Origin: a bacterium
Lineage (GTDB): Bacteria; Bacteroidota; Rhodothermia; Balneolales; M1805
NCBI GenBank assembly: GCA_006226965.1
Contig: SBGQ01000182.1
Span: forward strand, 1 to 44,985
Direction: 5' to 3'
DNA: 44,985 nucleotides
Made by a program: the position numbers and the translations under genes. Positions 1 through 44,985 of this stretch are shown here, piece after piece; positions within the stretch are counted from its first letter, which is position 1, and each line of letters begins with the position of its first letter. The notes under the pieces were generated by a model, which was not told the origin of the DNA, did no database searches, and saw only the letters and a list, made by a program, of their open reading frames with translations.

Positions 1-11
1 TAATGAATTCA

Positions 12-24
12 TTAAGCCTTTTTT
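12..24 (+). terminator. Right arm of a terminator cut by the window edge
   Basis: The first 14 bases form a palindrome (TAATGAATTCATTA), followed directly by AGCCTTTTTTG. The stretch TTAAGCCTTTTTTGTTT also occurs as the right arm and T-run of the complete terminator at 3185-3220. I infer that the left arm lies outside the window and that this ends a plus-strand gene to the left. Confidence 0.4.
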
Positions 25-46
25 GTTTGTAAGAATCTTAAAAAGA

Positions 47-292
47 TTATAAATAGAAGAATACTCTTTTATTAAAAGAATCTTTTCCGCTTTTAACTTT
101 TTTACCGGTCTCGCGGTTATACATGTAAATTACATTTCGCATAGAATTAAGTTCTTTATCCGTAGTGTAATTTACTTCAAGTGCTTGTCCACCTTTTTCT
201 AATTTGTCTAATGCATCAACGAGTGGACGAAATTTTGAAGCACTTTTTTTTGAAACTTTAACCTGAGCGCGGTCAACAAATTTGAACTTCAT
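47..292 (-). CDS. Small basic protein of unknown function (81 aa)
   Basis: I do not recognise this gene. It encodes an 81-residue soluble protein with no signal peptide or membrane segment and many lysines and arginines (a lysine-rich N-terminal stretch, then RETGKKVKSGKDSFNKR near the end). It finishes in a hydrophobic VFFYL tail. The ATG at 292 is followed by codons of normal-looking composition. The downstream minus-strand neighbour is outside the window, and the nearest upstream gene on this strand is the MoxR ATPase, 87 bases away. The charge would fit a nucleic-acid or ribosome partner, but that is a guess. It could also be a spurious ORF, though its length and composition argue mildly for a real gene. 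Confidence 0.5.
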   Translation of the reverse strand: MKFKFVDRAQVKVSKKSASKFRPLVDALDKLEKGGQALEVNYTTDKELNSMRNVIYMYNRETGKKVKSGKDSFNKRVFFYL

Positions 293-379
293 AATGAAAA
301 TTATTTCTGCTAATTAAGATTTTGTTCGCACGAAATATATTTATTTCATTGATTTATCCAAAATACATCATAATGTATG

Positions 380-1381
380 TTAGGGTACAGGTACAGTATT
401 CAGTATAGTTTTTACTATAGATTCTGAAGAAATGTCTTCTGCTTCGGCTTCATAGGTTGGTATAACTCTATGTCTTAAGATGTCTAAAGCAACCATTCGA
501 ACATCCTCAGGTGTTACATACGCTCTGTGTTCCATAAATGCATGAGCACGTGCAGCTAAGTTTAAACTGATTGTTGCACGAGGAGATGCACCAAAAGAGA
601 TTAAATCTTTGAAATCTTTTAATTGATATTTTTCAGGATTTCTTGTGGCTAAAATTAAATCAACAATGTATTTCTCAACTTTTTCATCCATGTAAATGGC
701 GTTGATTACTTTACGTGCTTCAATAATTTTATCAGGTGTAACAACAGGATTGAGTTGTGGTTTTTTACCTGTTCTCGCCATTCTGCGCATAATTTCCAAT
801 TCTTCATCAGCAGTTGGGTAGTCGATATGAATTTTGAGCATAAAACGGTCAACCTGTGCTTCAGGAAGCGGGTAAGTACCTTCTTGTTCAACCGGGTTTT
901 GTGTGGCTAACACTAAAAATGGTTCATCCAAAGGGAACGTTGTTTCGCCGATAGTAACTTGGCGTTCTTGCATCGCTTCAAGTAAAGCTGATTGAACTTT
1001 TGCAGGTGAACGGTTAATCTCATCAGCTAAAATTATGTTCGAAAAAATCGGACCTTTTTTGATTTTGAATTCGCCATCTTTTTGGTTGTAAATCAGAGTT
1101 CCCAATAAATCGGCTGGTAATAAATCCGGTGTAAACTGAATTCGCTGAAAATTTGTACTGATTACTTTCGCTAAAGATGATACAGTAAGCGTTTTAGCTA
1201 AGCCGGGAACACCTTCAAGCAAAACGTGTCCGTCGGCTAACATTCCGATAAGCAGGCGGTCGACCATATAACGTTGTCCGACAATTACTTTATCGAGTTC
1301 GCGATAGATATCATCAATAAATGCAGAAGCTACTTGTATATCTTCTGAGAGCTTTTGCATATCAAAACTATAAGATGACAT
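380..1381 (-). CDS. MoxR-family AAA+ ATPase
   Basis: MoxR ATPases are cytoplasmic AAA+ chaperones that use ATP to mature or activate partner proteins, often together with VWA-domain proteins. The 333-aa length is normal. Visible motifs are a Walker A loop GVPGLAKT (about residues 57-64), Walker B ILADE (117-121), the sensor-1 type ATQNP (159-163) and the EAQVDRF segment (174-180) typical of the family. The C-terminal third carries the helical lid, with the GASPRATI motif. In many Bacteroidota the gene is followed by a DUF58 and VWA/BatA-type cluster; no such genes follow here (only the 81-aa gene), so the partner is unknown. It is divergent from uppP, with 68 bp between the starts. Confidence 0.93.
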   Translation of the reverse strand: MSSYSFDMQKLSEDIQVASAFIDDIYRELDKVIVGQRYMVDRLLIGMLADGHVLLEGVPGLAKTLTVSSLAKVISTNFQRIQFTPDLLPADLLGTLIYNQKDGEFKIKKGPIFSNIILADEINRSPAKVQSALLEAMQERQVTIGETTFPLDEPFLVLATQNPVEQEGTYPLPEAQVDRFMLKIHIDYPTADEELEIMRRMARTGKKPQLNPVVTPDKIIEARKVINAIYMDEKVEKYIVDLILATRNPEKYQLKDFKDLISFGASPRATISLNLAARAHAFMEHRAYVTPEDVRMVALDILRHRVIPTYEAEAEDISSESIVKTILNTVPVP

Positions 1382-1449
1382 GGTAATGAGGTTTAAATGT
1401 TCTTATTTTGGTTCGATTAAATATCAATTTGCCTTAAAGATAAGTTTAA

Positions 1450-2241
1450 ATGAATTTATTGGAAGTATTAATCCTATCAATTATTGAAGGATTAACAGAG
1501 TTTTTACCCGTTTCATCAACCGGACATATGATTTTGGCTAGCGCAGCCATGAATTTGCACGAAAACGAATTCGTAAAAAGTTTCGAAATTGTAATCCAAT
1601 TAGGCGCCATTTTAGCCATTGTGTTAATGTATGCCCCTCGCTTCTTAAAAAGTTTGACGATTTATTGGAAACTGGGTTTTGCGTTTTTCCCAACGGCAGT
1701 AGTGGGACTTTTAGCATACAAGACTATAAAAATGTATTTATTCAATCCGTTTGTAGTGGCAACTTCGCTCATAATCGGTGGAATCATTTTGATATTTATC
1801 GATAAAAAAATTGTCGAATCGAAGAGTGTTGTAGAAGATGTTGAAGACATCAGTTACAAAAGCGCATTTTTTATTGGGTTGATGCAGTGTATTTCGATGA
1901 TTCCCGGTGTTTCGAGAGCTGCCGCAACCATAATTGGCGGTGTGTTTAACGGGTTGAATAAAAAACAAGCAACTGAATTTTCGTTTTTATTAGCGGTTCC
2001 AACCATGTTTGCAGCCGCCGGTTACGATTTGTTAAAAACATCGGCATCGTTTACATCCGAACAATTTGGTTTGTTGGGTATCGGTCTAGTCGTAGCTTTT
2101 ATTTCAGCATGGGGAGCTGTAAAAGTATTCCTCAAATTAGTTGAAAACTATGGATTTAAGCACTTTGGATATTACCGAATTGGTATTGGGGTATTATTTT
2201 TAGTGGCAGCTTATTTTGGATGGATTCACCTGGAAGCATAG
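1450..2241 (+). CDS. uppP: Undecaprenyl-diphosphatase UppP (BacA)
   Basis: This integral inner-membrane enzyme dephosphorylates undecaprenyl pyrophosphate, recycling the lipid carrier for peptidoglycan and other envelope polymers; overproduction gives bacitracin resistance in other species. The 263-aa length matches the family. The two signature regions are present: the N-terminal EGLTEFLPVSSTGH (residues 13-26), with its catalytic Glu-rich motif, and the PGVSR motif (152-156), which lies on the opposite membrane half. About eight hydrophobic segments are visible. A short central charged stretch (118-135) is likely a loop. A weak inverted repeat (AACCTTGT/ACAAGGTT, 2245-2272) follows the stop. 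The gene starts 68 bp from the divergent MoxR gene. Confidence 0.95.
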   Translation: MNLLEVLILSIIEGLTEFLPVSSTGHMILASAAMNLHENEFVKSFEIVIQLGAILAIVLMYAPRFLKSLTIYWKLGFAFFPTAVVGLLAYKTIKMYLFNPFVVATSLIIGGIILIFIDKKIVESKSVVEDVEDISYKSAFFIGLMQCISMIPGVSRAAATIIGGVFNGLNKKQATEFSFLLAVPTMFAAAGYDLLKTSASFTSEQFGLLGIGLVVAFISAWGAVKVFLKLVENYGFKHFGYYRIGIGVLFLVAAYFGWIHLEA

Positions 2242-2270
2242 AATAACCTTGTATAAATAGATACACAAGG

Positions 2271-2301
2271 TTGAACACGAACCAATTTTTCGATACTTTT
2301 G
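2271..2301 (+). promoter_or_regulatory. Bacteroidota-type promoter of nuoJK
   Basis: TTG at 2271-2273 is followed after 20 nt by TACTTTTG at 2294-2301, an exact TAnnTTTG -7 element. Transcription would start near 2307, giving a leader of about 20 nt before the nuoJ ATG at 2328, with GAAGGA as a possible ribosome-binding site. Confidence 0.7.
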
Positions 2302-2327
2302 CACGCGTTTAAATAGAAGGAATTTCA

Positions 2328-2840
2328 ATGGCAGAATATCTTTTCATTTTATTAGCCACTATTGCAATCGGCGCAGCTTTAGCGATGATTGTTAGTAAAA
2401 ATGCAGTAAATAGTGCGCTTTTTCTGGTTATGAATATGATTTCACTTGCCGGGGTTTATATGTTGCTCAATGCTCAGTACCTCGCAGTAATTCAGGTTTT
2501 GGTTTATGCCGGTGCAATCATGGTATTATTTTTATTCGTGATTATGCTTTTAAATCAAGAAGACGAACAAGGATTATTTGATAAAATTAGTTTTAAATAT
2601 CTGTTTTCTGCGTTGCTGTCCTTTGTGTTATTGGCACAAGTAGTTTATATGATTATGCACTGGACCGGTGCAACTATGACTATAGCTCAAACATCTTCTG
2701 AAATCGGAACAGTAGAATCTCTTGGTAAAGTAATCTTTACTGAATATTTACTTCCTTTTGAAGTGACAGGGATTTTATTAACTGCTGCGGTAGTTGGTGC
2801 ATTAGTGATAGCAAACAAAAAAGCTAATTCTTCAAAATAA
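2328..2840 (+). CDS. nuoJ: NADH-quinone oxidoreductase subunit J
   Basis: NuoJ is a polytopic subunit of the membrane arm of complex I, next to NuoK and NuoH in the proton-translocation path. The 170-aa protein has five hydrophobic segments. It carries the family's central signature around residues 50-75 ([20 protein letters not shown], with the conserved Tyr and the Gly-Ala of the flexible helix). It is the first gene after its own promoter. nuoK follows after an 11-nt gap, so the two are co-transcribed. Subunits A to I are not in this window, so the nuo genes are split between at least two loci or continue elsewhere in the genome. Confidence 0.95.
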
Positions 2841-2851
2841 GGTTTACGGCA

Positions 2852-3154
2852 ATGATGACATTAAATTGGTATTTAGCTTTAAGTGCAGTTTTATTTACGA
2901 TTGGTACACTTGGCGTATTAATCAGAAAAAATGCGATTGTATTGTTTATGAGTGTTGAGTTAATGCTTAATGCGGTAAATCTTACATTGATTGCATTCAG
3001 TGCACATTTGGGTGATTCAACCGGGCAAATTCTGGTGTTCTTCTCGTTATGTGTGGCAGCAGCAGAAGCCGTTGTTGGTCTTGCAATTATCATCGCAATC
3101 TTCCGTAATAATCTTATGGTTGATATTTCTAAAATCAACTTATTACGCTGGTAA
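2852..3154 (+). CDS. nuoK: NADH-quinone oxidoreductase subunit K
   Basis: This is a small three-helix subunit of the complex I membrane arm, related to MrpC of multisubunit Na+/H+ antiporters. At 100 aa it has the canonical length. The two membrane glutamates essential in the family are in place: E36 in SVELMLN and E72 in AAEAVVG. There are two adjacent ATG codons at the start (2852 and 2855); either could be used. It ends the first nuo transcription unit: a strong terminator follows 30 nt downstream, which is unusual because nuoK is normally followed directly by nuoL. Confidence 0.96.
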
Positions 3155-3184
3155 TAGAATACATTATAAGTCCGTTAATCGGCG

Positions 3185-3220
3185 AAAGGCTTAAGGTGAA
3201 AAACCCTTAAGCCTTTTTTG
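3185..3220 (+). terminator. Rho-independent terminator after nuoK
   Basis: A perfect 12-bp stem (AAAGGCTTAAGG at 3185-3196 with CCTTAAGCCTTT at 3205-3216) has an 8-nt loop and a T-run. It separates nuoJK transcriptionally from nuoLMN. Confidence 0.9.
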
Positions 3221-3256
3221 TTTACAATGGTTTTTCGGCGTTTAGCTTAAAATGAT

Positions 3257-3562
3257 GATTGATTTACTATGACGAGGCGTGATTAGCAGATTGAATAACT
3301 CTATTTAATCAAATATTAGGTACATATTAAAACAACTGCTTGTCGAATTCTATTTAGGAGTGGATTTAAGTATGGGGTCTAGTTGGCTAGAGCTAGTTTA
3401 GAAACCAACTGGGAAATAGGTAAGATTTATACTAGAGCCGTTTTAATAGTAAACTCAATATGAAATAAAATTAAATGCTTCCTTTTATCTCATGTGGACT
3501 TTTTTTCTGATAGATGAGTAAAACCTTACCACGTCAAACTATCATGATTTTGTAAATCAATC
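3257..3562. repeat. 306-bp spacer segment bounded by an 11-bp inverted repeat
   Basis: This segment fills most of the 469-base stretch between nuoK and the antiporter gene. GATTGATTTAC at 3257-3267 reappears inverted as GTAAATCAATC at 3552-3562. Between the two I see no convincing gene. There is a smaller inverted repeat (AGTTGG 3381-3386 / CCAACT 3405-3410) enclosing CTAGAGCTAG, and a 26-codon open stretch. No direct target duplication flanks the ends. It may be a small non-autonomous element or a decayed insertion; chance pairing of an 11-mer in AT-rich DNA is not excluded. Confidence 0.35.
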
Positions 3563-3569
3563 CAATAAA

Positions 3570-3599
3570 AAAGGGTTCACAGTTTCCTGCGAACCCTTT
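3570..3599 (-). terminator. Terminator of the nhaD gene
   Basis: On the minus strand, AAAGGGTTCGCAG pairs with CTGTGAACCCTTT (one G-T pair) around a GAAA tetraloop, then a T-run. It lies 24 nt beyond the antiporter stop codon. Confidence 0.88.
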
Positions 3600-3623
3600 C
3601 AAAAATGATTTTAGCGACTAGAT

Positions 3624-5033
3624 TTAGATAAATATGATAGTCACTAAGAAGAATAAAGGAATCAAGATTGCTACCGACCAGCCCATATATCCTAAGAAGG
3701 AAGGCATTTTGATATCAGATGTTTCTGCGATGGATTTTACCATGAAGTTTGGCGCATTACCGATGTAAGTCATAGCTCCCATAAATACCGCACCACTTGA
3801 AATAGCCATCAAAGTATGTGACATGTCAGTCATTAGGTGCTCAACATTTATTGCACCACCTGCAGTGTTAAAGAAGACTAAATAGGTTGGGGCATTATCT
3901 AGGAAAGAGGACAAGAGACCTGTTACCCAGAAATACATGTCGTTATTTGCAGTTCCGTCTGCATTGGTAACCAAATTAACTATTGCGCCGAGAGCGCCGT
4001 CTTTTCCTACTTTTAAAATGGCTATTGCAGGGATAATCGTTACAAAAATTCCCGCGAACAGCTTTCCAACTTCCATAATCGGAAACCAATCAAAACCATT
4101 TGCCTCGCGTGAAGCTTTTGAAGTCGTTTTGATACTGATAAAAGTTAATACCAATAAGAAAATATCTCGTAATATGTTTTGGATAGGTAAATGGATACTG
4201 CCAAAGTGGACTTCACCTAAATGAACAAATCCACTAAATAAAACGGAACCGATTACACCGAGCAGTAAGAATAAATTGTGTCCGCCATCTATGCCTAATT
4301 TTTCACCATTTTCAGTAGAAGGAGGAGTGTTTTCTTCTTTTTTATAGAAATAGGAGTCCATTATGAAGAAAATGACCAACAGACAAATTACCAGAAAAGA
4401 CATTTCAACTAATAAATGACTTGTTGTCCAGAAGAAATGAACCCCTTGTAAAAAGCCTAAGAATAATGGAGGATCCCCGAGTGGAGTTAATGAACCGCCA
4501 ATGTTGGCGACTAAGAAGATGAAGAAAATAATGATGTGAACTTTATTTTTTCTCCATGAGTTCGCACGAATTAACGGACGAATAAGCAACATAGCAGCTC
4601 CGGTTGTTCCCATCCACGATGCTAATAATGTTCCGATTAGTAAAATCAGCGTGTTGAGTTTTGGCGAGCCGACCATGTCGCCTTTTAATCGGACACCACC
4701 TGCAATGGTAAAAAGAGCTAATAGAAGTATAATAAACGGGAAGTATTCAAGCAGATAAACATGAGATACTTCATAAAAAGCTACAGAAAAGCCAAAGTTT
4801 ATAATCATCGGTACAAGCAGAAGCGCAGCCCAAAAAGCAGAAACTTTGCCGAAATGATGATGCCAAAAATCAGGAGCAAATAAAGGGAAAAGGGCAATCG
4901 ATAATAAAATTCCTGCAAATGGAATAGCCCAAAGCAGATTTAATTCACTACCGTTGATGCCGTGACCTTCAGCAGCAAACGCCTGCATGAAGGGTAAAAG
5001 TGCAGCAGCAACAGTTAACAACATTTTTTTCAT
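3624..5033 (-). CDS. nhaD: NhaD-type Na+/H+ antiporter (CitMHS_2 family)
   Basis: This is a polytopic inner-membrane antiporter of the ion-transporter superfamily that exchanges Na+ (or Li+) for protons. The best-conserved stretch is LVANIGGSLTPLGDPPLFLG near the middle, with a second half-repeat SSFLDNAPTYLVFF; both are typical of NhaD and arsenite/citrate-permease relatives. I start it at the ATG at 5033 because this gives a signal-like N-terminus (MKKMLLTVAAALLPFMQAFA), about 469 aa in all; a longer version from 5093 would put 20 polar residues in front of it. It lies antisense between nuoK and nuoL. Substrate choice (Na+/H+ rather than citrate) is inferred from family knowledge. No clear promoter was seen. 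Confidence 0.87.
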   Translation of the reverse strand: MKKMLLTVAAALLPFMQAFAAEGHGINGSELNLLWAIPFAGILLSIALFPLFAPDFWHHHFGKVSAFWAALLLVPMIINFGFSVAFYEVSHVYLLEYFPFIILLLALFTIAGGVRLKGDMVGSPKLNTLILLIGTLLASWMGTTGAAMLLIRPLIRANSWRKNKVHIIIFFIFLVANIGGSLTPLGDPPLFLGFLQGVHFFWTTSHLLVEMSFLVICLLVIFFIMDSYFYKKEENTPPSTENGEKLGIDGGHNLFLLLGVIGSVLFSGFVHLGEVHFGSIHLPIQNILRDIFLLVLTFISIKTTSKASREANGFDWFPIMEVGKLFAGIFVTIIPAIAILKVGKDGALGAIVNLVTNADGTANNDMYFWVTGLLSSFLDNAPTYLVFFNTAGGAINVEHLMTDMSHTLMAISSGAVFMGAMTYIGNAPNFMVKSIAETSDIKMPSFLGYMGWSVAILIPLFFLVTIIFI

Positions 5034-5173
5034 AAAGAATGAGGGTTGATCAATAATGTTCTGTTTTGATTCCCTGAAAATAAACGATTTCACATTAATG
5101 AGGAATTAAAAGGGTGTTAAAATGAATCATGCGATTATGATGTATTTACACTTTATGTTCACATCAATTTTTG

Positions 5174-5181
5174 TATCTTTG
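5174..5181 (+). promoter_or_regulatory. -7 element of the nuoLMN operon promoter
   Basis: TATCTTTG matches TAnnTTTG exactly. A weaker TTTATG (5152-5157) sits at about the right distance upstream. The predicted start near 5187 gives a leader of roughly 85 nt before nuoL. Confidence 0.6.
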
Positions 5182-5271
5182 TCGCCTGAATTAGGCCTCT
5201 AACCAGCGTCTAATTCGCATAAGTCTATGTAGAAGTACACATTTAACGGTTCTAACTAAAGCTCCGGCTCA

Positions 5272-7275
5272 ATGGATCTAGATCTTACCGCATCACTAAT
5301 TATCGCAACTCCACTCGCGGGATTTCTCCTGAACGGGTTAGCTGGGTTGTTCTTTCCATCATACAGAAAATTAAAAACGGTTATTGGAAGCATTGCAACA
5401 CTTGCCGTCGCGATTCCATTTTTACTTGTAGTAAACGTTTTTTTACAAACTACTCCCGACGCTGGAGCACAAGTTGTACGATTGTTCACTTGGATTCAAG
5501 CGGGAGATTTCACTTCGGAGTTTGCATACCGATTTGATCAACTTTCATTAATCATGGGCATGGTTGTAACAGGGGTGGGTTCGCTCATTCATATTTACTC
5601 CATGGGGTACATGAAAGATGATGAAGGGTATTACAAATTTTTCGCTTATCTGAACTTATTCATCTTTATGATGATGAATTTAGTGATGGGTAATAACCTG
5701 CTTCTATTATTCTTGGGTTGGGAAGGCGTGGGCGTTAGCTCATACTTACTCATTGGGTTCTGGTATCAGGATCAGGAAAAAGCAGCTGCTGGTATGAAAG
5801 CTTTTGTTTACAACCGTGTAGGGGACTTTGCTTTCTTGATTGCCATGTTCATGACTTTTCAAACTATTGGAAGCTTAGATTTTGATGTTATTATCAATAA
5901 TCTGGATAAAATTCCTGGTGACTATAAATTCTGGATTGCATTCTTAATGTTTGTCGGTGCAACCGGTAAATCAGCGCAGCTACCGTTATTTGTTTGGTTA
6001 CCGGATGCGATGGCTGGTCCGACTCCTGTTTCAGCTTTAATCCATGCTGCAACGATGGTTACCTCAGGTATCTATTTAATTGCCAGAATGTCTTTCTTAT
6101 ATGTATTTGTGCCAGAAGTGATGATTATTGTTGCCGTTGTAGGTGCTGTGACAGCTATTGTAGCTGCATCAATTGCTATTACTCAGCAGGATATCAAAAA
6201 AGTATTGGCTTATTCTACGGTATCCCAGCTTGGCTATATGTTCCTTGCATTGGGTTCAGGTGGATTTATCGCAGCTATTTTCCACGTAGTAACTCACGCT
6301 TTCTTTAAAGCTTGTTTATTCTTGGGTTCAGGTTCAGTAATTCATGCCATGCATCATGTGGAGCACGAATTGCATCATCATGGAAAACATGCTCATTTCG
6401 ATCCTCAGGATATGCGTTTTATGGGCGGTTTGAGAAAATATATGCCTAGTACATATATCACATTTTTAGTAGCAACAATCGCTATTGCCGGTATTCCGCC
6501 TTTGGCTGGATTCTTTTCAAAAGATGAGATTTTAGCTTTTGTATTTAATGCATCTAATGTGGTTGAAGGTGCAAGTGCTTTATACATTGCTCTTTGGGGA
6601 ATTGGCATAGTAACCGCTTTGATGACGGCTTTCTACATGTTCCGATTAACTTTTACCACATTTCATGGCGAGTTTAAACTTCCAAAGAAAGTAAAAGGTG
6701 CAGAAGATTCTGAGAAATACTTACATGAAAGTCCAATTACAATGACTTTGCCATTGTGGGTCTTAGGAATCCTTTCTCTTGTCGGCGGTTTCATGGGTAT
6801 TCCTGATTTTATTGTACATCACGGCAATTGGTTACATCATTGGTTAGAAGGTGTTACTGCTCATTTTGAGTTTAACCTGTCTCACTCAATGGAATGGATT
6901 TTATTGTCAGTTTCAGTTGTGATTGCCGTTACTGGTGTAAGCATCGCTTATTTCATGTACTTCAAAGGTGATCCTGATACTTCTGATGCTGCAGTTGCAA
7001 AACGTTTTGGTTCATTCTATCAGGTTTGGTCTGAAAAATACCGTTTGGATGAATTTTACGAAGGTTATATAGCAAACCCGGTGGTTCGTTTCTCTGATAA
7101 AGTATTAGCTGTTTTCGATATGAAAGTAGTGGATGGTTTTGTGAATTTAGTTGCAGGAATCGTGCGATTGTCAGGTAGCTTACTCAGATATGTTCAAACC
7201 GGTCTAACAAGCAGCTATGCATTCATGCTTGTTCTTGGTGTTGTTTTAGTAATTGGAATCATCGTTTTTAGTTAA
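5272..7275 (+). CDS. nuoL: NADH-quinone oxidoreductase subunit L
   Basis: This is the largest antiporter-like subunit of complex I, at the distal end of the membrane arm, with a long C-terminal lateral helix. At 667 aa it is in the upper normal range. Key proton-channel residues are recognisable: E151 in GWEGVGVSSYLL, K233 in TGKSAQLPLF and H258 in ALIHAATMV. A histidine-rich insert (HAMHHVEHELHHHGKHAHFD, about residues 361-380) sits in a loop between helices. The C-terminal part (about 530-667) has the long amphipathic segment and final anchor helix expected of NuoL. nuoM begins 12 nt after the stop, in the same operon. Confidence 0.96.
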   Translation: MDLDLTASLIIATPLAGFLLNGLAGLFFPSYRKLKTVIGSIATLAVAIPFLLVVNVFLQTTPDAGAQVVRLFTWIQAGDFTSEFAYRFDQLSLIMGMVVTGVGSLIHIYSMGYMKDDEGYYKFFAYLNLFIFMMMNLVMGNNLLLLFLGWEGVGVSSYLLIGFWYQDQEKAAAGMKAFVYNRVGDFAFLIAMFMTFQTIGSLDFDVIINNLDKIPGDYKFWIAFLMFVGATGKSAQLPLFVWLPDAMAGPTPVSALIHAATMVTSGIYLIARMSFLYVFVPEVMIIVAVVGAVTAIVAASIAITQQDIKKVLAYSTVSQLGYMFLALGSGGFIAAIFHVVTHAFFKACLFLGSGSVIHAMHHVEHELHHHGKHAHFDPQDMRFMGGLRKYMPSTYITFLVATIAIAGIPPLAGFFSKDEILAFVFNASNVVEGASALYIALWGIGIVTALMTAFYMFRLTFTTFHGEFKLPKKVKGAEDSEKYLHESPITMTLPLWVLGILSLVGGFMGIPDFIVHHGNWLHHWLEGVTAHFEFNLSHSMEWILLSVSVVIAVTGVSIAYFMYFKGDPDTSDAAVAKRFGSFYQVWSEKYRLDEFYEGYIANPVVRFSDKVLAVFDMKVVDGFVNLVAGIVRLSGSLLRYVQTGLTSSYAFMLVLGVVLVIGIIVFS

Positions 7276-7287
7276 TCGGATCAATAC

Positions 7288-8886
7288 ATGGATACCTTAT
7301 TAAATCTTACCATATTCTTACCGATTTTAGGCCTTTTAGGAGTTTTGGTTGTACGCAACGAAAACTTAGTTAAATGGATTAGTTTAGTTGTTACAACGGC
7401 TACATTTATTATCTCTTTACCCTTAATGCTGAACTTTAATTCAGCGTCTTCAGAAACAGCTCAATTTGTATTTGAATCAGGTTCTTGGTTACCCGGTTTA
7501 GACGTGAAGTATATCGTTGGTCTAGATGGACTTAGCCTGTTACTGTTTATGTTGACAACGTTTATCGGGCCGATTGTAGTTATTTCTGCTTGGCACTCCG
7601 TTGAAAAGCACGTAACCGGGTTTTATGCGATGTTGCTCATTCTTGAAACTGCATCTTTAGGCGTGTTTGCAAGTTTGGACTTATTCATGTTCTACATTTT
7701 CTTTGAATTGAGCTTAATTCCGATGTACTTCTTAATCGGTATTTGGGGTGGAAAAGGTAGAATTGAAGCCACATTAAAATTCTTTATTTACACATTAGTC
7801 GGTTCTTTAATCATGTTAGTTGCGCTTATCTACTTAGGATATGATGCAGGAAATGTAGTGAACGGCGGAGTGTTTACAACTGATTGGAGATTATTGTCTT
7901 CATCTGCTTATATGATAGATCTAGGAGTACAGACCTATCTTTTCTTTGCCTTTGCATTAGCATTTTGTATTAAAGTTCCATTATTCCCATTCCACACTTG
8001 GTTGCCTTATGCCCACACAGAAGCCCCGACCGCAGGTTCTGTAGTATTAGCTGCCATTATGTTAAAAATGGGTACATATGGTTTACTCAGAGTATTACTG
8101 CCAATTTTCCCTAATGCTACCTATGAATTTGCACCCTACTTTGGTGTACTTGCCGTAATTGGAATTATCTATGGGGCATTGGTAGCTATGGTTCAGAAAG
8201 ATGTTAAAAAGCTGGTTGCTTATTCATCTGTTTCCCACCTCGGTTTTGTTGTATTGGGCGTTTTCGCATTAAATACAGTTGCTATACAAGGCGCAATTCT
8301 TCAAATGGTAAATCATGGCTTATCAACTGGGGCATTGTTCCTTATTGTAGGTATGATTTATGATCGTCGCCATACTCGTATGATTAGTGATTTTGGTGGA
8401 ATTTCAAGTGTAATGCCAGTATTTGCAGTTATGTTTATGATTGCAACGATGGCTTCAATCGGATTGCCGGGATTAAACGGATTCGTTGGTGAGTTTTTAA
8501 TTTTAAACGGAAGTTTTCAATCTGAAGCATTGAACAGTTCCTGGTTTACAATTATTTCAACAAGCGGAGTTATTTTAGCAGCCGTATATATGTTGTGGAT
8601 GTTCAGACGAGTAATGTTTGGCTCGGTTGTACATGAAGCAAATAAATCTTTGGTTGATTTGAATGCTCGTGAAATTGGTTTATTGGTTCCGCTGATGTTA
8701 GCTATGTTCTGGATTGGCTTTTATCCATCAGCGTTCACCAAATACTCTGAAAAACAAGTAAATGTATTATTACAGGAAAGTATCATCAAAAAAGAGAAAA
8801 CAGTACAAGTGTTTTCTGCTCAATCTACTGATTGGGTGAAAAATGTATATGAGCTTTCTGAAAACCTTGAAGTTTCAGAGAAATAG
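7288..8886 (+). CDS. nuoM: NADH-quinone oxidoreductase subunit M
   Basis: This antiporter-like subunit of the complex I membrane arm has 532 aa and about 14 helices. Visible family residues are E140 in FFELSLIPMYFLIGIWG, K229 in FCIKVPLFPFHTWLP and K260 in IMLKMGTYG, which correspond to the proton-path Glu and Lys positions of NuoM. The C-terminus has a polar tail of about 45 residues (KKEKTVQVF and onward) beyond the last helix, somewhat longer than in many homologues. The stop codon overlaps the GTG start of the pterin-dehydratase-like gene by one base, suggesting translational coupling. Confidence 0.96.
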   Translation: MDTLLNLTIFLPILGLLGVLVVRNENLVKWISLVVTTATFIISLPLMLNFNSASSETAQFVFESGSWLPGLDVKYIVGLDGLSLLLFMLTTFIGPIVVISAWHSVEKHVTGFYAMLLILETASLGVFASLDLFMFYIFFELSLIPMYFLIGIWGGKGRIEATLKFFIYTLVGSLIMLVALIYLGYDAGNVVNGGVFTTDWRLLSSSAYMIDLGVQTYLFFAFALAFCIKVPLFPFHTWLPYAHTEAPTAGSVVLAAIMLKMGTYGLLRVLLPIFPNATYEFAPYFGVLAVIGIIYGALVAMVQKDVKKLVAYSSVSHLGFVVLGVFALNTVAIQGAILQMVNHGLSTGALFLIVGMIYDRRHTRMISDFGGISSVMPVFAVMFMIATMASIGLPGLNGFVGEFLILNGSFQSEALNSSWFTIISTSGVILAAVYMLWMFRRVMFGSVVHEANKSLVDLNAREIGLLVPLMLAMFWIGFYPSAFTKYSEKQVNVLLQESIIKKEKTVQVFSAQSTDWVKNVYELSENLEVSEK

Positions 8887-9158
8887 TGGATAAGCCGGAT
8901 TTCCAATATGAACTCACTCAATTAACCGCTTGGCAAGCAGATAATAATGCGCTCATCAGAACTTTTGTTTTTGATGATTTTAAACAGGCGATGGGTTTTA
9001 TAGTTCAAGTTGGAATTGTGGCGGAAACATTAAATCATCATCCAGAAATTTATAACGTGTATAACAAAGTTACTTTTCGACTTTCAACACACGATGCCGG
9101 TAACACGGTAACAATTAAAGACATTGAATTAGCCAAGCAGATAGACCATTTAGTTTAA
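8886..9158 (+). CDS. phhB: Pterin-4a-carbinolamine dehydratase-like protein
   Basis: PCD enzymes dehydrate 4a-hydroxytetrahydropterin to recycle the cofactor of aromatic amino-acid hydroxylases. The 90-aa size fits, and the active-site pattern is complete: E47, H51-H52-P53, Y59, H69 and D79 (in ETLNHHPE, NVYN and THDAGNTVTIKD). The start must be GTG at 8886 (TAGTG overlap with nuoM), because the first internal Met is at residue 36, inside the domain. The gene sits between nuoM and nuoN, so it should be expressed with complex I. PCD-like folds have other known roles (transcriptional co-activation by DCoH; Rubisco assembly by Raf2), so the catalytic role here is not certain. Confidence 0.88.
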   Translation: MDKPDFQYELTQLTAWQADNNALIRTFVFDDFKQAMGFIVQVGIVAETLNHHPEIYNVYNKVTFRLSTHDAGNTVTIKDIELAKQIDHLV

Positions 9159-9163
9159 TACTT

Positions 9164-10606
9164 ATGAACCTGTTAAACGATCTTCAAGCATTTATTCCGG
9201 CAACGATTGTAGCAATCGGCGGTCTTCTTATTCTTTTAGCCGAAGCATTGGCTAATAAAACTTCTATTTCCTATTGGGTAGCAGTTACTTCTGTTGCAGC
9301 AGCACTCATAAAAGTGATGTTCGAACTTACATTACCTGCTACAGAAGCCTTCGGGGGAATGTACATCTTTGGTGGTGCAAATGCTTTTGGTGCAATGGTT
9401 GTGCTTATCGGTACTTTATTCTCCTTATTGCTTTCGAAAGATTTTCTTGCAGCAATCGGATATGACAAAGGTGAAGTTTACGCATTAATACTGTTTGCAA
9501 CCCTTGGTATGCTAACCATGGTAGGTGCAAATGATATGATTACAGTTTTCATCGGTTTAGAAACCATGTCCATCTGTTTGTATGTATTAGCCGGACTTGT
9601 TCGCGAGAACAAACAAAGCAACGAAGCTGCACTCAAATATTTTCTTTTAGGTGCATTTTCAACCGGATTTTTACTTTACGGTATCGCATTGATTTATGGT
9701 GCAACCGGCTCTACAAACTTCGATGTAATTGGAAGTTCTACAAAAGAAGGGTTTGTTTTCTGGGGTGGTGTTTCACTTCTTTTAGTGGGCTTCTTCTTTA
9801 AGATATCAGCAGTTCCATTCCATATGTGGACTCCGGATGTGTACCAAGGTGCACCAACAACAATTACTGCTTACATGGCTACCGCCTCAAAATCAGCTAC
9901 GTTTGTAACATTGATTTTTGTACTGGCAAATGCTTTGAACATTGAAATGGTTCAGATTAAAGAAGCCATATTCTGGGTTGCAGTAGCTACAATGGTTTTA
10001 GGTAACGTAATCGCTATTGTTCAAGACAATGTAAAGCGTATGCTGGCTTATTCTTCAATTGCTCACGCAGGTTATGCTTTAGTTGGTATAATTGCCGGTA
10101 CAGCTGAAGGATACAATGCTGTATTGTTTTACTTATTTGCCTATACCTTAATGAACGTTGGTGCATTTGGTGTAATCGCATTTTATGAAAAGCACAAAGA
10201 AAAAGACTTTACAAATATTGAAAATTTAGCAGGTATTGGTTTTAGTCAACCGGTGATGGCAGCTTTATTATCCATGTTTTTATTCTCATTGGCGGGTATT
10301 CCTCCATTTGTAGGTTTCATCGGAAAGTATAAAGTGTTCGCTGCGGCTATAAATCAAGGTGAAATTACGTTGGCGATTATTGGAGTATTAGCCTCAGCTG
10401 CAAGTGCATATTATTACTTACGTGTAATGGTTTACATGTATTTCAAACAATCAAAAGACACGGTAAGTTTCACAAATCCTGCGTTCATATACCAATTTGC
10501 ACTCATCTTACTATTGTTATTCACGGTTTATTTCGGAGTAATGCCTACAGAATTATCCAAGATTTTGGAAGGATTCGACTGGAGCAGTGCTCTTTCTATG
10601 AACTAA
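9164..10606 (+). CDS. nuoN: NADH-quinone oxidoreductase subunit N
   Basis: This is the third antiporter-like subunit of complex I, with 480 aa and about 14 helices. Conserved residues are E133 in GLETMSICLYVL, K158 in ALKYFLLGA, K213 in FFFKISAVPFHMWTPDVYQG and K243 in ATASKSA, in the positions of the proton channel. It begins 5 nt after the pterin-dehydratase-like gene and ends the nuoLMN operon. I see no hairpin terminator between its stop and the rpsF promoter, so some read-through into the ribosomal operon is possible. Confidence 0.96.
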   Translation: MNLLNDLQAFIPATIVAIGGLLILLAEALANKTSISYWVAVTSVAAALIKVMFELTLPATEAFGGMYIFGGANAFGAMVVLIGTLFSLLLSKDFLAAIGYDKGEVYALILFATLGMLTMVGANDMITVFIGLETMSICLYVLAGLVRENKQSNEAALKYFLLGAFSTGFLLYGIALIYGATGSTNFDVIGSSTKEGFVFWGGVSLLLVGFFFKISAVPFHMWTPDVYQGAPTTITAYMATASKSATFVTLIFVLANALNIEMVQIKEAIFWVAVATMVLGNVIAIVQDNVKRMLAYSSIAHAGYALVGIIAGTAEGYNAVLFYLFAYTLMNVGAFGVIAFYEKHKEKDFTNIENLAGIGFSQPVMAALLSMFLFSLAGIPPFVGFIGKYKVFAAAINQGEITLAIIGVLASAASAYYYLRVMVYMYFKQSKDTVSFTNPAFIYQFALILLLLFTVYFGVMPTELSKILEGFDWSSALSMN

Positions 10607-10618
10607 ATGAATAATCTA

Positions 10619-10649
10619 TTGTAATTGCAAGGATAAGCCCGTATCTTTG
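10619..10649 (+). promoter_or_regulatory. Promoter of the rpsF-rpsR-rplI operon
   Basis: TTG at 10619-10621, a 20-nt spacer and TATCTTTG at 10642-10649 reproduce the Bacteroidota housekeeping promoter. The predicted start, near 10655, lies immediately before the two hairpins of the leader. Confidence 0.75.
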
Positions 10650-10656
10650 CGCCCCT

Positions 10657-10697
10657 GTTGTTAGATACACTAACGACTGTTTTATCCCAATAAAACA
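10657..10697 (+). promoter_or_regulatory. Double-hairpin leader of rpsF
   Basis: Two adjacent stems fill the leader. The first is GTTGTTAG (10657-10664) with CTAACGAC (10670-10677) around ATACA. The second is TGTTTTAT (10678-10685) with ATAAAACA (10690-10697) around CCCA. The following ATCCGAAGGAT can form a 4-bp stem containing the ribosome-binding site GAAGGA. S6:S18 complexes are known to bind and repress rpsF leaders in other bacteria; whether this leader is such a site is inference. Confidence 0.5.
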
Positions 10698-10711
10698 TCC
10701 GAAGGATTAAA

Positions 10712-11086
10712 ATGAAAAAAAACTACTACGAGGTTACGTATATCGTTAACCCCGTGCTTGAAGAAGCTCAAATTAAAGAAGAAGTTGCGAAGTTTTCAAA
10801 ATTCGTAACTGATAATGGCGGTGAATTTGATGAAGTAAACGAATGGGGAATCCGTCGTTTATCTTATGAAATGGATGGTAAAGGAAGCGGTTATTTCGTG
10901 AATATGTACTTTACTTCTCCTAGCGACCTGATTGCTAAAATGGAGCGCGCGATGCAAATTAGTGATAACATCATCCGTTACATGACTTTAAAGTATGATA
11001 ACAAAATGCTTCGTCACCGTGAGTTACAGAAAAAAGGCGCAGTGCCAAATATTTTCAAGACTGAAGAAACTGAAACAGAAGCGTAA
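10712..11086 (+). CDS. rpsF: 30S ribosomal protein S6
   Basis: S6 binds 16S rRNA as a heterodimer with S18 on the platform of the small subunit. The 124-aa protein opens with the typical YYEVTYIVNPVL strand and contains the EWGIRRLSYEMDGKGSGYF segment and the late NIIRYMTLKY strand. The C-terminus is acidic (TEETETEA), as is common for S6. It heads the conserved rpsF-rpsR-rplI operon, with a clear GAAGGA ribosome-binding site before the ATG, and is probably autoregulated through its leader. rpsR begins 18 nt downstream. Confidence 0.97.
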   Translation: MKKNYYEVTYIVNPVLEEAQIKEEVAKFSKFVTDNGGEFDEVNEWGIRRLSYEMDGKGSGYFVNMYFTSPSDLIAKMERAMQISDNIIRYMTLKYDNKMLRHRELQKKGAVPNIFKTEETETEA

Positions 11087-11104
11087 TCAGGAGCCAAGAA
11101 TATT

Positions 11105-11356
11105 ATGTTAAAAAATCCACAACACCCTAAAAAAGGTCAATTACGCGATAAAGAATGTCTGTTTACTAAAGCAGGTATCGAGTATATCGACTACAAAGAC
11201 ACTGAAACTCTTCGTCGCTTTGTGAACGATCAAGGTAAAATTTTACCTCGCCGTGTAACAGGAACCAGTTCAAAATTTCAACGTCAGTTAGCTAAAGCTG
11301 TAAAACGTTCTCGTCACTTAGGCTTGCTTTCATTTGTTGCTGATAACGTTCGTTAA
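11105..11356 (+). CDS. rpsR: 30S ribosomal protein S18
   Basis: S18 is the small-subunit partner of S6. At 83 aa it has a normal length. The family core is clear: [13 protein letters not shown], then [19 protein letters not shown] and [12 protein letters not shown], all rich in Arg and Lys. One cysteine (in KECLF) remains near the N-terminus, a vestige of the zinc-type S18. It lies between rpsF and rplI with short spacers of 18 and 17 nt and is co-translated with S6, its binding partner. Confidence 0.97.
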
Positions 11357-11373
11357 TTCAAAGGATTCAGGAT

Positions 11374-11817
11374 ATGAAAATTGTATTAAAACAAGATGTT
11401 GAAAAAGTAGGTAAGCGTGGTGAAGTTGTAGCTGTTAAAGATGGCTACGGACGCAATTACTTAATTCCTGCAGGTCTTGCAGTTGTTGCAACTGAAGGTG
11501 CAGTTAAAGATGCTAAAGAAAGAAAACGTTTAGTTGCTTTAAAACAAGATTTAAGTGAAGCTGCTGCTGTTGAATTAGCTGAAAAAATTGAAGCTACTTC
11601 TTTAACCATTTCAGTTAAAACTGGTGATGAAGGTAAACTTCACGGAACAGTTACTACACAACAAATCGTTGCTGCATTAGCTGAAAAAGATATTATTGTT
11701 GATCGCAAGGTTGTTTCTCTTGGTGCTGATATCAATGCATTGGGCGAATATACAGCAACTGTCGCCTTGTCGTCAAAAGTAAAAGCTAAATTAAAAGTTT
11801 GGGTAGTAAAAGCGTAA
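11374..11817 (+). CDS. rplI: 50S ribosomal protein L9
   Basis: L9 binds 23S rRNA near the L1 stalk and helps maintain reading-frame fidelity. The 147-aa protein has the N-terminal RNA-binding domain with the signature GEVVAVKDGYGRNYLIPAGLA (about residues 16-36; glycine-rich loop), a long central helix (45-75) and the C-terminal domain with KTGDEGKLHGTVT. An AAGGA ribosome-binding site precedes the ATG. It is the last ribosomal gene; dsbD begins 33 nt later with no visible terminator between them. Confidence 0.97.
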   Translation: MKIVLKQDVEKVGKRGEVVAVKDGYGRNYLIPAGLAVVATEGAVKDAKERKRLVALKQDLSEAAAVELAEKIEATSLTISVKTGDEGKLHGTVTTQQIVAALAEKDIIVDRKVVSLGADINALGEYTATVALSSKVKAKLKVWVVKA

Positions 11818-11850
11818 ATTAGACTCGCTTAACAACCAAATCGATTAGCA

Positions 11851-13737
11851 ATGCTAAAAAAACTCTTTTGGGGGATAAGTCTTTGGATTTTATCCCCTTT
11901 TTATTTTACACAGGCGCAAATCCCTTCGCCGGCAACTTTTTCGGTAAAAGACGCTCCGAAAGAAGTAAGCATAAATGAGACGTTTTCAGTTGTATTTCAG
12001 GTCGCAATTGAAGGCGACTGGCATTTATATGGGTTAGAAATCCCCAAAGGCGGTCCTGTAGCAACAAGCTTTAAATCAAAAAGTGAATTTGTTGCACTAT
12101 CCGGAAAACCATCAGAGAGCAAACCGGACATCGTAAACGATCCAAATTTTAAAATGGAAGTTTCCTGGCATAAAACCGGTGCTGAGTTTACGGTGCCATT
12201 AGTATATACAGGTTCAGAGGCGGAATCATACATTGTTGAAATCGAAGTTCAATACATGTTGTGTAATGACTCAATGTGTTTACCTCCAACTAGAAAAAAA
12301 ATCAGCTTCCCAATCAAAATATCCGGTACAGCAGAGGGTGTAAGTAATCCAATAACAGATTCTGGAGCCAGTGCTGTTTCTGATGATGATGATGATTACG
12401 GTCAATTAGTAGGCTCGGGAGTTTGGAGTTTTATGTGGATTGCTTTAACGGCAGGTTTGGCAGCTTTGCTAACTCCGTGTGTTTTCCCGATGATTCCATT
12501 AACAGTATCATTTTTTTCAAAACAAGCTGAAGGAAATTCTAAAAAAGCAATTGGTGGCGCACTATTATTTGGGCTGTCTATTATTGGAATGTTCACTTTG
12601 TTAGGCGCTTTATTGTCATTGTTTTTGGGCGCAACCGGTGCCAGTAAGTTTGCCAGTAATCCTTGGGTAAATGTCTCAATCGGTATTATTTTCTTAGTCT
12701 TTGCAGTTTCCTTGTTAGGTTTATTCGAATTACAGTTACCGTATCAGGTAACAAATTTCTTAAATAAAAAAAGTAACGAGAGCTCTGGTCTTGTTGGAAT
12801 TCTGTTTATGGGATTAACCATCAGTGCGGTATCGTTTTCTTGTACAGCACCATTTGTTGGTGGAGTTTTGGCGGCAACCACACAAGGTGAATGGTTTTAT
12901 CCGATTTTAGGGATGATTGTATTCTCAGCTGCATTTGCGAGTCCCTTTGTGTTGTTTGCCATGTTCCCTAATTGGCTTCAATCATTACCCAAAAGCGGTT
13001 CTTGGATGAACAACGTTAAGGTTGTATTAGGCTTCGTTGAGTTAGGTGCTGCGATAAAGTTTATTTCCAATGCTGACTTAGTATGGAGTTGGGGAATTGT
13101 ATCACGCCCGTTTGCTATCGCAATCTGGATTGCAATCAGCATTTTAGCGGTGCTATACATTTTGGGTAAAATCCGATTTGCTTATGAAACTCCGGTTGAA
13201 GCGATTACAACGGCTCGTTTATTGTTTTCAATACCCATGTTAACCTTTGCTATTTATCTGATTCCCGGTTTATTGGGTGCTTCATTGGGCATTTGGGACG
13301 CTTGGTTACCTCCTAAACAAGCTACAGATGTGAGTTTAGTTTCCGGTTTTAGCAGAGGCTCATCATCAGAAGATGAATGGGAAAAATGGTCTAAAGATGT
13401 GGAAGCATCAAAAGCAAAGGCGGCAGAAGATGGTAAATATGTATTTATCGATTTTACCGGATATACCTGTACCAATTGTCGAGCAATGGAAGCAAATGTG
13501 TTTCCTTTGTCAGAAGTATCTGAGCGTTTTGAACAATTGGAATTGGTGAAATTATATACAGATGACGGTGCCGATGGCCCAAAGAATCAGTTATATCAAT
13601 TTGAGTTAACGGGAACGGTAGCTTTGCCGACTTACGCACTTATTGACGCAAAAACAGGTAAGTTGATTGCAAAAAAATCAGGGTACGTTGAAAAAGATGA
13701 TTTTGTGCAATTTTTAGACGTGGTTTTAAAGAAATAA
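11851..13737 (+). CDS. dsbD: Thiol:disulfide interchange protein DsbD
   Basis: DsbD carries electrons from cytoplasmic thioredoxin across the inner membrane to periplasmic thiol proteins. The 628-aa protein has all three parts. A signal peptide (1-23) is followed by an N-terminal immunoglobulin-like domain with the redox pair C138/C143 in MLCNDSMCLPP. The eight-helix membrane core follows (about 190-480), with C210 in LTPCVFPMIPLT and C331 in VSFSCTAPFVGG. Last is a C-terminal thioredoxin domain with C539-x-x-C542 in GYTCTNCRAMEANVF. A run of five Asp (178-182) forms the linker before the membrane domain. All six redox cysteines are present, so it should be active. No clear promoter; it may be read from the ribosomal operon. 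Confidence 0.94.
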   Translation: MLKKLFWGISLWILSPFYFTQAQIPSPATFSVKDAPKEVSINETFSVVFQVAIEGDWHLYGLEIPKGGPVATSFKSKSEFVALSGKPSESKPDIVNDPNFKMEVSWHKTGAEFTVPLVYTGSEAESYIVEIEVQYMLCNDSMCLPPTRKKISFPIKISGTAEGVSNPITDSGASAVSDDDDDYGQLVGSGVWSFMWIALTAGLAALLTPCVFPMIPLTVSFFSKQAEGNSKKAIGGALLFGLSIIGMFTLLGALLSLFLGATGASKFASNPWVNVSIGIIFLVFAVSLLGLFELQLPYQVTNFLNKKSNESSGLVGILFMGLTISAVSFSCTAPFVGGVLAATTQGEWFYPILGMIVFSAAFASPFVLFAMFPNWLQSLPKSGSWMNNVKVVLGFVELGAAIKFISNADLVWSWGIVSRPFAIAIWIAISILAVLYILGKIRFAYETPVEAITTARLLFSIPMLTFAIYLIPGLLGASLGIWDAWLPPKQATDVSLVSGFSRGSSSEDEWEKWSKDVEASKAKAAEDGKYVFIDFTGYTCTNCRAMEANVFPLSEVSERFEQLELVKLYTDDGADGPKNQLYQFELTGTVALPTYALIDAKTGKLIAKKSGYVEKDDFVQFLDVVLKK

Positions 13738-13805
13738 AACTTCCTCAAAATGGTTAAGAGATACTTCAAATTCCGCTATTTTGGAGTGATTTAACCTGAT
13801 TCCTT

Positions 13806-16800
13806 TTGAAGAGCATTCGTTATCCGATTTTAGCGGTAGTCTTTCTGGCAGCCTTCGCTTTACCAAGCAAGGCTCAGGAGAGGTTTACTAAATGGCTCAT
13901 CAAAGAGAATCCCAAAAACTCGGATACCCTTAACATTCGAGAGTCGTATATACCGGGAACAATTCAGTTTTATTTAAGCAACGGAAATAGAGACTCTCTT
14001 ACATCGTATAAATTGTTGCCGGAAATCGGTCTTGTTATTCAAGAATTAGGGTATCCATTCGAAAACAAGATTATCGTTGCTTACGATATACCGTTTAGTC
14101 AGCTACTTTCTGATAAAAGAGAAGTTCTCCCAATAGTAAAAGCCGGAAAAGTTGGTGAAACAACGTCTGATACAAGTAAAAGTCGCTCAAGAATCACAAA
14201 TAGCAACGATTTATTCGGTAATTCGAAGCTTTCAAAAAACGGAAGTTTAACGAGAGGTATCACTGTTGGAAGTAATCAGGATGCTTCTTTGGAAAGTGGA
14301 TTACGACTTGATTTAAGCGGTGAAATAGCTGATTCCGTTTATTTAATTGCAAATTTAACTGACCAAAGTACACCGATTCAGCCGGATGGAAGTACACAGA
14401 ATTTGCGGGAATTTGATAGAGTGTATCTGCAATTGAAATCGCCAAATCATCTGTTAGAAATGGGTGATATCGACGTTGGGTTCAATCAAAGCAAGTTTGC
14501 AACTATAAACAGACGTCTTCAAGGAGCAAACTATTCAACAACTGCGATTCCCGGAAAGTATTCGTTTTTAGCAACCGTTGCGCGTGGAATATTTCGAAAT
14601 CAAACAATTACGGCTCAAGAAGCTTTTCAAGGTCCATACCGTTTATCCGGGCAAAACGGAGAAACGTTTATTATAGTAATTGCAGGAACAGAACGTGTTT
14701 ATGTAGATGGCAGATTATTGGTTCGCGGCGAGGAAAACGACTATATCATCGATTATTCTTTGGGAGAAATTGTATTTACTACTCGTGTACTGATTAATTC
14801 CAGATCGAGAATCAATGTCGATTTCCAATATATGAATCAGGATTTTTCACGAACCTTAATAGCAGCAGAAGCAAAATCAGATCCTATGTGGAATCAGAAA
14901 TTGCAAATTGGAGTTAGCTTTATGCGTGAAACGGATAGTGATAATACCTTGTCACAGTTAAGTTTAGGTGAGGCTGAAATCAGCATTTTGGAAGCTGCCG
15001 GCGATGATGATTCTAAAGCTGTTGTCGGTGGTGTAATTCCATATTTCGATAGTGAAGACGAAACACAGCGCATTCCTTATCAGCGTAGAGATACAACAAT
15101 AGGGGGAATGTCTTACACATTTTATAGAGCGATAGAGTCTTCGCAAAATCAAAACGGACTGTATTTTGTACAATTTAGTCGAGTTCAGGACGGTGCGGGT
15201 TCTTATGAGCGGGCAGAATCAGGTATAAATGGTGTATTGTATAAATGGGTTGGAGATGGCTTAGGACGTTATGATACGCTTAGAACCTTGCCAAGACCTC
15301 AAGATCATCTGATGCTTGCTATTCAGGCTGATTTTAAGCCGATTGAATCCCTGAAAATCACCTCAGAAGTTGCGATGAGTCAGTTCGATCAAAATCGATT
15401 TTCTAGTTTGGATGATTCTGATAATGAAGATTGGTCACTATTTCAAAAAGTGGAACACAAAACCAAACAAGATTGGGCTGAAATACAAACAACGTATGCT
15501 TTAAAATATTCAGGAGAGCAGTTTCGATACTTTGACAGACCAGAGGAAGTCGATTTTCAACGTAAATGGAATTTAAATCAATTCGTTATTACAGAACAGG
15601 TTTTACAAGATATATCTACCGACTGGAAGTTTTCAAAGCAAACCAATTACACGGCTGAGTTCGGTTTAATTCAACGAAAAGATATGAGCGGTTGGCGGGG
15701 AAGTTCTCAGTTCTTTACAGATGAAGAAAGAAGAATTGGTTTATCACTGAAAAATGAATTCAACCAATCTCAAGATAAAATTTTGAGATCGGATGGGGAT
15801 TGGAATTATCATAAAATGGAAGTTTTTTACCGCTGGAAATCAGAAAACCACGAAGTTCGTCCCTTATTAGGTGTGTTAATGGATGAACGAAAGCAAATAA
15901 CGACGGGCTCGGATTCAATTCTAAGCAATAGCTATGGGCAATACGCTGCCGAAGTTGGACTCGAATGGACAAAAAAGAAATCATTTAAAATGAACTACGT
16001 CTTAAAGATTCGGGATGATGCTTCCTTTTTAAATTTTGATTTCAAAAAAGATTCCAGAAATACCATTCATCAACTGGGATTTGAAACATTGGATGCGAAA
16101 TTTTTTGAAACAGAAAACACGTTAAGTTATCAGCAAAGAGAGGTGACGCCATTATTTCGAAATCAATCTGCATTAGCAAACAGTGATGCTGTTTTTATAA
16201 AGTCTAACAGCCGATACAGGAGTAAATCCCGCGCACTGGATATTCAGTTTTTTTATGATGTAAACTCACAGCGGACGGCTATTTTACAAGAAACCTATAT
16301 TGAAGTCGGGCCGGAGTTGGGACAATACATTTGGGACGATTTAAACAACGATGGAGTAAAACAAATTGATGAATTTTTCCCGGAACAGACACCAAACGAA
16401 GGACTTTATTTAAAACAATTTTTACCGTCTGATGAGTTATTACCTTCAATAAACTTGGTAAGCAGGGCACGTATTCAGCTTGATCCGGCAAGGGCGTTTA
16501 CATCGAAGCAAAATGATAAAGTTTGGAAACGCGTAGTTGAGCAAGTAAATGGTTCAGTTACATTAGATATAAGAGAAAATAGCACGACTTCAAACTTATC
16601 TGATATTTATTTACTGCGTTTAAATCGTTTTTTGAATGATAGTACAACTTTAGTGGGAAGAATAGGTCTGCGTTCGGAAGTTGTTCTGTTTCAGCGTAAT
16701 ACAGCGCTTTCTTTAAGATTGGGTTATAATGAATCGAGCGGAAAAAACAGACAGGTTTACGGTACTGAAGACCTGAATTCAAAAAGTTATAGTATTGAAA

Positions 16801-17303
16801 CGAATAGTTATTTAAAAAAGAAATGGCAGATATCTACTTCATATTCGTATCAAAATGATGATCGAAGTAATTCAAATTTAAGTTCAAGAAACTATTCAAT
16901 AAGCTCGCATAATTATGCAATAACAACGAGTTATCAAGTTAATCGCGATACTCAGGTTGGATCTGATATAGGGTATAGTTTTAAAAATGATGTACTTGCA
17001 TCTCCCAAAGCGTCATCAGAAGTGTTTAAAGCTGGATTAAATACCAGAATGTATATTGGAGATAAAATTCAAAGCTCAGGAAGAGTGCAATTCAGGAGTG
17101 TTGATGTTGCAGGAGGTTCAGGCGCATTAGGCAATTTTGAATTAACCGAAGGTGCCGGTGAAGGGCAAAATTGGATTTGGTCGCTTCAGGCTACCTATAG
17201 AAACAGCCAGTTTATGCAAACTTCTTTTAATTATGACGGACGAACAATTACAGGCAGACCTACAATTCATACAGTACGTTTAGTGGTTAGAGCGCTTTTC
17301 TAG
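13806..17303 (+). CDS. Very large outer-membrane beta-barrel protein, function unknown
   Basis: This 1165-aa exported protein has a clear signal peptide (cleavage after SKA, about residue 23). A conserved N-terminal block (about 145-245: SLTRGITVGSNQDASLESGL, then a stretch with TPIQPDG and LEMGDIDVG) recalls large uncharacterised surface proteins of Bacteroidota and Chlorobiota. The rest is dominated by alternating polar/aromatic beta strands, as in outer-membrane barrels, and ends in VRLVVRALF, a typical barrel-terminal aromatic residue. Residues 845-856 (DLNNDGVKQIDE) form an EF-hand-like Ca2+ loop. The start has to be TTG at 13806: a TGA lies three codons upstream and no ATG precedes the signal peptide. 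The role is unknown; transport, adhesion or secretion are all possible. Confidence 0.8.
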   Translation: MKSIRYPILAVVFLAAFALPSKAQERFTKWLIKENPKNSDTLNIRESYIPGTIQFYLSNGNRDSLTSYKLLPEIGLVIQELGYPFENKIIVAYDIPFSQLLSDKREVLPIVKAGKVGETTSDTSKSRSRITNSNDLFGNSKLSKNGSLTRGITVGSNQDASLESGLRLDLSGEIADSVYLIANLTDQSTPIQPDGSTQNLREFDRVYLQLKSPNHLLEMGDIDVGFNQSKFATINRRLQGANYSTTAIPGKYSFLATVARGIFRNQTITAQEAFQGPYRLSGQNGETFIIVIAGTERVYVDGRLLVRGEENDYIIDYSLGEIVFTTRVLINSRSRINVDFQYMNQDFSRTLIAAEAKSDPMWNQKLQIGVSFMRETDSDNTLSQLSLGEAEISILEAAGDDDSKAVVGGVIPYFDSEDETQRIPYQRRDTTIGGMSYTFYRAIESSQNQNGLYFVQFSRVQDGAGSYERAESGINGVLYKWVGDGLGRYDTLRTLPRPQDHLMLAIQADFKPIESLKITSEVAMSQFDQNRFSSLDDSDNEDWSLFQKVEHKTKQDWAEIQTTYALKYSGEQFRYFDRPEEVDFQRKWNLNQFVITEQVLQDISTDWKFSKQTNYTAEFGLIQRKDMSGWRGSSQFFTDEERRIGLSLKNEFNQSQDKILRSDGDWNYHKMEVFYRWKSENHEVRPLLGVLMDERKQITTGSDSILSNSYGQYAAEVGLEWTKKKSFKMNYVLKIRDDASFLNFDFKKDSRNTIHQLGFETLDAKFFETENTLSYQQREVTPLFRNQSALANSDAVFIKSNSRYRSKSRALDIQFFYDVNSQRTAILQETYIEVGPELGQYIWDDLNNDGVKQIDEFFPEQTPNEGLYLKQFLPSDELLPSINLVSRARIQLDPARAFTSKQNDKVWKRVVEQVNGSVTLDIRENSTTSNLSDIYLLRLNRFLNDSTTLVGRIGLRSEVVLFQRNTALSLRLGYNESSGKNRQVYGTEDLNSKSYSIETNSYLKKKWQISTSYSYQNDDRSNSNLSSRNYSISSHNYAITTSYQVNRDTQVGSDIGYSFKNDVLASPKASSEVFKAGLNTRMYIGDKIQSSGRVQFRSVDVAGGSGALGNFELTEGAGEGQNWIWSLQATYRNSQFMQTSFNYDGRTITGRPTIHTVRLVVRALF

Positions 17304-17454
17304 ACTCGTAAACCCTTATTTTTCTTGCTGTTTGGGCGGGTGTCATCATTTGTAAAAAAAATGCAATGATAGAATGCAATTCAGACAAGTTTATGTTAAT
17401 TTATAAAAACGTTGAAATTGTTCAGCAAAAGCCAATTTTCAAAGCGTAATAGTT

Positions 17455-17483
17455 TTGACATTTTATACAAATTGCTCTATAAT
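17455..17483 (+). promoter_or_regulatory. Sigma70-consensus promoter of the exb operon
   Basis: TTGACA at 17455-17460 and TATAAT at 17478-17483 are both exact E. coli-type consensus boxes with the optimal 17-nt spacer. A Bacteroidota-style reading (TTTG at 17454, TAATTTCG at 17480) needs one mismatch and a 22-nt spacer. The leader to the exbB ATG would be about 45 nt. Confidence 0.6.
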
Positions 17484-17533
17484 TTCGAGTCTAATTCTTT
17501 TGAAACTAAAATTTATAATCTGGAGTGTATCAT

Positions 17534-18229
17534 ATGACTCTCTCGTATTTCATGTTCTTACTTCAAACCGAAGAACAAGGCTTTTTTAATGTGCTCGTCC
17601 AAAAGTTTAACGAAGGTGGCGATTTCATGTGGCCGGTATTAGCTTGTCTAATCATTGGTCTTGCAATCTTCTTAGAGCGCTTAATTACATTAAACCGTTC
17701 AGATATTAATACTCGTAAATTCATCGTAGAAGTAAAAGATGCTCTTCAAAATGGTGGCTTCGCAGCTGCTGAGGAAGTTTGTTCTAGAACTCGCGGTCCT
17801 GTTGCTTCTGTATTCCAAGCAGGCTTAATGCGTGCTGACGAAGGTCTCGAAGCAGTAGAAAAAGCAATCGCTGCTTATGGTTCAATCGAAATGAGTTTCC
17901 TTGAAAGAGGTCTAGTTTGGTTATCATTATTCATTGCTCTTGCTCCATTATTCGGATTTACCGGAACTGTAGTTGGGATGGTGGAAGCGTTTGATGCTAT
18001 CGAAAAAGCCGGTGATATCTCTCCATCACTTGTAGCTGGTGGTATTAAAGTAGCTCTTTTAACTACAATTGGTGGTCTTATCGCAGCTATTGTACTTCAA
18101 GTTGGTTACAACTATTGCGTGTCTAAAATAGACCGTCTTGTAGTTGAAATGGAAGAAAGTTCTATCGCTCTTATTGATTCTATCGCTTTATTGAATCAAG
18201 GTAAATCAATTACAGAGAACAAAGACTAA
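17534..18229 (+). CDS. exbB: MotA/TolQ/ExbB proton-channel protein
   Basis: ExbB-type proteins form the pentameric inner-membrane proton channel that, with ExbD, energises TonB- or Tol-dependent work at the outer membrane. The 231-aa protein has a first membrane helix (about 27-45, MWPVLACLIIGLAIFLERLI), a cytoplasmic helical region, and two further helices containing LAPLFGFTGTVVGMVEAF and VAGGIKVALLTTIGGLIAAI, the signature of the family. I choose the ATG at 17534 rather than the GTG at 17525, because the GGAG at 17522-17525 is then correctly placed 8 nt upstream. It heads a four-gene operon with two ExbD genes; no TonB gene is nearby. Confidence 0.92.
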   Translation: MTLSYFMFLLQTEEQGFFNVLVQKFNEGGDFMWPVLACLIIGLAIFLERLITLNRSDINTRKFIVEVKDALQNGGFAAAEEVCSRTRGPVASVFQAGLMRADEGLEAVEKAIAAYGSIEMSFLERGLVWLSLFIALAPLFGFTGTVVGMVEAFDAIEKAGDISPSLVAGGIKVALLTTIGGLIAAIVLQVGYNYCVSKIDRLVVEMEESSIALIDSIALLNQGKSITENKD

Positions 18230-18250
18230 TAACCCTAAACGAGAATTATC

Positions 18251-18535
18251 ATGGGTGAAGCATCAATTTATCAACAAATAGGCGTTTGGGCAGCGGTAAT
18301 CATGATTGGGTTATCGATTGTGCTCATCGCGCTATTTGGCGTGAAAAATTTAGCTAGTGGTAAACATGAGTGGCCAAAAATCGCAATTTTGGTTGTTCCT
18401 TTTGTAGTATTTGGAATCGCCTACGGCGTTACTCAAGACGCAGCTACTGCTGCTATGTTAACTACGTTGATTATGTTAGGCTTTATGGCCTTATTAATTG
18501 CTTTCAGTGCAGTTAAAAGTGTATTCAATTTTTAA
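18251..18535 (+). CDS. Small membrane protein of the exb operon, unknown function
   Basis: This 94-aa hydrophobic protein has three likely membrane helices (about 10-30, 43-59 and 66-90), joined by a short basic loop KNLASGKHEWPK and a small turn TQDAATA. It has no signal peptide beyond the first helix and no domain I recognise. It lies 21 nt after exbB and 10 nt before the first exbD, so it is made together with the channel. The tight position suggests a membrane partner or assembly factor of the ExbBD complex, but nothing in the sequence itself shows function. Confidence 0.85.
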   Translation: MGEASIYQQIGVWAAVIMIGLSIVLIALFGVKNLASGKHEWPKIAILVVPFVVFGIAYGVTQDAATAAMLTTLIMLGFMALLIAFSAVKSVFNF

Positions 18536-18545
18536 TTGAGACTTT

Positions 18546-19088
18546 ATGTTATTAAAGAAAAAAGAACGAGAAGCCGCCGAAATTCCCAGTTCATCACTGG
18601 CGGATATTGCGTTCCTACTTCTCATATTCTTCCTTGTAACTACGACTATCGACGTGGATACAGGTATCGGCTTGGTGTTACCACCACCGCCGGATCCAAC
18701 TGTACCTCCGCCTCCGATTAAAGAAAAGAACATGCTTAAACTGCTTGTGAACAGTCAAGGTTTGATTCTTGTGAATGAAAAGCCGGCTGCGCTTGCAGAG
18801 GTAAAAGAATTGGTAATTGGTTTTATTGATAACAAAGGAACTGACCCAACTCTTTCAGACTCACCTGATAAAGCAATTATTTCTTTAAAAACGGATAAGC
18901 AAACTCCTTACCGCATCTACATTGATGTATTGGATGAGGTTAAGGGAGCGTATGCTGATTTGAGAGACAAAGCATCTATGGCTCGTTTTGGGGTTAAATT
19001 CGATAAACTCGGAGAAGGCCCGCAAAAAGAGGTAAAAGAGATGTATCCTCAAAAAATCTCTGAAGCTGAACCTGATAAAGGAAACTAG
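18546..19088 (+). CDS. exbD: ExbD/TolR-type biopolymer transport protein (first copy)
   Basis: ExbD is the single-span partner of ExbB; its membrane aspartate carries protons. In this 180-aa protein the short basic N-terminus is followed by SSSLADIAFLLLIFFLVTTT, with the essential Asp at residue 20 at the start of the helix. A proline-rich stretch follows (LPPPPDPTVPPPP, 45-57), common in Bacteroidota ExbDs. The periplasmic domain (60-180) is charged and longer than average. The gene starts 10 nt after the small membrane protein and is followed 9 nt later by a second, different ExbD, which suggests a hetero-dimer of ExbD subunits in one complex. Confidence 0.92.
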   Translation: MLLKKKEREAAEIPSSSLADIAFLLLIFFLVTTTIDVDTGIGLVLPPPPDPTVPPPPIKEKNMLKLLVNSQGLILVNEKPAALAEVKELVIGFIDNKGTDPTLSDSPDKAIISLKTDKQTPYRIYIDVLDEVKGAYADLRDKASMARFGVKFDKLGEGPQKEVKEMYPQKISEAEPDKGN

Positions 19089-19097
19089 GAGAATAGC

Positions 19098-19547
19098 ATG
19101 GCACATTTTAAAAAGAAATCAGCAAATACAAAGCAGGAAGTGCCTACATCGGCAATGCCTGATATTGTATTCATGTTGCTCATCTTCTTCATGGTAACAA
19201 CTGTATTGCGCGAAGTAACTCTCCAAGTACGTGTTGATTTTACTAAAGGTGAAAACATTGAAAAAATCGAACAAAAACGTTTAGTAAGTTACGTTTACAT
19301 AGGACCAAAGAAACTCACCGGAAATCAAATAGGTGATACAATGGTTCAAATTGACGATGCACTTGTTGAAGACATTAAAAGTATTCGTCGATTGATGTAT
19401 GACAAACTTATTGAACAACCTAAATTAATCGTTTCACTTCGAGTTGACCAATCCGCAGAAATGGGTTTAGTAACCGATGTGAAGCAGGAATTACGTGAAG
19501 CAGGAACACTTCGTATTAATTATTCTACGAAGCGTGAAGTGAAGTAA
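19098..19547 (+). CDS. exbD: ExbD/TolR-type biopolymer transport protein (second copy)
   Basis: This second ExbD-like protein has 149 aa. The basic N-terminus and the stretch SAMPDIVFMLLIFFMVTT carry the conserved Asp at residue 22. It lacks the proline-rich segment of the first copy and has a compact periplasmic domain ending in LREAGTLRINYST, near the usual ExbD C-terminal fold. An AGGAGAA ribosome-binding site precedes the ATG. It is the last gene of the operon; a bidirectional terminator follows at 19572-19604. The two copies differ too much to be a recent duplication. Confidence 0.92.
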   Translation: MAHFKKKSANTKQEVPTSAMPDIVFMLLIFFMVTTVLREVTLQVRVDFTKGENIEKIEQKRLVSYVYIGPKKLTGNQIGDTMVQIDDALVEDIKSIRRLMYDKLIEQPKLIVSLRVDQSAEMGLVTDVKQELREAGTLRINYSTKREVK

Positions 19548-19571
19548 TTTCAAAACATACTCCAAATTATA

Positions 19572-19608
19572 AAAAGCCTGTTGAGTGACACTTAGCAGGC
19601 TTTTTTTT
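19572..19608. terminator. Bidirectional terminator between exbD and a minus-strand gene
   Basis: AAAAGCCTG (19572-19580) pairs with CAGGCTTTT (19596-19604), flanked by an A-run on the left and a T-run on the right. It can end transcription on both strands. The minus-strand stop codon is 5 nt away. Confidence 0.88.
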
Positions 19609-19609
19609 A

Positions 19610-20743
19610 TTAATACAACTGAAGTTTAGTTACGAAAAGAGCTAAGGTGTATAAGCTAAAAACTAAAGAAGCGAAGTTATTATTCTCTTCATGAGAGCTA
19701 ATCAAAAAAATAGATAAACCCCAAAGAGTTGCCGTATTAAACGGAAAAAGTAGAGCAAAACAACAAATTGCCACAAGATTAAAATTTCTATTCCATCTAA
19801 AGTAAGTGAGAATAAGAGTAATAGATGTGATTGAAATACTAACAGCACTACTAACATAATTTGATGTCGGTAAAGGACTCAAATGCTGAATAATGCTTAA
19901 ATGCCAGGAACTGATTAATGCCCAATTTGTAAGTCCTTTAAAGTCCCACACTAAAAAAAGCCAAACCGCCAAAGACACTAAAGTGGTCACAATTTGCTTG
20001 GATTCTTTCTTTTGAATTAAGTAGAAAATTGCAGCGATAAAAAAAGGTAGTCCAAATAAACTGCTTACACCCCAAATCTCCGCCGCAGTTGGATATTCTT
20101 CATCTTTAAAATAGAAAAAACCCCAAAGGAATAGTAATAAACCAAGCAATTCAGGATTTGCCTGAGAAATACCAAAAATCCACAATGCGGGTAGCATTAA
20201 CCATTTTATAGGTGACTCAACGAATTTGAGTTTAAGTGCAACAACGTATAATGCTGCTGACAGCAGAAGCTTTACGCTTGTTAATGTGATGAATAGATTT
20301 GTTTGACGAAAAAGTAAATAAATCGGTTTTATAAGAATTTGAATTGCCGGAGAGATAGAGCTTAAATGTTGTTTATCTGATAATAAGCTGAACAACAATG
20401 TGGTTTGGCCTACACCAATTTGGCTGTCCGTTGGTTTAAATATATAAGGGTTTGCTCCGTTTGAGCTTAAGAATGAATCCCAAAGCGCTTGAATGATTGT
20501 CTCAGAAAAATAGACAGGGATGGATAAGGCAACAAAAGTTAAAATTAGGAATTGTCCAAGCTCAGAGCGCGATTCCAATTTATGAGTATCAGACTGTTTT
20601 TTCCATATGAGTAATAATGCAATAAACCCAAAGAGGGAAAGAACGGCATTTAGTGTAGAATGATTTCTGCTAAAATTTAGAATCGGGATAAGTGAAATCG
20701 TATAAAATAGCCCTAACTGAACGTAGGAAATCTGAATGGGCAT
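19610..20743 (-). CDS. Polytopic membrane protein, possibly a GT-C-type glycosyltransferase
   Basis: This 377-aa protein has about ten hydrophobic helices and almost no large soluble domain. One loop after the third helix reads ALWDSFLSSNGANPYIFKP. It resembles the first periplasmic loop of lipid-linked sugar transferases of the GT-C / DUF2029 type (a W-D-G-x-x-x-G-x-NPY pattern). The acidic residue usually preceding it is not obvious, so the assignment is tentative. The gene overlaps the upstream RsbW-like gene by one base (TAATG), so the two are translationally coupled. No signal peptide is needed. If it is not a transferase, it is a membrane protein of unknown role. Confidence 0.6.
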   Translation of the reverse strand: MPIQISYVQLGLFYTISLIPILNFSRNHSTLNAVLSLFGFIALLLIWKKQSDTHKLESRSELGQFLILTFVALSIPVYFSETIIQALWDSFLSSNGANPYIFKPTDSQIGVGQTTLLFSLLSDKQHLSSISPAIQILIKPIYLLFRQTNLFITLTSVKLLLSAALYVVALKLKFVESPIKWLMLPALWIFGISQANPELLGLLLFLWGFFYFKDEEYPTAAEIWGVSSLFGLPFFIAAIFYLIQKKESKQIVTTLVSLAVWLFLVWDFKGLTNWALISSWHLSIIQHLSPLPTSNYVSSAVSISITSITLILTYFRWNRNFNLVAICCFALLFPFNTATLWGLSIFLISSHEENNNFASLVFSLYTLALFVTKLQLY

Positions 20744-21153
20744 TATTCAGGATTAATATCAAAGGTCATCGTTATTTGATTTCCTTTTTCATTAAAAGCT
20801 ACAGATTTAGCATAGTGGCGAATTAAGTAGACTCCTCTGCCACCTGATTTCAAAAGATTATCTTCTTCAACGGGATTGGGAAGATTGTGCGGGTCAAATC
20901 CAGAACCTTCATCTTTAACCTGAAAAGTTATTTCATCATCATTAGAAATACAGGTTAATTGTACCGATTTTGAGGGGTCAAATTCATTTCCGTGAATGAT
21001 CGCATTTGTTGTCGCTTCGGTAACAGCTAACATAATGTCCGGATAGATATCTTCATGAACATTGCAAGAAGTGCACATAAAGTCGAGAAACTCTTCCAGT
21101 TTTGGAAGTTCTTCGAGGTCAGAATGTAGAATAATTTCTTTTTTATCCGGCAT
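20743..21153 (-). CDS. RsbW-like anti-sigma factor / serine kinase (HATPase_c_2)
   Basis: This 136-aa GHKL-fold protein belongs to the anti-sigma-factor kinase family. RsbW-type proteins bind a sigma factor or phosphorylate an anti-sigma-factor antagonist. The ATP-binding boxes are clear: N-box EATTNAIIHGN (46-56), G1 DEGSGFDP (81-88) and G2 GGRGVYLI (104-111). Length and layout match stand-alone RsbW/SpoIIAB proteins. No cognate sigma factor or STAS antagonist lies beside it, so partners must be elsewhere; the ECF sigma factor at 32766 belongs to another operon. It lies 60 nt downstream of glutamate dehydrogenase, behind a terminator, and overlaps the following membrane protein by one base. 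Confidence 0.9.
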   Translation of the reverse strand: MPDKKEIILHSDLEELPKLEEFLDFMCTSCNVHEDIYPDIMLAVTEATTNAIIHGNEFDPSKSVQLTCISNDDEITFQVKDEGSGFDPHNLPNPVEEDNLLKSGGRGVYLIRHYAKSVAFNEKGNQITMTFDINPE

Positions 21154-21170
21154 CGGGCAAGTATGTAGTA

Positions 21171-21205
21171 AAAAAGTGAGAATCGCAATAATACGATTCT
21201 CACTT
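21171..21205 (-). terminator. Terminator of glutamate dehydrogenase
   Basis: A perfect 12-bp stem, AAGTGAGAATCG (21174-21185) with CGATTCTCACTT (21194-21205), has an 8-nt loop. On the minus strand it is followed by a short T-run, 8 nt beyond the gdhA stop. Confidence 0.85.
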
Positions 21206-21212
21206 CGAAATT

Positions 21213-22520
21213 TTAAGCGTATATACCACGTAAACGTAAAGTAGTTGCAACTTTATCTATGGCGTAGATATATGCTGCTTGACGCAATGTCACACTGTGT
21301 TTTTCAGAAACAGCGAACGTGTTTTCAAATGCTTCACGCATCATTCTAATTAATCGACGATTTACACGTTCTTCAGTCCAGAAATATCCTTGTCTGTCCT
21401 GAACCCATTCGAAATAGGAAACAGTTACACCACCGGCATTTGCTAAAATGTCCGGGATTACCATAATGCCTTTATCATCTAAGATTTTATCAGCACTTGC
21501 AGTAATTGGTCCGTTAGCACCTTCTGCAATAATTTTAGCTTTAATGCGGTCTGCATTTTTTTTACTGATTTGATCTTCTTTTGCAGCAGGAATTAATACA
21601 TCACATTCTAACTCTAACAACGCTTCGTTTGTGATTTTTTCAGCACCAGTGAATCCTTCTAAAGAGAATTTATTTGCTTGTGAATAAGCCATAGCTGCAG
21701 GAATATCAATTCCGTTTTCATTGTAATAAGCACCACTTATATCACTAATAGCAATTACTTTAGAACCTTGTTCGTGCATCAATTTAGCTGAAATTGAACC
21801 AACGTTGCCAAATCCTTGAACGGCAACAGTAGCCTTATTTGCCTTAATACCTAATTTGTTTAAACCTGCAAGAGTAACAGTTACAACTCCGCGTCCGGTA
21901 GCTTCTTTTCTACCTTTAGAACCTCCTAAGATGATAGGTTTACCGGTTACAACCGCAGTTTGTGTACTACGAGCATGCATACTGTAGGTATCCATAATCC
22001 AAGCCATCACTTGCTCGTTTGTGTTCATGTCAGGCGCCGGAATATCTTTTTCAGGTCCAAGAACATCTAACAAGTTTGCAGTGTATCGGCGTGTTAATTG
22101 CTCTAATTCGCGTGGTGACATTTCTCTTGGGTTACAACGAATACCGCCTTTTGCACCGCCGTAAGGAACGTTTACTACCGCACACTTCCAAGTCATCCAT
22201 GCTGCTAATGCTTTAACTTCATCTATATGTACATCAGGAGCATAGCGAATACCACCTTTGGTTGGGCCAAGAACGTCGTTATGAAGAACGCGATAACCCT
22301 CGAAAACTTTAATTTCACCGTTATCCATCATAACCGGAACAGAAACGATTACTTGTTTTGCAGGATTAGATAAATATTGGAACATACCTTCATCTAAATG
22401 AAGAATATCGGCTGCAAAACGGAAGCGCTCCATCATAGACTCAAATGGATTTTCATGGTCTAATTTTGGGCCCGGTTCTTTGTAAATGCTTGAAAGCGTA
22501 ATGTCTTTATTGTACGGCAT
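21213..22520 (-). CDS. gdhA: Glu/Leu/Phe/Val dehydrogenase (glutamate dehydrogenase)
   Basis: This cytoplasmic enzyme interconverts glutamate and 2-oxoglutarate plus ammonia. The 435-aa length is that of the small hexameric GDH class. Catalytic features are K88 in [10 protein letters not shown]112 in MTWKCA, the catalytic K124 in PYGGAKGGI and D164 in PAPDMNT. The nucleotide-binding fold has GFGNVG (236-241) and an acidic residue (D260) at the end of the second strand, which points to NAD+ rather than NADP+. Leu dehydrogenases are shorter, so glutamate is the likely substrate. A TATGTTTG at 22598-22605 on the minus strand could be its promoter. Confidence 0.93.
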
Positions 22521-22597
22521 AAAGCTGTGTTTTAAAATTTTAGAAGTAAACTACTACTTCAATGTAAATTCGAATATTTGTTCAAATATGATGTTGC

Positions 22598-22605
22598 CAA
22601 ACATA
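22598..22605 (-). promoter_or_regulatory. Possible -7 element of gdhA
   Basis: On the minus strand the bases read TATGTTTG, an exact TAnnTTTG. It lies about 78 nt upstream of the gdhA ATG. I see no TTG at the ideal distance, so this is tentative. Confidence 0.4.
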
Positions 22606-22710
22606 CATGAAGAGTGCCCAAAAATACACAGAAAAGCGATTTTAATATCAAAAATCCTAAAAGATTCTACGTCTTAATATTCTAGTAATATATATGAGGT
22701 AATGATTTCT

Positions 22711-22718
22711 TAATTTTG
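22711..22718 (+). promoter_or_regulatory. -7 element of the PiT-like permease gene
   Basis: TAATTTTG matches TAnnTTTG exactly. It overlaps an in-frame TTG at 22716, which therefore cannot be the start codon, and supports translation from the ATG at 22749. Confidence 0.55.
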
Positions 22719-22748
22719 CGTTCTATTGTATCTCACAGTTTTATATTT

Positions 22749-23897
22749 ATGGAAGAAAAACAGCCGATTCTTGAGGACAACACAAGTGATGATAACACGC
22801 TAAAGCAGTCTATTTCTGCCAGTTTTGTTGATATCATTATAAAAGAAAAAACCTTTTTACTCATTATTGGGATAGCTTTTTTTGTAGCTGCTGTTGCATA
22901 TCCATATGCTGAAGTTGCCATGTGGGTCGGTTTTATTCTTGCAGGGTATTCAGCAATTGCAAATGATAGTATTCAGACAATCGGAACGTTTTTAGCCTCA
23001 AACAGCGAAAAAAAATGGTGGACACTTTGGTTGTATATCGGTGGTATTTTCGTAGCTGTAGTATTGTATAGTTTTTTGACCTTCGATGGAGATGTTAGTC
23101 ACCAACGCTTGGCATCCAAAGGTTTTGAAGTTGCACCAACCTCATTTTCATTCCTACAAATTGCTGCTCCCATTTTCTTGTTGATTTTAACTCGTTTAAG
23201 AATGCCTGTTTCTACTACATTCTTAATTCTGAGCTGTTTTTCAGCAAATTTATCCGGTATTCAATCAATGATGGTAAAAAGTGTGAGTGGTTATTTAGCA
23301 TCATTTATTGTTGCTATTGTTTTCTACATCATTGCTGCACGATTTATTCGCAAGTTTGGCGATAAAGAAGCTCATCCTATTTGGATGCCTATTCAATGGT
23401 TAACTTCGGGTGCATTATGGGCTGTTTGGGTAATGCAAGATGCCGCAAATATCGCGGTTTATCTTCCGCGCCAACTTAATGTGAGCGAATTTTTAGGCTT
23501 CTCCGTATTTATTTTCTTAGGGCTTGGTGTTTTATTCTACTTACGTGGCGATCGCATTCAGGAAATCGTTACAGAAAAATCTAATATTGTTGATATCAGA
23601 GCGGCAACCATTGTTGATTTAATCTATGCTATCATTTTGTATTACTTCAAAGTAATTAGCCCAATTCCAATGAGTACAACTTGGGTATTCTTAGGTCTTT
23701 TAGCCGGGCGTGAAATTGCAATGAGTATAACTGACGCAAATGCTGCCGGCAAACCACTTCATAAAAGTTTTAAAATGATGTGGAAAGACGCGTCTTATGC
23801 TTTAACAGGATTGGCCGTATCTATAGTTCTTGCAATTGCTATCAATCCTAGTTTAGACGACGAAATTATTCAGTTATTTACAAGCTGGTTCAATTAA
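22749..23897 (+). CDS. PiT-like inorganic phosphate permease family protein (divergent)
   Basis: This 382-aa inner-membrane protein has about ten helices. Two half-repeats carry PiT-family marks: IANDSIQTIGTF and RMPVSTTF in the first half, QDAANIAVYL and PIPMSTTWVF in the second. In true PiT transporters the repeated GANDVAN and PVSTTH-type motifs bind phosphate and the coupling ion, so a phosphate (or other anion) symporter is likely. The motifs are diverged, so substrate is uncertain. The start at 22749 (MEEKQP) is chosen because the longer frame from TTG 22716 begins inside the probable promoter. It is divergent from gdhA and followed after 63 nt by an NlpC/P60 gene on the same strand. 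Confidence 0.75.
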   Translation: MEEKQPILEDNTSDDNTLKQSISASFVDIIIKEKTFLLIIGIAFFVAAVAYPYAEVAMWVGFILAGYSAIANDSIQTIGTFLASNSEKKWWTLWLYIGGIFVAVVLYSFLTFDGDVSHQRLASKGFEVAPTSFSFLQIAAPIFLLILTRLRMPVSTTFLILSCFSANLSGIQSMMVKSVSGYLASFIVAIVFYIIAARFIRKFGDKEAHPIWMPIQWLTSGALWAVWVMQDAANIAVYLPRQLNVSEFLGFSVFIFLGLGVLFYLRGDRIQEIVTEKSNIVDIRAATIVDLIYAIILYYFKVISPIPMSTTWVFLGLLAGREIAMSITDANAAGKPLHKSFKMMWKDASYALTGLAVSIVLAIAINPSLDDEIIQLFTSWFN

Positions 23898-23960
23898 TTA
23901 GCTTGTAAATTTCCCAAAAAACGGGCATACTACAACGCAAATAATAATTTATTAAGTAGT

Positions 23961-24779
23961 ATGACTTTTCTTTACGGCTATTGTACAGCTGGAATTGTAC
24001 CCTTACGAACAGAAGCTGCTGATGCTTCACAACAAGAATCCCAATTAGTTTTGGGGGAGTGTTTCGAAGTACTATCAATTACGGAACGATGGGTGCAAAT
24101 TCGAGCATTAGCTGATGGGTATGAAGGTTGGGTTGGCCGAAATCAAGTTAAGTTTTTGCAGCCGCAAGAGTTTGAAGAATGGCTGAATCACCCGCAAAAA
24201 GAACGCTCGCCTTATAAAGCGTTTATTGCATATAATCAAACAGATTCAGTTTATGTACCAACAGGTGCACAGGTTATTTTTGATGATATTACAGTAACAT
24301 TACCCCATGGCGAATTCGAAGTTCGCAGCGCCCCGCAACTGCTTCGTCAATTAGATATCATATCAACAGCAAAACAATTATTGGGAGTTCCCTATTTGTG
24401 GGGTGGACGAAGTGACGCTGGTTTAGATTGTTCAGGCTTTGTTCAATTAGTATTTCAACAGTTCGGTTTTAATATTCCTAGAAATGCGCGAGAACAAGTT
24501 CAATATGGAGCATTTCAAGCTAAAGATTTACTCAGGGCAAATGTTGGCGATTTAATTTATTTCGGTGAAGTTCCGGAAAAGATTACCCATGTCGGGTTTT
24601 ATTTAGGTGAAGGCACGCTTTTACATGCGTCAGGCCATGTTAAAATGAATAATTTGCTGTATGAACGGCGATTTGAAAATCCTTTTCCGTTTGATAAGCG
24701 GCTTGTAGAGCGAATACAATTTGTTCAACCACAGCAAGCCTTGAAAGCAGTTGATGTAACTCACCAAATCACCTTTTGA
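23961..24779 (+). CDS. NlpC/P60 family peptidase with SH3-like domain
   Basis: NlpC/P60 enzymes cleave gamma-D-glutamyl links to diaminopimelate in peptidoglycan peptides. The 272-aa protein has a bacterial SH3-like region near the N-terminus (about 10-66, with WVQIRALADGYEGWVGR), a second less clear SH3-like part (80-125), and the catalytic domain (130-262). Catalytic residues are C157 in LDCSGFVQLVF, H210 in THVGFY and H222 in LLHASGH. No signal peptide is visible, so it may act in the cytoplasm on recycled muropeptides, as YkfC does. The ATG lies in the right arm of a weak inverted repeat (CATACTAC 23926-23933 / GTAGTATG 23956-23963). The HNH gene follows after 10 nt. Confidence 0.92.
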   Translation: MTFLYGYCTAGIVPLRTEAADASQQESQLVLGECFEVLSITERWVQIRALADGYEGWVGRNQVKFLQPQEFEEWLNHPQKERSPYKAFIAYNQTDSVYVPTGAQVIFDDITVTLPHGEFEVRSAPQLLRQLDIISTAKQLLGVPYLWGGRSDAGLDCSGFVQLVFQQFGFNIPRNAREQVQYGAFQAKDLLRANVGDLIYFGEVPEKITHVGFYLGEGTLLHASGHVKMNNLLYERRFENPFPFDKRLVERIQFVQPQQALKAVDVTHQITF

Positions 24780-24789
24780 CAAGATAGGT

Positions 24790-25296
24790 ATGACAAAGCT
24801 TTCAGGTCAGGTTTTAGTACTCAATCAGGATTATCAGCCATTGAGTATTTGCAGCCTGAAGAAGGCATTTGTTCTTGTTTTACTTGAAAAAGCTGAATTA
24901 TTACATAAAAATCCGGAGAAAAGTATTCGAACAGTTTCCGCCGAGTTCGATTACCCCACTGTTATCAGACTCTATGATTATATCAGAATTCCACAAAAAA
25001 AGATTGTTGTAACCAGAAAGAATATTTTAAAACGCGATGGTAATCACTGTCAATATTGCGGAAGAAAAGACGATTTAACGATAGACCATGTAATTCCAAG
25101 AAGTAGGGGCGGAAGTGATGAATGGGATAATTTGGTTGCCTGTTGTTCATCATGTAACGTAAAAAAAGGAAATCGAACACCCAAAGAAGCTCAAATGCCA
25201 CTCATGAGTAAACCTCACAAGCCCAATCATTTAATGTATTTGCGAGCTCAGATGAATACAATTATCGAAGACTGGAAGCCTTATTTATATATGTGA
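24790..25296 (+). CDS. HNH endonuclease family protein
   Basis: This 168-aa protein has a compact HNH nuclease domain in its second half. The zinc pair C87/C90 (HCQYCG), D99-H100 (LTIDHVIPRSRGG), N114 (EWDNLV) and the second zinc pair C119/C122 (CCSSCNVKKGNRTP) are all present, so the metal-dependent nuclease site looks intact. The N-terminal half (LSGQVLVLNQDYQPLSICSL) is shared by a widespread family of stand-alone HNH proteins in Bacteroidota and Cyanobacteria whose biological role is not established. It is 10 nt downstream of the NlpC/P60 gene, probably one transcript. No restriction or phage genes are nearby, so it is unlikely to be part of an R-M system. Confidence 0.9.
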   Translation: MTKLSGQVLVLNQDYQPLSICSLKKAFVLVLLEKAELLHKNPEKSIRTVSAEFDYPTVIRLYDYIRIPQKKIVVTRKNILKRDGNHCQYCGRKDDLTIDHVIPRSRGGSDEWDNLVACCSSCNVKKGNRTPKEAQMPLMSKPHKPNHLMYLRAQMNTIIEDWKPYLYM

Positions 25297-25366
25297 TTCT
25301 ATAGTGAATAGCTTTTGTCTATTCAGGAAATAGTTAAGCATTAAAGCATTTCAGTCAAATTAGCTG

Positions 25367-25374
25367 TATTTTTG
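25367..25374 (+). promoter_or_regulatory. Possible -7 element of mnmA
   Basis: TATTTTTG matches TAnnTTTG. It lies 36 nt before the mnmA ATG, a plausible leader length. No TTG at the ideal upstream distance was seen. Confidence 0.45.
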
Positions 25375-25409
25375 AGGTTCAAAATGTTTAAAAATTCAAC
25401 CAACCTGCA

Positions 25410-26531
25410 ATGAGTAAAAACGGACGTGTATTGGTAGCCATGAGCGGCGGAGTAGATTCTTCTGTTGCTGCTGTAATGCTAAAAGAACAAGGCTACGAAG
25501 TAATCGGAATCACCATGAAAACTTGGGATTATACCCATAGTGGTGGTAAAAATAAGAAAGAGACCGGTTGCTGTACACTCGAAAGTATGAACGATGCTCG
25601 TCAGATTGCGATTAAGCATGATTTTAATCATTTCATTGTTGATATTCGTGAAGAGTTTGGAGATTGGGTAATCAATCGTTTTGTTGATGAATACATGGCA
25701 GGACGCACTCCAAATCCTTGCGTTTTATGTAATACTCATATCAAATGGAGTGCTTTATTAAAACGTGCTGATGATTTAGGTTGTGATTGGATTGCGACTG
25801 GCCACTATGCAAATGTGCGTGAAGAGAATGGCAGACATGTAATTTCCAGAGGATTGGATGCCAATAAAGACCAATCCTATGCTTTATGGGGAATCACCCA
25901 AGAAAATTTAGCCAGAACTACATATCCGTTAGGTAAATATCACAAAACGGAAATCAGACAAATGGCTCAGGATTTCGGATTGTTGAACGTAGCCAATAAA
26001 AAAGATTCGTACGAAATCTGTTTTGTTCCGGATAATAACTACCGTCGTTTTCTAAAACACCGCGTGCCGGGATTGGAAGAGAAAGTTGAGGGCGGAAATT
26101 TCGTTGATAAAACGGGAAAAGTAGTCGGAAAACACCACGGATATCCGTTTTATACCATTGGCCAGCGTCGTGGTTTGCATTTAGCGATGGGTTCACCTGT
26201 TTATGTAACGGATATCAATCCGGAGACCAATACCGTTACCGTTGGCCCTGAATCTGAATTAATGAGTTCTATTTGTGTAGCCAAACAAATTAATATGGGC
26301 AAATACGAACGTGTTCCTGAAGAGGATATGAAAGTAATCGGTGCCATTCGTTATAATGATGACGGCGCCGATGGTTTCTTAACGCAAACCGGCGATGATG
26401 AGTTAACAATTCGTTTCCCGATAGGTAGAAGTGCAATAACGCCGGGACAAGCATTAGTTTTATATGAAGGTGACGATGTTATTGGCGGCGGTTGGATTCA
26501 TAAAGTGAGCGTGCCCGTAAATACTATTTAA
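25410..26531 (+). CDS. mnmA: tRNA-specific 2-thiouridylase MnmA
   Basis: MnmA adds sulfur to the wobble uridine (s2U34) of tRNA-Lys, tRNA-Glu and tRNA-Gln, with ATP and a persulfide relay. The 373-aa protein has the PP-loop SGGVDSS (12-18) and the catalytic cysteines in NPCVLCN (C104, C107) and YEICFVPD (C204). The central tRNA-binding GQRRGLHLAMG region and the C-terminal beta-barrel are also present, so it should be active. It is a single-gene unit; an unusually long hairpin lies between it and the next gene. Confidence 0.95.
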   Translation: MSKNGRVLVAMSGGVDSSVAAVMLKEQGYEVIGITMKTWDYTHSGGKNKKETGCCTLESMNDARQIAIKHDFNHFIVDIREEFGDWVINRFVDEYMAGRTPNPCVLCNTHIKWSALLKRADDLGCDWIATGHYANVREENGRHVISRGLDANKDQSYALWGITQENLARTTYPLGKYHKTEIRQMAQDFGLLNVANKKDSYEICFVPDNNYRRFLKHRVPGLEEKVEGGNFVDKTGKVVGKHHGYPFYTIGQRRGLHLAMGSPVYVTDINPETNTVTVGPESELMSSICVAKQINMGKYERVPEEDMKVIGAIRYNDDGADGFLTQTGDDELTIRFPIGRSAITPGQALVLYEGDDVIGGGWIHKVSVPVNTI

Positions 26532-26597
26532 TGCTTATTAAGCTAAATAGTTAGTAACCGAATGTTTTTAAAATAATAGCTAATAATTGTGATTTTC

Positions 26598-26661
26598 TGG
26601 AGTGAATTCCAAGAATTAGTATTAATTTTTGGAATTCACTCCAAGTATTAATACTTTTTTT
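26598..26661. repeat. 21-bp hairpin plus 14-bp palindrome between mnmA and the DUF4143 gene
   Basis: TGGAGTGAATTCCAA (26598-26612) pairs perfectly with TTGGAATTCACTCCA (26629-26643). The stem continues inward through GAATTA/TAATTT to 21 pairs (one G-T) around a GTAT loop. Directly after it comes the palindrome AAGTATTAATACTT (26643-26656) and a T-run to 26661. It starts 66 nt after the mnmA stop and ends 14 nt before the next start. It could be an unusual terminator, a regulatory site or a mobile-element footprint. Confidence 0.7.
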
Positions 26662-26675
26662 CGAAAAGAAAAGTA

Positions 26676-27800
26676 ATGATTGACCGATTAGTATACCAAA
26701 GGCTTGTTGCCGGGTTATCATCACAAAAAATTCTTGTGTTATTTGGAGCGAGACAAGTTGGAAAAACGACCCTTCTAAAATCGCTCGTAAAAGACACAAA
26801 CTTTAAAACGTTGTGGTGGAATGGAGACGAACCCGATATTAGACATGATTTAAAAGAGGCGACTTCCAGCTATTTGAAATCTCAGTTAAATGGCTTTGAA
26901 TTACTCATTATTGACGAAGCTCAACGGATTGAAAATATTGGTCTAACCTTAAAGCTTATCCATGAGAATATTCCGAAAATAAAAGTTATTGCGTCGGGTT
27001 CATCATCCTTTGATTTAGCAAATAAAATCAACGAACCGCTAACCGGCCGAAAAAAAGAGTTCATGCTCTACCCGATTGCAGCAAAGGAGTTTGTACATTA
27101 TGAAAGTGAGAGAGAGTTCAATAGACTTCTAAAAAACCGATTGATTTACGGTTCATATCCCGAAGTAATTATAAATCCCGGGAATGAACGCGAGATTATT
27201 ATGGGATTGGCAGATAGCTATTTGTATAAGGATATATTGACTTGGGAAACGATTCAAAAACCGACCAAACTCGAAAAATTAATTCAAGCTTTAGCGTTTC
27301 AAGTTGGTTCTGAGGTGTCTATCAATGAATTGTCGCAAATTACAGGCTTAGATAATCACACCGTTGAGCGCTATATTCAATTGTTAGAGAAAAGTTTTGT
27401 GATATTTCAGCTTCAGGCTTTTAGCCGAAATCTTAGAAATGAACTGAAAAAATCCAGAAAAATATATTTCTATGATAACGGAATTCGGAATGCAGTAATT
27501 AATCAGTTTGCTACGCTAGAGTTACGGAATGATGTAGGTGCGTTATGGGAAAATTACTTGATGAGCGAACGAGTTAAAAAGAATGCTTATGAAGGTAGAT
27601 ATGTGCAATCTTATTTTTGGCGAACCTTTGCGGGACAGGAAATTGATTATATAGAAGAGGTTGATGGCGCGATTTCTGCCTTTGAGTTTAAGTGGAATCC
27701 TAAAGCCAAAGCGAAATTCTCGAAGACGTTTACGAATGAATATGAGCCGGAAATCTCTCAAATAGTTTATTCTGATAACTACTCTAATTTTATTTTTTAA
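26676..27800 (+). CDS. AAA ATPase with DUF4143 domain
   Basis: This 374-aa protein has an N-terminal P-loop ATPase: Walker A GARQVGKTT (24-32) and Walker B LLIIDEAQ (76-83). A helical and winged-helix region follows (about 190-255), and then a C-terminal DUF4143 part with GQEIDYIEE and FEFKW, resembling a PD-(D/E)XK nuclease-like fold (D, E-x-K pattern). The family is widespread, often patchily distributed among related genomes, and its function is not established. It stands alone, between a 21-bp hairpin and a 240-base downstream spacer, with slightly less conserved-looking surroundings than its neighbours, which would fit an acquired gene. Length is slightly below the 380-430 aa usual for the family, but both ends look intact. 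Confidence 0.85.
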   Translation: MIDRLVYQRLVAGLSSQKILVLFGARQVGKTTLLKSLVKDTNFKTLWWNGDEPDIRHDLKEATSSYLKSQLNGFELLIIDEAQRIENIGLTLKLIHENIPKIKVIASGSSSFDLANKINEPLTGRKKEFMLYPIAAKEFVHYESEREFNRLLKNRLIYGSYPEVIINPGNEREIIMGLADSYLYKDILTWETIQKPTKLEKLIQALAFQVGSEVSINELSQITGLDNHTVERYIQLLEKSFVIFQLQAFSRNLRNELKKSRKIYFYDNGIRNAVINQFATLELRNDVGALWENYLMSERVKKNAYEGRYVQSYFWRTFAGQEIDYIEEVDGAISAFEFKWNPKAKAKFSKTFTNEYEPEISQIVYSDNYSNFIF

Positions 27801-27984
27801 AAAACAGCGTTTGAAAAGATTATTTGAGGCTAGAAAAGTAGAATTTTAACTTTGAAAAAGGAATTCTAATTTCATTTCCGTGTTTTATCACTTACAAATA
27901 AGCAAAAGGGCAAATGTAATGTCAGTCAGTGAGTCCACAGTAAATACGGGAGAGGTATTTATCCAAAACTATGTCTTTAATATA

Positions 27985-28019
27985 AAAAAGCCGCTTCCTT
28001 TATCAAGAAACGGCTTTTT
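27985..28019. terminator. Bidirectional terminator between the ATPase and acyl-CoA dehydrogenase genes
   Basis: AAAAAGCCG (27985-27993) pairs with CGGCTTTTT (28011-28019), with a partly paired interior. It serves the convergent genes. Between 27801 and 27984 I see only a weak hairpin (TAAATAC 27941-27947 / GTATTTA 27955-27961) and no gene. Confidence 0.85.
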
Positions 28020-28040
28020 AATGTTCAATGAATCACCTGG

Positions 28041-29960
28041 CTAATCAGGTTCCGCAACAGCTTCAGTTTTAGCTGTCTTTTTATTGATTTTATCAAAATT
28101 AGGTTTTCTGGTTGATGCTTCTGAAATAGCGCCATCTTCCAGCCAAGTCAGTTTATCATCAATAATGTCGATACCAAATTTGCGTTGTTCAGAATCGAAG
28201 TTTTTGTCTAATTCGGCAAAATTTTGTTCGATTCGTTGTTTTGCAAACGTGAAGTAGGTTTCAACTACACTCAATACGGATTTATCATTCGGATTTTCTT
28301 TAAGCATAAATCCGGCATAAGCAGCGGTTGCGGCAATAGAGAACAAATCCGTGCCAATATCTACAATACGGCCTAAAATGCGTTGTTTAAATTCGAGTGC
28401 TGCAACATACTTATTCATTTTGTGGAAAATAGTACGTGCTAACACTTTACTCGTTTTGCCAACATATTTGTAATATTTATGCAATTGGGCAGGTTCTTTT
28501 GCAAATGAAGAACCGGGAACGGTTGGTATATAGCGCGAGATATACCAAGGTGCATAGAATGCTCCGGCTTTCATCAATGCTACTAATTTTTTACCGATAG
28601 AAACTTTTGGATTGAGTAAATCACCGCCTTTTTTCAAGTGAACATCTAAAGCCTCACGCGCCAAGAACAGGTGCATGATTTCAGTTGAGCCTTCCAAAAT
28701 TCTGTTGATACGCATATCACGCAACATACGCTCAGCCGGATAACCCATTTCACCACGCTCACTTAAGCTGATGGCTGTTTCATATCCGCGTCCGCCACGA
28801 ACCTGAATCATTTTATCCAATAAATTCCAGCCGTGTTCAGTAGTAAATAATTTCGCCATAGCTGCTTCGATACGAATATCTGCTTTGCCTTGGTCTGCCA
28901 TTTGAGATACAACGAGAGCAATGGCCTCAATAGCGAAAGTGTGAGAAGCGATGTAGGCAATCTGACCCGAAACGGCGTCATGTTTACCGATTACTTGTCC
29001 CCATTGAGCACGATCTTGTGCCCATTTACGAACAATACGAGTTGCTAATTTACCACCGCCGGCAGATGCAGCTGGTAGTGTTAAACGGCCTGTATTTAAT
29101 GTCGCAAGTGCTAATTTTAGACCTTTGTTGATTCCACCGATTACGGCATCAAAAGGAACTTTAACATTGGTGAAACGAAGCAAACCGTTTTCAATCGCAC
29201 GAATACCCATGAATTCACAACGGTGAATCACTTCAAATCCAGGAGTGTTGGTTTCAACTATAAACGCAGTTATCCCTTTTTTCCCAGTTTCGGGATGAAC
29301 GGTACGCGCCATAACCACTAATAATTCAGCAATTACACCATTGGTTGTCCAAAGTTTATCCCCGTTGATAATCCAATGTTTACCGTCTTCTGTAAGCTCT
29401 GCGGTTGTAGCCAAACGTGCAGGATCTGAACCGACATCCGGTTCCGTTAAGGCAAACGCAGATAACGCGCCGTTAGCCATCATCGGGAAGTACTTGTCTT
29501 TTTGCTCTTTCGTACCGAAATATTTTAGTGGCTGAGGAACACCTATACTTTGGTGTGCCGACATCCAAGCCGTTAACGAACCGCAATGGCTGGCAACAAC
29601 CATAGCAGCTTTAGTAAACGCTAATTGTGAAAAGCCGAGACCACCGTATTCTTTTGGGATTTTCATATTGAACAAGCCCATTTTTTTGAGGTGTTCAATA
29701 TGATGTGGAGGAATTTTTCCGGTGCGATCTACTTCATCCGCATCGTAATTATTCACTAAATAATCGTCTAATTTTTTACAGAATTCATCGGTTGCTTTGC
29801 GTTCAGCTTCCGGTAAATCGGTGTAGGGAAGCATTGGGCTGGCATCAAAGTTTCCCATAAATAAGCCGCCTGCAAAGGACGGTAGTTGCCATTCAGTTTG
29901 GCGAGCCGATTCCGCTACTTCTCGAGAGACGTCAGCGGTGACTTTTGTGTTTTCTTTCAT
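28041..29960 (-). CDS. Large acyl-CoA dehydrogenase
   Basis: This FAD enzyme oxidises acyl-CoA at the alpha-beta bond in fatty-acid degradation. Core features are ALTEPDVGSDPA (flavin/substrate loop), GDKLWTTNG, the middle beta domain with FMGIRAIENG, and INRILEGSTEIMHLFLARE near residue 423, with the catalytic Glu in LEGS. At 639 aa it is about 240 residues longer than a classical acyl-CoA dehydrogenase. The helical C-terminal extension (about 440-639) is like that of very-long-chain or FadE-type enzymes, suggesting long-chain substrates. It follows the FadR-type regulator by 20 nt on the same strand, so both are probably one operon. GGAG lies upstream of the ATG. Confidence 0.93.
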   Translation of the reverse strand: MKENTKVTADVSREVAESARQTEWQLPSFAGGLFMGNFDASPMLPYTDLPEAERKATDEFCKKLDDYLVNNYDADEVDRTGKIPPHHIEHLKKMGLFNMKIPKEYGGLGFSQLAFTKAAMVVASHCGSLTAWMSAHQSIGVPQPLKYFGTKEQKDKYFPMMANGALSAFALTEPDVGSDPARLATTAELTEDGKHWIINGDKLWTTNGVIAELLVVMARTVHPETGKKGITAFIVETNTPGFEVIHRCEFMGIRAIENGLLRFTNVKVPFDAVIGGINKGLKLALATLNTGRLTLPAASAGGGKLATRIVRKWAQDRAQWGQVIGKHDAVSGQIAYIASHTFAIEAIALVVSQMADQGKADIRIEAAMAKLFTTEHGWNLLDKMIQVRGGRGYETAISLSERGEMGYPAERMLRDMRINRILEGSTEIMHLFLAREALDVHLKKGGDLLNPKVSIGKKLVALMKAGAFYAPWYISRYIPTVPGSSFAKEPAQLHKYYKYVGKTSKVLARTIFHKMNKYVAALEFKQRILGRIVDIGTDLFSIAATAAYAGFMLKENPNDKSVLSVVETYFTFAKQRIEQNFAELDKNFDSEQRKFGIDIIDDKLTWLEDGAISEASTRKPNFDKINKKTAKTEAVAEPD

Positions 29961-29980
29961 GTTTTTCTCCGTTTGGTTGT

Positions 29981-30766
29981 TTAAATAAATCGATAAGATT
30001 TGCCATTCAGAACAGTATTTCCCATCACTCTGCGGAGCGATTTTTCAACGTATTCTATATGCTCAATCACTAATGAGCGGGCTTGTTGGGGTTGTTGGCG
30101 TTCAATGGCATCAACAATTTGTAAGAGTTGATCTATAATGGTTTCACGAGATTGCGGTATGCTTTCAAACTTAATTCGTGCAAAAGGGAGTGCTCTGCGA
30201 ACTACATCGGCAATTGATTCGATGAAGTGCGAAAACAAGGTATTGTGAGAACTGAGTGCAAGATGCTTGAAAAAACGACCGTAAGCGCGTTCTACTTCAA
30301 TTTCTTTCTCCGATTTTTTGTTCATCACCGATGAAACTAGATTTAACAGATTTTTGAACTCGCGTAAATCTTCTGTTGTGCGTCGGATAGCTGCTAATTC
30401 AGCAGCGGCCGAATCCATGAATTTTCGAACTTCCAGTAACTCCCACATCTTATTAGGTTCAAACTCTAACATGTGTTCTAATGTGTCCCTAAATTGCTGA
30501 GGTGTTGCCGAACGGACATACGTACCGGAGCGAGGTTTAATTTCTAGTAAACCTCTGGCCTGCAAAATCATTAATGCTTCTCGAAGCGATGGTCGAGATA
30601 CCATTAGCTGTCTTGCAAGATCTTTTTCTGAAGGAAGTTTTTCACCCGGTTGAAAGGTTCCGGCTGAAATGAGTTCTACCATGCGATCCAGAATTTTTTC
30701 CGTAACGCTCGGGATTTTTCCAATCGGTTGAATTCTTTTCATGGTTTCTAAGTGATTTCTGCTCAT
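29981..30766 (-). CDS. FadR/GntR-family transcriptional regulator (FCD domain)
   Basis: This 261-aa regulator has an N-terminal winged helix (about 20-86: PGEKLPSEKDLARQLMVSRP, SLREALMILQARGLLEIKPR, GTYV) and a C-terminal all-helical FCD ligand-binding domain (about 100-245, with KHLALSSHN and VIEHIEYVEKSL). Such proteins sense acyl-CoA or organic acids. I use the ATG at 30766; the ATG at 30742 is also possible. The longest frame, from TTG at 30790, is less likely because an operator-like palindrome ends only 5 nt from... upstream of it at 30796-30808. Its position just before a long acyl-CoA dehydrogenase gene points to control of fatty-acid degradation. Confidence 0.9.
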   Translation of the reverse strand: MSRNHLETMKRIQPIGKIPSVTEKILDRMVELISAGTFQPGEKLPSEKDLARQLMVSRPSLREALMILQARGLLEIKPRSGTYVRSATPQQFRDTLEHMLEFEPNKMWELLEVRKFMDSAAAELAAIRRTTEDLREFKNLLNLVSSVMNKKSEKEIEVERAYGRFFKHLALSSHNTLFSHFIESIADVVRRALPFARIKFESIPQSRETIIDQLLQIVDAIERQQPQQARSLVIEHIEYVEKSLRRVMGNTVLNGKSYRFI

Positions 30767-30795
30767 GAATGGATGAGTGAAATGTGTCAATTAAT

Positions 30796-30808
30796 CTGGT
30801 CTTACCAG
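30796..30808. promoter_or_regulatory. FadR/PdhR-like operator upstream of the regulator gene
   Basis: CTGGTCTTACCAG is a perfect palindrome of TGGT-N3-ACCA type, the pattern bound by FadR-subfamily GntR regulators. It lies 29 nt upstream of the regulator ATG at 30766, a position suited to autorepression of the regulator and dehydrogenase operon. Confidence 0.6.
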
Positions 30809-31227
30809 TTTGCCTATTGATACCCAAAATAAATTTGAAAAGCAAGTGCTTGATTATTGAAAATGCGTATAATTTATTAGAAAAGGGCTTTCAGATGATT
30901 GGAGAATGTTGAAAATGCAAACAGTATTTTGGTCAGATCAGATATAAGAATGCTGAAATCTGTACTCTATTGAGGATTTGAGATTCTTGGTTTTATCAAG
31001 TAAAAAAGATTTAGAATAAACGAATTAACAATGATAAAAGTGCTAATTGATTGATATTCAGTAGTTTACAAGAATAGATGTATTCAAAATCAAAAAAAAC
31101 AAAAAAAAAATTAGATAGTGTGTAGCGAATACTGAATTTGTTGCATCTAAAGAATTGAAAGCGATTGAATCTGTGGCCACATTTCATCGTAGGCGGAAGC
31201 CGAAAAAATTAACGGAAGATCATCACT
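30809..31227. other. AT-rich spacer between divergent operons
   Basis: These 419 bases separate the regulator gene from the repeat-protein operon. I see no ORF, RNA gene or strong hairpin. Apart from homopolymeric A-rich tracts near 31090-31112 and a small GGC-GGAA-GCC stem at about 31193, nothing stands out. The promoter of the repeat-protein operon must lie here but does not show a clean TAnnTTTG, as would be expected for an ECF-sigma-dependent promoter. Confidence 0.5.
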
Positions 31228-32763
31228 ATGAAAAAAATCAGCAAATATATACTACTGAGCCTTTTCGCAGCTTTGAGCACACATTATGTGAATGCACAAG
31301 ATACTTTGGAATATTATGTACCTAAGAAAAAGTCAGTTTCGCACTCAGCGCTACATTTGGCTTATAATGATATGGGAATCAGTTTTGGGAATTCAAAACG
31401 ATTGACAGGACTTCGTTTCAACTTTTCCGATAATTATATGGAAAAGGTTAACGGGTTGAACTTTACAATTTGGTTACCGGAAAAAAATCCAAATTCTGAA
31501 ATTAACGGATTGGCTTTGAGTTTAACTCTCGCCGAAGCTACCTATGTAAGAGGATTTTCATTTGGTCTAGGCGGTGTAACCGGAGATCATATTAGCGGGA
31601 TATCGTCAGGTTTGGTTGGGGTAGGCTCAATAAAATCGATAAGCGGTGCTTCGATTGGAGGTCTAGGAGTTGGGACTCATGGAAATTTGGCAGGTTTAGC
31701 TATTGCCGGTTTAGGAATTGGAGCCGGTGATAATTTTACAGGAATTGGACTTTCCGGTGCCGGAATAGGTGTCGGTAAAAGATTAAAAGGATTTACATTT
31801 TCTTTAATCGGAACAGGAATTGGCGAGAGTTCAGTTGGTATTCATTTATCAGGTGTTGGAATGGGTTCGGGCGGTTCTATGAAAGGTATTCATATCGCAG
31901 GTGCCGGAATCGGAGCATCAAATGACTTGTTGGGAATACAAGGCGCATTTTTCGGAATGGGTTCAGGCGGAAATATGAAAGGGCTAAATGTTGCCGGAAT
32001 TGGAATTGGAGCCGGTGAGGATTTATCAGGTATCAGTTTTGCAGGTATCGGATATGGTGTCGGCGGAAATATGACGGGACTAGCATTCAGTTTTGTTGGC
32101 GGCGGCGTTGGCGGAAATGCTAAATATGTTACCGCAGCGGGAATTGGATTAGGAATTTCTGAACACAACACAGGTTTCGCCGGAGCCGGAGTTGGCGTTG
32201 GCGTCGGTTCTTCAACCGGATTATTACTATCCGGTATTGGAATCGGTATTGGTGGTTCAGCTAAGGGTATACACTTAGCCGGAATTGGTATCGGTGCCGG
32301 AGATAATTTGACAGGCTTTAACTTTGCGGGCGTTGGAATAGGTGCAGGCGGAACGATTTCCGGTGTAAACTTGACATTGGGCGGTATCGGAGCTGAAGAA
32401 ATTCGAATCTTTTCAATTGCAGGTTTAGGAATTGGTGCCAAAAAAATAACAGGTATTCATTTAGCGGGTGCCGGAATCGGAGCTAAATCAATAAAAGGTT
32501 TTGTATTTACCGGAGGCTTGAACTTTACGGAAGAATTCGAAGGCGTGAACATTTCTTTAATCAGAATGCGAACAGATGCTTTTAAAGGTGGTTCTTTCGC
32601 TTTCTATAATCAGGTTCAAGGTCATCAAAGCGGTGTAACCATTGGCGTGTATAATTACACCAGAACGATTAAAGGTTTTCAGTTAGGTTTACTGAACTAT
32701 GTTCGTTCTAACCCAAAATGGGCACGCTTATTACCATTGTTTAATACCAATTTTGGCGATTAA
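31228..32763 (+). CDS. Exported repeat protein, LA_2272-type surface repeat family
   Basis: This 511-aa protein has a signal peptide (1-24, ending VNAQ). After about 85 non-repetitive residues it is built of about 25 consecutive units of 15-16 residues (residues 109-497). The consensus is G-[ILF]-x-[LFI]-[AS]-G-[ILV]-G-[IM]-G-[AVS]-G-x-[ND]-[LMI]-[KTS]. The tail GFQLGLLNY and PLFNTNFGD resembles the end of LA_2272-type surface repeat proteins. Such strict glycine/aliphatic periodicity suggests a beta-solenoid on the cell surface or in the periplasm. It starts a four-gene operon; the ECF sigma factor follows 2 nt after its stop. Function is unknown; adhesion or envelope protection is a guess. 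Confidence 0.85.
   Translation: MKKISKYILLSLFAALSTHYVNAQDTLEYYVPKKKSVSHSALHLAYNDMGISFGNSKRLTGLRFNFSDNYMEKVNGLNFTIWLPEKNPNSEINGLALSLTLAEATYVRGFSFGLGGVTGDHISGISSGLVGVGSIKSISGASIGGLGVGTHGNLAGLAIAGLGIGAGDNFTGIGLSGAGIGVGKRLKGFTFSLIGTGIGESSVGIHLSGVGMGSGGSMKGIHIAGAGIGASNDLLGIQGAFFGMGSGGNMKGLNVAGIGIGAGEDLSGISFAGIGYGVGGNMTGLAFSFVGGGVGGNAKYVTAAGIGLGISEHNTGFAGAGVGVGVGSSTGLLLSGIGIGIGGSAKGIHLAGIGIGAGDNLTGFNFAGVGIGAGGTISGVNLTLGGIGAEEIRIFSIAGLGIGAKKITGIHLAGAGIGAKSIKGFVFTGGLNFTEEFEGVNISLIRMRTDAFKGGSFAFYNQVQGHQSGVTIGVYNYTRTIKGFQLGLLNYVRSNPKWARLLPLFNTNFGD
31552..32718 (+). repeat. Tandem 45-48-bp coding repeats (about 25 units)
   Basis: Each unit encodes one 15-16-residue rung of the surface protein. The units are diverged at the DNA level, so they are old rather than recently amplified. 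GGxATxGG-type words recur about every 48 bases. Confidence 0.8.
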
Positions 32764-32765
32764 CC

Positions 32766-33287
32766 ATGGTTGACTTGGACGACAATCGGCTTATTGAACT
32801 GGCAAAAGAAGGGAGTCAGTCGGCATATCGGATGCTGTACGACCGCTACGTGGATGACCTCTTTCGATTTGTAGCACAGTTTAGACCGGAACGCACGGAA
32901 GTGGCCGATATCGTTCAGCAAGCTTTCATCAACTGCTTTACCAAGTTAGAGCTATTTCAAGGTAAATCGAGTTTTAAAACCTGGTTATTCAGCATTGCAA
33001 TCAGGGAATTTCAGATGGACTTGCGAAAGTGGAAAGGCAAAGAAACGGAATCAATTGATGATCATGAAATTCCAAGTCTTCCCGGCGATATCGACCTCAT
33101 GAGTATTAAAGTGTATGTGAGCAAACTGGACGAAAGAAAACGAATGGTTTTTCTCTTGTTTGAAGTGGAAGGGTACTCACACAAAGAAATTTCGGAGCTC
33201 CTGGAAATTCAGGAAAGTCACTCCAGAACGCTGCTCACACGAGCAAAAATGGAATTAAAAACGCATTTAACGGAAAAACGATTATGA
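32766..33287 (+). CDS. ECF-type RNA polymerase sigma factor
   Basis: This 173-aa sigma70-family protein contains only regions 2 and 4. Region 2 (about 18-90) has VADIVQQAFINCF and FKTWLFSIAIREFQMDLRKWKG; region 4 (118-168) has MVFLLFEVEGYSHKEISELL and the recognition helix IQESHSRTLLTRAKMEL. ECF factors direct transcription of a small regulon, often in response to envelope signals. It begins 2 nt after the repeat-protein gene and overlaps the following membrane protein by four bases (ATGA), the usual coupling of an ECF factor with its anti-sigma factor. It probably controls its own operon. Confidence 0.93.
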   Translation: MVDLDDNRLIELAKEGSQSAYRMLYDRYVDDLFRFVAQFRPERTEVADIVQQAFINCFTKLELFQGKSSFKTWLFSIAIREFQMDLRKWKGKETESIDDHEIPSLPGDIDLMSIKVYVSKLDERKRMVFLLFEVEGYSHKEISELLEIQESHSRTLLTRAKMELKTHLTEKRL

Positions 33288-33781
33288 AATCCGATTTTTA
33301 TTCTCCAAGTGATACACCCGGACGCCACGAAAAAGAAATGATGTGGAACCGCATTGAATTAGCTGTTGCAGAACAACGGATTCGCTCCATTAAATCCATC
33401 CATTGGAAAAGCTTTTGGTTTGGCTGTGCTGCATCTGTACTCATCGTGTTTTCTGTAATCGGTTTATTTACTGTTTTCAGAAGTGTTACAGCTCCTAATC
33501 CGAATAGTGGTTACGCACTCGATATGACTTACGAAAGAGCTATGAACCAATTGGTTTCGATGACTCCAAACTTGGTAAAACAAGCAGATGAAGTTGAACG
33601 CCCTGTGTTAGAATCCAAAATCAAGAACATCGAAGACATCGATTCGATGATTGAAGAAATTCGTAATGATATGCTGCTCAACGGTGTATCAGACATCAAA
33701 CGCAGACAATTAAAACGTCTGTACGCATTAAAAATGGATCATGTGAAAGATTTGCTTCTCAGTGATGAAGTATCCATGTAA
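33284..33781 (+). CDS. Putative anti-sigma factor, single-span membrane protein
   Basis: This 165-aa protein has a short cytoplasmic N-terminus (1-42), one membrane helix (about 43-66, FWFGCAASVLIVFSVIGLFT) and a charged helical periplasmic C-terminal domain (67-165). No zinc-binding anti-sigma motif (HxxxCxxC) is present. Placement, overlap (ATGA) with the sigma gene, and topology make it the likely anti-sigma factor, holding the sigma factor at the membrane. The C-terminal KRRQLKRLYALKMDHVKDLL helix resembles that of other Bacteroidota proteins in this position. The identification rests on context rather than on a domain. Confidence 0.72.
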   Translation: MKSDFYSPSDTPGRHEKEMMWNRIELAVAEQRIRSIKSIHWKSFWFGCAASVLIVFSVIGLFTVFRSVTAPNPNSGYALDMTYERAMNQLVSMTPNLVKQADEVERPVLESKIKNIEDIDSMIEEIRNDMLLNGVSDIKRRQLKRLYALKMDHVKDLLLSDEVSM

Positions 33782-33815
33782 TTGCACAACCCAAACGATT
33801 TTTGACAGAATTATT

Positions 33816-35267
33816 ATGAAAACATTTTTTAACCAACCGCCATACAGAAAGATATTTTCTGCCTTTTCTCTGATGATGGTTTTGATTGCTTTGCAATTAA
33901 CGCCGACAAAGGCTCAGGAAATCATCACCGTACAAAATGGAAATACAATTGATGCCAAAAATGCCACACAAGTTTTTGTGTATAATATTAAAGGCATGAA
34001 TATTAACGTAAAAGGTGTTGAAGGCCATGAACTTACCTATAAAGTATTCATTAAAGCCAACGAAAATGCCATGCTAAAAAACTTTGGCGGCGGACGTCTA
34101 TATAACAAAATGAATGATGGCGTGTTGGAGTTATATTTCGAAACCTCAGAAGAGTCAAACTCTAATAATCAACAAAACCAATCTTGGATTAAATCCTTTT
34201 TATCCTCAGGTGTTACTTATGAAAGCGTTATTAAAGAAGCCGTTTTAACACTTGAAGTTCCAAAGGAATTATTCTTTAAGGTAAATGCACGATACAGTAA
34301 TGTGAATGCGTCAGATTTCGATAAAAACGTTGAGTTAAAAACGCGAAGCGGTAATATCGAGTTAAATCGAGTTAATGGAGAAGTGCTCATTTTTAATGAT
34401 TACGGAAATACAAAAGGCTCTGATTTAAAGAGCCACGTTACAATAAACTCACGTTCCAGTGAAACCGAGTTAACTAATGTTGGCGGAATGGTGAAAATAG
34501 AATCAGACTACTCTGATGTGCGCCTCGAAAAAGTTGCAGGTTCTGTTTCCGTAGAAAATAAATCAGGAAAAGTTGTTGCAAGCGATTTAGAACGCGATTT
34601 TGACCACAGAGGGAATTATTCAAGCATCAAGCTGAAAAATGTTAAAGGTGTAGCAACTATAGATAATACAAACGGCTCGCTAGATGCAGAAAACATTGGT
34701 TCATTGAGTTTTAAAGGCAATTATTCTGATGCTTCTGTAGAAAATATTACCATGAGTCGCTTAGTTACAATCGAATCGAAATCATCGAGTTTGAAGCTAA
34801 AAAACGTTGTTGCTCCTGTTTCAATTGATGGTTCATATATGAAAATCAAGGTTCAAAAGGTAACGGGCGATGTGAAAGTGTATAACAAAAACGGTTCCGT
34901 TGATTTGGATGAAATTAAAGGAAATGTGCGCATTGACGGCGATTACAATGATGTAGAACTCAAAAATATTGATGCGAAATTGGTAGAAGCATTCAACAGA
35001 AACGGGTCTATTCGTGCAGAGTTACTCGGAAATCCTGAATCAGTTTCATTTCGAAACAGATATGGAAGCGTAAATCTAAAAATGAAAAATGAGTATATCG
35101 GAAAAACATCACTTGAAGTGAGCTACGGCTCAATAAAACATCCTTTTGATGCAGCTTCGGTAACGAGAGAAATTAAAAATACAAACGACCATATGATTGA
35201 ATTAAACGGAAAAGGCAAAACCGAAATTCAAATCAGAGTAGAAAACGGTTCGATTACAATCGAATAA
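33816..35267 (+). CDS. DUF4097-like exported adhesin-type beta-helix protein
   Basis: This 483-aa exported protein (signal peptide about 1-34, ending TPTKAQ) opens with a domain of the type VFVYNIKGMNINVKGVEG. It then carries repeated short beta units such as RSGNIELNRVNGEV, GNYSSIKLKNVKG, NGSVDLDEIKGN and DYNDVELKNID, alternating NG/DY turns with x-V-x-L strands. This pattern is characteristic of DUF4097/DUF2807 putative adhesins, predicted right-handed beta-helices. I take the ATG at 33816 because the longer frame from 33762 only adds an unlikely stretch in front of the signal peptide and overlaps the previous gene. It is the last gene of the sigma-factor operon and a likely target or output of that system; the function is not known. 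Confidence 0.82.
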   Translation: MKTFFNQPPYRKIFSAFSLMMVLIALQLTPTKAQEIITVQNGNTIDAKNATQVFVYNIKGMNINVKGVEGHELTYKVFIKANENAMLKNFGGGRLYNKMNDGVLELYFETSEESNSNNQQNQSWIKSFLSSGVTYESVIKEAVLTLEVPKELFFKVNARYSNVNASDFDKNVELKTRSGNIELNRVNGEVLIFNDYGNTKGSDLKSHVTINSRSSETELTNVGGMVKIESDYSDVRLEKVAGSVSVENKSGKVVASDLERDFDHRGNYSSIKLKNVKGVATIDNTNGSLDAENIGSLSFKGNYSDASVENITMSRLVTIESKSSSLKLKNVVAPVSIDGSYMKIKVQKVTGDVKVYNKNGSVDLDEIKGNVRIDGDYNDVELKNIDAKLVEAFNRNGSIRAELLGNPESVSFRNRYGSVNLKMKNEYIGKTSLEVSYGSIKHPFDAASVTREIKNTNDHMIELNGKGKTEIQIRVENGSITIE

Positions 35268-35288
35268 AAAATTTGAAAGCAAAAAATG

Positions 35289-35320
35289 AAAAAGCCACTT
35301 CTTATGAGGTGGCTTTTTTT
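35289..35320. terminator. Bidirectional terminator overlapping a minus-strand stop codon
   Basis: AAAAAGCCACTTC (35289-35301) pairs with GAGGTGGCTTTTT (35306-35318; one T-G pair). The four-base loop TTAT contains the stop codon (35302-35304 on the minus strand) of the next gene, so the right arm also encodes that protein's last residues. Confidence 0.9.
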
Positions 35321-35679
35321 ATGATTAATGTAGCTAATAAACATTCTAATAAGCTCAGTGGAATTGCCCAAGGAAGTATGGAATAGGGAAGTACAGACAT
35401 ATTGCCGATAACAATCCACATCATTAAAAATCCCCCGAGCCAGCTTAATAAAACCGTTTCCAAAACATTAAACTTTTGGCTGATTCTGTAAATGAAGAGA
35501 GCAAAAGCCAATGACCAAACTCCCCAAAATGCGCCGTTAATCGGTTCTGACGGAAACGTAATACCCATAGAATCATAATGATTTACCCAATCCGTTTTCA
35601 ACAGAAATTCGTTTCTCAAAAATTCTGAAATCGAAATCCAAATGGTTGCCAGTAAAATGGCTAAAATATTTTTTTTCAT
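35302..35679 (-). CDS. Small four-helix membrane protein, unknown function
   Basis: This 125-aa protein has four hydrophobic helices (about 4-20, 48-66, 72-92 and 100-120), with a polar loop HYDSMGITFPSEPINGA between the first two. I do not recognise a family with confidence; it looks like a small integral membrane protein with cytoplasmic KK at both ends. It begins 4 nt after the stop of the polysaccharide deacetylase gene, so it is the last gene of a minus-strand operon. Its final codons (KKATS) and stop form one arm and the loop of the terminator shared with the opposite gene. Confidence 0.75.
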   Translation of the reverse strand: MKKNILAILLATIWISISEFLRNEFLLKTDWVNHYDSMGITFPSEPINGAFWGVWSLAFALFIYRISQKFNVLETVLLSWLGGFLMMWIVIGNMSVLPYSILPWAIPLSLLECLLATLIIKKATS

Positions 35680-35683
35680 TGTG

Positions 35684-36613
35684 TTATTGTGCGGTTAGGG
35701 AATCGTATTCTTTCGCGATGAGTGAATCTTCCGGTTCAATGCGCATCCACTGTTGACGAACTTTTTCGTCTTTCATCCAGCGATATAACCAGGAAATACC
35801 CCATTTTTGATAGTACGAATCTTTTTGTAGATACAAATCATCGGTTAAAACGTCAGATAATGGGACAATGTCATAGTCCATTTTAGAAAAATGTTGAACG
35901 ATTTCACCCAAATAATGCGCATTTAGTGGATTATCGTGGCACAAATAAATGTGTTTGATTGAGCGTCCATAAACCTGACCGGAAAGACTATCAAAAAAAG
36001 TGAGCGCTTTAATCGTTAAATCGACATATCGCTTCCCGATTTCTGCCGCTTTAACGGAATCGCCCTTTTCAAGATAAAACTCATAAACCGCATTAAACAT
36101 CCAATCGCTGCTTTCAACAGTATGAGGCGATAACACATATTTTTTTTGATTCAGATATTCACGAATACGAATGTGTTCGGTGGAATCTTTCCCCAGATCA
36201 TTAAACGGGAAACGAAAATAGTTTCCGCTTTTTCCACGTGATTTAAGCAATTTATCAGTTATCTGATAGCCTTCTTTTATGTCATTGGTAAACGCATCGT
36301 AACCAACGGTTGAATAGCGAGAATGATTTTTTGTGTGATTTCCTGATGTGATATACGGCCGAAAAATCCACTCTTTTAATAAGTCTTTATTTAGTTGAAA
36401 ATCGCCGTTTTTTTCGAGTAAACCTTCATTTATAAATATGGCTGCCGGAATATTCAGGCTGTCTAAAGTCTGTAATAAAGCAGATTTGCCTTGTTGATGA
36501 TACTGTGCCGTGTTTGGAACATCATCAATTGTGATAGCGATTTTCTTTTGAGCAAAAACTGTTTGAGAATTGCATAACAAAAGAAAGAAAAAGGAAAAAA
36601 GAACTTTATTCAT
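35684..36613 (-). CDS. Polysaccharide deacetylase family protein, exported
   Basis: NodB-homology enzymes remove N- or O-acetyl groups from polysaccharides with a metal ion held by Asp-His-His. In this 309-aa protein the signal peptide (1-22) is followed at once by the first motif TIDDVP (28-33; D30 and D31, in place of the usual TFDDGP). Motif 2 follows as SGNHTKNH with H93 and H97, then motif 3 as YFRFPFND and a later HIYLCHDNPL. The intact metal ligands suggest an active enzyme on envelope or extracellular glycan. It lies 22 nt after the LOG-family gene and 4 nt before a small membrane protein, in one operon. The exact substrate is unknown. Confidence 0.87.
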   Translation of the reverse strand: MNKVLFSFFFLLLCNSQTVFAQKKIAITIDDVPNTAQYHQQGKSALLQTLDSLNIPAAIFINEGLLEKNGDFQLNKDLLKEWIFRPYITSGNHTKNHSRYSTVGYDAFTNDIKEGYQITDKLLKSRGKSGNYFRFPFNDLGKDSTEHIRIREYLNQKKYVLSPHTVESSDWMFNAVYEFYLEKGDSVKAAEIGKRYVDLTIKALTFFDSLSGQVYGRSIKHIYLCHDNPLNAHYLGEIVQHFSKMDYDIVPLSDVLTDDLYLQKDSYYQKWGISWLYRWMKDEKVRQQWMRIEPEDSLIAKEYDSLTAQ

Positions 36614-36635
36614 AATTAGAGCTTAAAAAAACAAT

Positions 36636-37229
36636 CTAAACGATGTCAAAATCATGCGAGTTATGCCTTTGAACAGGAACCTGTTCCAAGGATTGAGTTA
36701 ACGTTTCTAACGATGAATGAACTTCATACAAATTTCGGTTTTCAGGTCGAATAAAACCTTTGGAAATCATATCCTCCAAAAGTTGAATCAATGAATCATA
36801 AAATCCATCCTGATTAAAAATAAAAACAGGTTTTTGATGGATGTTTAATTGGCGCCAGGTTATGACTTCAAACAATTCTTCTAATGTGCCGACTCCGCCC
36901 GGTAAAGCCACAAATGCATCTGCTTTTTCCATCATAATGGCTTTTCTTTCATGCATGGTGCTTACTTCAATTAATTCAGTAAGATGAAAATGAGCTACTT
37001 CCCGAGTTTTCAAAACAGTTGGAATTACACCGATTACAGGTGCATTTTGTTTGAGGAATCCGTTAGCAATTGCGCCCATCACCCCGATGGATGCTCCGCC
37101 GTAAACCAAGCCCATTTGTTTAGATGCTAAAGTTGAACCGAGTTCGGCTGCTGTTTCAGTAAATGTGGAGTCGAATCCGCCGGATGAACCGCAAAAAACA
37201 GTTATCCATTTGTGAGGTGTAAAAGGCAT
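36636..37229 (-). CDS. LOG-family nucleoside-monophosphate phosphoribohydrolase
   Basis: LOG enzymes hydrolyse nucleoside 5'-monophosphates (cytokinin ribotides in some organisms) to base and ribose-5-phosphate. The family is typed by PGGxGTxxE. The 197-aa protein, read from the ATG at 37229, has VFCGSSGG (11-18), YGGASIGVMGAIA, MHERKAIM (92-99) and PGGVGTLEE (110-118), the complete active-site pattern. A longer frame to 37295 adds 22 residues that lie inside the previous gene and have no counterpart in the family, so the inner ATG is preferred. It starts 1 nt after the stop of the preceding gene. The real substrate in this bacterium is unknown; many family members are not cytokinin enzymes. 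Confidence 0.9.
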   Translation of the reverse strand: MPFTPHKWITVFCGSSGGFDSTFTETAAELGSTLASKQMGLVYGGASIGVMGAIANGFLKQNAPVIGVIPTVLKTREVAHFHLTELIEVSTMHERKAIMMEKADAFVALPGGVGTLEELFEVITWRQLNIHQKPVFIFNQDGFYDSLIQLLEDMISKGFIRPENRNLYEVHSSLETLTQSLEQVPVQRHNSHDFDIV

Positions 37230-37230
37230 G

Positions 37231-37947
37231 TTAATTTCGATTTTTCTTTCTGTTGATTTCTTGTGATAAACGCTCGCGAATATAATCCGGTTCAATGCCG
37301 TGTTCCAAAGCTGTTATGGCATCGTGCATAATTTTAAATCGAAGTTCCACTTCCGGCGGTAAGTTGGTGTATTGTTCGCGAATGGAATCTTCTGCACGTT
37401 GAATGGATTCTCTAGCCCAAATACAATACTCCAATCTGTCCTCGGCTTCATCAAACTGTTCAAACAAGATTTCCAACAATTCCAAAGCCGCTTCTTCTGC
37501 TTTTCCATCCGGTAATTTGGGTGATTTATTTCGCTCTCGTTTTTGACGGTCTTCACGTTTAAGTTGTTCTCGAATAAAGTCGAAACTGAGTTGCAGCAAG
37601 GTCGCCATGATTTCGCTTGGCCATTTGAATTCAGGCGCTTCCGTTTTGTTTTGCGCAATTTGATTCGCTGCCGTTGTTGATTCCTGCGTTTTTGCTAAGG
37701 TCTGATTACGGTAAATACTTAGCTGTATTAACTGACCCTGTTTATTATAAAATTGCTGTTGTGCCGCTTGTTGATTTAAGTGTAAGGTAGCTGACGGAGG
37801 CAGTGGTTTTACGGGCGTTTTGGGAGTCTGCGTTTGATTCTTTAACAAATCCTGAAAGTTTTCCGCGTTGCTTCCAGCAACAGGTTTTAACTGCTCTAAG
37901 GGACGCAGACTTTCCAATAATTGTGCTATAACGCGAGAGATTTCCAA
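37231..37947 (-). CDS. Uncharacterised Gln-rich and helical protein
   Basis: I do not recognise this 238-aa protein. Its N-terminal third is an amphipathic start followed by a proline-, Gln- and Thr-rich stretch (about 40-110), probably disordered. The remainder (about 110-238) is highly charged and helical, with likely coiled-coil segments around QLKREDRQKRERNK and LEILFEQFDEAEDRLEY. It has no signal peptide or membrane segment. It is the first gene of a minus-strand operon and is joined to the LOG gene by a 1-nt gap. It is more likely a structural or adaptor protein than an enzyme, but that is inference from composition. Confidence 0.75.
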   Translation of the reverse strand: MEISRVIAQLLESLRPLEQLKPVAGSNAENFQDLLKNQTQTPKTPVKPLPPSATLHLNQQAAQQQFYNKQGQLIQLSIYRNQTLAKTQESTTAANQIAQNKTEAPEFKWPSEIMATLLQLSFDFIREQLKREDRQKRERNKSPKLPDGKAEEAALELLEILFEQFDEAEDRLEYCIWARESIQRAEDSIREQYTNLPPEVELRFKIMHDAITALEHGIEPDYIRERLSQEINRKKNRN

Positions 37948-38069
37948 TGGATTAAACGTTAATTAAAACAAGGGTTTTGGTGGACTATTCAAAATAACAT
38001 TTTACCCAATTAATAATTGATTCCTTTTTACGCTTTGTAAACTAAATGCATAAATAAAATCATTGCACA

Positions 38070-38077
38070 TAAATTTG
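38070..38077 (+). promoter_or_regulatory. Possible -7 element of the 38135 gene
   Basis: TAAATTTG matches TAnnTTTG and lies 57 nt before the ATG. No clear upstream element was seen. Confidence 0.4.
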
Positions 38078-38134
38078 ATATTTAGATTGATTCAGCTAAA
38101 TTGATAAAAATCTTTTAAATAAGGAGACGCTAAA

Positions 38135-38647
38135 ATGAAGAAGTACGGTATTCTGTTGTTGAGTTTTATGTTTATTTCAATCCAATTGTTAAATGCTCAT
38201 GGATTTAGATATTCAAAGTGGGGCATGTCGAAAAACGAAGTCAAACAAATTGAATTAAGCGAAATTTTTCTTGAAACTGATAATTTGATTGTTTATCAAA
38301 CAGAATTAGCTGGTTATAAAGTGGCTATGAGTTATCAATTCGAAGACAATAAACTGGTTAAAGCATCTTATAAAATAGCTGAACCATATTCCCAAAAAGA
38401 CATGATAAAAGCATATGTTTTCTTTAAGAACTTGCTTGATAAAAAATATGGAAAGGCAGAAAAAAGTGAGAATGCCAGTCAGGTAATAAATCTAACCAGT
38501 ACGAGTATCTCATTATATGAATTAGATACAGTTCTCGAAAATTTACATGTTGAAAATCAATGGAATTCGGAAGAAAATAAAGTTCAGATGGCATTAAAAA
38601 GTGACACTGATAAATCAGAATTGACCATTCTATATCTAACTGAATAA
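38135..38647 (+). CDS. Small exported protein of unknown function
   Basis: This 170-aa protein has a clear signal peptide (1-21, MKKYGILLLSFMFISIQLLN). The mature part begins GFRYSKWGMSKNEVKQIE, a W-G-M-S/T-x-x-E-V pattern seen at the start of various small periplasmic proteins. It continues with mixed beta and helix (YKVAMSYQF, DLLDK-like helix with KNLLDKKYGKAEKS). There is no lipobox, cysteine or membrane anchor, so it is probably periplasmic or secreted. AAGGAG, seven bases before the ATG, is one of the best ribosome-binding sites in the window. It is a single-gene unit between the operon at 35302-37947 and the shared terminator at 38672-38703; I cannot assign a function. Confidence 0.8.
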   Translation: MKKYGILLLSFMFISIQLLNAHGFRYSKWGMSKNEVKQIELSEIFLETDNLIVYQTELAGYKVAMSYQFEDNKLVKASYKIAEPYSQKDMIKAYVFFKNLLDKKYGKAEKSENASQVINLTSTSISLYELDTVLENLHVENQWNSEENKVQMALKSDTDKSELTILYLTE

Positions 38648-38671
38648 ATTAGTTTTGGCATAAATCTTTGG

Positions 38672-38705
38672 AAAAAAGCGATAGCTTAACGCATCGCTTT
38701 TTTTA
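38672..38705. terminator. Bidirectional terminator
   Basis: AAAAAAGCGAT (38672-38682) pairs with ATCGCTTTTTT (38693-38703) around a ten-base loop, with T-runs on both strands. It lies between the convergent genes ending at 38647 and 38760. Confidence 0.87.
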
Positions 38706-38759
38706 TGTCTGCTATCCAATATTTAGTAAATCACAGACTAAGCAGTGCAGGGTAGCCTT

Positions 38760-39581
38760 TTATTTCCTTGCCAGAGCGTAAATTCCGGTGCCTTTTTCGT
38801 TTTTGGTGAACATATCAATATTCATCAAAATTAAACCCGGGATTAAAGTGAGAGTGTAATAAAACGGCAAAAAGACAATCATCAACTTGCTCATAGTAAG
38901 CCACATCATCGGGTATTTGATGAGCATTACCCATGCGGTGTGTCCGGCGGTTCCGTACGAATAATGAACTTTTACAGGGGTGAGTCCGGCTAATGTGAGT
39001 TTGTCGGAAATATCTTGTTTAGAATAACCTGCACGTGCATGTTCTCCAACAAAGGTATCGTCTTCGCCTGCATCATCTTCTGCATAATGGGAAGGAGAGT
39101 GCATGAGGAAATAACCGCCTTTTTTAAGACGTTTTGAGCAATTTGTTATCACTTTTACGTCTTCTTCAATATGTTCGAGAACATCAACGCACAGACAAAA
39201 ATCGAACTGTTCATCAGCGTGATTCATTTCTAACAAATCCTGAACTTCGAAACGGATTCTGTTTTTTTCGAGGTCATCTGCAAAATAATGACGGCAATCA
39301 TCCAAATAATCAGCTTTTACATCAACGGCAAGAATGTTCACATTTGGGAAAGTCTTTAATAAAAAGCGATCGTATTGCCCGAATCCGTTTCCGGCATCCA
39401 GAATGTTAACCGGATTGTTCTTTTTTAGCTCAGAAGCTAAACCGCGAACAACACCGCGAACATGCCAGCTTCTCAGAAAAAACAAATCTAAAAGTGAGTA
39501 GAAAATGGAGCGAAAAGGACGTGAGTGTTTAATGAAACGTGCAAATCGGTCTTTTACCGGATCGTATGCAATTTTACTCAT
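38760..39581 (-). CDS. SAM-dependent methyltransferase with C-terminal membrane segments
   Basis: This 273-aa class I methyltransferase has motif I ILDAGNGFGQYD (60-71), a D in LAVDVKAD, and FDFCLCVDVLEHIEED further on. The domain ends by about residue 205. The C-terminal part has hydrophobic helices (about 215-255: WVMLIKYPMMWLTMSKLMIV and FYYTLTLIPGLILMNIDMF), suggesting the enzyme is attached to the inner membrane. It follows the glycosyltransferase gene by 14 nt in one operon, so the substrate could be a lipid-linked sugar or lipid. The actual substrate is unknown. Confidence 0.85.
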   Translation of the reverse strand: MSKIAYDPVKDRFARFIKHSRPFRSIFYSLLDLFFLRSWHVRGVVRGLASELKKNNPVNILDAGNGFGQYDRFLLKTFPNVNILAVDVKADYLDDCRHYFADDLEKNRIRFEVQDLLEMNHADEQFDFCLCVDVLEHIEEDVKVITNCSKRLKKGGYFLMHSPSHYAEDDAGEDDTFVGEHARAGYSKQDISDKLTLAGLTPVKVHYSYGTAGHTAWVMLIKYPMMWLTMSKLMIVFLPFYYTLTLIPGLILMNIDMFTKNEKGTGIYALARK

Positions 39582-39595
39582 GGAATCGAATCGAA

Positions 39596-40537
39596 TTAAA
39601 TGATTTCTTTTACGTGGGCGCGTTCAGGTCCGTTCTTCTTGATAATGAGCTCACCAATTAAACCGACGGAGAAAAACTGAACTCCAAGTACCATAAACAG
39701 CACGCCAATTATTAATAAAGGTCTGTTAGATAAAAACTGATTCAGGAAAATACGTGCGAATACTAACCAGCCGACAATTCCTGATCCTGTAAGGAGAGAT
39801 ACGGTTCCTAAGGTTCCGAAAAAGTGCATTGGACGTTGCAAATAACGTTGTACAAATAAAATGCTTACTAAGTCCAAAAAGCCTTTAACGAATCGGGAAA
39901 GTCCGAATTTGGAATACCCGTATTTGCGAGCATGGTGTTGAACAACTTTTTCGCCGATTTTTGAAAAACCTTCCCATTTCGCCAAAAGCGGAATATATCG
40001 GTGTAATTCACCATACAATCGGATAGAATGAATAACTTCAGCTTTGTAAGCTTTTAATCCGCAATTGAAATCGTGTAATTCAATTCCTGCCGCCTGCGAG
40101 GTAACGAAATTGAAGAATTTGGAAGGGATGGTTTTTGAAATCGGGTCGTATCGTTTTTGCTTCCAACCGCTTACTAAATCCAAACCGTCTTTTAACATCT
40201 GAATCATTTCAGGAAGTTCATCAGGATCGTCTTGTAAATCGGCATCCATAGTACAAATGTAGTTTCCGGTTGCGAGTTCAAAACCTTCCTGTAAAGCCGC
40301 TGATTTGCCGTAATTCCTACGAAGACGAACACCTTTAACAAACGTTTTTGATTGTTGCAGGGATGCAATGGTTTTCCATGAGTCATCTGTTGAGCCATCA
40401 TCCACAAAAATAACTTCGAATGCGTAACCGGCTTTAGTCAATGAAGCTTCTATTCTATCGGTAAGTTCAGGCAGAGATTCCTGCTCGTTGAGCAAGGGTA
40501 CAACTACGCTAACTTTTTCTATTTTTGATTCACTCAT
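39596..40537 (-). CDS. GT2-family glycosyltransferase (DPM/GtrB type)
   Basis: This membrane glycosyltransferase uses a nucleotide sugar to glycosylate a polyprenyl phosphate. The 313-aa protein (from the ATG at 40537) has the nucleotide-binding VDDGST (45-50), the DADLQDD (98-104) metal-binding region and the RYIPLLAKWEG acceptor area. It ends in two hydrophobic helices (about 232-255 and 270-295), a layout seen in GtrB and DPMS-type enzymes. The frame can be extended to a TTG at 40579, but the added 14 residues look non-conserved. The gene heads a two-gene operon with a methyltransferase, 14 nt apart, probably for a lipid-linked sugar. Confidence 0.92.
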   Translation of the reverse strand: MSESKIEKVSVVVPLLNEQESLPELTDRIEASLTKAGYAFEVIFVDDGSTDDSWKTIASLQQSKTFVKGVRLRRNYGKSAALQEGFELATGNYICTMDADLQDDPDELPEMIQMLKDGLDLVSGWKQKRYDPISKTIPSKFFNFVTSQAAGIELHDFNCGLKAYKAEVIHSIRLYGELHRYIPLLAKWEGFSKIGEKVVQHHARKYGYSKFGLSRFVKGFLDLVSILFVQRYLQRPMHFFGTLGTVSLLTGSGIVGWLVFARIFLNQFLSNRPLLIIGVLFMVLGVQFFSVGLIGELIIKKNGPERAHVKEII

Positions 40538-40646
40538 AGTTTGGGAATCCACCACTGCAAAAATTTCGTTTTCTGGCAAATTTGAGCGCTAATTTAGTCA
40601 AATATGAGTACTTTTTGTGCAATTTCTGTTAAATCATCTCAGCATC

Positions 40647-40970
40647 ATGAAGAAATTATATTACAGTATCGGAGAAGTTTGTGAGTTGTGCGGTGTGGAA
40701 CATCACCATATTCGCTATTGGGAAACTAAAATTCCTGCACTTAAACCTCATAAAAACAAAGCCGGAAATCGAGTATTTACGGAAAAAGAAGTTCAATTAG
40801 TAGCTCAGCTTAAAGAGTTGGTAATCGATCAGGGCTATAGTGTTGACGGAGCAAAAAAAATGCTGTCAACGCAGAAAAAAGAGGGAAAACCTGTTACAGA
40901 TCAGGTTCAACTTCAAACAGATTTAAAAGAAATCAAACAATTTCTTATTCAAATTCGAGAGGCTTTATGA
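40647..40970 (+). CDS. MerR-family transcriptional regulator
   Basis: This 107-aa DNA-binding protein has the winged helix-turn-helix of MerR proteins near the N-terminus: YYSIGEVCELCGVEHHHIRYWE (recognition helix region) and then RVFTEKEVQLVAQLKELVI. A short coiled-coil follows. There is no C-terminal effector domain or metal-binding cysteine loop, so its inducer is unknown. I use the ATG at 40647; a TTG at 40617 would add ten non-conserved residues. It overlaps the next gene by four bases (ATGA), suggesting both are made together. Confidence 0.9.
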   Translation: MKKLYYSIGEVCELCGVEHHHIRYWETKIPALKPHKNKAGNRVFTEKEVQLVAQLKELVIDQGYSVDGAKKMLSTQKKEGKPVTDQVQLQTDLKEIKQFLIQIREAL

Positions 40971-41839
40971 TTCATTCAGGAAAAATCGGCCCTTTTACGT
41001 TGCACAGTATTCCAACCGGAGATTTTCGCCTTGATGGAGGGGCGATGTTTGGCGTTGTACCTAAGCCGCTGTGGAGCAAGAAGATTTCTGCAGACGAGTT
41101 GAATCGTATTCATATGGGAATGCGTTGTTTGCTTATTCATTCAGAGCAAACCGGACGTATCTATTTAATAGATACCGGCTTGGGGATGAAGTATGATGAA
41201 AAGTTCAAAAAAATCTATGCCTTGGATGACGAAAAAGATAATCTACTTGGCAACTTGGATAAGTTGGGTTACAGTCCGGACGATATTACCGATGTTATTT
41301 TCACTCATTTACATTTTGATCACGGCGGCGGAGCGATTAAGCGTGATGAAGACGGCGGATTAAGTCTGCAATTTCAGAACGCTTCTCATTGGGTAACACC
41401 TTCACACTGGGAAACGGTAAAAAATCCAAATGCTCGCGAAAAAGCCAGTTTTCTACCTGATAACATTGAACCCTTAAAAACGGCTCCCTTGCTCAAATTT
41501 AGTGATGAAGGCATGTGGTTTGAACCCGGTCTGGATGTTTTGGTGATGAACGGGCATACTTGGGGACAACAATTACCTCGCATTTCTTGGGACGGTAAAA
41601 CCTTGGTTTATACTGCGGATTTGATTCCGACTGCTGCGCATATTCCATTAGCGTGGGTTATGGGTTACGATATGAATCCCTTACAAACCCTGAAAGAAAA
41701 AGAAGCTTTTTTGAAAGAAGCTGCTGATGAAAACTGGTATTTGTTTTTAGAACACGATGCAGAATTTGAAGTAGTTCAGGTTGATTTTAACGGTAAGCAG
41801 TTTGAAGCCAAAGGAAATCTGACTTTAGCAGATATTTGA
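40967..41839 (+). CDS. MBL-fold metallo-hydrolase
   Basis: This 290-aa protein has the metallo-beta-lactamase fold with the zinc motif THLHFDHGGG (113-122; H114, H116, D118, H119), followed by NGHTWGQQ (a later His), VYTADLI (bridging Asp) and LEHDAEF (C-terminal His). All metal ligands needed for a dinuclear site are visible. Family members hydrolyse lactones, thioesters or phosphodiesters; the substrate here is unknown. Translational coupling with the MerR gene suggests it is the regulator's target. No signal peptide, so it is cytoplasmic. Confidence 0.9.
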   Translation: MIHSGKIGPFTLHSIPTGDFRLDGGAMFGVVPKPLWSKKISADELNRIHMGMRCLLIHSEQTGRIYLIDTGLGMKYDEKFKKIYALDDEKDNLLGNLDKLGYSPDDITDVIFTHLHFDHGGGAIKRDEDGGLSLQFQNASHWVTPSHWETVKNPNAREKASFLPDNIEPLKTAPLLKFSDEGMWFEPGLDVLVMNGHTWGQQLPRISWDGKTLVYTADLIPTAAHIPLAWVMGYDMNPLQTLKEKEAFLKEAADENWYLFLEHDAEFEVVQVDFNGKQFEAKGNLTLADI

Positions 41840-41891
41840 TTGAAATGTGTTAAGGTGTAATCTTTTACAAATTATCCTGAACTATTTAAAC

Positions 41892-41919
41892 AAAAAAGGC
41901 TCCTTTCGGAGCCTTTTTT
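41892..41919. terminator. Bidirectional terminator with UUUC-type loop
   Basis: AAAAAAGGCTCC (41892-41903) and GGAGCCTTTTTT (41908-41919) form a perfect 12-bp stem with a TTTC loop. It terminates the metallo-hydrolase gene and the convergent protease gene. Confidence 0.93.
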
Positions 41920-41933
41920 GTTTTCTAAGAATG

Positions 41934-44675
41934 CTATTCTTTTGGGAGTGTTCCGGCTTTCACCATCACAATTTTATCAGGATTCATGTATTTCTTAATT
42001 GCAGCATTAACTTCATCGAGTGTAAGTGCATTAATTTTATCAACATATTCATCCAAATACTTAATATCACGGCCTTTGCTTATATAGCTGTGAATGGTTC
42101 CTGCCATTCCGCCTGTTGTTGAAAGCGCAACTTTGAATAAACCTGTTAGGGTGCTTTTCTTGTTTGCTAATTCTTCAGCAGAAACGCCGTCGTTGTAAAA
42201 GCGACGTAATTCACGCATAGTACTTGTTTCGCCTTGAGCCAACAACTTTGGAGAGAAAGTTCCGCTAATTCCCCATGAACCGTCAGCGAAATCATCGCCG
42301 GCTAAAAAGGAATTGATACCGTAGGTTAAACCTTCTTTATCGCGTACGATTGACATCAAACGAGCAGAGAAGTTACCGCCAAGAATGTATTGACCCACAT
42401 AAAGAGCAACACGTTCTTTATCGTTGTACGATAAACCGGTCGGAGCACCTAAATACAAGGTAACTGAGGTTTTGTCTTCCATGTTGAAATCCACATTTTT
42501 GGTTTCATTCACTTTTGGAGTAGAACCGGATTTCGGGATTGAAACGCCGCCTTTCCAACCTTTGAAAGCTGAAGAAAGTGATTTTTCGATAGCCTTTTGG
42601 TCGATATCGCCAGTTGCAACAAAAATCATGTTTTTTGGACCGTAATGGGCAGCATGGAATTTTTTCACATCATCAACGGTGATGGCTTCAACTTCTTTAA
42701 TCTGCTCTTCAATAGATTTAACATAATTCGGGTGGTCGCTTGGATATACCGTTTGCGCATAGGTAATAGATGCCATAGCATTGGTATTTTCCAAGGTTCT
42801 TTGCAAACTTCCGATACGTTGTTTTTTATACTTTTCGAGTTCCTCAGAACTGAAAACAGGGTTTCTGAGTTGGTCAGCTAATAACTCAACAACAACTGGA
42901 ACGTCTTTTTTCAACATTTTTCCGGAGAAATTGAGCAAATAGCCATCTGTGTAAAAACTCAAGTTTGCGCCAAGGTTTTCTAAGGTTTCAGCGATTTTAA
43001 ACTTGTCTAATTTCGCAGTTCCTTTATCCAATAAACCTGCTGTAATATCAGCAACCATTGAATTTTCGGAAGGTGAGAAGGCATCACCAGCAGGAAAAGA
43101 GCCACGAATTGTAACTACATCATTTACGCCCATTTCTTTGGTGTACACTTGAATACCGTTAACCTTTTTGAACTTAACCGTTTTAGCGATGTTTGTTTTT
43201 GGAGCTACAGACGCGGCAGATTCTTCACCGTTAATGGCTGGGTTGTTGTAGAATGAAATGCCCGGTTTTTCGAATTGTTGTACATCGAATTCATCCATAT
43301 AACTTGCACGTCCGCCACGACCCATTCCGGAAGCACCTTTAGTTGGGATGAAATATCCTACGGTTGATTGGTCTTCGTTCAAATAGGTTTTAGCTACACG
43401 CTGAACATCAGCAGGAGTAACTTTTTTGAGGTTTTCTGAGAAGGTTACATAATAGGTCCAATCGCCCATTGCAATCCATTCATTTAAATTGCTCGCGATA
43501 GAGAATGCCCCGTCTCGTTGAAACGCATCAGAAGCAAGGTTTTGATTAATTGCACGTGTTACTTCTTCTTGAGAAACGCCGTTTGCTTTAATCTCTTCGA
43601 TTTCTTCAAAGATTTTGGCTTCAACATCTTCATGCTTTGAACCCGGTGCTAAGAAACTATAAACGCTGAATAAATAGGGGTCTTTCAGCATGTAGTAGCT
43701 TGAAAACGCGTTTGTTCCTAAACCTTCATCCACGATTCTTTTGTATAAACGTGATGATTTTCCGCTACTTAAAATATCACTCAAAATAGTTAAAGCGTAT
43801 GCATCTTCATGAGTGCCTTGCGGTGAACGGAACGACATTCCCACCACACCTAATTGACCAGAACGTTTTACCATTACACGGCGTTGACCTTCTTGTGCAG
43901 GTTCTTCGGTGTAAACTTGTGGAATCGGATTAGTTGATTTAGTAATTGCACCAAAGTGGTTTTCAATAGAAGCAAATGCTTCTGCTTTTTTGAAATCACC
44001 GATGATGCTTAAGGTAGCGTTATCAGGCCAATAGAAGGTTTCGTAAAATTCACGAAGACTTTCGATAGATACATTTTCAATGTCAGAACGCCAGCCGATT
44101 GTACTGTGGTGATAAGGATGTGCAACAATCGCAGATTGTGTAATGGCTTTGCTTAATGCCGAAAACGGTGAGTTTTCACCACGTTCGAACTCGTTACGAA
44201 CTACAGTCATTTCAGGTTTACGGTCTTCATCACGCAACAACAGATTTTTCATACGGTCTGCTTCAATTTCAACCGCTAAATCCATGTGTTCTGATGGAAG
44301 ATTTTCGTAGTAATTGGTTCTGTCGAGCCAAGTAGTTGCGTTCATTTGAGCACCTAAGTTTTGTAAAACGTCGGTGATATCGTTTCCTTTGGCTTTGTTA
44401 AAATTGGTTGTTCCTTTGAACATTAAGTGCTCTAAAAGGTGAGTTGACCCGGTTGTTCCGGTAACTTCATTACGTGATCCAACATTGTACGTAATCATTA
44501 CGGTTACAACGGGAGCTGAGTGGTCTTCCTTTAAAAGAACAGTTAACCCGTTTGTTTTAAGCTTGTATTCTTCAATGCCGCCTAGTTCTCTGACTTTCTC
44601 AAAGTTTGTACTTTGAGCCATGCCGGTAGCAGCTGAGAGGGCAATTGTACTCATTACAGCTAGTTTTTTAAGCAT
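41934..44675 (-). CDS. M16-family zinc metalloprotease, two-domain, exported
   Basis: This 913-aa protein has a signal peptide (1-20) and two M16 halves. The first (about 30-270) carries the inverted zinc motif HLLEH (79-83) and the distal Glu in VVRNEFERG (E162), so it should be active. The second half (about 490-900) is homologous but lacks HxxEH, as in typical M16 proteases of this size, and contributes to the closed chamber. Such enzymes degrade small peptides in the periplasm. The start ATG lies near a weak GGAG. The gene ends at the shared terminator; nothing else is in the operon. Length is normal for the fused type. Confidence 0.94.
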   Translation of the reverse strand: MLKKLAVMSTIALSAATGMAQSTNFEKVRELGGIEEYKLKTNGLTVLLKEDHSAPVVTVMITYNVGSRNEVTGTTGSTHLLEHLMFKGTTNFNKAKGNDITDVLQNLGAQMNATTWLDRTNYYENLPSEHMDLAVEIEADRMKNLLLRDEDRKPEMTVVRNEFERGENSPFSALSKAITQSAIVAHPYHHSTIGWRSDIENVSIESLREFYETFYWPDNATLSIIGDFKKAEAFASIENHFGAITKSTNPIPQVYTEEPAQEGQRRVMVKRSGQLGVVGMSFRSPQGTHEDAYALTILSDILSSGKSSRLYKRIVDEGLGTNAFSSYYMLKDPYLFSVYSFLAPGSKHEDVEAKIFEEIEEIKANGVSQEEVTRAINQNLASDAFQRDGAFSIASNLNEWIAMGDWTYYVTFSENLKKVTPADVQRVAKTYLNEDQSTVGYFIPTKGASGMGRGGRASYMDEFDVQQFEKPGISFYNNPAINGEESAASVAPKTNIAKTVKFKKVNGIQVYTKEMGVNDVVTIRGSFPAGDAFSPSENSMVADITAGLLDKGTAKLDKFKIAETLENLGANLSFYTDGYLLNFSGKMLKKDVPVVVELLADQLRNPVFSSEELEKYKKQRIGSLQRTLENTNAMASITYAQTVYPSDHPNYVKSIEEQIKEVEAITVDDVKKFHAAHYGPKNMIFVATGDIDQKAIEKSLSSAFKGWKGGVSIPKSGSTPKVNETKNVDFNMEDKTSVTLYLGAPTGLSYNDKERVALYVGQYILGGNFSARLMSIVRDKEGLTYGINSFLAGDDFADGSWGISGTFSPKLLAQGETSTMRELRRFYNDGVSAEELANKKSTLTGLFKVALSTTGGMAGTIHSYISKGRDIKYLDEYVDKINALTLDEVNAAIKKYMNPDKIVMVKAGTLPKE

Positions 44676-44915
44676 TTATTTCTCCAGTTTTAGTTTGTGA
44701 TTGGGAATGTATAACAAAATGCTGTTAATAGGTATTTCAAGGAGGAAAAGTTTCGTAAAAGTGAAAAACGATGAAATGATGAAATGATGTAACAATTCAA
44801 CAATGTAACGATGAGATGATGAAGCAATGCTACTGCTATGCCTTAATTCACATGATGAGTAAAAAACTATCATCAGAGATCTACCATCTACCATCAACCA
44901 TCAAAAATTTCTAAA
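44676..44915. other. Low-complexity intergenic region
   Basis: No real gene is visible in this stretch. It contains runs such as GATGAAATGATGAAATGATG near 44769-44788, TGTAAC-type variations, then CTACCATCTACCATCAACCATC near 44881. It is simple-sequence DNA passing into the heptamer array that follows. Confidence 0.7.
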
Positions 44916-44985
44916 ATCCGACATCCGACATCCGACATCCGACATCCGACATCCGACATCCGACATCCGACATCCGACATCCGAC
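44916..44985. repeat. Tandem array of the heptamer ATCCGAC
   Basis: Ten exact copies of ATCCGAC (70 bases) run to the end of the window, so the array is probably longer. The unit length is not a multiple of three and no ORF covers it. Copies are identical, as expected for recent slippage or expansion. Confidence 0.97.

Follow-up and report, generated by a model that had tools for sequence, protein, structure and literature searches.

A conserved ECF sigma, anti-sigma and Toastrack operon of Bacteroidota with a predicted autoregulatory promoter and, in one lineage, a repeat protein gene at its head

Proteins of the DUF4097 family carried the old label 'adhesin' and are now called 'Toastrack' in Pfam. 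Operons that encode them have been tied to envelope stress, and some of them are described as having 'an operonically linked sigma factor' (PMC11237479). Among the regulators of ECF sigma factors, class I anti-sigma partners are rare in Bacteroidetes, where they were assigned to 6% of ECFs; approximately 44% of class I anti-sigma domains have no zinc motif, and proteins with a cytoplasmic part below 50 aa were set aside as possible class II (PMC7406223). A cytoplasmic part of this length points to the CnrY class (PMC7406223, PMC4598750). Our literature search found no account of a trio of ECF sigma, anti-sigma and Toastrack genes or of its promoter, and a search on ECF together with DUF4097 or Toastrack found no paper naming both; the large ECF reclassification, which lay outside the search, may give a group number.

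The analyzed window of 44,985 nucleotides is one complete contig of a 3.78-Mb, 184-contig genome from the order Balneolales. Its operon at positions 31228-35267 consists of four genes alone (Table 1), and their order, strand and spacings match an earlier sequence-only reading exactly: the repeat protein gene comes first and is separated by 2 nt from the sigma gene, which overlaps the anti-sigma gene by 4 nt, and a gap of 34 nt precedes the Toastrack gene. We consider it likely that this locus represents an autoregulated envelope-response trio (sigma, anti-sigma and Toastrack) placed under sigma's own predicted promoter, with the repeat gene inserted in this genome between that promoter and sigma.

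Table 1. Features of the four-gene locus and its upstream region, in window coordinates.
Feature	Position	Strand	Description
Predicted promoter for the ECF sigma encoded in this operon	31121..31150	+	TGTAGC-N16-GCATCTAA; exact match to the motif of the orthologues
Repeat protein gene	31228..32763	+	511 aa, exported, LA_2272/VC2662-like, Gly-rich, predicted all-beta
ECF sigma factor gene	32766..33287	+	173 aa; Pfam Sigma70_r2, Sigma70_r4_2, TIGR02937
Predicted anti-sigma gene	33284..33781	+	165 aa, single-pass membrane protein; from position, hydropathy, alignments and AF2 model
Toastrack (DUF4097) gene	33816..35267	+	483 aa, exported beta-helix protein; Pfam PF13349

The sigma factor showed clear Pfam matches to regions 2 and 4 (3.8e-12 and 5.1e-12, respectively) and scored above the TIGR02937 cut-off. 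Regions 1 and 3 are absent, as in other ECF factors, and comparative genomics points to a further ECF trait, an autoregulated promoter upstream of the operon. The protein encoded next is a predicted anti-sigma factor on the grounds of its position and topology; it matched no Pfam or NCBIfam family and no Pfam anti-sigma domain. According to hydropathy, alignments (A1 and A4) and AF2 modeling, it has a cytoplasmic part of approximately 43 aa, a transmembrane helix at residues ~46-65 and a helical periplasmic part of approximately 100 aa, in which AF2 placed helices at 75-100, 106-133 and 137-164. The single-chain AF2 model shows one long helix from residue 14, and a fold search with the model gave generic helix-bundle matches only, none at E <= 0.001. 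As had been noted from the sequence alone, the protein has no zinc motif: the cytoplasmic HxxxCxxC of class I zinc anti-sigma domains (ZASD) was not found, and the sole Cys (48) falls within the transmembrane helix. This absence is unremarkable, since about 44% of class I domains also have no zinc ligands (PMC7406223). The start of a single transmembrane helix near residue 46 leaves a cytoplasmic part under the 50-aa length criterion of class II, which suggests a factor of the CnrY class, in which two helices embrace sigma2 and sigma4. The Toastrack protein belongs to PF13349 (2e-14; 54 bits vs a gathering cut-off of 22.9); its initial designation as an adhesin reflects an outdated family label and is unsupported. 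Signal-peptide-like N-termini occur across the full-length Toastrack family alignment (A3), for which no convincing solved relative was found.

Fourteen further genomes of the order, from Balneola and other Balneolaceae, carry orthologues of the anti-sigma factor. In all 14 the gene lies between an ECF sigma gene and a DUF4097 gene, in most cases with 4-nt overlaps, and the sigma factors share 37-49% identity with that of the window. Approximately 15 Bacteroidota genomes besides these Balneolaceae also carry the trio. A search of 296 Bacteroidota genomes with the DUF4097 alignment, combined with HMM annotation of neighboring genes, found 12 genomes beyond the order with the same gene arrangement. 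A broader anti-sigma alignment run against 394 genomes gave 22 strong matches and at least three further trios; in two of these the DUF4097 protein is shorter. When 26 loci were compared all against all, sigma and DUF4097 were recovered in 26/26 cases each and the anti-sigma factor in 21/26 by BLAST, the others being divergent. The families common to near and far loci are those of the trio only, plus one flanking family in 5/26. Judging from these comparisons, the trio is a conserved, ancient operon of Bacteroidota. Three loci (L225, L228 and L231) form a sub-branch of the trio with divergent anti-sigma proteins of 232-242 aa. At one distant locus (L220:4144-4443), the sigma ORF measures just 99 aa next to intact anti-sigma and DUF4097 genes, and reflects either a broken gene or a sequence error.

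Upstream of sigma, the Balneolaceae share the motif TGTAAC-N16-GCATCTAA, which precedes the gene in 14 of 14 orthologues with 0-2 mismatches; the overall consensus is TGTARC-N16-GCATCTAA. Nine of the 11 distant trios also carry it, with 0-3 mismatches and a spacing that is always 16. When all 26 upstream regions were scanned at this spacing, matches with at most one and at most two mismatches were found in 18 and 21 regions, respectively, compared to none at spacings of 10-15 and 17-22 and an average of 0.14 in shuffled sequences with at most two mismatches. As the motif was derived from the 14 Balneolaceae and the window, the independent test is confined to the 11 distant loci, of which six deviate at two positions or fewer, three have the variant TGCAACC...GGGTCTAA and two have no match. 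The variant, at the same spacing as the main motif, belongs to the L225, L228 and L231 sub-branch.

The window copy is exact at all 14 specified positions and lies upstream of the repeat gene, in an intergenic region of 437 nt where 4e-6 exact occurrences are expected by chance. No copy was found within 400 nt upstream of sigma, a stretch that falls inside the repeat gene. Given an exact promoter before the repeat gene and none before sigma, the sigma factor most probably drives all four genes of the window operon. The adjacency of the four genes is not attributable to chance either, because the predicted promoter of the trio itself sits upstream of the repeat gene; for the same reason, an assembly misjoin between the repeat gene and sigma was considered unlikely. 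A by-eye promoter guess, TGAATC-N16-CGTA (~31180-31200), was dropped after the relatives had revealed the conserved motif.

Two exact motif copies are present in the 3.78-Mb window genome against 0.07 expected. The second (G000:C142:16433-16462, equal to L085:1501-1530) is identical to the operon copy at 26/30 positions and is followed after 33 nt by a gene for a 134-aa lipoprotein with a weak YdgH/BhsA-like match, which we predict to be a second target of the sigma factor. This target is not conserved in the order, as its relatives amount to one weak match among 126 genomes. The motif was absent upstream of every other ECF locus examined in the window genome. In the 14 Balneolaceae genomes, a search in which one position could be C, T or A returned 17 copies. 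The sigma operon accounts for 12; the remaining five equal the number obtained with a reversed-pattern control. One Balneolaceae locus (L129 ~1501-1530; G038:C11:96066) has a perfect motif upstream of two genes, one for a membrane protein of 122 aa and one for a second ECF factor, and the promoter specificities of ECF factors may thus overlap.

The repeat protein matched no Pfam family. Against NCBIfam VC2662 it gave a weak match (4.2e-7, 29.6 bits) below the cut-off of 140, which places it outside the LA_2272/VC2662 family as delimited by NCBIfam; LA_2272_repeat was found above its cut-off in a more distant relative (L079). The AF2 model is all beta and weak (pLDDT 68, pTM 0.47), and a PDB fold search with this model gave no match. 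Its profile retrieved no convincing solved relative, and a contig search with the single protein as query found no relatives. The protein is probably located at the surface. In Balneolaceae, an LA_2272-like repeat gene belongs to a conserved cluster (L078, L079, L080 and L082), and in L079 the flanking genes code for a cyclophilin, MsrB and a PagL-like lipid A deacylase, a hint of a role at the outer membrane. In another family, the repeat gene occurs beside crtI and RlpA.

The place of the repeat gene in the operon can be read in different ways. The sequence-only reading had suggested that the four genes may be a self-contained system that senses the envelope and builds a surface structure. 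A true four-gene module, in which the repeat and Toastrack proteins jointly build or monitor such a structure, would agree with the close spacing, the one common promoter and the export of both proteins. However, 74 of 129 genomes from the order and 91 of 296 genomes sampled across the phylum (about a third) contain relatives of the repeat protein, and among approximately 50 inspected loci the gene adjoins sigma in the window only, a comparison that rests on less close relatives, as the collection contains no other genome from the family of the window genome. Where one genome has both (e.g. G036, G003, G092, G283 and G425), the repeat gene and the trio lie apart. Near the repeat gene of the relatives, no promoter match was found at up to two mismatches. 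A standing module of four genes is therefore unlikely, and the missing linkage in relatives refutes a conserved four-gene unit by the sequence-only reading's own standard; the survey retains only sigma, anti-sigma and DUF4097 as a unit, and nothing shows the building of a surface structure. What holds of the earlier proposal is a sigma-controlled operon that would sense the envelope and has a conserved ECF promoter at its head.

At the opposite extreme, the repeat gene would be a mere upstream neighbor under its own regulation, with the autoregulation of sigma lost or its promoter unseen and the motif at 31121 coincidental. The distance of 77 nt from the promoter to the repeat ATG is compatible with this, as it exceeds the spacing of 16-52 nt in the orthologues from the promoter to the first conserved residue of sigma, but the exactness of the match, the narrow gap between the repeat gene and sigma and the lack of a motif immediately before sigma make this reading very improbable. 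The promoter might also be read by another ECF factor, making the operon a target in a wider network and not self-contained. Promoter classes of ECF factors can overlap, and the L129 copy before a different ECF gene fits with this; we nevertheless give this reading only a very small chance, given that the motif follows the trio across Bacteroidota and was seen at no other examined ECF locus of the window genome. A sensory role for the Toastrack protein, and here for the repeat protein too, whereby the anti-sigma factor would stay closed through the folding of these proteins or their arrival in the envelope, appears quite unlikely; if true, the circuit would measure the state of its own protein products. 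Most probably, the repeat gene is a lineage-specific addition, captured in first position by an envelope-response operon under autoregulation.

Under the preferred reading of an autoregulated trio, the anti-sigma factor would hold sigma at the inner membrane at rest by its short cytoplasmic N-terminus, which is CnrY-like in length, and an envelope signal would lead to the release of sigma. Sensing probably falls to the periplasmic half of the anti-sigma factor, which is helical and conserved, and the adjacent Toastrack protein perhaps also reads the signal. The released sigma would initiate at TGTARC-N16-GCATCTAA, a step well supported by comparative genomics, yielding more sigma (feed-forward), more anti-sigma (shut-off) and exported Toastrack protein, the last of these an output or a scaffold. 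In the window genome, the first protein made in this response would be the repeat protein, as the position of its gene behind the predicted promoter suggests.

The trio and its promoter are a solid finding of a mostly known kind, with the repeat gene as a lineage-specific capture. The precise promoter predicted for a phylum-wide trio makes its regulon readable from sequence, and the trio is of interest given that few Bacteroidota ECF factors (6%) have a recognized class I partner (PMC7406223). DUF4097 proteins gain a specific regulatory home, and the window shows how a new gene can join a regulon by its position between promoter and sigma.

Compared to known systems, the trio resembles the CnrH/CnrY type in having an ECF sigma gene followed by that of a one-pass anti-sigma factor with no zinc motif and fewer than 50 cytoplasmic residues. 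In contrast to this type, the anti-sigma factor itself, and not a separate CnrX protein, carries the helical periplasmic part, the next gene encodes an exported Toastrack protein, and no sequence link to CnrY emerged. With the PSP/Lia Toastrack operons it shares a Toastrack protein encoded together with a membrane signaling gene and a sigma factor (PMC11237479). However, the window Toastrack has a signal peptide, whereas an intracellular location is argued for in that work (PMC11237479), and control would be exerted by an ECF/anti-sigma pair; no PspA-, PspC- or LiaF-type partner is present in the window operon or conserved beside the Toastrack gene. The repeat protein shares with the LA_2272/VC2662 proteins (NF047436, NF047437) both the C-terminal region and the pattern of Gly-rich repeats, but it scores below their cut-off and is the sole one found under predicted ECF control.
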